Shown here: positions 1 to 64,000 of the stretch, one piece after another
How positions within the stretch are numbered: position 1 is the first letter of the stretch
Layout of the letters: each line of letters starts with the position of its first letter
DNA from: Metabacillus litoralis
Lineage (GTDB): Bacteria > Bacillota > Bacilli > Bacillales > Bacillaceae
Assembly: GCF_007994985.1 (NCBI RefSeq)
Contig: NZ_VOQF01000003.1
Span: 186,001 to 250,000, forward strand
DNA: 64,000 nt
Direction: 5' to 3'
Program-made: the position numbers and the translations under genes
Notes under the pieces: generated by a model
Told to the model about the DNA's origin: nothing
Database searches by the model: none
What the model saw: the letters and a program-made list of their open reading frames with translations, nothing else

Positions 1-203
1 TATAAACGCTCTTCATAATTAACTGTTAGTGGAAAGAAATCTAGAGGCTTTGGTTCCTTTGAAGCAGTAGCGGTACTTAATACAGCTGTATCACCATATC
101 GAATTAAAACAGCTCCATTGGCTTGCTTAGCTAGTTGACCAATCTCAACAGTAAGTTTACGGCCAGCCCAGTCTATGGAAAACTTTTGCTTTTCTTGTGC
201 CAT
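1..203 (-). CDS. pnp: Polyribonucleotide nucleotidyltransferase (PNPase), N-terminal fragment
   Basis: The gene starts at an ATG at 203 and runs off the left edge, so only about the first 67 codons are present. They read [15 protein letters not shown] and continue to a segment with [16 protein letters not shown], typical of the first RNase PH domain of PNPase. The enzyme degrades RNA 3' to 5' phosphorolytically and is part of the RNA degradosome-like complex. GAAGGAG lies about 10 bases upstream of the ATG. The position directly after rpsO is the usual rpsO-pnp arrangement, but an intrinsic terminator separates the two here, so pnp expression needs read-through or its own promoter. The identification is firm, but nothing can be said of the KH and S1 domains outside the window. 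Confidence 0.96.
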
Positions 204-264
204 ATATGTAAAACTCCTTCTCTAATTTAATTGCTTTATGTACTAGTATTGACCATTTAAATTG

Positions 265-293
265 AACATATCAATTTCATTTTTATATGTAAA
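265..293 (-). promoter_or_regulatory. Candidate sigma-A promoter for pnp
   Basis: On the minus strand TTTACA (288-293) is followed after 17 bases by TATGTT (265-270), about 60 bases upstream of the pnp start. It lies between the rpsO terminator and pnp. The region is very AT-rich, so chance matches are likely. Confidence 0.35.
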
Positions 294-325
294 TAGATTT
301 TTGTGATATTCAAATTTAAATACAC

Positions 326-350
326 TAAAAAAGCGGGAAAAATCCCGCTT
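326..350 (-). terminator. Intrinsic terminator after rpsO
   Basis: On the minus strand AAGCGGGA and TCCCGCTT form an 8-bp stem with a short loop (331-350), followed by a run of T. It lies 10 bases past the rpsO stop codon. Confidence 0.88.
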
Positions 351-359
351 CTAAAGTAA

Positions 360-629
360 TTAACGACGTAAACCAAGCTTGTTGATTAACTCACGATAGC
401 GAGTTACGTCTTTATTACGTAGGTACGTTAATAAGTTACGACGTTTACCTACCATTTTTAAAAGACCGCGACGTGAATGGTGGTCCTTTTTGTGAACACG
501 TAAATGATCATTTAAGCTATTGATGTCCTCTGTAAGGATAGCAATTTGAACTTCTGGTGATCCAGTATCAGACTCATGTGTTTTATACTGAGCGATTAGT
601 TCATTTTTACGTTCTTGAGTGATAGCCAT
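360..629 (-). CDS. rpsO: 30S ribosomal protein S15
   Basis: The 89-residue product begins [20 protein letters not shown] and carries the S15 signature region with [19 protein letters not shown]. It binds the 16S rRNA central domain early in 30S assembly. The ATG at 629 is chosen over an in-frame GTG at 638 because the GTG lies inside the AGGAGGTG ribosome binding site, and the ATG then sits 6-7 bases after it. The gene has its own promoter inside the end of the ribC-rpsO gap and a terminator just downstream, so it can be a monocistronic unit. The length equals the usual bacterial S15. Confidence 0.98.
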
Positions 630-647
630 CCTTTTCACCTCCTTAAT

Positions 648-712
648 TTTACAAAACCCCAGTTACCGAGCAATCGTTGGTGAATCGATTTGCCAAGCAA
701 TGGTTTTAAGTT
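648..712 (-). promoter_or_regulatory. rpsO 5' leader with possible S15 autoregulatory fold
   Basis: The transcript leader between the promoter and the start codon contains complementary segments: AAAACC near 703-712 with GGTTTT near 651-657, and GCTTGG with CCAACG inside. This gives a compact multi-helix fold just ahead of the ribosome binding site. S15 is known to repress its own mRNA through such leaders in Bacillaceae. That this one does so is inference; the pairing was found by eye and not by energy calculation. Confidence 0.4.
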
Positions 713-721
713 ACATTAATT

Positions 722-750
722 AGAATACTATTTTTCTCATCATAAAGCAA
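722..750 (-). promoter_or_regulatory. Sigma-A-type promoter for rpsO
   Basis: On the minus strand TTGCTT (745-750) and TATTCT (722-727) are separated by exactly 17 bases, in the gap just past the ribC stop codon and about 95 bases upstream of the rpsO start. Confidence 0.65.
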
Positions 751-753
751 GAA

Positions 754-1701
754 CTAAACAAGTTTTTTTTCGAAGAATTGTATTGTAGCTGCTTTATCTA
801 GCTTGATTTGCTCAATGAGTTCTTCTACATTATGAAACTTTTGTTCACTTCTTATACGTTTAAACCAAAAAACTGTTACATTTTCACCGTAAATTTCATT
901 ATTAAAGTTAAAAATATGAACTTCTACACTTGGTTTCAGAGGTTTTTCTTCATGAAAAGTTGGTTTATAACCAATGTTACATACACCTTCGTATACTTGC
1001 TTTTTTATGTTAATTGTTACTGCATAAACACCTGTAGGTGGAATAATATAGTCATCAAATACTTCTACATTTGCTGTTGGAAAACCGATTGTTCGTCCTC
1101 TTTTATCACCATGAATCACTCTACCTTTGGTTGAGTGAGGCCTGCCAATCAATGTCTGAGCATAAGCAACATCCCCACTTCTAATTACTTCGCGAATTAA
1201 AGTAGAGCTTATTTTCCGATCATGATCCGTTTGTTTTTCAACAGTTGTATGTAAGAACTGTTCTCTTGAGTGAAAAGGAATTGTTTCCATCGTTCCCTTT
1301 CCTAAATGACCATATGTAAAATCAAAACCTGCAACAACATGCTTGACATTTAAGTTAATGATAAATTCATCTACAAATTGTTGTGGTAATAGTGCTGCAA
1401 ATTCTCTTGTAAATTCTACAATAAATAATATATCTACATTCAAATTTTCTATAGTTTGAATTTTATCTTCCAAAGGTGTGATGTAATCAATACCTATTTC
1501 TTTCCGAAGTACAACTAATGGATGTGGATTAAATGTCATCACTGCACTTTTAACACCCATCTTGTCAGCAATTTCCTTTGCTTTTAAAATGACCTTTTGA
1601 TGACCTTTATGAACACCATCGAAATATCCAAGTGCTAGCACCATTTCATCAAATTCATTTTTTTTAAAATTATGTGGATAAGACAGTTTAATAAGTTTCA
1701 T
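754..1701 (-). CDS. ribC: Bifunctional riboflavin kinase / FAD synthetase
   Basis: The 315-residue protein makes FMN from riboflavin and then FAD from FMN. The N-terminal adenylyltransferase half shows the nucleotide-binding motif GYFDGVHKGH at residues 25-34 and ISSTLIR further on. The C-terminal kinase half shows GFPTANV and PPTGVYAV. The length is that of the usual RibF/RibC family. The start ATG at 1701 follows AAAAAGGTG. In B. subtilis this gene (ribC) lies in the same place between truB and rpsO. No FMN riboswitch is visible in front of it; it is probably co-transcribed with truB. Confidence 0.96.
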   Translation of the reverse strand: MKLIKLSYPHNFKKNEFDEMVLALGYFDGVHKGHQKVILKAKEIADKMGVKSAVMTFNPHPLVVLRKEIGIDYITPLEDKIQTIENLNVDILFIVEFTREFAALLPQQFVDEFIINLNVKHVVAGFDFTYGHLGKGTMETIPFHSREQFLHTTVEKQTDHDRKISSTLIREVIRSGDVAYAQTLIGRPHSTKGRVIHGDKRGRTIGFPTANVEVFDDYIIPPTGVYAVTINIKKQVYEGVCNIGYKPTFHEEKPLKPSVEVHIFNFNNEIYGENVTVFWFKRIRSEQKFHNVEELIEQIKLDKAATIQFFEKKLV

Positions 1702-1766
1702 AGTTAATTCACCTTTTTCTCACTTATAACACCATACTTTTTAAGAACACTACACCTTAACCTAGC

Positions 1767-2681
1767 TCAAATCAATAAAACTTTAATTGGTTTCATTAAA
1801 GTTTGTTTAGTAGGGTGCTTAGCATAGATCGCGATACAATGACTATTCTTATTATAAACAGCAATAGGAGCTCCAATTTCAAGTTGCTCAAACTCATTAG
1901 GTAATTCTAGAACAGCGCCATTTTTAACTTTCTCTGCTAGGTTATCATGGATAATTAGTTTCGGCAAATCTTTTAACGCTTCACCAATTGATATAAGTGA
2001 GTTATGAAATGTATTGTCTTCAATCGATTTCTCAATTTCTTCAAACGTCATACAATCGTCTAAATCAAAAACACCTGATTTTGTTCGGACTAAATGAGAC
2101 ATATGAGCTGGGTAGCCCAGTTGTTCTCCAATCATAACCGCCAATGTACGGACGTACGTTCCTTTTGAGCACGTTACGCGAAAACGAAATGTTACGTTAT
2201 TGTTTCCGTTTTTCACATCACCTAATAATACAAAATCATGTATTGTAATTGTACGTGATGGTCTTTCTATTTCTATACCTGCTCTTGCATACTCATATAG
2301 CTTTTTGCCATTAATTTTAACAGCTGAGTACATAGGCGGAGTTTGTTCTAATGTTCCTACCATTGAGGATAGAACATTTTCTACTTCCTCACTTTTAATT
2401 AAACGGTCAACTGGTTTTCTTTCAACAATTTCTCCTGATGCATCTTCAGTAGTTGTAGAAAAACCAATCGTTACCTCAGCTTCATATGTTTTTGATGATG
2501 CAGTTAGGTATTCTACAATCTTCGTTGCTCTTCCTATGCAGATTGGTAATACACCTGTTACATCAGGATCTAGTGTTCCTGTATGACCTACTTTTTTTGT
2601 TTTTGCCAACCTGCGCATTTTTGCCACACAATCATGTGATGTCATTCCAGCTGGCTTATTTAATAATAAAACCCCTTCCAT
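1767..2681 (-). CDS. truB: tRNA pseudouridine(55) synthase
   Basis: This enzyme isomerises U55 of the tRNA T-loop to pseudouridine. The 304-residue reading begins MEGVLLLNKPAGMTSHD and has the catalytic motif GTLDPDVTGVLP, with the aspartate at residue 38, and the KINGKKLYEYAR segment. The ATG at 2681 is preferred to upstream in-frame codons because GAGGAGG ends 8 bases before it. A stem-loop (2703-2740) and a long gap containing a repeat separate it from rbfA, so truB may have its own promoter although it belongs functionally with the infB cluster. Confidence 0.96.
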   Translation of the reverse strand: MEGVLLLNKPAGMTSHDCVAKMRRLAKTKKVGHTGTLDPDVTGVLPICIGRATKIVEYLTASSKTYEAEVTIGFSTTTEDASGEIVERKPVDRLIKSEEVENVLSSMVGTLEQTPPMYSAVKINGKKLYEYARAGIEIERPSRTITIHDFVLLGDVKNGNNNVTFRFRVTCSKGTYVRTLAVMIGEQLGYPAHMSHLVRTKSGVFDLDDCMTFEEIEKSIEDNTFHNSLISIGEALKDLPKLIIHDNLAEKVKNGAVLELPNEFEQLEIGAPIAVYNKNSHCIAIYAKHPTKQTLMKPIKVLLI

Positions 2682-2702
2682 TCTTAACGCCTCCTCATGA
2701 AT

Positions 2703-2740
2703 CACCTTAAAATATCACCAATTAACTTTATCTTAAGGTG
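2703..2740 (-). other. Stem-loop ahead of the truB ribosome binding site
   Basis: The arms 2703-2714 and 2729-2740 can form a 12-bp stem with one G-U pair and a 14-base loop, ending 5 bases upstream of the GAGGAGG of truB. There is no T tract, so it is not an obvious terminator. It could protect or present the truB start, but its function is unknown. Confidence 0.5.
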
Positions 2741-2771
2741 TTGTTAAATTTGTTGTTGATTTCAGTTACTG

Positions 2772-2885
2772 CGGGAAAAAATATGTTCATTTTTATTCCG
2801 ATGTCCGGGGATCTCCTCGTAAGCTTAAGCTAAGTGCCTGTGGGGTCTTCCTTTGACACGCTCTCCCGCAGGCGCCTCAGTCCTT
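2772..2885 (-). repeat. Degenerate Bacillaceae intergenic repeat (CCTGCGGG / GACCCC family)
   Basis: On the minus strand the segment has GACTGAGGCGCCTGCGGGA, then GGAAGACCCCACAGGC, then GAGGAGATCCCC and a closing CCCGCAG. From memory this resembles a dispersed intergenic repeat that I associate with many Bacillus-type genomes; its base composition is richer in G and C than the surroundings. GCCTGYGGG at 2836-2844 pairs with 2865-2873 as an internal hairpin. The limits are approximate. Family membership is from memory and no search was run. Confidence 0.6.
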
Positions 2886-3154
2886 TTCCTCCAATCAACA
2901 ATGACTATAATATCAACCGCTATAACATACCCTATCTTAAAGATCTGGTTACTTTTGAAGAATAGTTATATAACTTCTTAGTGTAATGGTGCCAGGGCTC
3001 TTGTCTACTTTGTAAAGAAAGTCTTTTTGAAGCTCAATGGTAAGTGATTTATTAATTCTATCAATGTAAAATAGCTATTGTATTTAACCTTGCAATAAGT
3101 TTTGTTGTACTTTGAAAGTCCTTTTAAAAAAGATATCAGTAAAATTCTTTACAA

Positions 3155-3189
3155 AAAGTAAAGGGATAGACGAAGGTGTCTATCCCTTT
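3155..3189 (-). terminator. Intrinsic terminator after rbfA
   Basis: The arms 3160-3171 and 3178-3189 form a perfect 12-bp stem (AAAGGGATAGAC and its complement) with a 6-base loop, followed on the minus strand by ACTTTTTG. It closes the rimP-rbfA operon 9 bases past the rbfA stop. Confidence 0.85.
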
Positions 3190-3197
3190 AAAGGAGT

Positions 3198-3554
3198 TTA
3201 TTCCTCCTGTTTATTTTGAGCATTTAACTCATGAATAAGAGTTTCGATTCGATTTCCGTAATCAACAGATTCATCAAATTCAAAATGAATTTCAGGTGTT
3301 TTTCTCAAGCGAATTCTTTGACCAATTTCAGAGCGAATAAATCCTTTTGCTTTTGCTAAGCCCTTTAATGTATTTTCTCTTTGTTCCTCATCACCCAGAA
3401 CAGAGATAAATACTTTTGCAATTTGTAAATCACCTGAAACACTAACATCTGTTACAGTTACGAATCCGATACGTGGGTCTTTAATCTTACGGCCTATTAT
3501 ATCGCCTAACTCTTTTTTCATTTGTTCACCGACACGGTTTGCTCTTAAGCTCAT
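3198..3554 (-). CDS. rbfA: Ribosome-binding factor A
   Basis: The 118-residue protein begins [20 protein letters not shown] and has [13 protein letters not shown], the family core. It binds the free 30S subunit and helps mature the 5' end of 16S rRNA, which matters in cold adaptation. The ATG at 3554 is chosen because GAGGTG lies 6 bases upstream; an in-frame GTG at 3563 is part of that site. It is the last gene of the nusA-infB operon, 18 bases after ylxP, and is followed by a strong terminator. Confidence 0.95.
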
Positions 3555-3572
3555 GCCAATCACCTCTTCAAA

Positions 3573-3851
3573 TTAAAACCACTCAAATGATGTAATGGTT
3601 CTTTCAATTTCAGGAAAGGAATCAAGAAATCTCAATACCTGATTTAATTCTCTTTCTGTTTGTACTTTCGCCGAGCTAACAGCAACAATCCCGAATTTTG
3701 TACGTTGCCATGAATCTTGAAAGTCTATTTCTGAAATAGAAACATTAAACTTTTGCTTGGTTCTGGTCAGAACTCGTTGTAAAACGGCTCTTTTTTCTTT
3801 TAATGACTGTGAGTCGTATACTATGCATTCACAATCAACATATCCGATCAT
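3573..3851 (-). CDS. ylxP: YlxP, DUF503 family protein
   Basis: The 92-residue protein has the DUF503 pattern: [21 protein letters not shown] at the start, then a segment on tracking [21 protein letters not shown]. The biochemical role is not established. The conserved position between infB and rbfA and its small basic nature suggest a link to ribosome assembly or translation. Its ATG overlaps the infB stop codon (ATGA), so translation is coupled to IF2. Confidence 0.92.
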
Positions 3852-5980
3852 TTACGTTCGATTTCTTCCATCACATATGCCTCAATAATGTCGCCTTCTT
3901 TAACATCATTGTAGTTTTTAATTGTGATACCACATTCGTAATTTCGTGCTACTTCTTTCACATCATCTTTGAAACGTTTAAGTGTATCAATTTCACCTTC
4001 AAAAATAACAATACCGTCACGAATAAGTCTTATTCCACTATCACGAGTTATTTTACCTTCTGTTACATATGCACCAGCAATTGTACCAATTTTTGATACT
4101 TTGAAAGTTGTACGTACTTCCACTTGCCCAATAATTTTTTCTTGGAATTCAGGATCAAGCATACCTTTCATTGCTGATTCAATTTCTTCAATAACTTTAT
4201 AAATAATACGGTGTAAACGGATATCAACTTCTTCAACATCAGCTGTTTTCTTAGCACCTGCATCAGGACGAACGTTAAATCCGATAACAATTGCATTTGA
4301 TGCTGATGCTAAAATAATATCAGATTCTGTGATTGCTCCTACACCTGTATGAATAATTTTAACACGGACACCTTCAACATCAATCTTTTGTAAAGCAGCG
4401 GCTAATGCCTCAACAGAACCTTGAACATCTGCTTTAACAATTAAATTGATATCTTTAATATCCCCTTGTTTAATTTGTTCAAACAAATCATCAAGACTAA
4501 GTTTAGATCCTTCGCTTCGCTGAGCATCAATTTGCTTTTGAGCTCTTGCTTCACCTACTTGACGAGCTGATTTCTCATCTTCAAACACCATAAACTGATC
4601 TCCAGCTTGAGGAACATCACTTAAACCAGTAACTTCAACTGGTGTAGATGGTGCTGCTTCTTTAACACGTCGTCCAAGATCATTTACCATTGCACGAACA
4701 CGTCCAAATGTGTTACCAACTACAATTGGATCACCTACGCGTAATGTACCGTTTTGAACAAGTAATGTTGCAACAGATCCACGACCCTTGTCTAATTGAG
4801 CCTCAATAACTGTTCCAGTAGCACGACGATTAGGGTTAGCTTTAAGTTCTTCTACTTCTGTTACTAAGAGAATCATTTCAAGGATATCTTCAATACCTTC
4901 ACCAGTTAATGCTGAAACCGGTACAAAGATAGTATCCCCACCCCAAGCTTCAGGAACTAATCCATGTTCTGTCAATTCTTGCATAACACGATCTGGATTT
5001 GCAGCTGGTTTATCCACTTTATTTACAGCAACAATAATAGGTACTTCTGCAGCTTTTGCATGGTTAATTGCTTCTACTGTTTGAGGCATAACCCCATCAT
5101 CAGCAGCAACAACTAAGATTGTAATATCTGTTACCTTAGCACCACGTGCACGCATTGTAGTAAAAGCAGCATGTCCTGGTGTATCAAGGAAAGTAATTTT
5201 TTGATCATTTGCAACAATTTGATAAGCTCCGATATGCTGAGTAATACCACCAGCTTCACCAGCTGTTACCTTTGTATTACGAATCGAGTCCAGAAGTGTT
5301 GTTTTACCATGGTCAACGTGTCCCATGATTGTCACAATAGCAGGACGAATCTCTAAGTCCTCTTCTTTGTCTTCTTCTTCATATTTTTCAAATTCAGTTT
5401 TTTCAAAGATAATTTCTTCTTCTACCTCAACACCATATTCACCAGCAATCAATTCAATCGAATCTTTATCAAGATCTTGATTAATAGTTGCCATAGTTCC
5501 TAAAAGAAGAAGCTTTTTGATGATTTCTGATGGCTCTTTACCTAGCTCTGAAGCTAATTCTCCAACAGTTAAACTGCCAGAAAACGTTATTTTACTTGGT
5601 AGCTCTTTTTTAGGCTTAGGTTGAGCAGGCTGTTGAAAGGTATTTTTGCTTTTCTTGTTATTAGTATTGGTATTCTTTTTCCCTTTATTTTGGTTAAAAG
5701 GCTTATTATTATTATTATTTGGCTTTGTATTTGAGTTATTGTTTGGTTTAGAATTATTAGTCACTTGTTTCCCCGGTTTCTTTGTTGATTCGTTATTTGT
5801 TTTTTGATCATTTGATGCTGAAGCTGGTTTGAATTTTTGATCTAGTTTTACAATGACATTATCTTCTATAGTTGACATATGATTACTAACTTCAACATTC
5901 ATTTCTTGTAACGTAGAGATAATATCTTTGCTTGATACATTTGTTTGTTTCGCATATTCATATACTCGCATTTTTGTCAT
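3848..5980 (-). CDS. infB: Translation initiation factor IF-2
   Basis: This 710-residue GTPase brings fMet-tRNA to the 30S initiation complex and promotes subunit joining. It shows an N-terminal IF2 domain ([12 protein letters not shown]), a low-complexity linker rich in Asn, Lys and Gln at about residues 52-125, and a second IF2 N domain ([20 protein letters not shown]). The G domain has GHVDHGKT at 220-227, DTPGH at 266-270 and NKVD at 320-323. Beta-barrel and C-terminal fMet-tRNA binding domains follow. The length is close to B. subtilis IF2. GGGGGTGAACGT precedes the ATG. The Asn-rich linker is the least conserved part and carries repeated NNNN runs. Confidence 0.98.
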
Positions 5981-5999
5981 ACGTTCACCCCCAAGAATA

Positions 6000-6308
6000 T
6001 TAATCGAGCAAGGTTTTCAACTTTGCAGCAAAGCCTGCATCACTGATCGCTACGACAACTCTTGCTTCTTTCCCAATTGCCTTACCTAATAAGTAGCGAT
6101 CCTCTACTAAAATAAATGGAGTCTCATAAAACTTACATTTATCCGAAACCTTCTTCATTGTATTAGCCGATGCATCCTTTGAAAGAAGAACAAGCTTAGC
6201 TTTTTGCTGTCTTATTTCTTTAACAACAAGTTCCTCTCCCGAAATAACTTTTCGTGCTCGATTTGCTAAGCCCAATAAGGACATCCATTTTTGTTGCTGC
6301 TGATTCAT
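6000..6308 (-). CDS. ylxQ: YlxQ, L7Ae/L30e-type RNA-binding protein
   Basis: The 102-residue protein has the L7Ae family layout: [29 protein letters not shown], and [16 protein letters not shown]. Family members bind kink-turn RNA; the cellular target of YlxQ is unclear. Its closest ribosome binding site (GGAG) lies in the last codons of ylxR, about 14 bases from the ATG. That is long, so translation probably depends on coupling with ylxR. It sits in the conserved nusA-ylxR-ylxQ-infB block. Confidence 0.93.
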
Positions 6309-6316
6309 GTTAATAA

Positions 6317-6586
6317 TTAGTGCTCCTTTTCAGCTAATTGAAGTAACTCATCGTATAAAGAGTCTTCAATCTTTGCCTTTAAATGATTGGCAAGAATATT
6401 TTTCTTTTTCGCTTGTAAAATGCACTCTTTATTAAGAGTAATATAAGCGCCACGCCCATTTTTTTTGCCAGTTAGGTCTACAGAAACATCGCCTTCCTTT
6501 GATCTAACAACTCGGACAAGTTCTTTTTTTGTTTTCATCTCTCCTGTTGCAACACATTTACGTAAAGGAATTTTGCGATTGCTCAT
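6317..6586 (-). CDS. rnpM: YlxR / RnpM, RNase P modulator
   Basis: The 89-residue basic protein carries the YlxR family signature: [19 protein letters not shown], then [18 protein letters not shown]. subtilis YlxR has been reported to bind and modulate RNase P RNA and has been renamed RnpM. The ATG at 6586 is chosen because AGAGGTG ends 6 bases upstream; an in-frame GTG at 6595 lies inside that site. It follows nusA by 12 bases and is co-transcribed with it. Confidence 0.94.
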
Positions 6587-6598
6587 AGATCTCACCTC

Positions 6599-7729
6599 TT
6601 ATTCACTTAACTCAGGTTCATGTATACTCGTTAAAAGTGGTTCGTCATTGTCATCATAATCAGATTCCTTCTTCTCTAAAGGATAAATCCCTGCTTTTTC
6701 AGCATCTGACTCACTTTTGATATCTATCTTCCATCCTGTAAGCTTTGCAGCTAAACGGGCATTTTGTCCACGTTTACCAATTGCTAATGATAACTGATAA
6801 TCAGGAACAATAACAGTAGTAGACTTCTCATCTTCATTTACAAGAACTTCAGCTACTTTTGATGGACTTAAAGCATTTGCAACGAATTCAACTGGATCTT
6901 GTGACCATTTCACAATATCAATTTTTTCACCTTTTAGTTCATTAACAATTGCCTGTACTCGTTGTCCTTTTGGTCCAACACAAGATCCAACAGGATCTAC
7001 CTCTTGATTGTCAGAGTGAACAGAGATTTTTGAGCGATCTCCAGCTTCACGAGAAACAGATTTTATTTCAACTGTTCCATCATAGATTTCAGGAACTTCA
7101 ATTTCGAATAGACGTTTTAAAAGACCAGGATGAGTTCTTGAAACAAATATTTGTGGTCCTTTTGTAGTCTTTTCTACTTTAGTTAAGAAAACTTTTATCC
7201 GATCATGTGGTCTATAAGTTTCATTTGGCATTTGCTCACTAACAGGAAGTAATGCTTCGATTTTACCTAAACTTACATAGATAAATTTCGAGTCTATACG
7301 CTGTACAATACCAGTCATGATATCTTCTTCACGATCAATAAATTCACTATAGATCACACCGCGCTCTGCTTCACGGACACGTTGAGTAACAACTTGTTTT
7401 GCTGTTTGTGCAGCAATTCGCCCAAAATCTTTTGGAGTTACCTCCATCTCAATTACATCATTTACAACATAGTTTGGATTAATGCCACGTGCTTCACCAA
7501 TTGATATTTCTAGGCGAGGGTCATAAACCTCGTCAACAACATCTTTACGAGCAAAAACCTTCATAGTTCCTGTATCACGATTTAAATCAACACGAACATT
7601 TTGTGCTTGATTAAAGTTTCGTTTATAAGCAGAAATTAGTGCAGCTTCAATAGCTTCGATAATGATCTCTTTACTAATGCCTTTTTCCTTTTCTAAAATT
7701 GTTAAGGCATCTAATAATTCACTACTCAT
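6599..7729 (-). CDS. nusA: Transcription termination/antitermination protein NusA
   Basis: The 376-residue protein binds RNA polymerase and modulates pausing, termination and antitermination. It begins [18 protein letters not shown], nearly identical to B. subtilis NusA. It has the N-terminal polymerase-binding domain, an S1 domain (about 135-200) and two KH domains with [17 protein letters not shown] and [16 protein letters not shown]. The ATG at 7729 lies 11 bases after AAGGGGGA. The reading frame is open a further 54 codons upstream but that part has no family similarity, so it is excluded. The acidic C-terminal tail is short, as in other Firmicutes, without the acidic repeats of proteobacteria. 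Confidence 0.97.
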
Positions 7730-8003
7730 TTTAACGGTTTCCCCCTTAAAAATAAGCTCAATACATATTTCTTCTTTATCTTCTTTGAAGTAAACTAGTG
7801 GTTGATTACTGTCAGAAACACACTTCTTAAAAGTGGCTCCAGGGATTAAAAAACAAAATTTAAAATTCCCCAAAATGAACTTTTCCTGCATATAGCTTTT
7901 GTGATGGCAATGCAGATTTCAACATAGCTTCTTGTAATAGACAGATTAAAGAAGAAAAACCTATTTTGCTTACAAGTTGTCTTAAACTTACATTTCTTTT
8001 CTT

Positions 8004-8474
8004 CTAGAACGTAACCGCTAATCTAGCTTTTGCTACTTTCTCATATGGAATTTCAATCTGTTTTTTTCTAGTCTTAATCGTTACAGTAATTGTAAGAATT
8101 TGACCATCAAAATCAGTTAAAACACCTTCAAATGTTTTTTCTCCATTAATCGGTTCATATGTTTTAACATGAACTTGTTTTCCAATTGCTTTTGTTACAT
8201 CTGACTCTTTTTTTAGTGGTCTTTCAGCTCCAGGAGAGGAAACCTCTAAGAAGTAGTTGTGTTGAATGGGATCTAACTCGTCCAACTTCTCACTTAGTCT
8301 TTCACTTACTACACCACATTCTTCAATATCAATACCTTTTTCCGAGTCGATGAACAAACGTAGAAACCAATTTGAACCCTCTTTAACATATTCGATATCT
8401 ACTAGCTCAAGATTCATATCATCTAAAATTGGTACGACTATTTCTTCTACTGTTTCTGTCACTTTTTTGCTCAT
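8004..8474 (-). CDS. rimP: Ribosome maturation factor RimP
   Basis: The 156-residue protein is needed for 30S maturation. It has the N-terminal alpha/beta domain with [21 protein letters not shown] and the [12 protein letters not shown] motif, then an SH3-like C-terminal domain. GGAGGAAGAG immediately precedes the ATG. It is the first gene of the nusA-infB cluster and is separated from nusA by 274 bases, a longer gap than I expect in this conserved pair. That gap shows only short imperfect hairpins and no clear promoter. Confidence 0.96.
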
Positions 8475-8586
8475 TCTCTTCCTCCTTGCTAAGAAAAGCG
8501 CAAGTGCTTTCGTTATTTTTATTTTAGCCCTTTACTCTTTTCTAATAGTAGTTACAAATTGACGGTGAACAATTGTTATATTTTAT

Positions 8587-8628
8587 AATAGGTGTCATTG
8601 TATAAAGAAAAGATCGCACTAGCATTAG
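8587..8628 (+). repeat. Possible remnant of the longer miniature element core
   Basis: On the plus strand this segment shares a spaced pattern with 18226-18265: TTxTATxAAGAAAAGATxxCACTAG. Both are preceded by an AT-rich TATAA-type stretch. No terminal repeats or target duplication are visible around it, so it would be an old or partial copy. The alignment was by eye over about 30 bases. Confidence 0.4.
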
Positions 8629-8772
8629 TAAGTACTGTTTACTTTTAGTATTAAAGTACAAAGTATTGAAAACAGACAATGTAAAAAGCTAGAATCTAAA
8701 ATAAAATAAGGTACAACACTAGAGCTTGTCATTTCTAACAGAAGTAATATGATACTACCTTTATTAGTTGCT

Positions 8773-8797
8773 GAAAAACCCTGCCTTTTGAGCAGGG
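8773..8797 (-). terminator. Intrinsic terminator downstream of polC
   Basis: On the minus strand CCCTGC (8792-8797) and GCAGGG (8779-8784) form a 6-bp GC-rich stem with a 7-base loop, followed by TTTTTC. It lies about 300 bases past the polC stop and before rimP, so it would end read-through from polC. Confidence 0.65.
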
Positions 8798-9037
8798 AAT
8801 GAGTATGTACAACACTATCCGAAAATGAGGCAATACAATACGAAAGAGCGGGTTTCCCCACTCTTTTTCCTCTGCTTATCGTTAGCATTTCCATTAAAAG
8901 CATAACATAACCATCATTTTTATGCAAATTTATCCTTACCCAGAATAGCAAAGGTGTTAACTCTGAAATGAAACATTTTATTGATTGAGTCAGAAAGCTG
9001 TATACCTAAGGATTCTAATGTTTACAATCATGAAATT

Positions 9038-9107
9038 TAAAATAAGGCTGTTTTCACTCCAAACTTTGTTACCTAGCAACAATCGTTCAGAAAAGAGCCT
9101 AAAATAA
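9038..9107 (-). mobile_element. Short miniature inverted-repeat element (54 bp) with 8-bp target duplication, at the polC stop codon
   Basis: The element occupies 9046-9099. On the minus strand it starts GGCTCTTTTC and ends GAAAACAGCC, a 10-base terminal inverted repeat with one mismatch. It is flanked on both sides by the 8-base direct repeat TTATTTTA (9100-9107 and 9038-9045). The polC stop codon TAG is made of TA from the duplication and the first G of the element. The left 50 bases are about 80% identical to the left end of the element at 18162-18322. It has no coding capacity. Ends starting GGCTCTTT and 8-bp duplications recall the ISL3 family, which could supply the transposase; that is inference. 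Confidence 0.8.
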
Positions 9108-12100
9108 AGACAATTGATTCTGATCTGGTAGTTCATCCAAACAACCATGTGTTGTTAAATATTCAATGATTGTTTTAGACACTCTTCCCCTTTGTTGAAG
9201 ATCTTCTTTTGACAAAAACTCACCATCTTCTCTAGCTTTTACAATATTGATGGCAGCATTTGTCCCTAACCCTGGGATTGAATTGAATGGCGGAATCAAA
9301 CTATTTCCGTCAATTAAAAATTCTGATGCACTTGAACGATAAAGATCAACTTTTTGGAATGAGTACCCTCTTTCGCACATTTCTAGTGCTAATTCAAGAA
9401 CTGTTAAAAGATTTTTCTCTTTTGGAGATGCATCTAGCCCTTTAACATTTATTTCTTCGATTTTAGCTTTTATTGGTGTGGATCCTTTAACCATTGTGTC
9501 GATATCAAAATCATCTGCACGTACGGTAAAATATGCAGAATAATATAGCAAAGCATGATGTACTTTAAAATAAGCAATCCTAACAGCCATTAATACGTAT
9601 GCTGCAGCATGAGCTTTTGGGAACATGTATTTTATTTTTAAGCAAGAGTTGATATACCAATCTGGAACCTCTTGTTTTTTCATCTCTTCTTCCATTTCAT
9701 CTGTTAAACCTTTTCCTTTACGAACAGACTCCATTATTTTAAAAGCAAATGAAGGCTCTAGCCCCTGGTATATAAGGTATACCATAATATCATCTCGACA
9801 ACCAATAACTTCACTTAAGGTACATATATTATTATGGATTAATTCCTGAGCATTTCCCAGCCATACATCTGTTCCATGTGAGAGTCCAGAAATTTGCACT
9901 AGCTCAGAAAATGTTGTTGGCTTCGTATCTTCAAGCATTTGTCGAACAAATCTCGTACCAAATTCAGGAATACCTAATGTTCCAGTTTTACACATAATTT
10001 GTTCTGAAGTGACACCCAATGATTCAGTTCCACTAAAGATTTTCATCACTTCTGGATCATCTGTTGGAATCGTCTTCGGATCTATCCCACTTAAATCTTG
10101 AAGCATACGTATAACTGTTGGATCATCATGCCCAAGTATATCAAGTTTTAGTAAATTATCGTGTATAGAATGGAAATCAAAGTGTGTTGTCTTCCATTCA
10201 GAACCTGTTGCATCAGCTGGAAATTGGATTGGCGAAAAATCAAAGATATCCATATAATCAGGAACAACTATAATTCCACCTGGATGTTGTCCAGTTGTTC
10301 TTTTAACACCAGTGCATCCTTGCACAAGGCGGTCAACTTCTGCACCTCTATGAACAATATTGCGATCATTTGCATAACCCTTTACATATCCATAAGCTGT
10401 TTTTTCAGCAACCGTACCTATCGTTCCTGCACGAAAAACATTATCTTCACCAAAAAGAATTTTTGTATAATTATGAGCTATTGGCTGATATTCACCAGAG
10501 AAGTTCAAATCGATATCAGGTACTTTATCACCTTTAAACCCAAGAAACGTTTCGAAAGGAATATCATGTCCATCTTTTTTATATTGACCACCACAATGTG
10601 GACATTCTTTATTCGGCAAATCAAATCCAGAACCAACTGAACCATCATTAAAAAACTCTGAATGCTGACAATCTGGACAAACATAATGTGGGGGCAATGG
10701 ATTAACCTCTGTTATCTCTGTCATTGTTGCTACAAAAGAAGAACCAACAGATCCACGAGATCCTACTAGATAACCGTCATCTAGCGATTTTTTTACAAGT
10801 TTATGAGAAATCAGATAAATAACAGCAAATCCGTGACCAATAATACTTTTCAACTCTTTTTCTAGTCTAGCCTCAACAAGTTCAGGGAGATTTTCTCCAT
10901 ATATGCTTCTTGCTCTTGAATAACTCATCTCTCTGACTTCTTCATCAGCACCCTCAATTTTTGGAGTGTAAAGATCGTCTTTGATAGGTTTAATTTCATC
11001 GATCATATCTGCTATTTTATTTGTATTATCAACTACAATCTCCTTTGCTTTCTCTTTACCAAGAAATGAAAAACAGTCCAGCATTTCATCGGTTGTTCTA
11101 AAATGAACATCAGGAAGCTCATGTCGATTTAAAGGATTAGCCCCACCTTGAGAGCTTACTAAAATCTTTCGGTAGATTTTATCGACAGGATTTAAATAAT
11201 GAGCATTACCAGTAGCAACTACTGGTTTCTCTAGCTTTTCACCAAGTTTCACAATATTTGAAACGATCTCTTGAAGCGCAACTTCATCTCTAATATAATC
11301 CAAGTCAATTAAATGATTATATACCTCTAGTGGTTGAACCTCTAGATAATCATAAAACGAGGCGATCTCTTCAACTTCCTCTGGAGACTTTTGCATCATA
11401 CCTTCGAACACTTCACCTTTATCACAAGCAGAGCCTACTAAAAGTCCTTCTCGATACTTATTTAACTGTGAACGAGGAATACGAGGAACTCTGTAAAAAT
11501 AGTTTATATGAGAAATAGAAACAAGTTTAAATAAGTTTTTTAAGCCTGTCTCATTTTTTGCTAAAACAATTGCATGATATGGTCGTGAACGTTGATAAGA
11601 ATTTCCTTTTCCCATATTATCATTAAACTGATCGTGATATTCAATTTCCTTTTCAGCAGAATCTTTTAACATCTTAATTAAAAGATAGCCTGTTGCCTCA
11701 GCATCATAAATTGCTCTGTGATGCTGTGTTAATTCAATATCAAATTTCTTACATAATGTGTTTAGACGGTGATTTTTCATTTCTGGGTATAGAAAACGAC
11801 CTAATTCAAGTGTATCAATAACAGGATTTTTAGCTTTTGCTTCTCCTAGAAGCTTTTTGTAACCTACATTTAAAAATCCCATATCAAAACTGGCATTATG
11901 AGCAACTAAAATATCATGACCTATCCAATCCTTGAACTTTCGTAACACCTCATCTACATTTGGTGCTGTTCTTACCATATCATCAGTAATACCTGTCAAC
12001 TCTATAGTGGTTGCTGATAATGGATGATGTGGATTAGCGAAGGATTCAAACCGATCGATAATTTCTCCACCACGAATTTTAACTGCAGCAAGCTCAATTA

Positions 12101-13412
12101 TCGTATCATAAACTGCAGAAAGTCCCGTAGTCTCAACATCAAAAACTATATATGTTTCATCAGGTAGGAACCGATGTTCATCATTATAAGCTATAGGTAC
12201 ACCATCGTTTACAAGATTAATTTCTACACCATATAAAATCTTAACACCATTCTTTTTACCAGCTGAATAAGCTTCAGGAAAGGATTGTGCAACAGCATGA
12301 TCTGTTAAAGCAATCGCTTTATGACCCCATTTTTTTGCTTGCTCTATATACTTGCTAACAGATGTTACAGCATCCATTTGACTCATTGGTGAATGTAAAT
12401 GAAGCTCCACCCTTTTTTCATCTTCTGGTGCCTTATCTTTTCTTTCCCTTGGAGAAATTTCATTAATATCATTTGCGATCATAACCAAATCACGAACAAA
12501 AGTATCATTTTGAATGCTTCCTCTTACCTTTAACCACATTCCCTTTTTAACAGCTTGAACTAATGCAGCATCTTCTTTGTCTCTAGCGAACATCTTTACA
12601 AGTATTGAGCTTGTATAATCAGTAATTTTGAAGGTTAGTAATGTTCTTCCACTACGTAACTCTCTTGTTTCAGCATCAAAAACATACCCTTGGATAGCAA
12701 TTCTTCTTTCTTCATCTTCAATAGAGACAAGAGTCCGAATGTCTTCATCATCTTTAATCGTATATCCAATTGTTAGTGGACCTGAAAGTTCAGGCATGGA
12801 TGATTCTTCTCTTTCCGCATTCTCCATATCTGTTAATGCTTGGAAGCCACGTTCTTTGTCTTCTTGCATCTTTTGTTCTTGGAATTGTTTAACTTCCTCT
12901 TCGCTTACAGCGACAGTTGTTTCCATTTGAAAAGGTGGGAAGCCAAATTGTTGGAAGCTATCTTGAATTAATGAAGCATATTTACGCTTAATTGTCATTG
13001 ATTCTGTATCGTTTCTTGTTTTGATTATAACTTTGATACCTTGAACAGTTGGTTTTTGTTCATTTAACAATGAAAGCATTGGTGGAGAAATGCCATCCAT
13101 TTGCTGAATACAAGTTGACCAATAATCTTGCACTAACTTTTCATCAAATGCTTGGTCTATAGTTTCAAAGGAAAATGTCACATCTGCAATATGAGAAAAA
13201 GCTTTAGTTATTTTTGAATAAAATAACTGATATATATTAAAAGGGAGGATCTTTTCAAATTGAAAATGAAAATGCCATTTTTTAATTTCTTTATGAACAG
13301 TTAATTTTGCAATAGAACCATTTCTAAAGTGAACAACAGCTGCATCTTCAGTTAAATTTATTTGTTGTAGCAATAGTTGAAATCGCTCGATTTGTGTTGT
13401 CTGATTCTCCAT
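9099..13412 (-). CDS. polC: DNA polymerase III alpha subunit, PolC type
   Basis: The 1437-residue protein is the Gram-positive replicative polymerase with built-in proofreading. Visible parts are an N-terminal region, an OB fold (about 230-320), a PHP domain beginning at [10 protein letters not shown] (335-344), and an exonuclease inserted in the PHP domain with DVETTG at 425-430. A zinc site follows (CPDC with a later CPHC), then the palm with [14 protein letters not shown] and a C-terminal helix-hairpin-helix. GAGAGGGGAAAAG precedes the ATG. Its stop codon lies at the junction with a miniature element. The C-terminus LSLF is intact, so the insertion did not alter the protein. Confidence 0.98.
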
Positions 13413-13470
13413 TATCTTTTCCCCTCTCCATGAAGGTAATATCTACTAAAACATATTAGTAATCACAACT

Positions 13471-13533
13471 GAAGAGGCTGCCTCATTTTTATAGACATCA
13501 TACATATGTCCATTCACTCGAGTCAGCCTCTTC
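13471..13533. repeat. Palindromic hairpin element between proS and polC
   Basis: The outer arms are GAAGAGGCTGCCTC on the left and, read inward on the other strand, GAAGAGGCTGACTC on the right: 13 of 14 positions match. An inner GACAT...ATGTC pair adds to the fold. No direct repeat flanks it, and no T tract follows on either strand, so it is not a classical terminator. It may be a dispersed hairpin repeat or an mRNA processing or stability element in the polC leader. Confidence 0.6.
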
Positions 13534-13550
13534 TCGTCTTATATTTATCT

Positions 13551-13579
13551 ATCTTAACATGCTTTTATAGTTACTGTAA
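13551..13579 (-). promoter_or_regulatory. Candidate sigma-A promoter for polC
   Basis: On the minus strand TTACAG (13574-13579) and TAAGAT (13551-13556) are 17 bases apart, about 140 bases upstream of the polC start. Transcription from here would include the palindromic element at 13471-13533 in the leader. Confidence 0.4.
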
Positions 13580-13648
13580 GCTTTTTATAATATCTGAATT
13601 TAAGCGGAACTATTAAATATTATTTTAAGATCCTTCATTCAACTATTA

Positions 13649-15352
13649 TCATAAACCTAAAATTTGTGTTAATTTTTCAGTAAGATCATTAAGATTAACT
13701 TCAAATGATTCTCCTGATTTGCGTAATTTAACCTCTACAATACCTTCATCAGCTTTTTTACCAACGGTTATTCGTACAGGTAATCCAATAAGATCTGAAT
13801 CAGCAAATTTTACACCAACTCGTTCTTGGCGGTCATCTAAAAGTACTTCATAGCCCTTTGTATTAAGCTCATGATATAGGTTTTCAGCAAGTTCTCTTTG
13901 TGAATCATTTTTTACATTAACCGGTATAATGTGAATAGTAAAAGGTGCAATATTTTCAGGCCATACAATACCGTTTTCATCATTATGTTGTTCAATAATC
14001 GCAGCTAATGTTCTAGAAACTCCAATTCCATAACATCCCATAATCATAGGTTGAGCACGACCATTTTCATCCAAAAATGTCGCATTCATAGCTTCACTAT
14101 ATCTAGTTCCTAGCTTAAATACATGACCAACTTCAATCCCCTTTGCAAATTGAATTAACCCTTTACCATCTGGTGATACATCACCCTCTTGAATAAAGCG
14201 AAGATCAGCATATTGAGAGACTTTAGCATCCCTGTCAAGATTAACACCCTTATAATGGTGATTTTCCTCATTAGCACCACAAACACCATTAATAATGACT
14301 GAAACAGCTTGATCTGCTACAACTTCAATTTCATTTGGAATGTTTATTGGTCCTACATAACCAGGCACACAATTTAATACTTCTTTCGTTTCGTCTGCAG
14401 TTGCCAGTTCGACAACAGAAGCACTGAAAAGATTTTTCACTTTTATATCATTTATTTCATGATCACCACGAGCTAATACTAAAACAAATTTCTCATCTAC
14501 TTTAAACAAAATAGACTTTACACAAGTTTCTTTGGAAACATTTAAAAAAGAAGAAATTTCTTCAATTGTACGTTGATTAGGTGTTACAATTTTTTCTAGC
14601 TCATTTTCTGCTACATTGCTTTTCTCATATTCTGCAATAACTGGTGCCATTTCAACATTAGCTGCATATTGTGAGCTATCAGAGTAAGCAATTGTGTCTT
14701 CACCTATTTCTGACAGTACCATAAATTCATGAGTATCAGTTCCACCCATTGCACCTGAATCAGCGATAACAGCTCTAAAATTCAAGCCACAACGTGAAAA
14801 AACATTTTGATACGCTTCAAACATCTTTGTATAACCTTCATCAAGACTTTCGTTCGTTGAGTGAAATGAGTACGCATCCTTCATAATAAATTCACGTCCA
14901 CGTAATACGCCAAAACGTGGTCGTTTTTCATCTCGGAACTTTGTTTGGATTTGATATAATGCAAGTGGTAGCCTCTTATATGACTTCACTTCATCGCGGA
15001 CAAGGCTTGTGATCATTTCTTCATGAGTTGCCCCAAGTGCAAAATCTCGGTTATGGCGATCTTTAAGTCTCATCAATTCAGGACCATAAGAATACCAGCG
15101 TCCCGATTCCTGCCAAAGCTCTGCTTGTTGTAATGCAGGCATTAGTAATTCAGATGCACCTGCTTGATTCATTTCTTCTCGAACAATTTGTTCAATTTTC
15201 TTAAGAACTTTATGAGCTAATGGTAAGTAGCTATAAACACCACTTGTGTTTTGTCTAATAAATCCTGCTCGTAGCATAAGCTGGTGACTTTTGACCTCAG
15301 CATCAGCTGGAATTTCTCTTAGAGTAGGAATAAACATCATACTTTGTTTCAT
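13649..15352 (-). CDS. proS: Prolyl-tRNA synthetase, bacterial type
   Basis: The 567-residue class II synthetase charges tRNA-Pro. It begins [20 protein letters not shown] and shows motif 1 around [17 protein letters not shown], motif 2 with [17 protein letters not shown], an inserted YbaK-type editing domain in the middle, and a C-terminal anticodon-binding domain ending in LTQILGL. The ATG at 15352 follows GATAGAGGTG by 7 bases; the 20 in-frame codons upstream have no family similarity. No T-box leader is visible. Adjacent rasP upstream and polC downstream match the B. subtilis order. Confidence 0.97.
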
Positions 15353-15451
15353 AACGAGCACCTCTATCTTATCAAACTTCTTGAAAATCTCCGGAAACCC
15401 TCTAGATCTCACGGAAACAAATTTACTGCAATAATTCTAATGTACCTGTTT

Positions 15452-15479
15452 AATATATAGTTATATTTTAATCATACAA
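15452..15479 (-). promoter_or_regulatory. Candidate sigma-A promoter for proS
   Basis: On the minus strand TTGTAT (15474-15479) is followed after 16 bases by TATATT (15452-15457), about 100 bases upstream of proS. An overlapping alternative pairs TTATTG and TATATA with 17 bases. Confidence 0.4.
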
Positions 15480-15531
15480 TAATAAACTGCTTTTCACAGA
15501 TCAATTTAGTTTAAGTAATCAGTATTTAATT

Positions 15532-16791
15532 TTATAAAAATAATCGTTGAATATCATTCCAAGTAACTACAAGCATTAATAGCATAAGTAAAGAAAATCC
15601 AATAAAATGAACGATACCTTCTTTTTGTCGATCAATAGGCTTTCCTCTTAATGCTTCTACAAATAAGAAGAGTAGTCGTCCACCATCTAAAGCAGGGATA
15701 GGTAACAAATTGACAATACCTAAATTAATACTTAGAAGAGCAGCCCATCTTAGTAAATTAGTTGTACCAGATTCTGCTACTTGATCTGTCATATCGTATA
15801 TCCCAACTGGACCTGAAAGCATATCAATCGAAAACTGCCCAGTGACTAATTTTCCAAACCCTATTAAAATCTCTTTAGTCCAAGTGTATGTTTCAACGAA
15901 ACCATACTTAAGTGAGCTTACAAAGGATTTATCAACTGGATTATACGCCCCAATTCTACCAATCGTTTCTTCACCAACTTTAGCAGCATCAGGTACTACT
16001 TCATAACTTAAAATATCTCCTTGACGCTCTACCTCAAATGTTAATTCGGTTTCTGGATTTTGCTGAATAATTTTAACGACTTCTGCCCATGAAGATGTTG
16101 ATTCTCCTTCAATGGAATGAATAACATCTCCTTCTTGTAACCCTGATTCTTTTGCAGATCCATCATCAGTTAACTGTCCTAATTTTGGGTCATCAACAGG
16201 AGCACCTTGAAGAAGTCCTAATGAAAAAAGAATGACAAAAGCTAATAAAAAGTTCATTGCTGGCCCAGCAAATATCGCTGCAATTCTTTGTCTTACCGTT
16301 TTAGACTGAAATTGACGATTGTATGGTGCAATTTGTATTTCCTGACCATCTACAATAAAGTAAGAGGTTTCACTAACATCAAAACGCTTTATAAATTCTT
16401 CTTCACCGTGTTCGTAACCTGAAATGAACATGTTATGTTCCAAATCAACATTTTCTACTTCAATTACACGAGCATTAGGATACTTTTCTTTATTGTTCAA
16501 GATAATCTTTTCCACTTGATTTTCTTTGTTAAAAAGTAAGCCAACGTTATGACCAGGCTTAACTTCAATTACTTCGGGATCCTCACCTGCCATTCGAACA
16601 AAACCACCTATAGGTAGTAAGCGAATGGTATAAATTGTTTCATTTTTTTTAAATGACAATATTTTGGGACCGAAACCAATAGCAAATTCCCGACAAAGTA
16701 TTCCTGCACGATTTGCAAATATTAAATGCCCTAATTCATGAAAAAATACAAGAGCACCAAAAATAAGAACAAAAGCTATCACTGTATTCAT
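15532..16791 (-). CDS. rasP: Site-2 intramembrane zinc metalloprotease (RasP/RseP family)
   Basis: The 419-residue membrane protein cleaves anti-sigma factors and other membrane proteins within the bilayer. The zinc motif HELGH is at residues 18-22 in the first membrane helix. A PDZ domain follows the second helix (KESGLQEGDVIHSIEGESTS). The second catalytic motif NLLPIPALDGGRLLF lies near the C-terminus. An extracytoplasmic insertion separates the first helix from the PDZ. In B. subtilis RasP processes RsiW and FtsL. The ATG follows AAGGGTGG by about 10 bases, and the gene lies 15 bases after dxr. Confidence 0.96.
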   Translation of the reverse strand: MNTVIAFVLIFGALVFFHELGHLIFANRAGILCREFAIGFGPKILSFKKNETIYTIRLLPIGGFVRMAGEDPEVIEVKPGHNVGLLFNKENQVEKIILNNKEKYPNARVIEVENVDLEHNMFISGYEHGEEEFIKRFDVSETSYFIVDGQEIQIAPYNRQFQSKTVRQRIAAIFAGPAMNFLLAFVILFSLGLLQGAPVDDPKLGQLTDDGSAKESGLQEGDVIHSIEGESTSSWAEVVKIIQQNPETELTFEVERQGDILSYEVVPDAAKVGEETIGRIGAYNPVDKSFVSSLKYGFVETYTWTKEILIGFGKLVTGQFSIDMLSGPVGIYDMTDQVAESGTTNLLRWAALLSINLGIVNLLPIPALDGGRLLFLFVEALRGKPIDRQKEGIVHFIGFSLLMLLMLVVTWNDIQRLFL

Positions 16792-16806
16792 ACTGTATGA
16801 CCACCC

Positions 16807-17958
16807 TTATGAGATTAATGTTTGTACAAAATTTCTTGTTAGTTGATCAACTTCTTGAATCTGCTCTAAACCTGGATGTGCGATGCTCTCATGCTTATCC
16901 ATTGCTCTTTCAATACATTCCTCTATTTGGAGAAACTTAATTTTACCCTTCAAAAAACTAGCGACAGCTTCTTCATTTGCTGCGTTCAAAACTGTAGGCA
17001 TTGTTCCACCTATTTTACCTGAATCATATGCAAATTGTAAGCATTTATATCTGTTAAAATCAGCTTTTTCAAAATGAAGCTTTCCAAATTCCCATAATTC
17101 AAGTCTCTTAGATTTTTCTAAAGGCAGTCTATCAGGGTATGTTAAAGCATATTGAATGGGCCCTCTCATATCTGGTGTACCTAATTGTGCTTTTATACTA
17201 CGATCTTGAAACTCTACCAAAGAGTGAATAATGCTTTCTTTATGTAGTAATACATCAATTTTTTCATAAGGAATATTAAATAACCAATGTGCTTCAATAA
17301 CTTCTAAGCCTTTATTCATCATTGTAGCTGAATCAATGGTAATCTTAGCACCCATAGACCAGTTTGGATGATTGAGTGCTTGCTCTACCGTTACTTCATG
17401 TAGTTCTTCTCTTTTCTTATCACGGAAACTACCGCCTGAGGCTGTAACAATTAACCGATCAATTGTTTTTTCATTTTCTCCTTGAAGACATTGAAATATA
17501 GCAGAGTGTTCACTATCAACGGGTAATAACTTCACATTATACTTTGCAGCATGCTCCGTCACTAAATGTCCCGCTGTAACAAGAGTCTCTTTGTTTGCTA
17601 TAGCAATAGTGATGTTATTCTCAATGGCTCTTAATGTTGGAACTAACCCGACACTTCCCACTACTGCATTAACTAGACAATCTACTCTATCATAAACTGC
17701 TGCTTCTATAAGAGCATTATCCCCATATCCAAATTTAATGTCGTTACTTGAAAATTCAAATTTAAGCTTTTCATATGTTTCTTTGTCTTTTACAGCTACA
17801 AATGCAGGTTTAAATTTAGAGATAATATCTACACCTGTTTTAATGTTACTTCCAAAAGACATTGCCAGAAGTTTAAAATGTTCAGGATGTGATTCAATGA
17901 CATCCAAGGTTTGGATACCTATCGAACCTGTCGCACCTAATAAGCTAATTTTTTTCAC
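16807..17958 (-). CDS. dxr: 1-deoxy-D-xylulose 5-phosphate reductoisomerase
   Basis: The enzyme makes 2-C-methyl-D-erythritol 4-phosphate, the first committed step of the non-mevalonate isoprenoid pathway. From a GTG at 17958 the product is 383 residues, the same as in B. subtilis. It has the NADPH motif LLGATGSIG at about 6-14, [22 protein letters not shown] and the [21 protein letters not shown] block. GGAAGTG ends 5 bases before the GTG, whereas the in-frame TTG at 17976 has no site. Neighbours uppS and cdsA use isoprenoid and lipid precursors, so the cluster is functionally coherent. Confidence 0.96.
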
Positions 17959-18323
17959 AAGTTCACTTCCAATCAATAAGAATGCGTAAGATACGCGTCC
18001 ATTTTAACATTAGGAACTGTTAAGATTTCTGTTACAAGCAGTTCCTATTGAAATAAATAACACATTTAAAAATAATTCTGCTTTGAACACTACTCAAACT
18101 ATATATTCCAAATATCCCAACGTCCGAAATCTTGAAATATAAGCTTCTAAACAATTAGTTAGGCTCTTTTCTGAACGATTGTTACTATATAACCAAAATT
18201 TGGAGTGAAAACAGTGTTTTCCACTATAAAAATACCATTTTATGAAGAAAAGATGCCACTAGACGTAATGCAGAGCTGATTGCTTCGAGTATTTAAAAGC
18301 AACAAAGTTTGCGAAAACAGCCA
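17959..18323. other. Intergenic region cdsA-dxr (365 bases)
   Basis: No gene is visible. The half next to cdsA is the 161-bp miniature element (18162-18322) with its target duplications. The remaining 200 bases hold a 9-bp inverted repeat TAGGAACTG/CAGTTCCTA (18011-18047) with no T tract. Two weak minus-strand sigma-A-like pairs are present: TTCGGA, 17, TATATA and TTGAGT, 17, TATTTT. One of these may drive dxr, which the insertion may have separated from cdsA transcription. Confidence 0.65.
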
Positions 18324-18330
18324 TTAGTTA
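18154..18330 (+). mobile_element. Longer miniature inverted-repeat element (161 bp) with 8-bp target duplication, at the cdsA stop codon
   Basis: The element is 18162-18322, starting GGCTCTTTTCTGAACG and ending GCGAAAACAGCC on the plus strand. The ends form an imperfect inverted repeat, with 9 of the first 10 positions matching and further matches to about base 30. The perfect 8-base direct repeat ATTAGTTA flanks it at 18154-18161 and 18323-18330. On the minus strand this duplication reads TAACTAAT and contains the cdsA stop codon. There is no coding capacity. It shares its left 50 bases with the 54-bp element at 9046-9099. GGCTCTTT-type ends and 8-bp duplications suggest mobilisation by an ISL3-family transposase (inference). 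Confidence 0.82.
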
Positions 18331-19127
18331 AAAAGGATCAACATAAAATGTAAAAGCGGCAAAACAAATAGCAAACTATCGAATCGATCTAAAATACCGC
18401 CATGACCGGGTAAGATTGTTCCAGAATCTTTCACATGATAATGTCTTTTTAAAGCAGATTCAACAAGATCACCGATTTGTCCAAAGACCGAAAGTAAAGT
18501 TGTCATAACAATAACCACAAATAAATTATCTAAAATACCTGTAAAATAGTGATAGATACAAGCAAATATTACTGCAAATAAAACACCACCAACAGCACCT
18601 TCAATTGTTTTATTGGGACTTATTTCAGGCCACAGTTTATTTTTACCCATTGCACGTCCTATAAAATATGCTCCAGAATCAGTCACCCATATCAATAATA
18701 ATGCATAAAAGACCAGCTCTAGACCACCTTGTAACTCAGAATTTCTAGTTTCAATAAGAAAATAAAAACCTATGCCTAAATAAAAAATTGCAATAACAAC
18801 GAAACCTACATCATCGAACGTAAATTTATTTTTCGTTACGACAGTATAAGTTAATAATAAAAGTAAAGCTAATAATGCAAACTCAGATTTAGAAAAACCT
18901 TCTAATAATACTGTTATATAAGTATTTGGTATTAATAGAACCCATAATATTAATAAACTGACTAGCCCTGGGAAACTAAATAAAGATATTTTTTTCATTT
19001 TTAACAATTCATGTAACGCAATTGATGCTAGCAGGTAAACAAATATAGTAAATGGAAGCTTTCCATAAATAACAAATGGAAGAAAAAGAGCTGCAGCTAA
19101 TATTGCGGTTAAAATTCGTTGTTTCAT
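18324..19127 (-). CDS. cdsA: Phosphatidate cytidylyltransferase (CDP-diacylglycerol synthase)
   Basis: The 267-residue integral membrane enzyme converts phosphatidate and CTP to CDP-diacylglycerol, the precursor of all phospholipids here. It is almost wholly hydrophobic, with about eight membrane segments, and carries the family signature SPNKTIEGAVGG followed by KDSGTILPGHGGILDRFDSLLF near the C-terminus. The ATG at 19127 follows AAAGGTG by 10 bases; the longer frame upstream overlaps uppS and is rejected. It lies 17 bases after uppS. The stop codon sits in the target duplication of a miniature element, and the length is normal. Confidence 0.96.
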   Translation of the reverse strand: MKQRILTAILAAALFLPFVIYGKLPFTIFVYLLASIALHELLKMKKISLFSFPGLVSLLILWVLLIPNTYITVLLEGFSKSEFALLALLLLLTYTVVTKNKFTFDDVGFVVIAIFYLGIGFYFLIETRNSELQGGLELVFYALLLIWVTDSGAYFIGRAMGKNKLWPEISPNKTIEGAVGGVLFAVIFACIYHYFTGILDNLFVVIVMTTLLSVFGQIGDLVESALKRHYHVKDSGTILPGHGGILDRFDSLLFVLPLLHFMLILFN

Positions 19128-19144
19128 TTTTAGTTCATCACCTT

Positions 19145-19924
19145 TTAAATACCACCAAATCTTCTTCCGCGTTGTTGGTATGTATATATTGCTTGTAAAA
19201 GACATTGTTCATTAAAGTCCGGCCATAGTACTTCTGTAAACCAAAACTCAGTATAAGCAAGCTGCCAAAGCATAAAGTTACTCAATCTGATTTCTCCACT
19301 TGTGCGAATTAATAAATCAGGATCAACCAATGATCGTGTCATTAAATATGATGATAAAACATCTTCATCAATGGCTTTGCTTTCTAAATTCCCCTCTGCT
19401 ACATCTTTTGAAATGTTTTGAACAGCAGTAATTATTTCTGCACGGCTACCGTAATTTAATGCAAAGTTTAATACAAGTCCATTATTATGTTCTGTTTCTT
19501 TGATTGCCTTTTCTACAGCATTAAATGTATGCTTCGGGAGTTTACTTTTGTCTCCCATTATTCTAACCTGTACATTTTCCTCAATTAATTCAGGTAAGTA
19601 GGTATTCAAAAACTCTTCAGGAAGCTTCATCAGATAATCGACTTCCGTTTTTGGTCTTTTCCAATTTTCTGTGGAAAAGGCATATAGCGTAAGCACTTCA
19701 ACACCAAGCTCATTCGATTGTTTAGTAATTTTGCGGACTACCTTCATACCTTCATGATGACCTGCAATTCGTGGAAGTGCACGTTTCTTTGCCCATCTCC
19801 CATTACCATCCATGATGATAGCAATATGATTTGGTATGTCACCCTTTATTATTTCCTCTTTACTGAATGTTTGTTTGTCAAAAGGCTGAGGAGATCCCTT
19901 TAACTTTTTAAGTAGTTTGAGCAT
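19145..19924 (-). CDS. uppS: Isoprenyl transferase (undecaprenyl diphosphate synthase)
   Basis: The 259-residue cytoplasmic cis-prenyltransferase makes the C55 carrier lipid for cell-wall synthesis. It shows HIAIIMDGNGRWAKKR with the catalytic aspartate at residue 39, LTLYAFSTENW, and LIRTSGEIRLSNFMLWQ followed by EFWFTEVLWPDF. The ATG follows GGAGGAATCAC. It begins a uppS-cdsA unit with a promoter candidate just upstream, placed after the frr terminator. Confidence 0.97.
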   Translation of the reverse strand: MLKLLKKLKGSPQPFDKQTFSKEEIIKGDIPNHIAIIMDGNGRWAKKRALPRIAGHHEGMKVVRKITKQSNELGVEVLTLYAFSTENWKRPKTEVDYLMKLPEEFLNTYLPELIEENVQVRIMGDKSKLPKHTFNAVEKAIKETEHNNGLVLNFALNYGSRAEIITAVQNISKDVAEGNLESKAIDEDVLSSYLMTRSLVDPDLLIRTSGEIRLSNFMLWQLAYTEFWFTEVLWPDFNEQCLLQAIYTYQQRGRRFGGI

Positions 19925-19958
19925 GTGATTCCTCCATCACCCAATAATTCATGATCTC

Positions 19959-19988
19959 TTTATACCATGATTATTTTAACAGTATTAA
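19959..19988 (-). promoter_or_regulatory. Sigma-A-type promoter with extended -10 for uppS
   Basis: On the minus strand TATAAA (19959-19964) is preceded by TGG, an extended -10, and by TTAATA (19983-19988) 18 bases upstream. It lies between the frr terminator and uppS. Confidence 0.5.
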
Positions 19989-19989
19989 C

Positions 19990-20018
19990 AAAAAAACCCC
20001 CTGTAAACGTTAGAGGGT
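19990..20018 (-). terminator. Intrinsic terminator after frr
   Basis: On the minus strand ACCCTCT and AGGGGGT pair as a 7-bp stem with one G-U pair (19996-20002 with 20012-20018), followed by seven T. Confidence 0.8.
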
Positions 20019-20048
20019 CTTTCTTTACTTATTGTACATATTTTTTTG

Positions 20049-20606
20049 TTAAACTTCCATGATTTCTTTTTCTTTATCTTTTGCAACACTGTCTACTTTA
20101 ACAATAAATTCATCTGTTAACTTTTGGATGTTTTCTGTGTTACCTCTTAGCTCATCCTCAGTAATTTCACCATTTTTTTCAAGTTTTTTCAAATCATCAT
20201 TACCATCTCTTCTAACATTACGGACAGCAACTTTTGCTTCTTCGGCATATTTCTTTACTAATTTCACAAGCTCTTTACGTCTTTCTTCTGTAAGAGCAGG
20301 AATTGATAAACGAATAATAGACCCGTCATTAGAAGGAGTTATACCTAAATCAGATTTTTGGATAGCTTTTTCAATATCTCCTAAAACTGATTTATCATAA
20401 GGCTGAATTACTAATAGACGTGCTTCTGGAACACTTATAGAAGCAAGTTGATTAACTGGAGTAGGAGCACCATAATAATCAACAGATAATTTATCTAGTA
20501 AATTAGCACTAGCTCGCCCAGCTCTAATTGATGCTAACTCCCGACTTAGAGAACTAACTGCCTTTTCCATCTTATCCTTAGTGTTTGCCAATACTTCTTT
20601 AGCCAC
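20049..20606 (-). CDS. frr: Ribosome recycling factor
   Basis: The 185-residue protein dissociates post-termination ribosomes together with EF-G. It has the three-helix bundle sequence typical of RRF, with [20 protein letters not shown] near the start and [25 protein letters not shown] in the second half. The start codon is GTG at 20606, following AAGGGGGAAATAAAC. It lies two bases after pyrH, so both are one transcript, and is followed by a terminator. Confidence 0.97.
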
Positions 20607-20608
20607 GT

Positions 20609-21331
20609 TTATTTCCCCCTTACGATTGTACCGATATTTTCACCGACAACTACACGTTTAATGTTACCTTCTTCCATAATTGAAAATACAATTAGTGGAA
20701 TATCATTATCCATACATAAAGATGAAGCAGTTGAATCCATTACTGCTAATCCTTCTTTTAATACATCTAAATAAGATAACGTTTCATATTTTACCGCATC
20801 TTTATCTAATCTAGGATCAGCATTATAAACTCCATCAACATTGTTTTTAGCCATTAAAATGACATCAGCTTCAATCTCAGCAGCACGTAAAGCTGCTGTT
20901 GTATCAGTTGAAAAGTATGGATTTCCTGTTCCTGCTGCAAAAATAACGACACGTTTCTTCTCTAAATGACGAATTGCTTTCCTTCTTATGTAAGGCTCGG
21001 CCACTTGTCTCATTTCAATAGATGTTTGTACTCTAGTTTGAATACCAAGTGTTTCAAGACTATCTTGTAAAGCAAGAGAATTCATTACTGTAGCAAGCAT
21101 ACCCATGTAATCAGCAGTTGCACGGTCCATGCCCATCTCACTACCAATTTTACCTCGCCATATGTTTCCACCGCCTACAACTACAGCAACCTCAACATCT
21201 AACTCAGCTATTTCTTTTACTTGTTTTGCTATTGATTGAATGACAGATGGATTAATACCAAATCCATTATCACCTGCTAGTGCTTCACCACTTAATTTAA
21301 GTACAATACGTTGATATTTTGGTTTACTCAT
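20609..21331 (-). CDS. pyrH: UMP kinase
   Basis: The 240-residue amino-acid-kinase-fold enzyme phosphorylates UMP to UDP and is regulated by GTP and UTP in bacteria. It begins [20 protein letters not shown], with [30 protein letters not shown] and the [13 protein letters not shown] segment. The ATG at 21331 follows GGAGGTAAAT; four in-frame codons upstream are excluded. The leader contains a long stem-loop (21398-21451). pyrH and frr form one unit. Confidence 0.97.
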
Positions 21332-21397
21332 ATTTACCTCCAACTCTAGTTCCGCTTCTAGTTAAAGCGTTAACGGCTCGCTATAGCCTTAGATCGG

Positions 21398-21451
21398 ATA
21401 AGCGGTTCATTAATAGAAGGTGATTTAACCTTCTATTAATGGGCAGCTTAT
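21398..21451. other. Long stem-loop in the pyrH leader
   Basis: The arms 21408-21421 and 21428-21441 are a perfect 14-bp inverted repeat with a 6-base loop. ATAAGC (21398-21403) and GCTTAT (21446-21451) add an outer helix, giving a stem of roughly 24 pairs with a small internal loop. The T-rich tract that follows is on the plus-strand side, so for minus-strand transcription it is a leader structure rather than a terminator. No flanking duplication is seen. Confidence 0.6.
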
Positions 21452-21484
21452 ATTTTTTTAGTAAAATTTCTCTGTTTATCTTCA

Positions 21485-21512
21485 AAAGAAGGGAACACAC
21501 AACTGTGTTCCC
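21485..21512 (-). terminator. Intrinsic terminator after tsf
   Basis: GGGAACACA and TGTGTTCCC (21491-21499, 21504-21512) form a perfect 9-bp stem with a 4-base loop. On the minus strand TTCTTTTG follows. A T run is also present on the plus side, so the structure could act in both directions. Confidence 0.82.
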
Positions 21513-21570
21513 TTTTTTACAATTTTAGCATCAAGTGTAAATAACTTGAATTTTTTTGAAAAAATGAAAG

Positions 21571-22452
21571 TTATTTCTTAACTTGGCTCATTACTTCTTC
21601 AGCAAAATTGTCTTGACGCTTTTCGATACCTTCTCCTACTTCGTAACGGATGAATGTATTTACAGTACCACCTTTTGATTCAACAAATTGCTTTACTTTT
21701 TGATCTGGATTTTTAACAAAGCTTTGGTCTAATAAACAAATATCTTCAAAATACTTCCCTAAACGACCTTCAACCATTTTAGCTACGATATTTTCAGGTT
21801 TTCCTTCGTTAAGAGCTTGTTCAGTTAAGATTTTACGCTCATGCTCAGCTTCTTCAGCAGATACTTGGTCACGAGAAACATATTTAGGATTAACTGCAGC
21901 TATATGCATAGCAACATCTTTAGCAGCAGCTTCATCAGTAGTTCCCTCTAATAAAGTTAACACACCAATGCGTCCGCCCATGTGTAAGTATGCACCGAAA
22001 GAATCATTGTCTGTTTTAGAAACGATAGTGAAACGACGAAGAGTGATTTTTTCACCAATTTTTGCAATTGCAGAATTAATGTAATCAGCAACTATTGTTC
22101 CATTATCCATTGTTTCAGTTAAAGCTGTTTCAGCATCAGCAGGCTTCTTAGCCAATAAGAAATCTGCTAATCCGTTAATTAATTCTTTGAAACCTTCATT
22201 TTTTGCAACAAAGTCTGTTTCAGAGTTAACCTCTAAAATAACTGCCTCATTACCACTAACTTTAACTAAAGTAGAACCTTCTGCTGCAATACGATCAGCT
22301 TTTTTAGCTGCTTTTGCAATTCCTTTTTCACGAAGATAATCAATTGCTTGATCTAAATCTCCGTTTGTTTCAGTTAACGCTTTTTTACAATCCATCATTC
22401 CTGCGCCTGTTTTCTCACGTAATTCTTTTACCATTTGTGCAGTTACTGCCAT
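21571..22452 (-). CDS. tsf: Elongation factor Ts
   Basis: The 293-residue protein exchanges GDP for GTP on EF-Tu. It has the N-terminal UBA-like domain ([23 protein letters not shown]) and the core [16 protein letters not shown] and GGRIGVLT motifs. The length equals B. subtilis EF-Ts. The ATG at 22452 follows AAGGAGGAATACCGTT; eight in-frame codons further upstream are excluded. The gene has its own promoter candidate and a terminator, and is also separated from rpsB by a terminator. Confidence 0.98.
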
Positions 22453-22577
22453 AACGGTATTCCTCCTTAAAGTCAATTAAATTTATTTAACATTTGTAAA
22501 TTAGCAAGGGATAACTAATGTACATCATCTACCTATTTAAAAGGTTAATGTAAAAATCTCACTATTGCTTCTCATAT

Positions 22578-22604
22578 ATTATATCCAAAACAATAGTTAC
22601 TCAA
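22578..22604 (-). promoter_or_regulatory. Sigma-A-type promoter for tsf
   Basis: On the minus strand a perfect TATAAT (22578-22583) lies 15 bases after TTGAGT (22599-22604), between the rpsB terminator and tsf. The spacing is short, but the -10 is consensus and the location fits. Confidence 0.55.
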
Positions 22605-22641
22605 AAAATGTTACCCTAAAAAATCATATGTAGCTTACTTT

Positions 22642-22682
22642 AAAAAAAGGTGATAAAAGGCTATTCCCCCTTATCACCTTTT
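22642..22682 (-). terminator. Intrinsic terminator after rpsB
   Basis: AAAAGGTGATAA and TTATCACCTTTT (22645-22656 and 22671-22682) form a 12-bp stem with a 14-base loop containing a further partial pairing, followed by T on the minus strand. It lies 5 bases after the rpsB stop. Confidence 0.82.
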
Positions 22683-22687
22683 GCACA

Positions 22688-23425
<738 letters not shown>

Positions 23426-23519
23426 TTATATCATCTTTAAACAAAACTGTTAATTTACTTTTTGCAAAAAACAGCACCAATGCCTAAATCTATAAGCGTG
23501 TGTATTAACACCAAAAATT

Positions 23520-23548
23520 AATATACCATATCGAAATATGACAATCAA
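23520..23548 (-). promoter_or_regulatory. Sigma-A promoter for rpsB
   Basis: On the minus strand TTGATT (23543-23548) and TATATT (23520-23525) are separated by exactly 17 bases, giving a leader of about 125 nucleotides before rpsB. Confidence 0.68.
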
Positions 23549-23605
23549 GGTTTAAGTTAAACTTCTTTTGTAATTAATTGTCGATATGGTACTGTCATCT
23601 TCATA

Positions 23606-24166
23606 TTATTGACGAAATTTTAAGATAAGCTCAACCTCAGTTTTTCCTTTATTAAATTTTCTAGCAATCTGTTCTATACTATAGCCATTTTCATAAAGAT
23701 TTATAGCTTCGATTTCAAATGGTAACGTTTCTATTTCGGCTAATGTTGATTCACTAATTTCAATCGTATCTTTTACTTCGTCTATTTGACTTAGATGCTT
23801 TGGTAGACCCTCATCCTCATTCTCATTCTCATTCTCTTCTTTTTTACTTTTTTTCATCTTGTCGATGTCATAACTACTAGCTTTAGCTGCTATGTTATTT
23901 ACTTTGGCATTCTTATTGTCCTTTGGAGCTACTTCTTGAGGAATCAATGAAGAATTGTTAGTTAATTGCTCTATCAATCGATCATTTTCATCTTTCATCT
24001 CAATTAAAAAGCTTGTCATCGAGTTTTCTGTATCTTCTAGAATTTTTCTTTGGTTATCTGTTAAACTTTTCATTGTAGAATATTTCATATAAAGAACTAC
24101 AATAAAATAAAAAGCTACTACATGAAGTAGTAAACTTATCAAAATTAATATAGTCGTAATAAACAT
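23606..24166 (-). CDS. swrB: Swarming motility protein SwrB-like
   Basis: The 186-residue protein has one N-terminal membrane helix (residues 2-26, FITTILILISLLLHVVAFYF), a short coiled-coil-like stretch, a long polar and acidic middle with an ENENENEDE tract (about 110-125), and a conserved C-terminal end, INLYENGYSIEQIARKFNKGKTEVELILKF. This layout and the place between sigD and rpsB match B. subtilis SwrB, which activates flagellar type III export and hook-basal body completion. The C-terminal segment resembles a helix-turn-helix-like motif. The middle is poorly conserved, so the identity rests on topology, the C-terminal motif and position. Confidence 0.82.
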   Translation of the reverse strand: MFITTILILISLLLHVVAFYFIVVLYMKYSTMKSLTDNQRKILEDTENSMTSFLIEMKDENDRLIEQLTNNSSLIPQEVAPKDNKNAKVNNIAAKASSYDIDKMKKSKKEENENENEDEGLPKHLSQIDEVKDTIEISESTLAEIETLPFEIEAINLYENGYSIEQIARKFNKGKTEVELILKFRQ

Positions 24167-24172
24167 CCTCTC

Positions 24173-24454
24173 TTATCCAAAAAAATCTATGTTTTTTCCT
24201 TTATAAGGATGATCGGGATTCTCTTCTTCTGTTTGTTCCTCTTTATTTCTTCTTTGATCTTTACTTTGATGATTAGATTGCTCCTTCTTTAAGAGCAATT
24301 TTGCACTTTCATCATTCTCTTGAACTTGGGTTCTCTGCAATTCTACTTGTTTTTGGAGGGAATTTGCAAGCTGGTCTTGGCTTATTTGACCTCTTTGATT
24401 TAATTGCTCCTGTATCTTTCCAGCATCATGTGTACGAGGAAGAGCAATTTGCAT
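24173..24454 (-). CDS. Uncharacterised 93-residue protein between sigD and swrB
   Basis: I do not recognise a functional family. The protein is very polar, with MQIALPRTHDAGKIQEQLNQ at the start, a Gln-rich helical or coiled-coil-like stretch to about residue 60, a Lys/Glu-rich segment, and a short end PYKGKNIDFFG that looks conserved in style. There is no signal peptide or membrane helix. The ATG has no strong ribosome binding site, only weak AGT-like pairing, and an in-frame stop lies ten codons upstream. It is 6 bases from swrB and follows sigD by 175 bases. A role in late flagellar control is guilt by position only. B. subtilis, as I recall, has swrB directly after sigD. Confidence 0.75.
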   Translation of the reverse strand: MQIALPRTHDAGKIQEQLNQRGQISQDQLANSLQKQVELQRTQVQENDESAKLLLKKEQSNHQSKDQRRNKEEQTEEENPDHPYKGKNIDFFG

Positions 24455-24629
24455 TTCAATACTTTTGAAACTCAGAATGAATCACACCCTTTAGTCTCTG
24501 TATGTCCATACTCATTCTTTATATCTTGGTGTTATTTTTATTATCCTGGTGTTTAGCAAACAATGGTACCTACATAAGATTGAATGATCCTAGTAATCTA
24601 TTCCTTTGTTTTTTGCATGTGATTTTATA

Positions 24630-25397
24630 CTAATGAACAACATTTTCAAGTATTTTTCTTAACTTAAATAATGCCTTCGAATGGATTTGTGAAATTCTAG
24701 AAGTTGATAAATTCATCACTTGACCAATTTCAGTTAGTGTTAATTCTTCTTTATAGAAAAAACTAATAACTAATTGTTCTTTTTCACTTAACTGAGTAAT
24801 CACTTCTGACAATTTTTCAATTAACTCTTCTTTAATTAATTTTTCATCTGGAGTTTCTTGGTTATCATCCTTAATAGTAAATCCTAATGTTTCACCGTCA
24901 TCCTGATCAAACATTTGATCATCTATTGACAGAACATTAGCAAAAAAACCTTCATTTATAACATTAACAACTTCACCTTCGGATAAACCTAGTTCAGTCG
25001 CAATTTCTTGAGGAGTTACATTTCTCATATGCCTTTGTTCAAGCTTAACAATGGTTGCTTCAACCTTTTTTGCTCGTTCACGAGAACTTCTAGGAAGCCA
25101 ATCCTCTTTACGAAGACCATCAATAATCGCACCTCTTACTCTAAAAGAAGCATAAGTATCAAATTTAAGGTCACGATTTGGATCAAATTTCTCTAAAGCA
25201 TCGTATAGCCCAAATAAACCCAGGCTCATTAAATCGTCCTTGTTAACACTTTTGGGAAGACCTACCGAAATCCGTTGAACATGATAAGAAACAAGGGGCA
25301 TATACTTTTTTATTAGAACATCACCTGCATAAGAGTCACGAACATCTATCCATTTTTGCCATATTACTTGTTCTTCAGTTAAAGTTATTTGTGACAT
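24630..25397 (-). CDS. sigD: RNA polymerase sigma factor SigD (FliA type)
   Basis: The 255-residue sigma-28 factor transcribes late flagellar, chemotaxis and autolysin genes. Region 2 has YMPLVSYHVQRISVGLP, DLMSLGLFGLYDALEKFDP and FDTYASFRVRGAIIDGLRKEDW. Region 3 follows, and region 4 has EKEQLVISFFYKEELTLTEIG and LSTSRISQIHSKAL. The ATG at 25397 follows GAGGGGGATTGAA, and the length is one residue from B. subtilis SigD. Its location near the 3' end of the long fla/che operon is the known arrangement that makes SigD level depend on transcript completion. The gene for its anti-sigma factor FlgM is not in the window. Confidence 0.97.
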   Translation of the reverse strand: MSQITLTEEQVIWQKWIDVRDSYAGDVLIKKYMPLVSYHVQRISVGLPKSVNKDDLMSLGLFGLYDALEKFDPNRDLKFDTYASFRVRGAIIDGLRKEDWLPRSSRERAKKVEATIVKLEQRHMRNVTPQEIATELGLSEGEVVNVINEGFFANVLSIDDQMFDQDDGETLGFTIKDDNQETPDEKLIKEELIEKLSEVITQLSEKEQLVISFFYKEELTLTEIGQVMNLSTSRISQIHSKALFKLRKILENVVH

Positions 25398-25478
25398 TTC
25401 AATCCCCCTCATCATGATTTTTAAATTTATTGGCTATGTTATAAACTACTATTAAAAAAGATAAACATAGCCAAACTA

Positions 25479-25979
25479 TTAAATCACTTTTGTACCTTGA
25501 TTGACTGTTCGAATCATTAATTCACATGTTGCCGGATTAAATTCAATTGTACGACCACTATTTCCTCCAACGTCTTCGCTCAGAAGATGAATATGGTTAG
25601 AATGTAGAATTTGTTTTATAGCTTCGACATTTCTTGGCCCTATCCTCATCATGTCACTGGCAGATTGGAATTGGAACATCTGAGCTCCTCCAGCCATTTT
25701 AGCTTGAAGAGACCTTATTTTTGCTCCAGCATCAGCTAACTGACTAATTAACATTGGAATAGCAGTATCTGCATACTTAGCATGATTAAAATCGTTCTTA
25801 TTAGCAAGTGAAGAATCAGGTAGCATAATATGAGCTAAACCACCAATTTTATTAATTTTGTCAAATAAAATAAGACCTACACAAGAACCTAATCCTGATG
25901 TGCGGATATGATTTGGCATTTTCACTATATTTAAATCTGCGATACCAACTTTAATTATCTCTAATGATTCAAGCTTCAT
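25479..25979 (-). CDS. cheD: Chemoreceptor glutamine deamidase CheD
   Basis: The 166-residue protein deamidates receptor glutamines and, with CheC, forms an adaptation loop driven by CheY-P. The catalytic cysteine is C33 in TSGLGSCVGLILFD and the histidine is H50 in GLAHIMLPDS, the CheD pattern. The GGNSGRTIEF motif is present. Its start overlaps the end of cheC by 11 bases, which fits the obligate CheC-CheD partnership. GGGTG lies just upstream of the ATG. Confidence 0.96.
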   Translation of the reverse strand: MKLESLEIIKVGIADLNIVKMPNHIRTSGLGSCVGLILFDKINKIGGLAHIMLPDSSLANKNDFNHAKYADTAIPMLISQLADAGAKIRSLQAKMAGGAQMFQFQSASDMMRIGPRNVEAIKQILHSNHIHLLSEDVGGNSGRTIEFNPATCELMIRTVNQGTKVI

Positions 25980-26613
25980 TTGTTACACCCAGTGCTTTGA
26001 ATAATTTATTAAATGAATCTGGATCTGGTAGAAGGAAGAAATGACCTTTTACTAGATCACTTTCAAGCTGATCTTCTTCTTTTATAACCGTGTCAATTAT
26101 TATTGCATAATCACTGACATGAGATAGTTCAATTAATCCGTGACTAATAACAGCCCCAAACATGTCAACAGTAAATGCAGGTACAGAAGGATATATAGTA
26201 AGATTCGTTAGATCAGACAATGAAGAAAGATATGATCCCGTTAGAATATTACCTAGTTCTTGAAATGCTGATAATCCTAGTTCATTTTCACTTGTTTGCG
26301 ACGAAAATGAGAAGCTTGGATCCATAATCAACTGTTGAATAAACCTTTCTGCTTGTTCGATGCTTAGAACAAAAAAGAGAGAACCAGGTATATCTCCTTC
26401 CATTCTTAAAAACACACTGGCAATAACAACATCAGGTCCACCCAAACGTTCCATTAATTCATTAAAGGAAACCACTTTTACATCAGGTACATTCATATCT
26501 ATTTTTTTATTTAATAGTTTCGAAAGAGATGTAGCAGAGTGACCTGCTCCAATATTACCAACCTCTTTTAAAATATCTAAATGCTCAGGCGATATACCTC
26601 CGATAAAATCCAT
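25969..26613 (-). CDS. cheC: CheY-P phosphatase CheC
   Basis: The 214-residue protein dephosphorylates CheY-P and inhibits CheD. It contains two copies of the phosphatase motif: ILKEVGNIGAGHSATSL, with E17 and N20, and AFQELGNILTGSYLSSL, with E119 and N122. Both pairs of catalytic residues are intact, as in B. subtilis CheC. It follows cheW by 10 bases. The paralogous FliY at the switch carries the same type of motif. Confidence 0.96.
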   Translation of the reverse strand: MDFIGGISPEHLDILKEVGNIGAGHSATSLSKLLNKKIDMNVPDVKVVSFNELMERLGGPDVVIASVFLRMEGDIPGSLFFVLSIEQAERFIQQLIMDPSFSFSSQTSENELGLSAFQELGNILTGSYLSSLSDLTNLTIYPSVPAFTVDMFGAVISHGLIELSHVSDYAIIIDTVIKEEDQLESDLVKGHFFLLPDPDSFNKLFKALGVTNEA

Positions 26614-26623
26614 ACATTAACTC

Positions 26624-27088
26624 CTATACACTTAGCTTAGAAGGCACATTTTCTGCTTTTAACACCTGTGCTAAGTCAATCATTACAATTAATCTTTTAT
26701 CTAATTTTGCTACACCCTGGATATACTCCGCCTGAACAGATCCCACAACTTCTGGTGCTGGTTCTATTAAATCTTGGTTAATATCAATAACATCATTTGC
26801 AGCATCCACTATAAATCCAACTTCAATATCTTCCCTTGAAACAATGATCATTCTAGTACTATCAGAGTTCTCAACTTCTTCAAGATCAAAACGTCTACGT
26901 AAGTCAATTATTGGTGTAACAACACCTCGTAAATTAATAACTCCTTTAATATAAGAAGATGTTTTTGGAACTCTCGTTATATGTTGGACTTTTTCAATTG
27001 ATCGAACTTGTTCAACAGGAATTCCATATTCCTCATCCTTTAATTGAAAAACAATAACTTTTACATCATTTGATTGAAATTCACTCAT
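26624..27088 (-). CDS. cheW: Chemotaxis coupling protein CheW
   Basis: The 154-residue adaptor links chemoreceptors to the kinase CheA. It has the SH3-like double barrel pattern: VIVFQLKDEEYGIPVEQVRSIE, IKGVINLRGVVTPIIDLRRRF and GFIVDAANDVIDI. It ends in a slightly extended tail (NVPSKLSV). It follows cheA by 176 bases, longer than other gaps in the operon; I see no clear promoter there. Confidence 0.96.
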   Translation of the reverse strand: MSEFQSNDVKVIVFQLKDEEYGIPVEQVRSIEKVQHITRVPKTSSYIKGVINLRGVVTPIIDLRRRFDLEEVENSDSTRMIIVSREDIEVGFIVDAANDVIDINQDLIEPAPEVVGSVQAEYIQGVAKLDKRLIVMIDLAQVLKAENVPSKLSV

Positions 27089-27264
27089 CTTATAAACCCC
27101 TTTCTAATAAGCACTTCTATTTGTTGAAATAAATAGTTTATTATTACCTTACTAATATTCAATTGACCATTGTTCCTATTATCTAATTTTTATTGCTAAA
27201 TAATCTTATAATAGGAACCTCAAATCAATTTATCTATTAAGTTCTTTCCTTCTTAAAAAGTAGT

Positions 27265-29316
27265 TTATTTAATTAATGAATTACAGTCTACAATTAATGC
27301 CACTTGTCCATCACCAAGAATTGTTGCTCCAGAAATAGCGAAAACGGAGTTTAAATAGTTTCCAAGTGACTTTAGTACAATTTCCTGTTGACCAATGAAA
27401 GAGTCAACAACTAAAGCGGCCATTTTTTCTCCTTTACGGACAATTATTAATGAAACAAAGTCTTCATTTCTCACAGTATCTTCCATTTCAAATACCTCTG
27501 ATAAAAAGACTAACGGTACTATTTTCCCTCTAAAATCAATTACCTTTTGATTATGAGCATGAAGAATTTCTTCTTTTTTAATAACGGCAGTTTCAATAAT
27601 AGAAGATAAAGGAATAGCATATTTCTCATTTTGTAGTTCAACTAACATGACTGAAATAATAGATAAAGTTAATGGCAGTTGAATTGAAAATAGTGAACCT
27701 TTTCCTTCTTGAGCATCAATATCCACTGTCCCACCAAGTGATTCTATTGTACTCTTAACAACATCTAATCCTACACCTCGTCCAGATATATCAGAAATTT
27801 TATCAGCTGTAGAGAAGCCTGAAGCTAATATAAGCTCATAAACCTGTTTATCAGTCAATGTAGAAGCAACCTGTGGTGTAACAATTCCTCGATCGATTGC
27901 TTTATTTAACACTCGTTCTCTACTTATCCCTGCACCATCATCTTCAATTTCAATAAAGACATGGTTTCCGCTATGATATGCTCTTAAAACAACATTTCCT
28001 TCTTCAGGCTTACCATTTTTCATTCTAATATCTGGCATCTCAACGCCATGATCTATTGCATTTCTTAAAAGATGAACAAGTGGATCACCAATTTCATCTA
28101 TTACTGTTCTATCTAATTCTGTCTCAGCACCGACAATTTCAAGATTAATTTTCTTATTTAAATCTTTTGCTAATTGTCTAATCATTCTTGGGAAGCGATT
28201 AAATACTGTTTCAACAGGTACCATTCTCATATTTAAGATGATATTTTGAAGATCTCCTGAAATTCGAGACATTCTTTCTACTGTTTCATCTAATTCATTA
28301 TTATTTAGCTCTTTTGATATTGACTCTAATCTACCACGATCTATAACCAGCTCTTCAAAAAGATTCATCAGAATATCTAAACGTTCAATATTAACACGAA
28401 TTGTTTTAGAACTTGTAGCAGCTGCTGCAACCTGCTTTGAGGCTGTTTTCACTTCTTGTTCTTGAACCTTAGTTAGGTTGGTGTCATTTAGAAGAACTTC
28501 ATTTTCCTGAGTTGAAGATTGTGACTGATTTTGAATATGATTAGTTCTTGAAGTGTCAATGATATGTACTTGGACATCTTCAATTTCTGAAACCTTCATC
28601 ACTTTATTTTTAATATCCTCACTAGATTCCTTTGTAACAAAAGCGACTGTAAACTTAGAATCAAACTTCTCCTCTTCTAGTAAATCAACTGATGGAATTG
28701 ATTTAATTACTTCTCCAGAGTTCTCAAGTATTTCAAATACCATGAAAACCCTAGCAGCTTTTAACAAGCAATCCTCTCTAAGAGTGATCGTTAATTCATA
28801 AGCAGAGAAACCTTGTTCCTTAGATTGGTTAATTACTGTATATTCAAAATCATCATAGTCTTCAATTAGTCTACTAGATTGATTGAGTTGATCATTTTTA
28901 ACAACTGCTTGTGGCGCTGATTCAGAAGTTAAATCTTCACCCTTCTCTATCTTTTTAAGTAGCTCAACCACCTTTGATACATCCTTCTTACCATCTCCAC
29001 CTTCAGCAATTGAGAATACCATCTCCTCTAAGTCATCTACAGAAGCAAATACAACATCTAAGATATCGGCAGTTACAGATAATTTTTCGTTTCTAATTAA
29101 ATCAAGTACATTTTCCATTTGATGAGTAAGGCTTGCTAAATCTTCATAGCCCATTGTTGCACTCATACCTTTTAGGGTATGGGCTGAACGAAATATATCA
29201 TTAACAATAGAGATATCACTAGGGTTCTTCTCTAACTCTAGTAATTTTTCATTACAAGCTTGTAAGTGCTCTTTGCTTTCTTCAATAAATACTTCTAAGT
29301 ACTGGTTCATTTCCAT
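27265..29316 (-). CDS. cheA: Chemotaxis histidine kinase CheA
   Basis: The 683-residue kinase phosphorylates CheY and CheB in response to receptors. The P1 domain carries the phosphorylated histidine H46 in SAHTLKGMSATMGYEDL. A P2 region precedes a Ser/Thr/Ala-rich linker. The dimerisation domain begins near RVNIERLDILMNLFEELVI. The ATPase domain has LLRNAIDHG, DDGAGI and GRGVGLDVVKS. The C-terminal CheW-like domain ends with GATILGDGQVALIVD. The ATG at 29316 (MEMNQYLEVF) follows AAGGGGTG; 23 in-frame codons upstream are excluded because similarity begins at MEMNQY. Confidence 0.97.
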   Translation of the reverse strand: MEMNQYLEVFIEESKEHLQACNEKLLELEKNPSDISIVNDIFRSAHTLKGMSATMGYEDLASLTHQMENVLDLIRNEKLSVTADILDVVFASVDDLEEMVFSIAEGGDGKKDVSKVVELLKKIEKGEDLTSESAPQAVVKNDQLNQSSRLIEDYDDFEYTVINQSKEQGFSAYELTITLREDCLLKAARVFMVFEILENSGEVIKSIPSVDLLEEEKFDSKFTVAFVTKESSEDIKNKVMKVSEIEDVQVHIIDTSRTNHIQNQSQSSTQENEVLLNDTNLTKVQEQEVKTASKQVAAAATSSKTIRVNIERLDILMNLFEELVIDRGRLESISKELNNNELDETVERMSRISGDLQNIILNMRMVPVETVFNRFPRMIRQLAKDLNKKINLEIVGAETELDRTVIDEIGDPLVHLLRNAIDHGVEMPDIRMKNGKPEEGNVVLRAYHSGNHVFIEIEDDGAGISRERVLNKAIDRGIVTPQVASTLTDKQVYELILASGFSTADKISDISGRGVGLDVVKSTIESLGGTVDIDAQEGKGSLFSIQLPLTLSIISVMLVELQNEKYAIPLSSIIETAVIKKEEILHAHNQKVIDFRGKIVPLVFLSEVFEMEDTVRNEDFVSLIIVRKGEKMAALVVDSFIGQQEIVLKSLGNYLNSVFAISGATILGDGQVALIVDCNSLIK

Positions 29317-29416
29317 TAAGGTACACCCCTTAGTTTCGTCTGTTGTTAATTGTATAATCAAATTAAAACACTGCTTAATGCACATAAAAGTATAAATACT
29401 TAACAGTTTTTTATTA

Positions 29417-30514
29417 TTATTGATTCTCTAGGTAATCCATAATGGCTGCTGCAATATTTTCAACATTCTCTATTTTATCAACAAAAGTTGTTCCAACAGC
29501 AGCTTTAGGCATTCCATAAACAATAGAAGTTTGTTCAGATTCTGATATTGCTTTCACGAGACCTGTATTTTTAAGTTTCTTTAATCCATCAGAACCATCT
29601 GCTCCCATACCTGTCATAATTACAGCGATCTTCTTAAATTCAGGAATTTCAGAAATGGATTCGAACATAACATCTACAGAAGGTCGATGACCATTTCTTA
29701 TATCAGATTGATCGATCTTAATCGTTAAAGAAGTTCCTGATTTTATAACCTTCAAGTGGGAACCACCAGGTGCAATATAAGCTGTTCCATTTTTAACTAA
29801 TTCTCCATTTTCAGCTTCTTTAACAGTTATTAAAGAAACTGTATTTAAGCGATTAGCTAATGATAACGTAAATCCTGGAGGCATATGCTGTACAATAAAT
29901 ATTGGAGCATTAATATCTGCAGGGATTTTCGGTAACACTTGCTGTAGTGCTCTGGGCCCACCTGTTGATGTACCAATACAAACCAACGATTTATTTTTAG
30001 AGATTTTGTCGATAGACTTTGGTCTTACTATACTCTTTGAGTCTATTTTACTATATCCTTGTTGGATTTTGGGATATTTTTTCGAAATTGGTTGTAGTAA
30101 TGAATTAGATATATTTGCTCTTTTTGCCAATTTAACTTTTTCAATTAGATCCTCTTTCACTTTATATAGATCTAATGAAATAGCACCAGAAGGTTTAGCA
30201 ATGAAATCAAAGGCACCGTACTGTAATGACAGGATTGTATTTTCTGCCCCTTCTTTTGTTGTACTTGATAGCATAATCACTGGTCTAGGGAACTGTTTCA
30301 TAATATCCTTTAAAGCCTCTAGACCATTCTTAACAGGCATTTCTACATCTAGCGTTACTACATCTGGATTTAATTCCTTAATTTTTACTAATGCATCTTC
30401 ACCATTCCTAGCTACACCAACAACTTCAATAATTTCATCCTCATTAAGAAAATCAGTAATTAGTTTTCTCATAAAAGCTGAATCATCTACAACAAGTACA
30501 CGAATTTTCACCAT
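29417..30514 (-). CDS. cheB: Chemotaxis response regulator / receptor methylesterase CheB
   Basis: The 365-residue protein removes methyl groups from receptors and can deamidate them. The receiver domain has D10-D11, phospho-acceptor D56 in TLDVEMP and lysine in FIAKPSG. The catalytic domain has S183 in GTSTGGP, H210 in VQHMPPGFT and D307 in TGMGADGSDG, a complete triad. The linker (about 140-175) is basic. The start overlaps the flhG stop by one base (TAATG), giving tight coupling. The B. subtilis order flhF-flhG-cheB-cheA is kept. Confidence 0.96.
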   Translation of the reverse strand: MVKIRVLVVDDSAFMRKLITDFLNEDEIIEVVGVARNGEDALVKIKELNPDVVTLDVEMPVKNGLEALKDIMKQFPRPVIMLSSTTKEGAENTILSLQYGAFDFIAKPSGAISLDLYKVKEDLIEKVKLAKRANISNSLLQPISKKYPKIQQGYSKIDSKSIVRPKSIDKISKNKSLVCIGTSTGGPRALQQVLPKIPADINAPIFIVQHMPPGFTLSLANRLNTVSLITVKEAENGELVKNGTAYIAPGGSHLKVIKSGTSLTIKIDQSDIRNGHRPSVDVMFESISEIPEFKKIAVIMTGMGADGSDGLKKLKNTGLVKAISESEQTSIVYGMPKAAVGTTFVDKIENVENIAAAIMDYLENQ

Positions 30515-31386
30515 TATATTTGCCTACCTTTCATGAAGAAACTTTTTAATTTCGATATAAAAGGTGTTGATTCAGGTATATCTTCATTTTTATCAATTCT
30601 AGTCAAAAAGTCCTTAGAAATTAATAATAGTGCTTTGCTTGCTTTGCAGCTCGGCTGATATAAAAGAACTGGTTGTTGATCTATAACAGCTTTCATTATT
30701 GAAGAATCATCAGGTATAACTCCTAATAAAGTAACATCACGGTTTAAAAACTGTTTCATTGTTTGAAACAATCTCTGAAAGGTTTGATCACCAACTTTAT
30801 TGTTAAACGCACGATTTACGACAATTGAAAAAGGCATTGTTTGGTGATTTACACAAATATTCTTAATAGCTGAATAAGCATCTGTCATAGAAGTGGGTTC
30901 AGGTGTTGTTATGACAATAATCTCATCAACAGATAAGATAAACCTTAAGCTATCTTCTGAAATGCCTGCCCCCATATCGAAGATAATAAAATCGTATGCT
31001 TTAAAGAGATAATCTAACTCATTTAAGAACTGTTGAAACCTTTCTTCATTCATTTTAAAAATATCACCTAAACCTGTACCCCCTGATATATAATCTAGAC
31101 CATTTGGACCATGAGAAATGATATCAACTAATGAAAGATTTCCTAGAAAGAAATCAACAATTGAATAATTTGAGCTTTCACCGATAAGGATGTCAATATT
31201 CCCCATACCTATATCTAAATCAAACAATAAAACTCTTTTATTTTCTTTTTGTAACGCTAAGGAGAAATTAAGAGAAAAATTTGATTTCCCAACTCCTCCT
31301 TTTCCACTCATAACAGCAATCGATTTAGCTCGAAGCTTTAAACTTTTTAATCTTTCCCTTAAACGTTCTGCTTGATCATTAGCCAT
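30514..31386 (-). CDS. flhG: Flagellar number/placement ATPase FlhG (YlxH, MinD-like)
   Basis: The 290-residue ParA/MinD-type ATPase controls flagellar number and pattern. It has the deviant Walker A box SGKGGVGKS at 27-35, LLFDLDIGMGNIDILIG and FIIFDMGAGIS. The N-terminal segment NDQAERLRERL (3-13) contains the DQAxxLR motif through which FlhG activates the GTPase FlhF. A C-terminal amphipathic stretch (ISKLKSFFMKGRQI) probably binds membrane. It directly follows flhF by 4 bases, as expected for partners. Confidence 0.95.
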   Translation of the reverse strand: MANDQAERLRERLKSLKLRAKSIAVMSGKGGVGKSNFSLNFSLALQKENKRVLLFDLDIGMGNIDILIGESSNYSIVDFFLGNLSLVDIISHGPNGLDYISGGTGLGDIFKMNEERFQQFLNELDYLFKAYDFIIFDMGAGISEDSLRFILSVDEIIVITTPEPTSMTDAYSAIKNICVNHQTMPFSIVVNRAFNNKVGDQTFQRLFQTMKQFLNRDVTLLGVIPDDSSIMKAVIDQQPVLLYQPSCKASKALLLISKDFLTRIDKNEDIPESTPFISKLKSFFMKGRQI

Positions 31387-31390
31387 ATGA

Positions 31391-32539
31391 TTACCTCAGT
31401 ATTTGATTAACTATTTTTTCTCTAGTTGCCATTTCAATATCATCTGGAACATTTTGACCATGTGTTGTATATGCTATTCCTTTTTTCGTTTTCAGCATCA
31501 CATCAAACAAAGTCCCTCTTGTAGAGGTTTCATCCATTTTTGTAAAGATGAGTTTATTAATAGGAATTACTGAAAATTGTTTATAAACAGCAAGCATATC
31601 GGCTGCTTTCGCAGTGGCTGCTAAAACAAGAAAAGTTTCCATTTCGTCAGTAAAATCTATCAGCTTCTGAAGATCATTGACGTACTGCGAGTCAAGAAAA
31701 TTCCTTCCTGCTGTATCAATAAAAATATAATCATACATAGCAAACTTCTTTTGTGCAGCTATAAAATCTTCAACACTATAACATACTTCTAATGGTACAT
31801 TAAGAATTTTTGCATATGTTTTTAACTGCTCTATAGCAGCAATTCTATATGTGTCAGTCGTGATAAACGCTACCTTTTTTTGCTTCTGAATCACACACTC
31901 AGCAGCTAATTTAGCCAACGTTGTAGTCTTACCTACTCCTGTTGGACCTATTACATTTATATATTTTTTCTTATATGAAACTCCACTAAAATCTATATCC
32001 TTTAAAAGCTCGATAAATAACTCATTTTCTTTAAGCCTTAGTTGCTCTTTAGTAACCTGTCCATTTTGTTTATACCAATATTCTAAAAGCTCTGACATAA
32101 TCTGTCCTCGAATATCTGGATTAACATCTCTGATTATCAGTTTATTTAACATATCCTGAAGTAGTTCTGGATAATATTCATTCTTTTCATTTGAAGACAT
32201 TGATTTAATCATCTTTTTCATTTCGATTATTTCATTTAAAAGTGAATCATTTTCAGTTACTACTTTTGAGTCTGTTTGTTCATCTATTTTCTCTTGTTTC
32301 GTTGTTTCTGGAAGCTTCGATTTAACTTGTTGAGATTTTTGTGTATCCTCGTTCATTCTTCGAGGTACATCAGGATCCATAGCAGCAATTACTTCAATCT
32401 TTTTCTTAGCAAAAAGTCCTAAAAATCCACCTGTATAGATCATTTTTGAATTTAGAATCACGGCGTCATTACCCATCTCAGACCTTATCTTTTTCATAGC
32501 CTCTTGCATAGATGGTGCAATATATTTTTTTACCTTCAT
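31391..32539 (-). CDS. flhF: Flagellar biosynthesis GTPase FlhF (SRP family)
   Basis: The 382-residue protein marks the site of flagellum assembly. It has the basic N-terminal B domain, a variable Lys/Glu-rich linker (about 62-120), an N domain and an SRP-type G domain. GTPase motifs are [10 protein letters not shown] at 198-207, DTAGRN at 275-280 and TKMDE at 333-337. FlhG stimulates its GTPase. Its ATG overlaps the flhA stop by 4 bases. Confidence 0.96.
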   Translation of the reverse strand: MKVKKYIAPSMQEAMKKIRSEMGNDAVILNSKMIYTGGFLGLFAKKKIEVIAAMDPDVPRRMNEDTQKSQQVKSKLPETTKQEKIDEQTDSKVVTENDSLLNEIIEMKKMIKSMSSNEKNEYYPELLQDMLNKLIIRDVNPDIRGQIMSELLEYWYKQNGQVTKEQLRLKENELFIELLKDIDFSGVSYKKKYINVIGPTGVGKTTTLAKLAAECVIQKQKKVAFITTDTYRIAAIEQLKTYAKILNVPLEVCYSVEDFIAAQKKFAMYDYIFIDTAGRNFLDSQYVNDLQKLIDFTDEMETFLVLAATAKAADMLAVYKQFSVIPINKLIFTKMDETSTRGTLFDVMLKTKKGIAYTTHGQNVPDDIEMATREKIVNQILR

Positions 32540-34572
32540 TCGACATTTACCACCCCAATGCTCTGTACTTCAACATTTGCTTCTAATTCATTATAAGATA
32601 AAACCGGAACTTGCGGAAAATAACGATCTGTTAATTGTCTTACATACATACGAACTGCAGGAGAACACAACAAAATTGGTGTTTGTTGTTGTAATGCAAG
32701 CATTTCAACCTCTTTTGCTACAGATTCGATGATTTGCTGAGATACATCAGGACTTAATGATAAGTAATTACCATGTTCAGTCTGTTGTACACCCTCAGCA
32801 ATTAGTTTTTCTACTCTCCCAGATAGTGTTACGACTTTTAAAATCTGATCTTGGTCAACATATTGAGAAGTGATCTGTTTAGCTAGAGCTTGTCTAACAT
32901 ATTCTGCTAACAACTCTGTATCAGAGGACATTTTCCCATAGTCTGCTAATGTTTCAAAGATAATTGGTAAATTTCTAATTGAAACCTTTTCACGCAGTAA
33001 TTTTGATAGCACTTTTTGAATATCACCTATATTAAGTGGTGATGGTGTTACTTCTTCTACAAGAATTGGATATGACTCTTTTAAATGATCAATTAATTGT
33101 TTTGTTTCTTGTCTTCCTAACAATTCGTGTGCATGCTGTTTAATAACTTCCGTAATATGAGTAGACACAACAGATGGTGGGTCAACTACTGTATATCCAT
33201 ACATTTCAGCAGTATCCTTCATTTCCTCATTAATCCACTTAGCAGGTAATCCAAAAGAAGGCTCTATCGTATCAATACCTTCAATTGAATCCTCCTCTAT
33301 TCCTGGAGCCATTGCTAAATAATGATCTAGTAAAATTTCACCCTTAGCTAATTCATTACCTTTAATTTTCAAACGGTATTCATTAGGTTGTAACTGAATG
33401 TTATCTCTTATCCTTACAACAGGGATAACAATCCCAAATTCTATTGCTAATTGTCTTCTTATCATAACAACTCGATCAAGAAGGTCTCCACCCTGATTTG
33501 TATCAGCTAATGGAATTAATCCATAACCGAATTCAAATTCAATAGGATCTATATTCAATAGATTAACAACACTTTCAGGACTTTTCATCTCATCCATTTC
33601 TGTTTCCTGCTCTAACACTTCTTCATCAGGTATTTCTTCTTTTTGAGACTTTGTTATCATATACCCACCAATACCCAGTAGCGCAGCAATTGGAAGTGTT
33701 AAAAGAACACCTATTGGAGTAAATATTCCTAATAAAAAAATTGTTCCTGAAGCAACATAAAGCATTTTAGGATAGGCAAATAATTGTGATGTAATATCTG
33801 AACCTAAGTTACCCTCTGATGCTGCTCTAGTTACAACGATACCAGTTGCGGTAGATATTAATAGTGCAGGAATTTGACTTACAATACCATCTCCGACTGT
33901 AAGCATCGTAAAGTGTGCTGCAGCTTCTCCTATTGGCATTCCTAATTGCATCATACCGATAACAACACCAAATAGCATATTAATTAGGACAATGATAATC
34001 CCTGCTATTGCATCACCTTTAACGAATTTACTAGCACCATCCATAGCTCCATAAAAATCTGCTTCATTTGAGATTTTATCTCGACGTTCACGTGCTTGCT
34101 GCTCTGAAATCATCCCAGCATTAAGATCAGCATCAATGCTCATCTGTTTACCTGGCATAGCATCAAGTGTAAAACGTGCGGCAACCTCAGAAACACGTTC
34201 AGAACCTTTTGTGATAACGACAAATTGAATAACGATTAAGATGACAAACACAACAAAACCTACTAAAACATTACCACCAGTAACAAATGTTCCAAAGGTC
34301 TCAATAACCTTTCCTGCATCTCCCTCAGCTAAAATAGCACGAGTAGTTGATACATTTAAACCTAATCTAAATAACGTTAGCAATAAGATTAATGATGGAA
34401 AGATTGAAAATTGCAACGGTTCATTCATATTCATTGACGTAAGAATAACTAATAAGGCAAGAGAAATATTAATTATAATTAAGAAGCTTAATAACCAACC
34501 TGGAAATGGAATAATAAGCATCGCTACGATTAAAATAACACTTAGTAATACAGATAAATCTCTTGCAGACAT
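32536..34572 (-). CDS. flhA: Flagellar type III export gate protein FlhA
   Basis: The 678-residue protein forms the nonameric export gate ring. The N-terminal half has about eight membrane helices and the FHIPEP-type signature, here PSLILLLTLFRLGLNVSTTRAIL, followed by DAMPGKQMSIDADLNAG. The cytoplasmic C-terminal half (about 330-678) binds chaperone-substrate complexes. The ATG at 34572 follows AAGGAGAGAATAAAC, and the length is within a residue of B. subtilis FlhA. The 113 bases to flhB contain a perfect TATAAT on the minus strand but no matching -35. Confidence 0.97.
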   Translation of the reverse strand: MSARDLSVLLSVILIVAMLIIPFPGWLLSFLIIINISLALLVILTSMNMNEPLQFSIFPSLILLLTLFRLGLNVSTTRAILAEGDAGKVIETFGTFVTGGNVLVGFVVFVILIVIQFVVITKGSERVSEVAARFTLDAMPGKQMSIDADLNAGMISEQQARERRDKISNEADFYGAMDGASKFVKGDAIAGIIIVLINMLFGVVIGMMQLGMPIGEAAAHFTMLTVGDGIVSQIPALLISTATGIVVTRAASEGNLGSDITSQLFAYPKMLYVASGTIFLLGIFTPIGVLLTLPIAALLGIGGYMITKSQKEEIPDEEVLEQETEMDEMKSPESVVNLLNIDPIEFEFGYGLIPLADTNQGGDLLDRVVMIRRQLAIEFGIVIPVVRIRDNIQLQPNEYRLKIKGNELAKGEILLDHYLAMAPGIEEDSIEGIDTIEPSFGLPAKWINEEMKDTAEMYGYTVVDPPSVVSTHITEVIKQHAHELLGRQETKQLIDHLKESYPILVEEVTPSPLNIGDIQKVLSKLLREKVSIRNLPIIFETLADYGKMSSDTELLAEYVRQALAKQITSQYVDQDQILKVVTLSGRVEKLIAEGVQQTEHGNYLSLSPDVSQQIIESVAKEVEMLALQQQTPILLCSPAVRMYVRQLTDRYFPQVPVLSYNELEANVEVQSIGVVNVE

Positions 34573-34685
34573 GTTTATTCTCTCCTTAAAACCAATCATT
34601 CTTTCTATATTAACGATAGGGGAATCTATTTTTAATTATACGTTTACTTTTTATTTAACAGATTGATTAGCAATATATTAGAAGT

Positions 34686-35765
34686 TTAAACAGACTTTGC
34701 TTGATAAACATAGGCAATAATTTCAGCAATAGCTTGGAAAAATTCTTCAGGTACTGCATGTCCAATTTCTACTTGATCATATAGAGCCCTTGCTAGTGGT
34801 CTATTTTCTACCATCATTACATCATGTGAATTTGCGATTTCTTTTATTTTTTGAGCAACTAAATCGACACCCATTGCAACAACAAATGGTGCATCCATTT
34901 TTGAATCATCATATTTTAAAGCAATTGCATAGTGAGTTGGGTTTGTGATAACAACATCAGCAGTTGGAACATCCTGCATCATTCTTCTCATCGCCATTTC
35001 ACGTTGTCTTTGCTTAATTTTCGATTTAATTAGTGGGTCACCTTCAGATTTCTTATACTCATCTTTAATGTCCTGTTTCGACATTCTCAAATTCTTTTCA
35101 TGATCATATCTCTGGTATAAATAGTCTAGTAATGATAGAAGTAATAAAGCTCCTGAGGCAAATAACCCCATCTTAACTGTAAGTTGTGCAATATAAACGA
35201 AAGATTGCTGAACTGTAATATGAGATAACATCAAGATTTTGTCTAGATCTAACCAAAGAACCGCAAAAGTAACAAAACCTACAAATGAAATTTTGAGTAA
35301 GGACTTTAATAATTCTACAATTGCCCTAACCGAGTATATTCTTTTAAATCCTTGTATCGGATCGAGCTTATTTAGTTTCATTTGTACAGCTTCTGTAGAA
35401 AAAAGAAAACCGATTTGCAAATAATTACTCAACACTCCAGCTACTAACGCAACTCCCATAACAGGAGCTAAAATAATTGCAGATTGATATGACATTGTAA
35501 GAAAAAAATCATGTACACTTTGATCTGTTAAATTTAAAAGTAAAAAATCTTGAAACGTACCTCTCATCATATTTAAAATACGATCTCTCATAAAAGCGCC
35601 AATGAATATGAACGATAAAAAAATTGTTAATAACGATATTGCTGTATTTACATCAGCACTCTTTGCAACTTGCCCTTTTTTTCTTGCATCCTGCTTTTTT
35701 TTAGGAGTAGCTTGTTCAGTTTTCTCACCAGCGAAAAATTGTAAATCTAATGATAATAACTTCAT
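34686..35765 (-). CDS. flhB: Flagellar type III export switch protein FlhB
   Basis: The 359-residue protein regulates the change from hook to filament export together with FliK. It begins with a short N-terminal extension and EKTEQATPKKKQDARKKGQV, then four membrane helices, then the cytoplasmic domain with the self-cleaving NPTH motif at 275-278 (VVITNPTHYAIALKY). GDPLIKSKIKQRQREMA precedes it. It follows fliR by 3 bases. Confidence 0.97.
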   Translation of the reverse strand: MKLLSLDLQFFAGEKTEQATPKKKQDARKKGQVAKSADVNTAISLLTIFLSFIFIGAFMRDRILNMMRGTFQDFLLLNLTDQSVHDFFLTMSYQSAIILAPVMGVALVAGVLSNYLQIGFLFSTEAVQMKLNKLDPIQGFKRIYSVRAIVELLKSLLKISFVGFVTFAVLWLDLDKILMLSHITVQQSFVYIAQLTVKMGLFASGALLLLSLLDYLYQRYDHEKNLRMSKQDIKDEYKKSEGDPLIKSKIKQRQREMAMRRMMQDVPTADVVITNPTHYAIALKYDDSKMDAPFVVAMGVDLVAQKIKEIANSHDVMMVENRPLARALYDQVEIGHAVPEEFFQAIAEIIAYVYQAKSV

Positions 35766-35768
35766 CCA

Positions 35769-36545
35769 CTAACTACCTCCTAACAATTGCATTAATCCAC
35801 GCATTGTATAAGCCATTGTTTCAAATAGCTTTTCCATCAATAAAAACAACGAGCCCATAACTAAAATCAACATAATAAAACTGACACCTATTTTTAATGG
35901 CAATCCAACAACAAATATGTTTAATTGTGGAACAGTTCTAGCAACAACACCTAAAGCAATATCAACTAAAAAAAGTGAACCAACAACAGGAATGGACATT
36001 TGAAAAGCTATTATAAACATTGAATTAAAAGATTGGATAATAAATTCAACGATGTTTTCTTGACCAAATGGAAGTACTAGCTGGTCAATCGGAACAAATT
36101 GATAGCTGTAAAAAACTCCATCTAACAAAAGGTAGTGTGCATTAGTACTTAACATTAATAAAAATGCAAACGTGTATAGGAATTGTCCTACAAGTGGACT
36201 TTGACCCCCAGTTTGTGGATCGATAACATTGGCTATTGCAAATCCCATTTGAAAATCAATGAAGCTACCAGCTATTTGAATAGCCGCTAAAATAAAATAG
36301 GCAGAAAAACCAATTAATAATCCAAAGATTGCTTCTTTAATAAGCAACATAATAAATGTACTATCTAATTCAATTATTGGAGGATCCAGAGAAAAAAACA
36401 TAATCCATGCCAACATAAATGCAAAGCCAATCTTATGAATATTAGGGATATTACGATATGAAAACAATGGTAAAGTTACAAAAAAAGCAGACACTCGCAT
36501 AAATACTAATAAAAATGCTGGATAGTTATCTAATACAGTTATCAT
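35769..36545 (-). CDS. fliR: Flagellar export gate protein FliR
   Basis: The 258-residue membrane protein builds the core of the export gate with FliP and FliQ. It has about six hydrophobic segments, RVSAFFVTLPLFSYRNIP near the start and GFAIANVIDPQTGGQSPLVGQ in the middle, which is characteristic. It lies 2 bases after fliQ and 3 bases before flhB. Confidence 0.96.
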   Translation of the reverse strand: MITVLDNYPAFLLVFMRVSAFFVTLPLFSYRNIPNIHKIGFAFMLAWIMFFSLDPPIIELDSTFIMLLIKEAIFGLLIGFSAYFILAAIQIAGSFIDFQMGFAIANVIDPQTGGQSPLVGQFLYTFAFLLMLSTNAHYLLLDGVFYSYQFVPIDQLVLPFGQENIVEFIIQSFNSMFIIAFQMSIPVVGSLFLVDIALGVVARTVPQLNIFVVGLPLKIGVSFIMLILVMGSLFLLMEKLFETMAYTMRGLMQLLGGS

Positions 36546-36547
36546 TT

Positions 36548-36817
36548 CTACCCTATAAACCTATTTAAGTTTCCAAAGATATCTTGTGCATAAGACACAA
36601 GTGTTGTTAGCATCCAAGGACCAAAAAAGATTAATCCTAGTAAAACAGCGACAATTTTCGGAATAAATGCAAGTGTTTGTTCCTGTATTTGAGTAGTAGC
36701 CTGAAAAATACTAACAGCAAGACCGATAATTAAGGCTAATAATAATAGAGGCCCACAAATAATTAATGTCGTATATACAGCCTTTTCTGCCAGTGAAATG
36801 ACAAATTCTGAACTCAT
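36548..36817 (-). CDS. fliQ: Flagellar export gate protein FliQ
   Basis: The 89-residue protein consists of two membrane helices, LLLALIIGLAVSIFQATTQIQEQTL-type followed by KIVAVLLGLIFFGPWML. This is the standard FliQ layout and length. It lies between fliP and fliR with gaps of 15 and 2 bases. Confidence 0.96.
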   Translation of the reverse strand: MSSEFVISLAEKAVYTTLIICGPLLLLALIIGLAVSIFQATTQIQEQTLAFIPKIVAVLLGLIFFGPWMLTTLVSYAQDIFGNLNRFIG

Positions 36818-36832
36818 TTATTATCACCCGTT

Positions 36833-37498
36833 CTAAAAACTTTGTAACAACGATTTAATGATTAAATACCATCCATCTACTAATACAAATAAAAGAATTT
36901 TAAAAGGTAATGAAATCATAACTGGAGGTAGCATCATCATACCCATGGACATTAAAACACTAGCAACTACCATATCAATAACTAAAAATGGAATAAATAT
37001 CATAAATCCAATTTGAAAGGCTGTTTTAATTTCACTAATAGCAAATGCTGGAACAAGTGCAGTTAGTGGAATATCTTCTACTGTTGCTGGTTTTTCAATC
37101 CCCGCATAATTAAGGAATAATGCTAGATCTTTCTGTCGAGTATGCTTACTCATAAATTCTTTAAATGGAATTGCTGCACGTTCATAGGCTTCTTCTAAAC
37201 CAATTTCTTCATTAAAAAGCGGTGTTAATGCTTGTTCGTTTACTTCTGAAAATGTTGGAGCCATAATGAAAAAGGTTAAAAACAAAGCAATACCAATTAA
37301 GATTTGATTTGGTGGCATTTGTTGTGTAGCTAAAGAGGTACGAACAAACGAAAGAACAATAATAATTCTCGTAAAGCACGTCATTAGTATTAAAATACTT
37401 GGGGCAATTGATAGTACTGTTAATAATAATAGTAACTTTACAGACGTACTGACATTTTCCGCATCACTATTATTAAAAAACTCCATAAACTCATTCAT
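36833..37498 (-). CDS. fliP: Flagellar export gate protein FliP
   Basis: The 221-residue protein is the main subunit of the export gate. It shows LTVLSIAPSILILMTCFTRI, LATQQMPPNQILIGIALFLT, FAISEIKTAFQIGFMIF and the MGMMMLPPVMISLPFKILLF block. Unlike proteobacterial FliP there is no clear cleaved signal peptide; a polar start (NEFMEFFNNSDAEN) precedes the first helix. Its start overlaps fliO by 8 bases. Confidence 0.96.
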   Translation of the reverse strand: MNEFMEFFNNSDAENVSTSVKLLLLLTVLSIAPSILILMTCFTRIIIVLSFVRTSLATQQMPPNQILIGIALFLTFFIMAPTFSEVNEQALTPLFNEEIGLEEAYERAAIPFKEFMSKHTRQKDLALFLNYAGIEKPATVEDIPLTALVPAFAISEIKTAFQIGFMIFIPFLVIDMVVASVLMSMGMMMLPPVMISLPFKILLFVLVDGWYLIIKSLLQSF

Positions 37499-38192
37499 GC
37501 TTGCCTAATCCCTTTCTTTTAACATCCTCAAGCTGTTTCGCTCTTTCTTCCTTTAACTTTTTCAATTGTTCGTTAAATTGTAATGAAAATGTTTGACTAG
37601 ATTTTTGTTCAGGTTGATTTTTTTTATGAGTTGAAATAATTGTTGTAACTTTATTAATAATATCCTTAGGTTCGATCATTTGATCTTGCTTTCGTTCAAA
37701 CTCTTCAATCAAATCTCGGCTTTCTTCATCATCATCAATCTCTTTTAATAATGTAATGGACTCACCTACACCAACAACCAAAATTCGCTTTCCTACTTTG
37801 ATCATTTGGATAGATTTACTTTGACCAATACTTGTGCCACCCATATTAACAATGCCTTGACCTTGGTAAGAAAGCCTATTTCTTTTCGTAACAAATTTCA
37901 GTAAAAAATAAATTAACGCAAGAACAAAGGCCAAAGCACCAAACATTTTAATAAAATCAAATGCAGATACAGATATATCACTAGTTTCAACTTCAGAAAC
38001 ATCTTCTACTTCTTGATTATTATCTACAGTACTATTTTCATTGTTATTTTCAGTTGTATCTTGATTTTTTATATTATCAAAAACACTTTCATCTAATGAT
38101 TCCTCCGCAAATACTACTGTTGTAGTTTGCGGAGAAATAATAAAAACAGATAATAGCAACAATATGAGGTATATTCTATGAAGCAATTTCAC
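37491..38192 (-). CDS. fliO: Flagellar export component FliO (B. subtilis FliZ type)
   Basis: The 233-residue protein has an N-terminal signal peptide (LLHRIYLILLLLSVFIISPQ, ending near VFAEES), an acidic Asn/Glu-rich extracytoplasmic part, one membrane helix (FIKMFGALAFVLALIYFLLKFV) and a cytoplasmic FliO domain with IVNMGGTSIGQSKSIQMIKVGKRIL-type sequence. A long basic C-terminal tail follows. FliO assists FliP complex assembly. It is much longer than E. coli FliO but like B. subtilis FliZ. Confidence 0.92.
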   Translation of the reverse strand: MKLLHRIYLILLLLSVFIISPQTTTVVFAEESLDESVFDNIKNQDTTENNNENSTVDNNQEVEDVSEVETSDISVSAFDFIKMFGALAFVLALIYFLLKFVTKRNRLSYQGQGIVNMGGTSIGQSKSIQMIKVGKRILVVGVGESITLLKEIDDDEESRDLIEEFERKQDQMIEPKDIINKVTTIISTHKKNQPEQKSSQTFSLQFNEQLKKLKEERAKQLEDVKRKGLGKHE

Positions 38193-38199
38193 TCCACCT

Positions 38200-38562
38200 T
38201 TAGCTTAATGTTTTTCCGATAGCCTCTAATACACGATCTGCTTGGAATGGTTTTACAATAAAATCTTTTGCACCGGCTTGAATCGCATCTATTACCATTG
38301 CTTGTTGTCCCATTGCAGAACACATAATAACTTTTGCACTACCATTGATTTGTTTAATTTCTTTTAATGCTTGAATTCCATCCATCTCAGGCATTGTAAT
38401 ATCCATTGTTACTAAATCCGGCTGATGCTCTTTGTATTTTTCAACAGCTTGTGCTCCATCTGCAGCTTCAGCTACTACTTCATAACCATTTTTCGTTAAA
38501 ATATCTTTAATCATCATTCTCATAAATGCTGCATCGTCAACGATCATAATTCTGTGTGCCAT
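38200..38562 (-). CDS. cheY: Chemotaxis response regulator CheY
   Basis: The 120-residue single receiver domain carries the signal from CheA to the flagellar switch; in B. subtilis CheY-P promotes counter-clockwise rotation. Acidic D9-D10, phosphorylated D54 (TMDITMPEMDG), S82 (MCSAMG) and K104 (FIVKPF) are intact. It lies between fliY and fliO, next to its binding partners FliM and FliY. Confidence 0.97.
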   Translation of the reverse strand: MAHRIMIVDDAAFMRMMIKDILTKNGYEVVAEAADGAQAVEKYKEHQPDLVTMDITMPEMDGIQALKEIKQINGSAKVIMCSAMGQQAMVIDAIQAGAKDFIVKPFQADRVLEAIGKTLS

Positions 38563-38589
38563 AATATCCCCACTCCTAATAATAATTAT

Positions 38590-39828
38590 TTATCTAAGTT
38601 TGTTTAAACGCTCTGATTGACTTGCTATATCAGTTACACGAACCCCAAAGTTTTCATCAATAACAACAACTTCACCTTTTGCCACTATTTTATTATTAAC
38701 TAAAATATCTACAGGTTCTCCTGCTAGTTTATCTAATTCAATGATAGATCCAGATGATAATTCTAAAATTTCTTTTACTGATCGTTTAGTTCTTCCTAAT
38801 TCAACAGTCACCTTTAATGGGATGTCTAGTAACATATCAAGGTTTTGTATTTCCTGCTGTTGATATTGCATAGGCTCAAATGAAGCAAATTCAGCAGGCT
38901 TAACATTAACTGTTGGTTGCTCTCTTTGTGTATACTGCTGAGGAGCTGTATACATAGGCTGACTAGGTTGTCCCATGTGCTGTGGTTGATGCATATGTTG
39001 TTGATCATATTGCTGTTGTTGTTGCGGAATTTGCTGATTTTGCTGCTGACTGTAAGCTGCCTGTGGAGTTGTTGATTCTTCAACAACTTCTTTAACAGCT
39101 TCTATCGTTGCTGCTTCTTGCTTAGGATTAATTAATTGATCAATTAAATCTTTTGCAAAATATAAAGGTAATAATTGCATGATATTTGAATCAATTAATG
39201 TACCTATTTTAAGTCTGAAAGAAACTTGGATCATCAAATCTGAATCAGGTATTTCAGCATTATCTGTTTCATTTGCATCAAGTAACTCTACTCTAGGTGG
39301 AGATATATCTACCTTTTTATTAAAAATAGTAGACATAGACGTCGCAGCAGATCCCATCATTTGATTCATTGCTTCTTGGACTGCGCTAACCTGAATTTCC
39401 CCTAACATTTCATCAGGATTTGTTCCATCACCACCGATCATCAGATCAGCAATGATTGCCGCATCACTTTGCTTAATGACTAAGAGATTACTTCCTGAAA
39501 AACCTTCAGTATAATTCACCTCAATCGCAACATATGGATGCTGAAATTGCTTTCCTAGTTTGCTTTTTCGAACAACGGATACACTTGGAGTCGTAATTTC
39601 AACCTTCTGCTGTAGTAGTGTTGAAAGAGCTGTTGCTGAACTTCCAAAAGAGATATTACCTATCTCTCCAATAGCATCCTCTTCCATTGCATCAAAATAA
39701 TCTTCTGTTTTAAGTTGATCATTTTCGCTACTATTCTCACTTGTCACAGCAGGGGTGTCATTATCATCGCTTGATCCTTTTAATAGAGCATCAATTTCAT
39801 CCTGTGATAACATTCCATCACTCACCAT
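38590..39828 (-). CDS. fliY: Flagellar switch phosphatase FliY (FliN domain)
   Basis: The 412-residue switch protein dephosphorylates CheY-P and replaces FliN. It has an N-terminal CheY-binding peptide (MLSQDEIDALLKG), a CheC-like domain with EIGNISFGSSATALSTLL and QEAMNQMMGSAATSMS, a Gln/Pro-rich linker with repeated QQ and HMHQPQHMGQ-like sequence, and a C-terminal FliN domain (LDMLLDIPLKVTVELGRTKR). The ATG at 39828 follows AGAGGTG by 6 bases and overlaps the end of fliM by 11 bases; a second in-frame ATG stands at MLSQDE. The Gln-rich linker is longer in repeats than I recall for B. subtilis. Confidence 0.95.
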   Translation of the reverse strand: MVSDGMLSQDEIDALLKGSSDDNDTPAVTSENSSENDQLKTEDYFDAMEEDAIGEIGNISFGSSATALSTLLQQKVEITTPSVSVVRKSKLGKQFQHPYVAIEVNYTEGFSGSNLLVIKQSDAAIIADLMIGGDGTNPDEMLGEIQVSAVQEAMNQMMGSAATSMSTIFNKKVDISPPRVELLDANETDNAEIPDSDLMIQVSFRLKIGTLIDSNIMQLLPLYFAKDLIDQLINPKQEAATIEAVKEVVEESTTPQAAYSQQQNQQIPQQQQQYDQQHMHQPQHMGQPSQPMYTAPQQYTQREQPTVNVKPAEFASFEPMQYQQQEIQNLDMLLDIPLKVTVELGRTKRSVKEILELSSGSIIELDKLAGEPVDILVNNKIVAKGEVVVIDENFGVRVTDIASQSERLNKLR

Positions 39829-40816
39829 CTTCGTCACCTCTCGATAAGTGGTCAATAATTTGAACCGCTATTTTTTTGTTTAATTTCCCTGGTTGTCCAG
39901 TAAACTTTGGCTTATCACCAATTTTAACTACTAATGGTTGGTCGATGGTGCTATCTAATTGGATAACATCTCCTATTTGCAACTGAAGAAAATCTTGTAT
40001 TGACAAATCAGATGAGCCAAGTTGAGCAGATATCAAAAGATCTGCCAAATGAATTTGTTTTTTAAGAGCTTCAATTTCATTTGGTTTTGGTTCTTTTCTA
40101 TCAGATTGCATCCAATAATGTCCAGATAACTTTGGTATGATAGGTTCAAGAACAACATGCGGAATACACAAATTAATCATTCCACTAGTTTCGCCTACTT
40201 GAATATTGAGTGATATAACAACGACCGTTTCATTTGGTGAAACCATTTGTAGAAACTGTGGGTTAACTTCAAATTCCGACATCATCGGTTCGATTTCAAT
40301 TAACGAATCCCATGCTTCTGCATAATTTTCTAAAGCTTTTTCAAAAATATTAGAGATAATCTTTGTTTCTATTTCAGTTAAATTCTCAATTTTATTAACA
40401 CTAGAACCTAACCCCCCCATAACCCGATCCATCATTGCGTATGCTATATTAGGGTTTACTTCCATAAGAACTCGACCTTCTAAAGGTTGAACCTCAAACA
40501 CATTAAGAACAGTCATTTTAGGAATTGAACGTATAAACTCCTCATAAGGCAATTGATCAACTGATCCAACAGCTATTTGAATATAAGTTCTCAGTTGTGC
40601 TGAAAAATGCGTTGTTAATAATCTTGCAAAATTATCATGAATTCTTGTCAAACTTCTAATTTGATCTTTTGAGAACCTTAAAGCTCTTTTAAAGTCATAA
40701 ACTTTTACCTTTTTACTTGTTTCTTCTTTTTTCAGTTCGTCTGCATCCATCTCACCAGTGGAAATAGCAGACAGCAAGGCATCAATTTCACTTTGTGATA
40801 AGATATCACCCGCCAA
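39818..40816 (-). CDS. fliM: Flagellar motor switch protein FliM
   Basis: The protein binds CheY-P and sets rotation direction. From a TTG at 40816 it is 332 residues, the same as B. subtilis FliM. The N-terminal CheY-binding motif is LSQSEIDALLSAI; the middle CheC-like domain and C-terminal FliN-like domain (VQIGDVIQLDSTIDQPLVVKIGD) follow. The TTG lies 6 bases after GGAGGTG, whereas the in-frame GTG at 40825 is inside that site. It follows fliL by 31 bases and overlaps fliY. Confidence 0.95.
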   Translation of the reverse strand: MAGDILSQSEIDALLSAISTGEMDADELKKEETSKKVKVYDFKRALRFSKDQIRSLTRIHDNFARLLTTHFSAQLRTYIQIAVGSVDQLPYEEFIRSIPKMTVLNVFEVQPLEGRVLMEVNPNIAYAMMDRVMGGLGSSVNKIENLTEIETKIISNIFEKALENYAEAWDSLIEIEPMMSEFEVNPQFLQMVSPNETVVVISLNIQVGETSGMINLCIPHVVLEPIIPKLSGHYWMQSDRKEPKPNEIEALKKQIHLADLLISAQLGSSDLSIQDFLQLQIGDVIQLDSTIDQPLVVKIGDKPKFTGQPGKLNKKIAVQIIDHLSRGDEDGE

Positions 40817-40847
40817 AGATTTCACCTCCTATTATAATTGTCATATT

Positions 40848-41276
40848 CTATTGAAGGATATAGGAAGTGGTATAAACCTTATTGACCTTGCCTTCTTGCA
40901 TTAATTCATTTATTTTTTGTTTAATTAATTCTTTAAACTTGTCCATGCCTTCTTTGCCTTCAATCTGTTCAGTTGTCATGTTGCCTAATTCAGAAATAAT
41001 AATATCGCGAACTTGGAACTCACGTTGTGTTAATTCTTCCTTGGCTTTTTTTGAATCTGTTTCAATCTTAAATGACAAACGTACTATATTACCACTGGAT
41101 AAATTTGTAGTGATCTCTGGAATATCTACAGATGCTTCAACAACTTCCTTTGCTGACGGCTGTTTGTGCTCATCTTCATCTCCTAAAAATTTCATAACAA
41201 CAACTAGTGCTGTTACCCCAATAAGTGTAATAGATACGATAATGACAAGCATAATACTTAAAAGCTTCTTATTCAT
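40848..41276 (-). CDS. fliL: Flagellar basal body-associated protein FliL
   Basis: The 142-residue protein has an N-terminal membrane helix ([23 protein letters not shown]) and a periplasm-side domain with [19 protein letters not shown] and [18 protein letters not shown], the FliL/stomatin-like pattern. It surrounds the stator and supports torque. Its start overlaps swrD by 8 bases. Confidence 0.95.
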
Positions 41277-41490
41277 CGTCCAATACCTCCGAGTCCTTCC
41301 TTAGCGACAAAACGTTAATCTCATGATAAAATATAGCAATTTTTTTACATACCTCTTGTTCAGATTCTTTTACAACATACTTATGATTGTTTGATAAAGT
41401 AATCGTTGTATCAGGAAATGATTCAATAACTTCTATAAATAAAGCATTTAAGGAAAATGACTTGCCGTTTAATCTAGTTAATTGGATCAT
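41269..41490 (-). CDS. swrD: Flagellar protein SwrD / FlbD family
   Basis: The 73-residue protein has the FlbD family core [36 protein letters not shown] and a short C-terminal tail. B. subtilis SwrD (YlzI) increases flagellar torque and swarming. Its place between flgE and fliL, with an overlap into fliL, is the standard one. Confidence 0.93.
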
Positions 41491-41547
41491 AGATTTATAG
41501 GGAACTGTCTCATACTGTTGTAAGTAGGTCAGCCCCTTTCCCCCTTA

Positions 41548-43062
41548 TTAACGTTTTAAGCCCATTAGTTCTTGTAAGATCTCGTCTGAGGTTGTAATAA
41601 TTTTCGTATTTGATTGGAACCCACGTTGAGCGACAATCATTTCTGTGAATTCTTCAGATAAATCAACGTTTGACATCTCTAATGCACCAGCAATTATAGA
41701 AGCAGCTCCATCTTGTCCAGCTATATTTAATTCGTTAAGCTGAATTCCGTTATTGTTTTTATCTATAGAGCCTGAATTTGCTGTTTGTTTAAATAAGTTA
41801 CCACCTAATTTTTCTAGACCACCTGGATTTGCAAACATTGCAACTCTAATTTGTCCTGCTAGGTTTAACTCACCCTTCTTGTTAACAAATGTAACAGTAC
41901 CATCTGGTCCAATACTAAAGCTTTGAGCATCTAATGGTATTTGAATTAATCCTGCATCACCACTAAGTTTGTTTGAAAATTTTGGATCTTGTAGATCTGA
42001 AGCAAGTGATTCAAAGTTTACTACACCTTGACCGATTTTCTCTAAGTCAACCATGTAATTATTTAAAGTAGAAATTAAGTCGTTCATTTGCGTTAATGTA
42101 TTATTAGGCACTACATTTCCTTGACCTGGTCCAGCAGTTGGATAAGTCCCAGCAATTGAATTTACAATTGTTGTGAATTCTTTAACGATCGCTCCTGTTG
42201 GCTGGGCATTATTAAATGTAGTTACTGCACCATTTAGATTAGGAGCATTTACACTAGTTCGAAATCCTGTTGCAACTGTATTAAATCCAGTGGCTGCTGT
42301 GTTAAACTGTCCTAATACTGAAGTTAATGCATTATATGAGCTAACCATTACGTTATATAAAGGACCATTTGTTGTAGGTGCTTCATTTTTATTGTAATTA
42401 GATTGTGCATCGCTGTATTCCTGATAAACATTCATTAAATCATTGGCTTGCTTTGATATATCTTCTAAACTTGTTGTCATATTACCAAATGGTGTTGTGA
42501 AATTACCTATTCCATTCAATGCATTTTGAGATTTCGTGATCGCTTGGGCAGTTGGAACAGTCTTTTGACCTGCTTCACCAACAACTAACATACCTTCAGC
42601 TGTTACTAGATAGCCTCGATCATCTAAATATAAATTTCCTGATCTAGTATAATTCATATCTACTGCACCATCAATGGCACCAATGATTAAGTTATTTCCA
42701 ACTTGATTTCCTTGATCAATATTGATTTTACTAATGTCATTTATTGTAGCAACTGGTATAAATCCATCTCCTGCTAAAGCAACATCTAATGTTCTTGAAG
42801 TTGTCTGTGTTGAACCTGATGTATGAATAGTATCAATTGAATTAATTTTCGAACCAAGACCAATTTGCTGTGGATTTGTACCTGCTTGAGTTTGTGTCGC
42901 TGCTGAAGCACCAGAGATTTGTTGGTTAACAAGGTCAGCAAAAGTTGTACGTGATTTTTTAAATCCATAAGTATTTACATTAGCGATATTATTACCAATT
43001 ACGTCTAGCTTTGTTTGAAAATTTTTCATCCCACTGATTCCAGAATATAGTGAACGTAACAT
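41548..43062 (-). CDS. flgE: Flagellar hook protein FlgE with large central insertion
   Basis: The protein is 504 residues, against about 264 in B. subtilis. Residues 1-160 and about 371-504 match the hook protein: MLRSLYSGISGMKNFQTKLD, NNIANVNTYGFKKSR and RTLDVALAGDGF at the start, IPLDAQSFSIGPDGTV and LEMSNVDLSEEFTEMIVAQRGFQSN with TSDEILQELMGLKR at the end. Residues about 163-370 are an added domain rich in Asn, Thr and Ala, with probable helical stretches (SLEDISKQANDLMNVYQEYS; LTQMNDLISTLNNYMVDLEK). Codon use and base composition look like the flanks. The insertion lies in the surface-exposed middle of the subunit. The D0/D1 polymerisation ends are intact, so it should assemble. Confidence 0.94.
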   Translation of the reverse strand: MLRSLYSGISGMKNFQTKLDVIGNNIANVNTYGFKKSRTTFADLVNQQISGASAATQTQAGTNPQQIGLGSKINSIDTIHTSGSTQTTSRTLDVALAGDGFIPVATINDISKINIDQGNQVGNNLIIGAIDGAVDMNYTRSGNLYLDDRGYLVTAEGMLVVGEAGQKTVPTAQAITKSQNALNGIGNFTTPFGNMTTSLEDISKQANDLMNVYQEYSDAQSNYNKNEAPTTNGPLYNVMVSSYNALTSVLGQFNTAATGFNTVATGFRTSVNAPNLNGAVTTFNNAQPTGAIVKEFTTIVNSIAGTYPTAGPGQGNVVPNNTLTQMNDLISTLNNYMVDLEKIGQGVVNFESLASDLQDPKFSNKLSGDAGLIQIPLDAQSFSIGPDGTVTFVNKKGELNLAGQIRVAMFANPGGLEKLGGNLFKQTANSGSIDKNNNGIQLNELNIAGQDGAASIIAGALEMSNVDLSEEFTEMIVAQRGFQSNTKIITTSDEILQELMGLKR

Positions 43063-43144
43063 TTATTTTTCTCTCCCTTTAGTTTCATATAGTAAACTGC
43101 TTCTATCATTCCACAGCTTATGGCCTCCAATATAGGTCCAGCCA

Positions 43145-43507
43145 TTAATCCATAATTATTGCCCCATTAATATTAGTAAACATTTGAGTTTTTGCTTCTT
43201 CACGATCCATAGCGGTTATGACAGTGTTACTTTTAGCATTAATAATTAGAGCTGCTTCACTAACTAACACTAGTGAATCCTGCACACCTTTTTTTCTAGC
43301 TTCAGTCATTTTTGCTTCTATTGATGACCATTCATCATTAGTTAATGTTATATGTCTTTCTATTAATCGTTCTTGTGCATGTTTACTAATTTTTAATTCT
43401 GAATTAACAAGTTCATTATTTAATAATTGTTTAAAATCATTCTGAGTTTTTGACAGGTTTTGAGGTTTGATTTGCTGGTAATGAAAATGGTCAATTTTTA
43501 TAGACAT
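43145..43507 (-). CDS. TIGR02530-type flagellar operon protein
   Basis: The 120-residue protein has the pattern of the small flagellar operon family between flgD and flgE in many Firmicutes: FKQLLNNEL, LKISKHAQERLIERHITL, WSSIEAKMTEARKKGVQDSLVL and NTVITAMDREEAKTQMFTNINGAIIMD. No signal peptide or membrane helix is present. Its exact role is not established; position suggests hook assembly or capping. To my knowledge B. subtilis 168 lacks it. It lies 11 bases after flgD and 82 bases before flgE. Confidence 0.85.
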   Translation of the reverse strand: MSIKIDHFHYQQIKPQNLSKTQNDFKQLLNNELVNSELKISKHAQERLIERHITLTNDEWSSIEAKMTEARKKGVQDSLVLVSEAALIINAKSNTVITAMDREEAKTQMFTNINGAIIMD

Positions 43508-43518
43508 TTCTTATTCAC

Positions 43519-43944
43519 TTACTCAGTTTTTGTTACTTTCACTATATTATCACTTGAAATTTCTTTACCATTATCAAGTTCTAACATAATACCTGCTTCA
43601 GTCTTCTTAATAGAGTTTACAATACCAATCCCTGTCTCAGCTTCACTGTTCTTCCACTCAACTTTTTTACCAATCATTTCGGAATATTTAAGAATTGAAT
43701 CACTTTGATTTTGAACATTAATGAATTTTTCCATCATACTTGCCATGTTAGTTGTTTGTTCAAGTGTAGAAAATTGTGCCATCTGTGCGATAAATTCTTT
43801 ATCCTCCATGGGATTTAAGGGATCCTGATTTTGGAGCTGTGTCATTAGAATTTTTAAGAATTCATCTTTTCCAAGATTTGAACTTCCTGTTCTTGTAGCT
43901 GATGGCTTATTAGCTATAAGTAAACTAGGATCAATTGATGTCAT
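43519..43944 (-). CDS. flgD: Hook assembly scaffold protein FlgD
   Basis: The 141-residue protein caps the growing hook. It contains the conserved block SNLGKDEFLKILMTQLQNQDPLNPMEDKEF (split here as LGKDEFLKILMTQLQNQDPL and what follows) and a short C-terminal beta part (GKKVEWKNSEAETGIGIVNS). It lacks the extended Ig-like domains of E. coli FlgD, as is normal in Bacillus. It follows fliK by 12 bases. Confidence 0.95.
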   Translation of the reverse strand: MTSIDPSLLIANKPSATRTGSSNLGKDEFLKILMTQLQNQDPLNPMEDKEFIAQMAQFSTLEQTTNMASMMEKFINVQNQSDSILKYSEMIGKKVEWKNSEAETGIGIVNSIKKTEAGIMLELDNGKEISSDNIVKVTKTE

Positions 43945-43956
43945 TTTTAACCCTCC

Positions 43957-46479
43957 TTATACCGTTTTGTTTAATAATTCTTTCAAATTATCAATAAAGC
44001 TTTTTTCGCTCTCCTGCTGTTCTTCTAGCTCCGATTTTTGTTGTTCTTTTTCATTTTTATGGTTTTGTTCAGAATGATCTTTCAGGTTTTTTGCTTGTTG
44101 CTCAGTGGGAATTTCAAATCGCTCAATTTCAATCTGTATTGATGGTAAAGCTTGTTTCAATTGATGAATACTATGATCGAGCAATTCCTTTGCTGACTTA
44201 GTTGAAGTGATAATCCGAGCTATCATCTCTCCATTTTTTTGAACCAATCTAACAGTTAGTGCACCTAAATGTACTGGATTTAATTTAATGACCAATTGAT
44301 TAGCACCGTTAGGCATTTGCCCAAATCTACTATTTTTAAAGGCATTTACTAGCTGATTTGTAAACTCCTGACGAAGATTTGCTTCTGATTTTTGATTACC
44401 ATTAGAATCTGCCTGATAGTTAACAACAAATCTATCTAACTTTAGAATAAATTGCTCTTCTATTATCTTGTTTGATTTTAAACCATTATCTTTTTGACTA
44501 TTTAAATTCAAAAGATCATTTACTGTTGATTCTGGTTTTGTTGTTGAATTTATTGATAAAGACTTGTTATCTTTTAGATCATTAAATACAGCTTCTTCAT
44601 TAAAAACATTTTCACTCATTTTCGTTAACTTATTTTCTCTTGAAAAAATGCTAGCCAGTTTTTCATATAAAGCTGGTAGATTTTCTATAAGTCTATGTTT
44701 ATTTTCATTTATTGAATTGAGTTCAAATAATTGAGTTTTTAACATACCTTCAATCTTAGTTTTATCAATTAGCGAAGTCTCTTCTGTAATTATTGAATCT
44801 TCTTTAAATAATTTACCCTTTAACAAATTTTCGATCTTAATATATAGTTGTGATTTATCAACTTCTGAATTATTCGGTAGTAAATAGATGCCCTTAATCA
44901 ATGTGTGAATACCATTTATTAATGGGATAGCTAAATTCTCTTTTATGCTATTCTGCGTGTCAGAAATTACTTGAAGATGATTATTTGATAAGTTTTCCTT
45001 TAAGTCAATAATCTTTCCAATTTCATTCATAACATCATTAATATCTAATGAAAATTCATCTGCAACTTCACCTACAACTTTAGAGATATTAAGTAGGTTC
45101 TCAATCAAAGGAGTTGTCTCTGTCGAAAGTGAATCAATGATTTTAGAAAGGAGTTTCATATCCTTCATTAGATGTTCAAGATCTACTGTCTTGTCCATAT
45201 TTTTCAGAGTTGAATAGTCTGTACTTTGTGAACTAGTTAAATTAGTTTGAAAATGATCTTGAGCTATCGTCTCACTATTTATTACGAAAATTTGTTTTAA
45301 TAATTGTCCATATAAGTCAAAACCACCCAAGTTAGAACCCTTTTCAGATTGGTTGTTGCTTTGAGTTTGCTTTTCAAGAATGGTTATTTTCTCCGAGAAT
45401 GGAAGATTTATTCCTGCTTCTTCTACTAATTCGGTTAAGCCCAACTTTTGAAAGAGTTCTCTAGTACTCTCTACTTCTTCTTTTATATCATGTTCTATGC
45501 TTTTACTAGGTTCTAGGTGCATGAAACCAGTGGATTTTGTTAATATTTCTTCACTAGTGAACAAGTTATTTTTTTGTGTGAAAGTTTGATAGCTAACGGT
45601 CATATTCTGATTGTTTGATCCGAATACTATATTCGGTTCACTAATCAACTCATTACCGTAAAGACTTTGAACAGTTTGTTGAAAAACAGCTTGAACTTTA
45701 GAAAAGTCCATCTTAGTGAAAATTGACTTCAATGTGTTTTCGAGTCCATTATTGACGGAATTACTAAAAAGCTGATTTATTATGTTATTGCTTAATTCTT
45801 GTTTTACTAAAGAACTTTTTTTAATATCTTGTAAGTTATTATTAGCAGTTATTAACTTATCTGCAATAAACACAGTTGAGGAATTATTAGTCAAAGCCCA
45901 TCTAGATAATAATATTTGACCTTCAATTAAGCTTTTTTCATCAGAACTTAATTTATCAATTTCTTGGATTATACTAGATATGCTTTGTGGTTCTTGAAGA
46001 CTATAACCTTTAAATTCACTTTCTAAAACACTATTTATTTTAGAAAAAAGTGAAGTTAAATCAATGCTTCCGTCAGCTGAATCTTCAATTGCTTTCACAA
46101 TTGTAAGCACTCCAACTATTGTATCAGGCTGATTCATATTTTCTATTAACTCATTAAAAGTTTTTGATTCTTCTAATTTGCTATTTATTGTCTCACTAAT
46201 TAAGGAAATAGATGAAGGTTCTTCAACTTTAAGTGCATATTGGTGATTAATTTCCCCTTGACCGAGTGAATGACTTTCTAAAAAGGTTGATAATTCTTTA
46301 AAAAGTTCTTTAAAAGAAGTAGAATCTTCAACTATTAGAGCACTTTTACTTATAGAAGCATGATTTTGGACATGGCTTTGTTCAAGAAAACGGCTAAATA
46401 TTAAGCCTTTTGGCTTTGGGTTAGTCTGTACTTGACCACTACTCTGAGTTAACATCTGCAATAACGGAGAAACTTTCAC
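43957..46479 (-). CDS. fliK: Flagellar hook-length control protein FliK, unusually long
   Basis: The protein is 840 residues; B. subtilis FliK is about 490. Only the C-terminal part is clearly conserved: LRQEFTNQLVNAFKNSRFGQ from about 702, NQLVIKLNPVHLGALTVRLV, and KSAKELLDHSIHQLKQALPS to about 790, the substrate-specificity switch domain that acts on FlhB. A Gln/Glu/Lys-rich tail follows. The N-terminal 700 residues are a Ser, Asn, Leu and Glu-rich ruler with no clear internal repeats, starting MKVSPLLQMLTQSSGQVQ. No frameshift or stop interrupts it. Hook length is known to depend on FliK length, so a longer hook is expected if the export rules are the same. Confidence 0.9.
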   Translation of the reverse strand: MKVSPLLQMLTQSSGQVQTNPKPKGLIFSRFLEQSHVQNHASISKSALIVEDSTSFKELFKELSTFLESHSLGQGEINHQYALKVEEPSSISLISETINSKLEESKTFNELIENMNQPDTIVGVLTIVKAIEDSADGSIDLTSLFSKINSVLESEFKGYSLQEPQSISSIIQEIDKLSSDEKSLIEGQILLSRWALTNNSSTVFIADKLITANNNLQDIKKSSLVKQELSNNIINQLFSNSVNNGLENTLKSIFTKMDFSKVQAVFQQTVQSLYGNELISEPNIVFGSNNQNMTVSYQTFTQKNNLFTSEEILTKSTGFMHLEPSKSIEHDIKEEVESTRELFQKLGLTELVEEAGINLPFSEKITILEKQTQSNNQSEKGSNLGGFDLYGQLLKQIFVINSETIAQDHFQTNLTSSQSTDYSTLKNMDKTVDLEHLMKDMKLLSKIIDSLSTETTPLIENLLNISKVVGEVADEFSLDINDVMNEIGKIIDLKENLSNNHLQVISDTQNSIKENLAIPLINGIHTLIKGIYLLPNNSEVDKSQLYIKIENLLKGKLFKEDSIITEETSLIDKTKIEGMLKTQLFELNSINENKHRLIENLPALYEKLASIFSRENKLTKMSENVFNEEAVFNDLKDNKSLSINSTTKPESTVNDLLNLNSQKDNGLKSNKIIEEQFILKLDRFVVNYQADSNGNQKSEANLRQEFTNQLVNAFKNSRFGQMPNGANQLVIKLNPVHLGALTVRLVQKNGEMIARIITSTKSAKELLDHSIHQLKQALPSIQIEIERFEIPTEQQAKNLKDHSEQNHKNEKEQQKSELEEQQESEKSFIDNLKELLNKTV

Positions 46480-46494
46480 TCTTTCACCCCCTTT

Positions 46495-47094
46495 CTACTG
46501 TCCATTAGTTGCTATAAGATTTGTAAACTTAACAGCATCTTCAACAGTCATCTTTGTCAATATATCAGCAACTTGCTTATCATCTAATGAAGTTAGAATA
46601 AGCATTGCATCATCTTGAGATAGATTAGGAATAATCTCAGCTGCTTTTTTACTTGTCATATTATCGTATAACTTTCCAATATCTTTTGCTTTAGTTTCAG
46701 ATTCTGAGGATTTATTTATTTCTTCTAGTTGTTTTTCTAAAGAACTAATATCTTGATTAAGTTTTTGGATTTCTTTTTCTTTTAAAGTTACATCTTTCTC
46801 CAAGGCACTAATCATTGTTGTTTGTTCTTCAATTGTTTGATTTAATTTCTCATTTTCTTCTTCCTGTAAAGCTTTTTGCTCTAATGTGTCTGAGGTTTCT
46901 GTTTGTTCTTCTTTAAATAAATTTTCAATAACCGGTACTTTTTGTAACACAGCTTTTGATTTACCTATAACATCAAACCCTGCAACAGATAAAATGACAA
47001 CTACTAAAGTAATCGTGAAGAGAATAGGAATCAAAACAACAAAGAAAAACCACTGGATTTTCCCATAATCCTGTTTTTCATTTTCATTTACCAT
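46495..47094 (-). CDS. ylxF: YlxF, MotE-like flagellar operon membrane protein
   Basis: The 199-residue protein has one membrane helix (IQWFFFVVLIPILFTITLVVV), a long heptad-rich coiled coil (about 75-130, with EEQTTMISALEKDVTLKEKE) and a C-terminal MgtE-N-like domain (KLYDNMTSKKAAEIIPNLSQDDAMLILTSL). This is the YlxF/MotE layout. In other bacteria MotE proteins chaperone the stator; in Bacillus the role is not settled. It lies 12 bases after fliJ. Confidence 0.88.
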   Translation of the reverse strand: MVNENEKQDYGKIQWFFFVVLIPILFTITLVVVILSVAGFDVIGKSKAVLQKVPVIENLFKEEQTETSDTLEQKALQEEENEKLNQTIEEQTTMISALEKDVTLKEKEIQKLNQDISSLEKQLEEINKSSESETKAKDIGKLYDNMTSKKAAEIIPNLSQDDAMLILTSLDDKQVADILTKMTVEDAVKFTNLIATNGQ

Positions 47095-47106
47095 TTTTTA
47101 TATCAC

Positions 47107-47550
47107 CTAATTTCCACGATACATATATGATTGAATCGAAAGATCATCCATATGCTTGTTCTCTATATATTTCAAGTCAACTAAATAATCTTCTTGTTGT
47201 TTTTGTTTTAATTTCTCATACTTTTTTACTTCAATATTTTTTTGCATTAATTTAACTTGTTGTTCATTCATTCTACTTCTAGTTAGTGAAACTAGCTTTT
47301 GGTAGTGTGAAATAGTTTTTTCAATATTACTAACGAATTGCTGATAATGGCGAATTTCTTGAACGGAAATTCCTTTATCAAGCCTAGATAAAGTATTTTC
47401 TTCTAGTACTTCTTTTTGTTTTAAAGATTCATATAATTTATTTGCCATATTTTCAAAATCATTAACAGATTGATTATAGTCTGCTAGTGACTTTTCTTTT
47501 TCATTTTCTTTAATATCCATTACTTTTTGAAATCGGAATTGAAAAGTCAT
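47107..47550 (-). CDS. fliJ: Flagellar export chaperone/stalk FliJ
   Basis: The 147-residue protein is nearly all alpha-helical coiled coil, beginning FQFRFQKVMDIKENEKEKSLADY and ending near DLSIQSYMYRGN. It is the central stalk of the FliI ATPase ring. Its ATG shares one base with the fliI stop codon (TAATG), so stoichiometry is coupled. Confidence 0.93.
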   Translation of the reverse strand: MTFQFRFQKVMDIKENEKEKSLADYNQSVNDFENMANKLYESLKQKEVLEENTLSRLDKGISVQEIRHYQQFVSNIEKTISHYQKLVSLTRSRMNEQQVKLMQKNIEVKKYEKLKQKQQEDYLVDLKYIENKHMDDLSIQSYMYRGN

Positions 47551-48869
47551 TAAAACTCACCTTTTTCCATAAACTCTATTAGAGAATAGATGCTTTGATC
47601 AATTGTTACCTTATCTTCAACATTTTGCTTTAAAAACGAAATAATTTTAGGATAATACCTTATAGCTTCATCAATTTCTTTTGATGAGCCTCGTTTATAT
47701 GCACCTATATTAATTAAATCTTCTGAGTTTAAATAAGTAGAAAGAAGATCTCGTAATTTAGTTGCAGAAGCTTTATGACTTTCATCGACAATTTGATTCA
47801 TAACCCTGCTAATACTTTTTAATACATTAATTGCAGGAAATTGTCCCTTATTTGCTAATTGACGATCTAAAACAATATGACCATCTAAAATCCCTCTAAC
47901 TGTGTCTGAAATTGGTTCATTTAAATCATCACCATCAACTAGAACAGTATAAAATGCAGTGATTGTTCCTTTTTCATTTGTGCCAGTTCGTTCAAGTAAC
48001 TTCGGTAATATCGCAAAAACAGATGGTGTATAACCTTTAGTAGTAGGTGGTTCTCCTACAGCTAAGCCAATTTCACGTTGAGCCATCGCAACACGAGTAA
48101 CAGAATCCATCATAAACATGACATTTAAACCTTTATCCCTGAAATATTCAGCCACAGCCGTTGCTGTATAAGCAGCCTTTATCCTCATTAATGCAGGTTG
48201 ATCTGAAGTAGCAACAATTACAATTGAACGCTTCAACCCCTCAGGTCCTAAATCTCGTTCAATAAATTCTCTAACCTCTCGACCACGCTCTCCTACTAGT
48301 GCGATGACATTTAAATCAGCATTTGTATTACGAGCAATCATTCCCATTAAAGTACTTTTACCAACACCACTTCCTGCAAAAATACCAACACGTTGGCCTT
48401 TACCTACAGTCAGTAGGCTATCAATTACTCTAACTCCTACTTCAATCTTCTCATCAATAGGAGGACGTTTCATTGGATTTGGTGGAGATTGATCAGTCGG
48501 AACATTTGTTAACCCTTTTGGTAAACTAGATTCACTTAGTGGTTGACCAAAAGCATCTATGACCCGCCCTACTAAGCTTGTACCTACTTTTATTTTAAGA
48601 GGCTCATTTGTTGCCTCCACAATACTTCCAGGTGAAATATTTGTTACTTCTAAATAAGGCATTAATAAAACATTTTCATCTTTGAAGCCTACAACTTCAG
48701 CTGGTATTCTCGTTTTTTGATTAGATCCTGTGTAAATGTAGCATAAATCTCCAATTGAGCTTTCGGGTCCTCGTGATTCAATCATTAACCCAACAACTCT
48801 CTTAACTTTACCGAATCGTTTATAGGAATCTATTGTGTTAATTGTTGAAATAAGATCCATTGCTCTCAA
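47550..48869 (-). CDS. fliI: Flagellum-specific ATPase FliI
   Basis: The 439-residue F1-beta-like ATPase powers or regulates type III export. The Walker A motif GSGVGKST is at 166-173, with VGERGREVREFIERDLG, LMIESRGPESSIGD and PPTTKGYTPSVFAILPKLLERTG. The start is taken as TTG at 48869, 8 bases after AGAGGTG; an in-frame ATG at 48860 would be 17 bases from that site. The TTG start gives a length within one residue of B. subtilis FliI. It begins immediately after the fliH stop. Confidence 0.95.
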   Translation of the reverse strand: MRAMDLISTINTIDSYKRFGKVKRVVGLMIESRGPESSIGDLCYIYTGSNQKTRIPAEVVGFKDENVLLMPYLEVTNISPGSIVEATNEPLKIKVGTSLVGRVIDAFGQPLSESSLPKGLTNVPTDQSPPNPMKRPPIDEKIEVGVRVIDSLLTVGKGQRVGIFAGSGVGKSTLMGMIARNTNADLNVIALVGERGREVREFIERDLGPEGLKRSIVIVATSDQPALMRIKAAYTATAVAEYFRDKGLNVMFMMDSVTRVAMAQREIGLAVGEPPTTKGYTPSVFAILPKLLERTGTNEKGTITAFYTVLVDGDDLNEPISDTVRGILDGHIVLDRQLANKGQFPAINVLKSISRVMNQIVDESHKASATKLRDLLSTYLNSEDLINIGAYKRGSSKEIDEAIRYYPKIISFLKQNVEDKVTIDQSIYSLIEFMEKGEF

Positions 48870-49637
48870 TTAGTGATCACCTCTGTTTAAAAATTCTATT
48901 AGTTGTTTTTTAAGTTGATCTAATTGAGTATCAATGCTTATATCAATCCGTCCATAAGCAGATTCAATAAAACAATCAGTCTCATTTAATTCTGCATTAG
49001 CATAAATATTTATGTCTGTGCTATTTGTCACAAGTGCTTGAATTTCGTTCTTCCGACTTATAACAAACTCATAATAAGCAGGATGAATGTGTATTTTGAT
49101 ATTTTCATAATCCTTCACTTCAAGTAGTGCTTTTTTCACAATAGGTAAAAAGCTTTCTGGATCATTGACTAAAGTACTATTCAAGACTTTTTCAGCTACT
49201 TTAATTGCTAGACTTAATATCTCATTTTCTGACATCTGGATTTTTTCATCGTATTCAGATTTAGCTAAATCAACGATTCTTTGAGATTCAAAAATAATTG
49301 ATTCATATTGTTTTAATGATTCTTGTCTACCAAGCTCAATACCTTCTGCATATCCTTCTTGTCTTGTTAGCTCATATATTTGTTCACGTTCTACTTCCCA
49401 TGATGACTTCTCATGACTGATCTGTTCCATTATTCTAGTTTTTTCTTCTATTGCTTCCTTAAGAATTCGATTTGCTTCTTCATTTGCAGATTGAATAATT
49501 AACGACGTTTGAAGTGATACTTCCGGATCATGTACGTCTTTATATTTGTCACTTAGTATGTCTTGTAAGGTTTGAACTGATATTTGTCTTCCATCTTGAG
49601 TATTTCTAGTAAAATGTGACTTTATAAGCCTAGACAA
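48870..49637 (-). CDS. fliH: Flagellar export regulator FliH
   Basis: The protein negatively regulates the FliI ATPase and delivers it to the export gate. From a TTG at 49637 it is 255 residues. It has an N-terminal basic segment (SRLIKSHFTRN), a glutamate-rich helix with GYAEGIELGRQ GxxxG-type repeats (about 120-130) and a C-terminal domain with LAIKVAEKVLNSTL and FIESAYGRIDISIDTQL. GGAGGAG ends 9 bases before the TTG. An in-frame ATG at 49646 is only 2 bases from that site and less likely. The gene overlaps the end of fliG. Confidence 0.9.
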   Translation of the reverse strand: MSRLIKSHFTRNTQDGRQISVQTLQDILSDKYKDVHDPEVSLQTSLIIQSANEEANRILKEAIEEKTRIMEQISHEKSSWEVEREQIYELTRQEGYAEGIELGRQESLKQYESIIFESQRIVDLAKSEYDEKIQMSENEILSLAIKVAEKVLNSTLVNDPESFLPIVKKALLEVKDYENIKIHIHPAYYEFVISRKNEIQALVTNSTDINIYANAELNETDCFIESAYGRIDISIDTQLDQLKKQLIEFLNRGDH

Positions 49638-50646
49638 TAATATCATCTCCTCCACCACGGGCAATGACTATTTCACCTGCTTCTTCAAGTCGTCTAATCA
49701 CTCCAACAATTCTTGATTGAGCCTCTTCTACATCTCGGAGTCTTACAGGGCCCATATATTCCATTTCCTCTTTGAATGTGTCTACCATTCGTTTAGACAT
49801 ATTCTTGAATACAACATCTCGTACCTCTTCGCTAGCAACTTTAAGCGAAAGCATTAAATCATCGTTTTCTACATCTCTTATGACACGTTGAATTGCACGG
49901 TTATCAAGAGTCACAATATCTTCAAATACAAACATTCTCTTTTTAATCTCTTCTGCAAGCATTGGATCTTGGATTTCTAATGAATCAAGAATGGTTCTTT
50001 CAGTTGTTCTGTCTACACCATTTAATACTTCAACAACTGCTTCAATACCACCAGTTTGTGTATAATCCTGAGTCACAGTTGAAGATAATTTTCTTTCTAG
50101 TATTTGTTCTACTTCATTTATGATTTCTGGTGCTGTTCGATCCATAACAGCAATTCTTCTAGCAACATCCGCTTGTAATTCTTGTGGAAGTTCAGATAAA
50201 ATCTGTCCAGATTGTGCTGGCTCTAGGTAAGACAAAATGAGTGAGATTGTTTGTGGATGCTCATTTTGGATAAAATTCAAAATTTGGGATGGATCAGCTT
50301 TTCTAGCAAAATCGAAAGGTCTTACCTGTAATGATGATGTTAAACGGTGAATAATACTTGATGCTTTTTCTTCACCTAACGCTTTTTCTAGCACTTGCTT
50401 AGCGTATGAAATACCACCTTGTGAGATAAAGTCTTGAGCCATTGCAATATCATGAAATTCTTCAATTATCTCTTCTTTTTTATTCGCTTCAACTTTTCGA
50501 ACACCTGATATTTCTAAAGTTAGTTTTTCAATTTCTTCTTCTGATAAATGTTTATAAACTGATGCTGACACTTCAGGACCTAAAGAGATTAAGAGAATGG
50601 CAGCTTTTTGTTTCCCATTTAACGTGTTATTTTCTTTCCTAGCCAA
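49630..50646 (-). CDS. fliG: Flagellar motor switch protein FliG
   Basis: The 338-residue rotor protein transmits torque from the stator. It has the armadillo-like N and middle domains (KAAILLISLGPEVSASVYKHL; IQNEHPQTISLILSYL) with the EHPQ motif, and the C-terminal torque helix (DLMLSLKVASEEVRDVVFKNMSKR). The start codon is TTG at 50646 (TTGGCTAGG), preceded by AGGGGGTTAAGATA. It lies 12 bases after fliF, whose C-terminus it binds. Confidence 0.96.
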   Translation of the reverse strand: MARKENNTLNGKQKAAILLISLGPEVSASVYKHLSEEEIEKLTLEISGVRKVEANKKEEIIEEFHDIAMAQDFISQGGISYAKQVLEKALGEEKASSIIHRLTSSLQVRPFDFARKADPSQILNFIQNEHPQTISLILSYLEPAQSGQILSELPQELQADVARRIAVMDRTAPEIINEVEQILERKLSSTVTQDYTQTGGIEAVVEVLNGVDRTTERTILDSLEIQDPMLAEEIKKRMFVFEDIVTLDNRAIQRVIRDVENDDLMLSLKVASEEVRDVVFKNMSKRMVDTFKEEMEYMGPVRLRDVEEAQSRIVGVIRRLEEAGEIVIARGGGDDIIV

Positions 50647-50658
50647 TATCTTAACCCC

Positions 50659-52260
50659 CTAATCCTCTGAAATCCATGTACGTAGAAGTTTGGCGAAATC
50701 TTCCGGTTTTTCTTTTGCCATTTTCTCTAGTTGTTTCTTACGAACAGTTCCTTCAGTTTCAACTTCATTATTTATATCCTGTACATTAATTGGATCTTGA
50801 ATTTCAAATTCTTCATCTTCAAATTCTTCATTTTCTTGCTTTTTCTTTCTAACCAATAAAATTATTAGAATAATAATTGCCAATAATAGTACCCCTGCTA
50901 CAATCCAAATCCACATTGGAATTACTTGTCCAGCTTCAGCTTCAGCAAATTCTTGTTTTCCATCAAAGGCTTGAACAGATACTACTACCTTATTTGCAAC
51001 TTCTTCATCAGTTAAAGGTTCTTCATTAGCTTCCTTGTTGATAGAAGTTCGAATGACTGTAGAAAGTATTTGTTGAATATCTTCTTCTCTTTCAGGAGTA
51101 AAAGATAGTGGATCATCTGGATCTGGTGGTTCAACCATTACTTGAATTCCTAAATCACGAACTTTGTATGGACTTTCAACTATTTGTTTATTTATACGAT
51201 TGACTTCATTATTAATTCTTTCTTCAATACGTTCGTAATCACCATCACCAGTACCCTCTGCTGCTCCTTCATATCCTGGAATATCCTCTGCACCGGCACC
51301 GTTAACACCACCAGCAGCTGCAGCACCATTACCTGTATAAGCTTCTGTTATTCTTTCAACACTAACAGCAATACCTTCATCATTTCCTTCAACAACTGGA
51401 GAAACTAGGTTTTCTTCTCTCGTTTCTTGGGTAAAGTCTATATCAGTAGTTACCGCTACAACAACTTTATCCTGACCCATCATTGTGCCTAGAAGTTTTT
51501 GAACATTACGTTGAATATCCTGTTCAATTTGCGATTTAATTTCTTGCTGTGAGGCATAATTTGCACCTTGAGATGAGTTCGTTCCATTATTTAGGTCATA
51601 ATAATTAAAGTTTTGGTCCATTATGACGATATTATCTGTAGTAAGATTTGGTACACTTTTAGAAACTAAATGAAATAATGCATTCACTTTCTCTTGATCT
51701 AACTGAGCACCAGGTTTTAGGTTAAGAACAACTGATGCAGATGAACCTTCAACTTGATCGCCTACGAAAACTGATTCAGTTGGAAGATTGATCATTACAC
51801 TTGCATCATTTACTCCCTCAATACCTTTCATTAAGTTTGCTAACTCAGTTTGTGTGGCTTTTAGTTTAATAACATCAAACTCTTTATCTGTCATACCAAA
51901 ACCAGTGTCTTGACCAAAAAAGGAATAGTCAATAACTCCAGAATTTGGAACTCCTTCTGCAGCAAGTTCAACCATCAAGGTATCAACTTGTTCTCTAGGA
52001 ACCAAGATTGATGAACCATTATTTATAATTTCTGATTTAACTCCTTTAGCATCTAACGTTTCTTTTATCTGCCCTGTCTCTGCAGGTGAGAGATTTGAGT
52101 ATAGAGGGACCAAATTAGGCTTAGAGATAAAATAAGTTAGCGAACCAGCTATTACAAAAAATAAAATCGTACTAACTATTGCTAGTGTTTTTTGTCCTTT
52201 GGTTCTGCCTTGCCAAATAGTTAATAATTTATTTTTAGTGTTCGTTAATTTCTCGTTCAT
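50659..52260 (-). CDS. fliF: Flagellar MS-ring protein FliF
   Basis: The 533-residue protein forms the MS ring. It has an N-terminal membrane helix (LAIVSTILFFVIAGSLTYF), ring-building motifs (LVPLYSNLSPAETGQIKETL, LMKGIEGVNDASVMINLPTE), a Gly/Ala/Glu-rich loop near 320-345 and a second helix (MWIWIVAGVLLLAIIILIILL). The cytoplasmic tail ends AKLLRTWISED, the FliG-binding part. It follows fliE by 62 bases. Confidence 0.97.
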   Translation of the reverse strand: MNEKLTNTKNKLLTIWQGRTKGQKTLAIVSTILFFVIAGSLTYFISKPNLVPLYSNLSPAETGQIKETLDAKGVKSEIINNGSSILVPREQVDTLMVELAAEGVPNSGVIDYSFFGQDTGFGMTDKEFDVIKLKATQTELANLMKGIEGVNDASVMINLPTESVFVGDQVEGSSASVVLNLKPGAQLDQEKVNALFHLVSKSVPNLTTDNIVIMDQNFNYYDLNNGTNSSQGANYASQQEIKSQIEQDIQRNVQKLLGTMMGQDKVVVAVTTDIDFTQETREENLVSPVVEGNDEGIAVSVERITEAYTGNGAAAAGGVNGAGAEDIPGYEGAAEGTGDGDYERIEERINNEVNRINKQIVESPYKVRDLGIQVMVEPPDPDDPLSFTPEREEDIQQILSTVIRTSINKEANEEPLTDEEVANKVVVSVQAFDGKQEFAEAEAGQVIPMWIWIVAGVLLLAIIILIILLVRKKKQENEEFEDEEFEIQDPINVQDINNEVETEGTVRKKQLEKMAKEKPEDFAKLLRTWISED

Positions 52261-52322
52261 TCCATGAAATCCCCCGGTTACGATGACATGCGATATTTCT
52301 TACCAATAACATCAACTCGTTA

Positions 52323-52649
52323 TTAAACTTGCATTCTCATCATTTCTTGATAGGCTTCTATTACTTTGTTCCTTACTTCAACAGCCATTGTTAATGAAAC
52401 ACTTGATTTTTGAGCAGAAATCATTACATCATGCAATTCAACATTCTGACCACTAGCAAGAGCATTCGTCATTTTGTCAGAATTCGCTTGTGCTTGGTTA
52501 ACTTGATTAATTGATTCTTTCAAGAAGTCGCCAAAGCTTACTTTATTTGTAGCAGAATTTTTATCTAATCCGATTGCTGGTTTTTGTTGTAGTTGTGTTT
52601 GTTGTAGTTGTTGTGTTGCAATTTGAAATGGACTAACGCGATTTATCAT
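52323..52649 (-). CDS. fliE: Hook-basal body protein FliE
   Basis: The 108-residue protein joins the MS ring to the rod. The conserved C-terminal helices VSFGDFLKESINQVNQAQ and ELHDVMISAQKSSVSLTMAVEVRNKVIEAYQEMM (read in two parts) are present. The N-terminal 35 residues are Gln-rich (QQLQQTQLQQ). It lies 9 bases after flgC. Confidence 0.95.
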   Translation of the reverse strand: MINRVSPFQIATQQLQQTQLQQKPAIGLDKNSATNKVSFGDFLKESINQVNQAQANSDKMTNALASGQNVELHDVMISAQKSSVSLTMAVEVRNKVIEAYQEMMRMQV

Positions 52650-52658
52650 TTATCTCAC

Positions 52659-53108
52659 CTATTTCCCGATTTCTAAAGCTTTCATTAACATTCCCTTTGT
52701 TGCGTTCATAGTAGTTACATTGGCTTCATATGAGCGTGTGCTACTTATTAAATCAACCATTTCTTTTAATGGATCAACATTTGGCATAGCAACATATCCT
52801 TCATCATTCGCATCTGGATGCTCTGGGTCATAGATAAGTTCAAATGGTGTATCATCTTCTACTATTTCAGTAACTTTCACACCATCTGTTTTAGCTGAAG
52901 ATCCCATTGCTTTATTCAAAAAAGACGAAAAATTAGCACCATTAGGCTGAGTAACAACCATTTTTCTCCGATATGGTTGCCATTCACCATCAATAAATTG
53001 CCCTCTAGTTGTATCCATATTAGCCATATTTGAAGAAATAACATCCATTCTAACTCTTTGTGCTGTTAATGCAGAACCAGATGTATTAATTGCATGAAAA
53101 ATTGACAT
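52659..53108 (-). CDS. flgC: Flagellar proximal rod protein FlgC
   Basis: The 149-residue rod protein has the N-terminal rod/hook signature (INTSGSALTAQRVRMDVISSNMANMDT) and the C-terminal helix (PLKEMVDLISSTRSYEANVT). EWQPYRRKMVV is typical of FlgC. It lies 2 bases after flgB. Confidence 0.96.
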   Translation of the reverse strand: MSIFHAINTSGSALTAQRVRMDVISSNMANMDTTRGQFIDGEWQPYRRKMVVTQPNGANFSSFLNKAMGSSAKTDGVKVTEIVEDDTPFELIYDPEHPDANDEGYVAMPNVDPLKEMVDLISSTRSYEANVTTMNATKGMLMKALEIGK

Positions 53109-53110
53109 AA

Positions 53111-53500
53111 TTACCTTCCACCTTTAATTACTGTTTTTAACGAATTATATTTACTACTTAAACGATCAATCAACGCATTATATTGTATCTGGTTTTTTGC
53201 CATTTCAGTCATTTCTTGATCAATATCTACATTATTTCCATTGTGTTGATAGTTGGTATTATTTTTCGTTACAATTCGATGACCGCCAGATGCGGAACCA
53301 AAATCTATGTGTTTTTCATTTGTTTTAATTGCATTAAACTTACTCATTTCATTTGTAAGAACTTTATTAAAACGTACATCTTGAGCTTTATAATTTGGTG
53401 TATCTATATTAGCAATATTATTTGATATTACTTTCTGTTTCGCAGTCGAATATGATATTGCATTTTCTAAGTTTGTAATTGTGCCTGAAATAAGTTTCAT
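53111..53500 (-). CDS. flgB: Flagellar proximal rod protein FlgB
   Basis: The 129-residue rod protein is the first gene of the fla/che operon. It has LENAISYSTAKQKVISNNIAN followed by NIDTPNYKAQDVRFNKVL and the C-terminal NVDIDQEMTEMAKNQIQYNAL. The ATG at 53500 follows GAGGGGACACT. A leader of up to 235 bases may precede it. Confidence 0.95.
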   Translation of the reverse strand: MKLISGTITNLENAISYSTAKQKVISNNIANIDTPNYKAQDVRFNKVLTNEMSKFNAIKTNEKHIDFGSASGGHRIVTKNNTNYQHNGNNVDIDQEMTEMAKNQIQYNALIDRLSSKYNSLKTVIKGGR

Positions 53501-53743
53501 AGTGTCCCCTCACAAAATAATAAATACGATCGTATCGTATAGTATAGTGTCGAAATCTGTTACTTGATATTTCAATTGTATGAAATAATAGGCTTAAAGT
53601 CTATCAAGACTTTGTAAAAAAAAGTCGGATTTTCTATATATTTCTCATAAAGGACTATTGGACTATGTGCATTGTTAACTGAATTTTAATGTTAAAGTAG
53701 CATAATACTAAGGTTTTAACAGAAATAGAGGGGGTTTTTTCTT

Positions 53744-53773
53744 CTTATACAAACGTAACACATTTTTCGACAA
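53744..53773 (-). promoter_or_regulatory. Candidate sigma-A promoter of the fla/che operon
   Basis: On the minus strand TTGTCG (53768-53773) and TATAAG (53744-53749) are separated by 18 bases. Transcription would start about 235 bases before flgB. It is the best pair I find in the gap. Confidence 0.45.
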
Positions 53774-53995
53774 TTCCCTACATATAATTTTTTTCCAATT
53801 ACTATAACAGATAGCAAGATTTATTAGTCAGATTAGTGAAAATAAATAGAAACTCTACAAAAAGTTTCTTATTACGATTATTAACAATCCTAAGACCTAG
53901 GGAAAACAAACTCTCTATGAGCTAATAACATTTGATGATTATCCAAATGCTGCAGCACCTTTAAATCAAAAAAATTTAAGTTTATCTATAAAACA

Positions 53996-54030
53996 GAAAA
54001 AAGCACCTCTATTTTAATAATAGAAGTGCT
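53996..54030 (-). terminator. Intrinsic terminator after codY
   Basis: The arms 54002-54013 and 54019-54030 form a 12-bp stem with one G-U pair and a 5-base loop, followed on the minus strand by six T. It lies 8 bases after the codY stop and separates it from the fla/che operon. Confidence 0.88.
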
Positions 54031-54037
54031 TTTTTTA

Positions 54038-54817
54038 TTAATTTGCTTTCATTTTTTCTAATTCTAAAAGAAACTTATCATTTAAAACTTTAATATATGT
54101 CCCCTTCATTCCTAAAGAGCGGGACTCAATAACACCTGCACTTTCAAGCTTTCTTAGTGCATTTACAATAACTGATCGTGTAATTCCAACTCTGTCTGCA
54201 ATTTTACTTGCTACTAACAAGCCTTCATTACCATTTAACTCTTCAAATATATGCTCAATTGCCTCAAGCTCACTATATGATAGAGAACTTATCGCCATTT
54301 GAACAACAGCTTTACTACGAGCTTCTTCCTCAATTTCTTCTGCTTTTTCTCGTAGAATTTCCATTCCAACTACAGTTGCCCCATATTCAGCCAAAATTAA
54401 ATCTTCGTCTTCAAATTGTTCTTGGACTCTCGCTAAGATCAAAGTACCTAGACGTTCACCGCCTCCAATAATAGGAACAATAGTAGTCAAACCATTTTTG
54501 AACAATTCACGATTTTCAATTGGAAATGCCGTATATTCACTGTAAACATCAATATTTGATGAAGTTTCAGTTATATTAAATAGGTTATTTGTATACCCTT
54601 CTGGAAATTGACGATCCTCTAACATCTTTTTCATTCTTTCATTTTCAATTAACTGATTTACTGCAAACCCTAAAAGCTTTCCTCTTCTGCTTACAACGAA
54701 TATATTTGCCAAGATCACTTCACTTAATGTTTCGGACATTTCCTTGAAGTTCACTGGTTTTCCTGCTGCTTTTTGAAGCATTGCGTTTATTTTACGCGTT
54801 TTTTGTAATAGAGCCAT
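54038..54817 (-). CDS. codY: GTP- and branched-chain-amino-acid-sensing repressor CodY
   Basis: The 259-residue global regulator represses nutrient-limitation genes when isoleucine, leucine, valine and GTP are plentiful. It has a GAF ligand domain at the N-terminus ([33 protein letters not shown]) and a winged helix at the C-terminus ([30 protein letters not shown], read in two parts). The ATG at 54817 follows CAGGAGGAACCAATT; seven in-frame codons upstream are excluded. It closes the xerC-hslV-hslU-codY operon. In B. subtilis CodY also represses the adjacent fla/che operon. Confidence 0.98.
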
Positions 54818-54847
54818 AATTGGTTCCTCCTGTAACATATTAAGTTG

Positions 54848-56254
54848 TTATAATATGAATTGACTTAAGTCTTTATTTTTAGATATTTTCCCTAATTTCT
54901 CTTCAACATATTGCGGAGTAATGACAATCTTTTCTAAATTTATGTCTGGAGCTTCAAAAGAGAGATCCTCTAACAAGCGTTCAAGTATTGTATGTAATCT
55001 TCTCGCTCCAATATTGTCAGTATCTTGATTTACTTCAAATGCTACTTCTGCTAATCTACGTATAGCATCGTCAGAAAATTCTAATTGTATACCTTCTGTT
55101 TCAATTAGTGCCTGATATTGTTTTAACAATGCATTATCAGGTTCAACTAATATTTTCACAAAATCATCTATACTTAATTTCGTTAATTCTACACGTATTG
55201 GGAATCTTCCTTGTAGCTCTGGAATTAAATCAGAAGGCTTTGCAATATGAAAAGCTCCTGCTGCAATAAACAATACATGATCTGTTTTTACTGATCCATA
55301 TTTTGTGACCACTGTTGATCCTTCTACAATCGGAAGAATATCTCTTTGAACACCTTCTCTTGATACATCTGCAGAAGCTCCACCCTTTGATTTCCCCGCA
55401 ATTTTATCAATTTCATCAATGAAAATAATTCCTGACTGCTCTGCTCTAATAATAGCATCTTGAGTCACTTCATCCATGTCAATTAATTTACTAGCTTCTT
55501 CATTTATTAAAGCTTTTCTAGCCTCGCTCACTGTTAGCTTTCGTTTCTTCCTTTTTTTAGGCATTAAACTACCTAACGCATCTTGCATATTCATTCCCAT
55601 TTGCTCCATACCAGAGCCTTGGAGCATGTCGAACATCGATGCTTGTTGTTCATCTACCTCTATTGTTACATATTGATCTTCTAATTCACCTAATGCTAAT
55701 TGATGTGCAATACGACGACGTTTTTCATGGATAGTACTTTCTTCAGCAGTAGTCTCATCCTGATCTTGACTTTGATTAGCACCTGCTCCTCCAAATAACA
55801 TCTCTAATGGATTTTTAGCTGTACTTTGCTTTTTCTTCCCAGGAACAAGAATATCAACAAGTCTTTTATTAGCATTTTCTTCTGCAAGTCCTTTTACATC
55901 AGCAATCTTTTCTTCCTTTACAAGGCGAACCGAAGTTTCTACTAAGTCTCTAACCATTGACTCAACATCTCTACCAACATAACCAACTTCAGTAAATTTT
56001 GTCGCTTCGATTTTAATAAAAGGAGCACCAGATAGTTTAGCAATTCTTCTCGCTATTTCTGTTTTCCCAACACCCGTAGGTCCAATCATAAGAATATTTT
56101 TAGGAACAACTTCATCCCTAAGCTTATCACTTAGAAGACTTCTTCTATAACGGTTTCTAAGTGCTACCGCAACCGCTTTCTTAGCATCTTTTTGTCCTAC
56201 GATATATTGATCAAGTCTTTCAACAATTTGTTTTGGTGTTAGCTCTTTATTCAA
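54848..56254 (-). CDS. hslU: ATP-dependent protease ATPase subunit HslU (ClpY)
   Basis: The AAA+ unfoldase feeds substrates to HslV. From a TTG at 56254 it is 468 residues, within one of B. subtilis ClpY. It has [17 protein letters not shown], Walker A GPTGVGKT at 58-65, an intermediate domain with [21 protein letters not shown], Walker [14 protein letters not shown], and the C-terminal NKDLSQFIL that docks into HslV. The TTG lies 8 bases after AAAGGGAGG. Longer in-frame starts upstream overlap hslV and have no similarity. Confidence 0.96.
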
Positions 56255-56271
56255 TCTATATGCCTCCCTTT

Positions 56272-56814
56272 TTAAAGTTCTTCGACAATAATATTTAGAT
56301 TGGTGTACACACAAATTTCACCAGCTATTGTTAATGCATTTTGTGCAATATCTTTCGCAGATAAACTTTCACCTGAGAAGCGTTTTAATGCACGTCCCGC
56401 AGACAAAGCATAATTACCACCAGAACCAATAGCTAATATTCCATCATCAGGCTCAATAACCTCACCAGTTCCTGAAACTAGCAATAAATGTTCATCATTC
56501 ATGACAATCAACATTGCTTCTAATCGCCTTAGAACTTTATCACTTCGCCATTCTTTTGCTAGTTCAACAGCAGCTCTTTGTAAGTTACCATTGTATTCTT
56601 CAAGTCTATTTTCAAATAACTCAAATAATGTGAACGCATCTGCTACAGATCCTGCAAAGCCCGCAATAACTTTACCATTAAAAAGCTTTCTTACTTTTTT
56701 GGCAGTATGTTTCATAACCACTGCGTTACCGAAAGTGACCTGGCCATCTCCTGCCATTGCAGCCTTACCATTATGTTGAATAGCAAATATGGTTGTTGCA
56801 TGAAATTGGTTCAT
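56272..56814 (-). CDS. hslV: ATP-dependent protease peptidase subunit HslV (ClpQ)
   Basis: The 180-residue proteasome-like peptidase forms a double ring with HslU. It reads [20 protein letters not shown], then [38 protein letters not shown] and the C-terminal NIIVEEL. In E. coli the nucleophile is the Thr exposed after Met; B. subtilis ClpQ is reported to use a Ser at position 2. Here position 2 is Asn, so the nucleophile is probably T7 of HATTIF after removal of six residues, or processing differs. AAGGAGGTAAATAT precedes the ATG, so the start is secure. Confidence 0.96.
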
Positions 56815-56838
56815 ATATTTACCTCCTTGTTCTCTCTA

Positions 56839-57747
56839 TTAAGCTCTTGGATGGTGGGACATATAGATTCTTTTTAAATGATCTTTGGTCACATGAGTAT
56901 ACACTTGTGTTGAAGACAAATGTACATGACCTAACAATTCCTGAACACTCCTCATATCTGCACCTTCATTTAGAAGATGTGTTGCAAAACTATGTCTTAA
57001 CATATGTGGGTGAATATGAAGTGTCGATGAAGCTTTTTTTATTAATTCATTTAAGATATGTCTTACTCCACGATCAGTTAATCGAGTACCACGGTGATTA
57101 ACAAATAAATAAGTATGTTGATCTGGAGTACTTAATTGACTGGTAAGAGTATTTCTTGCTTCTTTAATATATTGCTCAAGAGCATCTAATGCATAGCTTC
57201 CAAAGGGAATATATCTTTGTTTTCCACCTTTCCCATTAACAAGAACTGTTCCGATGTGAAAGTCAAGGTCTGTAAGTTTAATATTACAGCACTCACTAAC
57301 ACGCATTCCAGTTCCATATAAAATCTCAATTAACGCCTGATTTCTTTGCCCTAAAGGAGTTTTACAATCTGAGACTAAGAACAGTTTTTCAATTTCTTTT
57401 TCATAAAGAAATTTTGGTGTTTTTTGCTCTGTTTTTGGTAATGACACTAATGAAAATGGGTTTTCATCAAGCTTTCCTTCTCTTACTAAAAACTTAAAAA
57501 AGCTTCTTAATGCAGATACTTTTCTTGAGATTGTTTTCCTAGAATACTTTCTTTTATGTAACTCCGTCAAATATAAACGTGTATCATTATATGTAATTTC
57601 TTCTAGATGATCGAGTGCTTGCTCTTCCATAAAGGAAGCAAAATTTTCTATTTCAGTGACATAATTCACAACTGTATATTGTGAATAACTTTTCTCAATT
57701 TGTAAATATTCAACGAACAAATTTAATAAAACCTTAACATTATTCAT
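56839..57747 (-). CDS. xerC: Tyrosine recombinase XerC (CodV)
   Basis: The 302-residue recombinase resolves chromosome dimers at dif with XerD. The N-terminal core-binding domain (FVEYLQIEKSYSQYTVVNY) precedes the catalytic domain with R149 (GTGMRVSE), K173 (NGKGGKQRY), H248 and R251 (HMLRHSFATH), H274 (LLGHVHLSST) and Y283, all intact. The ATG at 57747 follows GAGGTG by 5 bases; the TTG just before it is less likely. A 13-bp stem-loop lies directly upstream. It heads the xerC-hslVU-codY group. Confidence 0.95.
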   Translation of the reverse strand: MNNVKVLLNLFVEYLQIEKSYSQYTVVNYVTEIENFASFMEEQALDHLEEITYNDTRLYLTELHKRKYSRKTISRKVSALRSFFKFLVREGKLDENPFSLVSLPKTEQKTPKFLYEKEIEKLFLVSDCKTPLGQRNQALIEILYGTGMRVSECCNIKLTDLDFHIGTVLVNGKGGKQRYIPFGSYALDALEQYIKEARNTLTSQLSTPDQHTYLFVNHRGTRLTDRGVRHILNELIKKASSTLHIHPHMLRHSFATHLLNEGADMRSVQELLGHVHLSSTQVYTHVTKDHLKRIYMSHHPRA

Positions 57748-57760
57748 CAAAACACCTCAC

Positions 57761-57798
57761 AAGGGCTACTAAATGTTATCACAACTTTAGTAGCCCTT
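57761..57798 (-). other. 13-bp stem-loop between trmFO and xerC
   Basis: AAGGGCTACTAAA (57761-57773) and its perfect complement (57786-57798) form a hairpin with a 12-base loop, starting 11 bases past the trmFO stop codon. The minus-strand continuation is GTGAGGTGTTTTGATG, the xerC ribosome binding site and start, with only a short T stretch. It could be a leaky terminator or attenuator, an mRNA processing site, or a block to ribosome access. Confidence 0.65.
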
Positions 57799-57809
57799 GC
57801 AAATAGTTT

Positions 57810-59120
57810 CTATAAATTTTTCGAAATGTTTTGAATTGTTTCTATCGCTCGATTAGCATGCATTTCATTTCTATCTTTTTTACTTTTTATTCTTGTCGGT
57901 AACTCTGCAAAAATGCCGAAATTCGCATTCATTGGCTGAAAATTATCAGGATTTGTTGTTGTAATGTATTTGGCCATACTCCCAATAGCAGTTTCATGTG
58001 GAAACTCTACTAATTCTTTACCTAAGACAAGATTAGCAGCATTTATCCCTGCAACTAAACCTGAAGCAGCTGATTCTACATAACCCTCCACACCGGTCAT
58101 CTGTCCAGCAAAAAATAGATCTTCGCGATCTTTATATTGATAAGTTGCCTTTAAAAGTCTTGGTGAATTTATAAATGTATTACGATGCATAACTCCATAT
58201 CTAACTACCTCTGCATTTTCCAAACCAGGAATGAGTGACAGCACTTCTTTTTGAGGTCCCCATTTTAGGTGAGTTTGAAAACCTACTATATTATATAACG
58301 TTCCTGCTGCATCGTCTTGACGAAGTTGGACAACTGCATAAGGTCTTTTCCCTGTTTTCGGATCCTCTAAACCAACTGGTTTTAGTGGACCAAACAACAT
58401 CGTTTTTCTTCCTCTTTTAGCCATTACTTCAAGAGGCATGCAGCCTTCAAAAAATATTTCTTTTTCGAACTCTTTTAGTGGTACTGTTTCAGCGGAAATT
58501 AATGCTTCATAAAAACGATCAAATTCTTCTTCAGTCATTGGACAATTTAAGTAAGCTGCTTCACCTTTATCATAACGTGACTTTAAATAAACTTTATCCA
58601 TATCAATGCTATCTTTTTCTATTATTGGTGCAGCTGCATCATAGAAATAAAGATACTCTTCACCAGTTAAAGTTTTTAATTGTTCTGATAGATTTTTTGA
58701 AGTGAGCGGTCCTGTTGCTATAATTGTAGGTCCACTAGGAATCTCTCCCATCTCTTCATTAAATACTGTAACGTTTGGATGCTCTTTTACAAGTTGAGTA
58801 ACTCTCCCAGCAAATTCATGACGATCTACCGCTAATGCTCCCCCTGCAGGAACAGCACATTCATCTGCAGCTTTTATTATAACAGAGTCAAGTACTCTCA
58901 TTTCTTCTTTTAGGACACCTACTGCGTTTGTTAACGTATTTGCTCGTAAAGAATTACTACAAACTAATTCAGCAAATTTATCTGTGTGGTGTGCAGGTGT
59001 TTGTACAACAGGTCTCATTTCATATAAATGAACCTTAATACCTCTTTTAGCTAACTGCCATGCTGCCTCACTACCTGCTAAGCCTGCACCAATTACATTT
59101 ACAAAAGCTTCTTGATTCAT
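57810..59120 (-). CDS. trmFO: Methylenetetrahydrofolate-tRNA (uracil-5)-methyltransferase TrmFO
   Basis: The 436-residue flavoprotein forms m5U54 in the tRNA T-loop using folate and FADH2. The FAD-binding motif [19 protein letters not shown] is at residues 9-27. Other family blocks are [21 protein letters not shown] (read in two parts), [16 protein letters not shown] and [33 protein letters not shown] precedes the ATG. It has its own promoter candidate after the topA terminator. The chromosomal place between topA and xerC is conserved in Bacillus. Confidence 0.97.
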
Positions 59121-59148
59121 GTTGATAATTCCTCCAATATCACTTAAC

Positions 59149-59176
59149 TATGTACTACTATTTATTTTTTGTTCAA
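59149..59176 (-). promoter_or_regulatory. Candidate sigma-A promoter for trmFO
   Basis: On the minus strand TTGAAC (59171-59176) is followed after 16 bases by TACATA (59149-59154), about 30 bases before the trmFO start and after the topA terminator. Confidence 0.35.
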
Positions 59177-59202
59177 TAATGGCTATGTTTGAAATAATAC
59201 AA

Positions 59203-59233
59203 AGATAAAGAGGTGAGCTAAAGAGGCTCACCT
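59203..59233 (-). terminator. Terminator hairpin overlapping the topA stop codon
   Basis: AGGTGAGC and GCTCACCT (59226-59233 and 59211-59218) form an 8-bp stem with a 7-base loop, followed on the minus strand by CTTTATCTTTG. The upstream arm begins inside the TAG stop codon of topA. The T tract is interrupted, so efficiency may be moderate. Confidence 0.65.
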
Positions 59234-61307
59234 ACTTTTGTTGTTCTTCTTTGTAGTCACATTCCATACATTGGACTTGAACACCTTTTTTAAGCTTTTT
59301 CTCAACCAACATATTATCACATTTTGGACAATTTCTTGCTATTGGTTTATCCCACGATAAAAATTCACACTCAGGATATTGATTACATCCGTAAAATATA
59401 CGACGTTTTTTTGATTTACGTTCAACAATCATGCCCTCTTCACAACTAGGACACTTAACACCTATTTCCTTAACAATCGGTTTTGTATTTCGACAGTCAG
59501 GGAAATTGGAACAAGCCATAAACTTTCCATATCTACCCATCTTATAAACCATATGATGGCCACATTCTTCGCAATCTACTCCTGCTGGCTCATCTTTAAT
59601 TTCAATTTTCTCCATCTCATTTTCTGCTTTAATTAATCTAGGTGAGAAGTCTTTATAAAAGTCATCAATAATTTTTATCCATTCTTTCTGACCATCTTCT
59701 ACCTCATCCAAACTATGCTCCATGTTAGCAGTAAACTCAACGTTAATAATTTCAGGGAAAAACTCCATGATTAACTCTAATACGATTTCACCAAGCTCAG
59801 TAGGAATAAATCTCTTATTATCAAGTGCAACATAACCTCTTTTTTGGACAGTATCAAGTGTAGGAGCATATGTTGATGGACGCCCAATACCTAGTTCTTC
59901 TAAGGTTTTCACTAATCTTGCCTCTGTATATCTCGGAGGTGGTTGTGTAAAGTGTTGTGCTGGTTCAATATCCTTCGAAAATACTTCATCGCCTTCTTTT
60001 AAATCTGGTAAAAGACGATCTTTTTCCTCGATTTGATCATCATTTCCCTCTACGTATACCTTCATGAAACCTGGGAATTTTATTTTTGAACCGGTTGCTC
60101 TAAAAATCACACCATTGTTAACCAAATCTACACTCATCGTATCTAAAATACCAGGTGCCATTTGACTTGATACAAAACGTTCCCAAATTAGCTTATAAAG
60201 TCTTAATTGATCTCTACTTAAAAACTGTTTCATTGTCGCTGGATCACGCAAGGTTGACGTTGGACGAATTGCTTCATGAGCATCTTGTGAATTTGAATTC
60301 TTCTTGGTTGATTTCACATTACTACCAAGATAGTCTTTACCATATTTCTCTTCAATATAATGACCAGCCTCTGTTTGGGCTGTTTCTGATATTCTTGTCG
60401 AATCTGTTCTCATATATGTGATTAAACCAACAGTTCCCTCTTTACCAAGTTCTATTCCTTCATAAAGCTGTTGTGCAATCATCATTGTTTTCTTTGCTCT
60501 AAAGTTTAATTTACGTGCAGCTTCTTGTTGAAGAGTAGAGGTTGTAAATGGAACAGCAGGATTTCTCTTGCGTTCTTTTTTTGTCACCCTATCAACGCTG
60601 AAGCTGTTTCCTTGAATATTTTTCAGAATATCTTTCACATCAGCTTCAGAGCTCAACTCTTTTTTCTTGCTTTCTATTCCATAAAAAGAAGCATCAAAAG
60701 CTTTTTGTCCTTTTAGAAACTGACCTTCAATTGACCAGTATTCTTCTGGAACGAACTTCTTTATTTCCTTTTCTCGGTCAATAATTAGCCGTACCGCAAC
60801 AGATTGAACTCTCCCAGCACTTAATCCTTTTTTAACTTTTTTCCACAAAATTGGACTAATTTTGTAACCAACAAGTCTATCAAGAACTCTTCTTGCTTGT
60901 TGGGCATCGACAAGATCCATATTAATTGATCTTGGATGTTTAAAGGATTCTTTTATTGCATCTTTGGTAATTTCATTGAAAACAACTCGACAATCAGAAT
61001 GAATGTCCACATCAAGACTGTGAGCTAAATGCCAAGCAATTGCTTCCCCTTCACGATCCGGGTCAGCTGCGAGGTATACTTTTTTTGCTTTTTTTGCTGC
61101 CGTTCTTAATTCTTTAAGAACAGATCCTTTTCCTCTGATCGTAATATATTTAGGTTCAAAATTGTGTTCAACATCAACACCTATCTGACTTTTTGGCAGA
61201 TCGCGAACATGTCCCATTGATGCTTTTACCTTATATTTTTTCCCTAAATACCGTTCAATTGTTTTTGCTTTTGCAGGTGATTCCACAATGACTAAATACT
61301 CCGACAT
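59232..61307 (-). CDS. topA: DNA topoisomerase I
   Basis: The 691-residue type IA enzyme relaxes negative supercoils. The N-terminal TOPRIM domain has [17 protein letters not shown] and [14 protein letters not shown]. The active-site tyrosine is Y298 in [14 protein letters not shown]. The C-terminal part carries three C4 zinc-binding motifs: CEECGHHM with [15 protein letters not shown] with CNQYPEC, and CPKCDNML with CMEC. The length matches B. subtilis TopA. AAGGAGGAAAAGTT precedes the ATG. Confidence 0.98.
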
Positions 61308-61745
61308 AACTTTTCCTCCTTAAGAGGTATCTTTTTATATTTGTTTTTATGATTTTTTTATCCTTATTTTTAGATCAAAGTTTTAAAAATACAAAATCTA
61401 TAGGTTACTACTATATTGAAACCCCTTACTTCTTTTTTAAAACCTCAGGGCTGCTATCTAGCTAGATTTCAATTGTGTGAAATCAATTTTATTATATGAT
61501 TCTTTAATAATGTATTTTAACCTAGCCTGAATGTTTAAGTAAGTTTCTATTTTTTTTGTTTAATCATTTTCCACAGAAATACATGAAATGATCAATTACT
61601 TTCTAAATCTCCACTATTATTAAATATAATTTTATGTTTTGTCAAACTATATTAAAGAAATTATACCTATCATATACCATTTTACTACGAAAGAACATGA
61701 ATATTTTAACTAAAATTACAGATAATGCTATATCTTACTCAACAA
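61308..61745. other. Intergenic region dprA-topA (438 bases)
   Basis: No gene is visible. The region is extremely AT-rich with long T and A runs. It contains a promoter candidate for topA (61491-61520), a short palindrome around CTAGCTAG (61458-61465), and no clear terminator for dprA. I see no repeat shared with the other gaps. Confidence 0.6.
61491..61520 (-). promoter_or_regulatory. Candidate sigma-A promoter for topA
   Basis: On the minus strand a perfect TATAAT (61491-61496) lies 18 bases after TTAAAA (61515-61520), about 185 bases upstream of topA. The AT richness of the gap lowers confidence. Confidence 0.4.
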
Positions 61746-62627
61746 TTAATCAAAAAATTGAAATTCATCTTTGATATCCTCTGCCTTTCTAACAAGTTTA
61801 GCTCCACTTAAAATTAGTTCATTTGTTCCTGAACTACATTCTTCAAAAATAGAACCAGGAACTGCAAATACTTCTCTATTCTGCTCTAGAGCTTGATGTG
61901 CAGTTATAAGAGAACCACTTCTTCTTTTTGCTTGTATGACAATTGTACCAATTGATACACCACTAATTATCCTGTTTCTCATTGGGAAATGCCATTTTTG
62001 GGGTTTAGTATCTGGAGGATGTTCAGAAAGTAATAAATGTGAAGAAATTATTTTTTCAGACAGTGAAATATTTTCTTTTGGATACACATGATTTAGCCCT
62101 CCTGCAATAACCGCTATCGTTTTACCATTGTTGGACAAAGCTGCTTCATGTGCAATTGTATCAATACCTTTAGCCATACCACTAACAATCACCCAATTAA
62201 CTTTAATAAGTGGTTTTAAGATATGATGTAATGCTAATCTTCCATATTGAGAAGGAAATCTGGTTCCTACAACGCTTATTAATTTTGAATAACTCGCTAA
62301 GCTAATATTTCCTTTATAGAAAAGTATTGGTGGAGGATCAGCAATTTGTTTTAACAAAATGGGATAATTATTTTGAAAAGTAGTTGTAAAGGAGATATTA
62401 TCACGGTTATATTGGTCATTTAGTTGTTCAAAACAGAGGCTATTATATTCCTGTCTAATTAGATTTGCTTGTTGTGATTGAATATTCAAGTATTGTGTCC
62501 ACTCTATTTCTTTGAACTGTAAAAAGTTAGTTAACATTGGGTCAATTTTTAGTAGATTATTAATAAGTTGGTTACTCACACTTTTACAATGTGCTAATAA
62601 AAAAACTTTCTTTATTACACCATTCAC
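61746..62627 (-). CDS. dprA: DNA processing protein DprA (Smf)
   Basis: The 293-residue protein loads RecA on incoming single-stranded DNA during natural transformation. It has the Rossmann-like core: SVVGTRFPSQYGR at 118-130, IVSGMAKGIDTIAHEAAL at 147-164, IAVIAGGLNHVYPKEN at 171-186 and the MRNRIISG motif at 216-223. It lacks an added C-terminal winged helix, as in B. subtilis. The start codon is GTG at 62627 after AGGAGAGG. The N-terminal 90 residues are weakly conserved. Confidence 0.95.
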   Translation of the reverse strand: MNGVIKKVFLLAHCKSVSNQLINNLLKIDPMLTNFLQFKEIEWTQYLNIQSQQANLIRQEYNSLCFEQLNDQYNRDNISFTTTFQNNYPILLKQIADPPPILFYKGNISLASYSKLISVVGTRFPSQYGRLALHHILKPLIKVNWVIVSGMAKGIDTIAHEAALSNNGKTIAVIAGGLNHVYPKENISLSEKIISSHLLLSEHPPDTKPQKWHFPMRNRIISGVSIGTIVIQAKRRSGSLITAHQALEQNREVFAVPGSIFEECSSGTNELILSGAKLVRKAEDIKDEFQFFD

Positions 62628-62658
62628 TTTGGCCTCTCCTCATTTTAAACATGATTAA

Positions 62659-62684
62659 TAGGAACAGGTTAGAACCTGCTCCTA
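62659..62684. other. Inverted repeat between sucD and dprA
   Basis: TAGGAACAGGTT and AACCTGCTCCTA form a 12-bp stem with one mismatch and a 2-base gap. On the minus strand the continuation is ATTAATCATG without a T tract; on the plus strand TTTTAAAATT follows. It may be a weak sucCD terminator. Confidence 0.5.
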
Positions 62685-62692
62685 TTTTAAAA

Positions 62693-63595
62693 TTAATGTG
62701 TTTTACATTTTTCTAATAACCCCTGCTCTTTTAAAACAGAGATAAGAGTTTCACCCATTACAGAAGGTGTATCAGCTACTTTAATACCACATTCATTCAT
62801 TGTTTTAATCTTTTCTTCAGCTGTACCCTTACCACCTGAAATAATTGCTCCAGCATGACCCATACGCTTTCCTGGAGGTGCTGTTTGACCACCAATAAAG
62901 CCTACTACAGGTTTAGTCATATTAGCTTTAACCCATTCTGCAGCCTCTTCTTCTGCAGTACCACCGATTTCACCAATCATGATGACTGCATAAGTGTCTT
63001 CATCTTCATTGAATGCTTCAAGAACATCAATAAAGTTCGTACCATTAACAGGATCTCCACCGATACCCACAGCCGTTGATTGACCAATCCCAGCTTGTGA
63101 TAATTGGTGTACAGCTTCATAAGTAAGTGTTCCTGAACGTGATACAACACCGACATGACCTTTTTTGTGAATATATCCAGGCATAATACCTATTTTACAT
63201 TCATCAGGTGTAATAACTCCAGGACAGTTTGGTCCTACTAGTCGTGTCTTTTTACCTTCCATATATCTCTTAACATTTACCATATCCAATACAGGTATAT
63301 GCTCTGTGATACAAATAACAAGATCAAGTTCTGCATCTACGCCTTCCATAATTGCATCAGCAGCGAAAGCAGCAGGTACATAAATAACAGATGCATTTGC
63401 ACCAGTTTTTTGAACCGCTTCTTGAACTGTATTAAAAACAGGCACTCCTTCTACTTCAGTGCCACCTTTACCAGGTGTAACACCACCAACAATATTTGTA
63501 CCATACTCAAGCATTTGCTTAGTATGGAATAGAGCAGTTGATCCAGTAATACCTTGTACGATTACTTTAGTATCTTTATTAATAAATACACTCAT
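62693..63595 (-). CDS. sucD: Succinyl-CoA synthetase alpha subunit (ADP-forming)
   Basis: The 300-residue subunit binds CoA and carries the phosphorylated histidine in the TCA-cycle step from succinyl-CoA to succinate. It shows [59 protein letters not shown] and H247 in [20 protein letters not shown]. It follows sucC by 18 bases and pairs with it. The length matches other SucD proteins. Confidence 0.98.
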
Positions 63596-63613
63596 GTTTG
63601 TCCCCTGCCTTTC

Positions 63614-64000
63614 TTACTCTACTAATGAAACGATTTTTTGTGCGCCGTCAGCCATCGACTCTGCAGAAGTAATATTTAATCCAGATTCATTTAAAATTTT
63701 CTTCCCTAAATCAACATTTGTTCCTTCAAGACGAACTACAAGTGGTATTTCCAAGCCAACCTGTTTTGTTGCTTCTACGACACCTTCTGCAATTACATCA
63801 CATTTCATGATTCCACCAAAGATATTTACAAAAATACCTTTAACATTTTCATCAGACAGAATAATCTTAAATGCTTCTGTTACTTTCTCTGCAGTTGCAC
63901 CGCCCCCAACATCCAGGAAGTTTGCGGGATCTCCACCATAATATTTAATAATATCCATAGTAGACATCGCAAGACCTGCACCATTTACCATACATCCAAT
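63614..64000 (-). CDS. sucC: Succinyl-CoA synthetase beta subunit (ADP-forming), C-terminal fragment
   Basis: Only the last 128 codons or so are in the window; the start lies beyond 64000. Visible blocks are [60 protein letters not shown] and [17 protein letters not shown], the CoA-ligase domain of SucC. It ends [13 protein letters not shown]. It lies 18 bases upstream of sucD in the usual sucCD operon. Confidence 0.97.

Follow-up and report, generated by a model that had tools for sequence, protein, structure and literature searches.

The IS1595 family of insertion sequences, an ISfinder family with the transposase domain DDE_Tnp_IS1595, is characterized by 8-bp target site duplications (TSDs) and an N-terminal zinc finger (PMC8101967). 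The MITE analyzed here resembles this family in its 8-bp AT-rich duplications, its terminal GG and an end sequence common to both over up to 24 bp, but it carries no transposase and its interior has no detectable similarity to seven IS1595 elements. GG ends and 8-bp AT-rich duplications are likewise found in the ISL3 family; however, no ISL3 transposase was found in the genome under study, and the subterminal sequence differs wherever the ends of ISL3 elements could be set. The bcr1-bcr18 repeats of the Bacillus cereus group are, like this MITE, short high-copy repeats of Bacillaceae; bcr mobility is tied to TTTAT motifs (PMC6542083), whereas the MITE has variable 8-bp duplications, a distinction drawn from the description of the bcr repeats. 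The MITE is an ordinary kind of element and belongs to a widespread family, for which a literature search of partial scope, at the level of titles and abstract openings, yielded no published description.

The window, i.e. the whole 64,000-nt stretch of DNA that was analyzed, is part of a 4.88-Mb draft assembly of Metabacillus litoralis in 75 contigs and contains two copies of the MITE, one of 54 bp at polC and one of 161 bp at cdsA (Table 1); both genes are essential. GGCTSTTTTC occurs five times in the window, compared with 0.21 expected occurrences, and four of the five are the ends of the two copies, between which there is an inverted match of 38 nt (89%). Each copy is flanked by a perfect 8-bp duplication, TAAAATAA for the 54-bp copy and ATTAGTTA for the 161-bp copy. 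The polC stop is split by the insertion, with TA from the duplication and G from the element forming TAG, and the cdsA TAA is intact inside the duplication. The original prediction, namely that one miniature-element family is present twice, with GGCTSTTTTC ends and an 8-bp duplication on both copies, at stop codons and in opposite orientation relative to the genes, is borne out by the ends, the flanks and the Pfam-confirmed polC and cdsA loci.

Table 1 Features of the two MITE copies and the adjacent genes in the window.
Feature	Position	Strand	Basis or remark
Target duplication TAAAATAA, outer copy	9038..9045		Flank comparison
54-bp MITE copy, internally deleted	9046..9099	-	Ends and TSD; left end GGCTCTTTTCTGAA faces polC
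Target duplication TAAAATAA, polC side	9100..9107		9100-9101 and element base 9099 form the polC stop TAG
polC, DNA polymerase III alpha subunit	9099..13412	-	Pfam
Target duplication ATTAGTTA, outer copy	18154..18161		Flank comparison
161-bp MITE copy, full-length, A type	18162..18322	+	Ends and TSD; site empty in G011
Conserved internal motif GAAGAAAAGATGCCACTAGA	18244..18263	+	Contains GAAAAGATGCC, which is similar to an inverted end
Target duplication ATTAGTTA, cdsA side	18323..18330		Contains the cdsA TAA stop, 18324-18326, minus strand
cdsA, phosphatidate cytidylyltransferase	18324..19205	-	Pfam PF01148

At the cdsA locus of the closest relative, G011, there is one TAACTAAT and no element, and this empty site with a single TAACTAAT is indicative of past mobility. 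The simplest reading is that the cdsA insertion occurred in the M. litoralis lineage once it had separated from the nearest sequenced species; precise loss of the element in G011 is possible. Among the other 19 cdsA loci, one, in G018, shows a match to the left end, in a different place. In that genome (L385), a left end of the element (20/24) is located about 94 nt downstream of the cdsA stop and represents a separate insertion. At polC, G011 carries a longer element in the same place and orientation, with TAA where M. litoralis has TAG, and the 18 other genomes of the genus (G009 left out) show no match to the element ends in the 400 nt that follow polC. The polC stop in the reconstructed empty site is TAA, which would have become TAG upon insertion, with the third base supplied by the element. 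The 54-bp copy retains the left end, and its junction lies at GAAAACAG, a repeat that full copies carry in their interior and again at their right end; the copy therefore probably arose by deletion in place from the longer polC insertion, which is shared with G011. That the 54-bp copy is a separate mobile unit was rejected, given that it is single in the genome, being the sole match to the short-element pattern, and that a longer version occupies the same site in G011.

PolC ends in NQLSLF in all 20 genomes of the genus that were read out of 21 (G009, locus L370, was left out), and the C-terminus of CdsA is the same as in G011, with its empty site. The proposal that the element rewrites gene 3' ends was thus overstated, as the ends of both proteins are unchanged. 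In G006 (L371, L372), the match to the C-terminal part of polC is split into two overlapping pieces, one of which has two TAA codons read through, which may reflect an assembly error or a real break.

The family is abundant in the M. litoralis genome. A BLAST search with the 161-bp copy yielded at least 41 matches (the best 40 of 214 candidates were scored), with one copy elsewhere in the genome being 96% identical; a strict end pattern yielded 35 copies of 146-176 bp; and a profile built from 38 copies yielded at least 150 (the best 150 of 6536 candidates all match, the weakest with E = 9 × 10−9). Two main types, A and B, were distinguished. Given at least 150 copies in 4.88 Mb, i.e. a mean spacing of about 32 kb, two copies within 10 kb are unremarkable. 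Of 151 places in this genome, 83 pass the filter for ends and TSD, and 43 of the 83 have a perfect TSD (compared with 0.9% for random pairing of flanks), a count that is raised by setting the boundaries partly by flank match; 8-bp duplications, as anticipated, are therefore present at other copies.

When 100 genomes were searched with the profile, with at most 29 candidates scored per genome, a MITE match was found in 34, M. litoralis included, and these genomes include other families of the order. A right-end scan of named genomes identified at least 119 stretches, with Metabacillus, Fictibacillus, Peribacillus, Niallia, Cytobacillus, Alkalihalobacillus and others among the matches listed. 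The named genera contributed 123 right-end occurrences among the matches listed, 83 of which were delimited with no more than two mismatches in the duplication, and 57 of the 83 have a perfect one, under a choice of partner end that, as in M. litoralis, favored matching flanks. Related species and related copies are non-independent events. Plasmids and phages gave no match to the 161-bp query, end-only queries matched 9 and 18 plasmid records, and three scans of viral contigs gave 0 matches.

The 161-bp element is non-coding, being too short for a 337-aa transposase. Both copies very likely belong to one high-copy MITE family that, to judge from its GGCTSTTTTC ends and 8-bp duplications, would be mobilized in trans by IS1595-family transposases. 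The anatomy and the shared ends suggest that a transposase made elsewhere, putatively an IS1595 transposase with GGCTGTTTTC ends, would bind the ends of the 161-bp MITE and insert it into TTAWWWAA-like sites, with duplication of 8 bp. Seven IS1595-family elements with MITE or near-MITE ends and perfect 8-bp TSDs were identified, six of them from five relatives and the seventh from Perspicuibacillus. The latter (L219, in Perspicuibacillus lycopersici) is a 1920-bp element with the ends of the MITE and the perfect duplication TTTTAGAA, and carries a HAD-type hydrolase gene along with the transposase, whose bit scores are 203 against NF033547 (cut-off 75) and 58.7 against PF12762 (cut-off 27). 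The passenger hydrolase gene (L219:3649-4314) resembles the phosphatase half of PRK06698, with 431 bits, below the cut-off of 768.

PF12762 was detected in 28 of the 100 genomes, in 26 of them above the cut-off, and is present in 15 of the 34 genomes with MITE matches vs 13 of the 66 without (Fisher's p = 0.018). Among 30 PF12762 loci examined, six (L322, L323, L326, L328, L338 and L350) have a MITE-type end pair and a perfect 8-bp TSD; the right end of L328 is identical to the MITE consensus at 24 of 24 positions, and L338 has the one-base end variant GGCTGTGTTC. Four further loci have another end type, GGCTCTGTTAA or similar, and for the remaining 20, the end scan did not recover both ends together with a perfect duplication. 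In the tree of 27 transposases, a modestly supported branch (76/100, not starred) has all 12 rows with MITE-type ends on one side, and another (99/98) groups the six rows with GGCTCTGTTAA-like ends; L346, with one weak end, sits among the GGCTCTGTTAA-type rows and was counted in neither group, and L327, L335 and L339 have no resolved position.

The original prediction named ISL3-type transposases as acting in trans, and the ISL3 elements of the relatives, with GG ends, GGCTC or GGTTC starts and 8-bp AT-rich duplications, are consistent with mobilization of the MITE by this family. However, PF01610 has 0 matches in the M. litoralis genome (4 of 14 control genomes are positive), is absent from 9 of 12 MITE-rich genomes chosen by eye (G008 and G024, with weaker matches and no PF01610, were left out), being present in G014, G089 and G090, and shows no association with the MITE (6 of 34 genomes with matches vs 17 of 66 without, p = 0.46). 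The best match to the MITE end in 30 ISL3 loci was 19/24, and none was paired; ISL3 ends were set in 4 of the 19 loci tried and proved to be GGTTCTATAATAAATG (twice), GGCTCTACAATATTTG and GGCTCAATGTCATAATC, the scan having found none in the other 15. It is the IS1595 elements that share the ends of the MITE. With no ISL3 transposase gene with matching ends found in the M. litoralis genome or at the 30 ISL3 loci, the ISL3 mobilizer was rejected, and we regard it as extremely improbable. An ISL3-family element of 1382 bp with the ends GGTTCTATAATAAATGTTGGGG was observed in G014 (L080, L101), where the 8-bp duplications are gttttttt and, with one mismatch, aattttaa.

As for IS1595, the preferred mobilizer, no intact element with MITE ends was found in the M. 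litoralis draft assembly, which contains broken remnants only. L335 in this genome is a broken IS1595 copy of another lineage; the left end of its close relative L327, in G003, is similar to GGCTATGTTAA. L415 is a cognate-like C-terminal fragment with 55% identity to L219. Other MITE-rich genomes contain decayed elements in which the ends match and the TSD is perfect, namely L416 in G003 (atctttaa) and L418 in G097 (tttatttt). MITE and transposase correspond only loosely across genomes: PF12762 is missing in 7 of the 12 MITE-rich genomes compared, the L219 protein has no match in 5 of the 12 (G011, G069, G086, G087 and G090), and all matches to it of at least 55% identity in these genomes are fragments. 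Conversely, among genomes with a cognate IS1595, G001, G029, G032, G037 and G064 have no match to the 161-bp profile, and G016 and G022 have one each. The 161-bp interior shows no detectable similarity to the seven IS1595 elements; therefore, an origin by simple internal deletion of a known IS finds no support. These observations connect a repeat that is abundant in many Bacillaceae genera with the family that probably mobilizes it, and supply a target consensus. Judging by the cdsA insertion, the MITE appears to have moved since the last species split; in an assembly without an intact cognate transposase, this represents a case of a stranded MITE.

The target resembles TTAWWWAA and contains TAA on both strands; its composition in 43 copies with a perfect TSD is T 0.86, T 0.84, A 0.58, A 0.58, T 0.56, T/A, A 0.81 and A 0.98. 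Distances to stops in M. litoralis were measured on reconstructed empty sites, with motif-matched intergenic sites as controls; ORF calls were simple (at least 80 aa), and the control set may include intergenic sites where insertion is selected against. On these reconstructed sites, 140 of 151 insertions are intergenic; the 11 that lie inside an ORF were omitted, 7 of them being located no more than 57 nt from the 3' end of the ORF. The anticipated enrichment near stops was observed: 30 of the 140 insertions (21%) are within 10 nt of a stop vs the motif-matched expectation of 11.1% (p = 3 × 10−4), including 20 that overlap the stop (8.0% expected, p = 0.008). Further away, there are 21 insertions at 11-50 nt (10.0% expected) and 19 at 51-100 nt (8.7% expected), such that the excess over motif-matched sites is 1.5- to 1.9-fold throughout and about 1.9-fold within 10 nt. 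Stricter subsets gave 18 of 79 within 10 nt (p = 0.002) and, for perfect TSDs, 10 of 42 (p = 0.015). A count on occupied sites (39 of 151 within 10 nt) was rejected as inflated because, where the insertion is within a gene, a new stop arises at the element itself. TAA accounts for 18 of the 20 overlapped stops, vs 54 of 77 for genes further away and 28 of 52 for the long ORFs of the window, a difference that is suggestive only.

For the independent set from the named genera, 77 of the 83 delimited copies lie at a sufficient distance from the locus ends, and 73 of these are intergenic. Of the 73, 16 are within 10 nt of a stop vs 12.4% expected (p = 0.016). Taken together with the excess in M. 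litoralis, this could mean that the transposition complex truly targets stop codons or transcript 3' ends, beyond motif and selection. However, overlap with the stop in the independent set is 9 of 73 vs 8.8% expected (p = 0.19), whereas the 11-50 nt bin (17 of 73 vs 11.2%) and the 51-100 nt bin (16 of 73 vs 9.4%) are enriched 2.1- and 2.3-fold, respectively; the excess thus extends over 100 nt downstream of genes, with no maximum at the stop itself, and we consider such targeting quite unlikely. The excess is best explained by motif plus tolerance: the target includes TAA/TTA, and an insertion downstream of a gene is probably well tolerated, hence the many surviving copies at or just after stops. 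Hence, of the two explanations originally offered, selection that spares harmless 3'-end insertions can account for the observed bias, and a preference for AT-rich sites holds insofar as the AT-rich motif can contain a stop; a stop-codon target as such is not supported, given the broad enrichment in the independent set. The idea of a stop-codon-rewriting element gives way to motif plus tolerance.

Retention of the copies for a selected function, as 3'-UTR hairpins or terminators, would be in line with their location at gene 3' ends and with the possible pairing between the end repeats. For the 161-bp copy, folding of the minus strand is moderately stronger than in shuffled sequences (z = −2.45, only 1 of 200 shuffles folding as well); for the plus strand, z = −1.42, with 20 of 200 shuffles as good. 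Nevertheless, among the 10 pairs of the RNAalifold consensus of 38 copies, none is changed on both sides, so that the description of the family as mobile hairpins is not supported. Moreover, there is no Rfam match up to E = 1 in positions 8600-18600, no terminator-like site was called inside either copy, and an element end is present within 400 nt after polC in 2 of the 20 genomes of the genus read and after cdsA in 2 of 21 (M. litoralis and, at another place, G018). Retention for such a function appears very improbable, and a conserved RNA hairpin, an Rfam family and a terminator role were rejected on the grounds of no covariation, no Rfam match and no terminator call.

Within the 161-bp element, the 20-bp motif GAAGAAAAGATGCCACTAGA (alignment columns 93-112) is nearly invariant in 38 copies and nearly as conserved as the ends. 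It recurs in related elements of two other families, at 17/20 in elements of G083 and G062 (shuffle maxima 15 and 13). Beyond the closest species, most of the other relatives tested have it in a weaker form or lack it. Conceivably, although this is unlikely, the 161-bp element is a three-site transposon, with GAAGAAAAGATGCCACTAGA as a candidate third transposase-binding site that regulates transposition or allows divergent IS1595 enzymes to act; if true, this would explain the high copy number in genomes without an intact cognate IS.

In other genera, a G+C-rich inverted-repeat insert is often found between the same ends (L111, L115, L129, L185 and others; 205-250 bp), and the hallmark strings of this insert are present in 39 of the 51 elements of 205-250 bp (among 93 delimited). 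Larger forms of 454, 465 and 674 bp (L128, L127 and L176, respectively) were observed as well.
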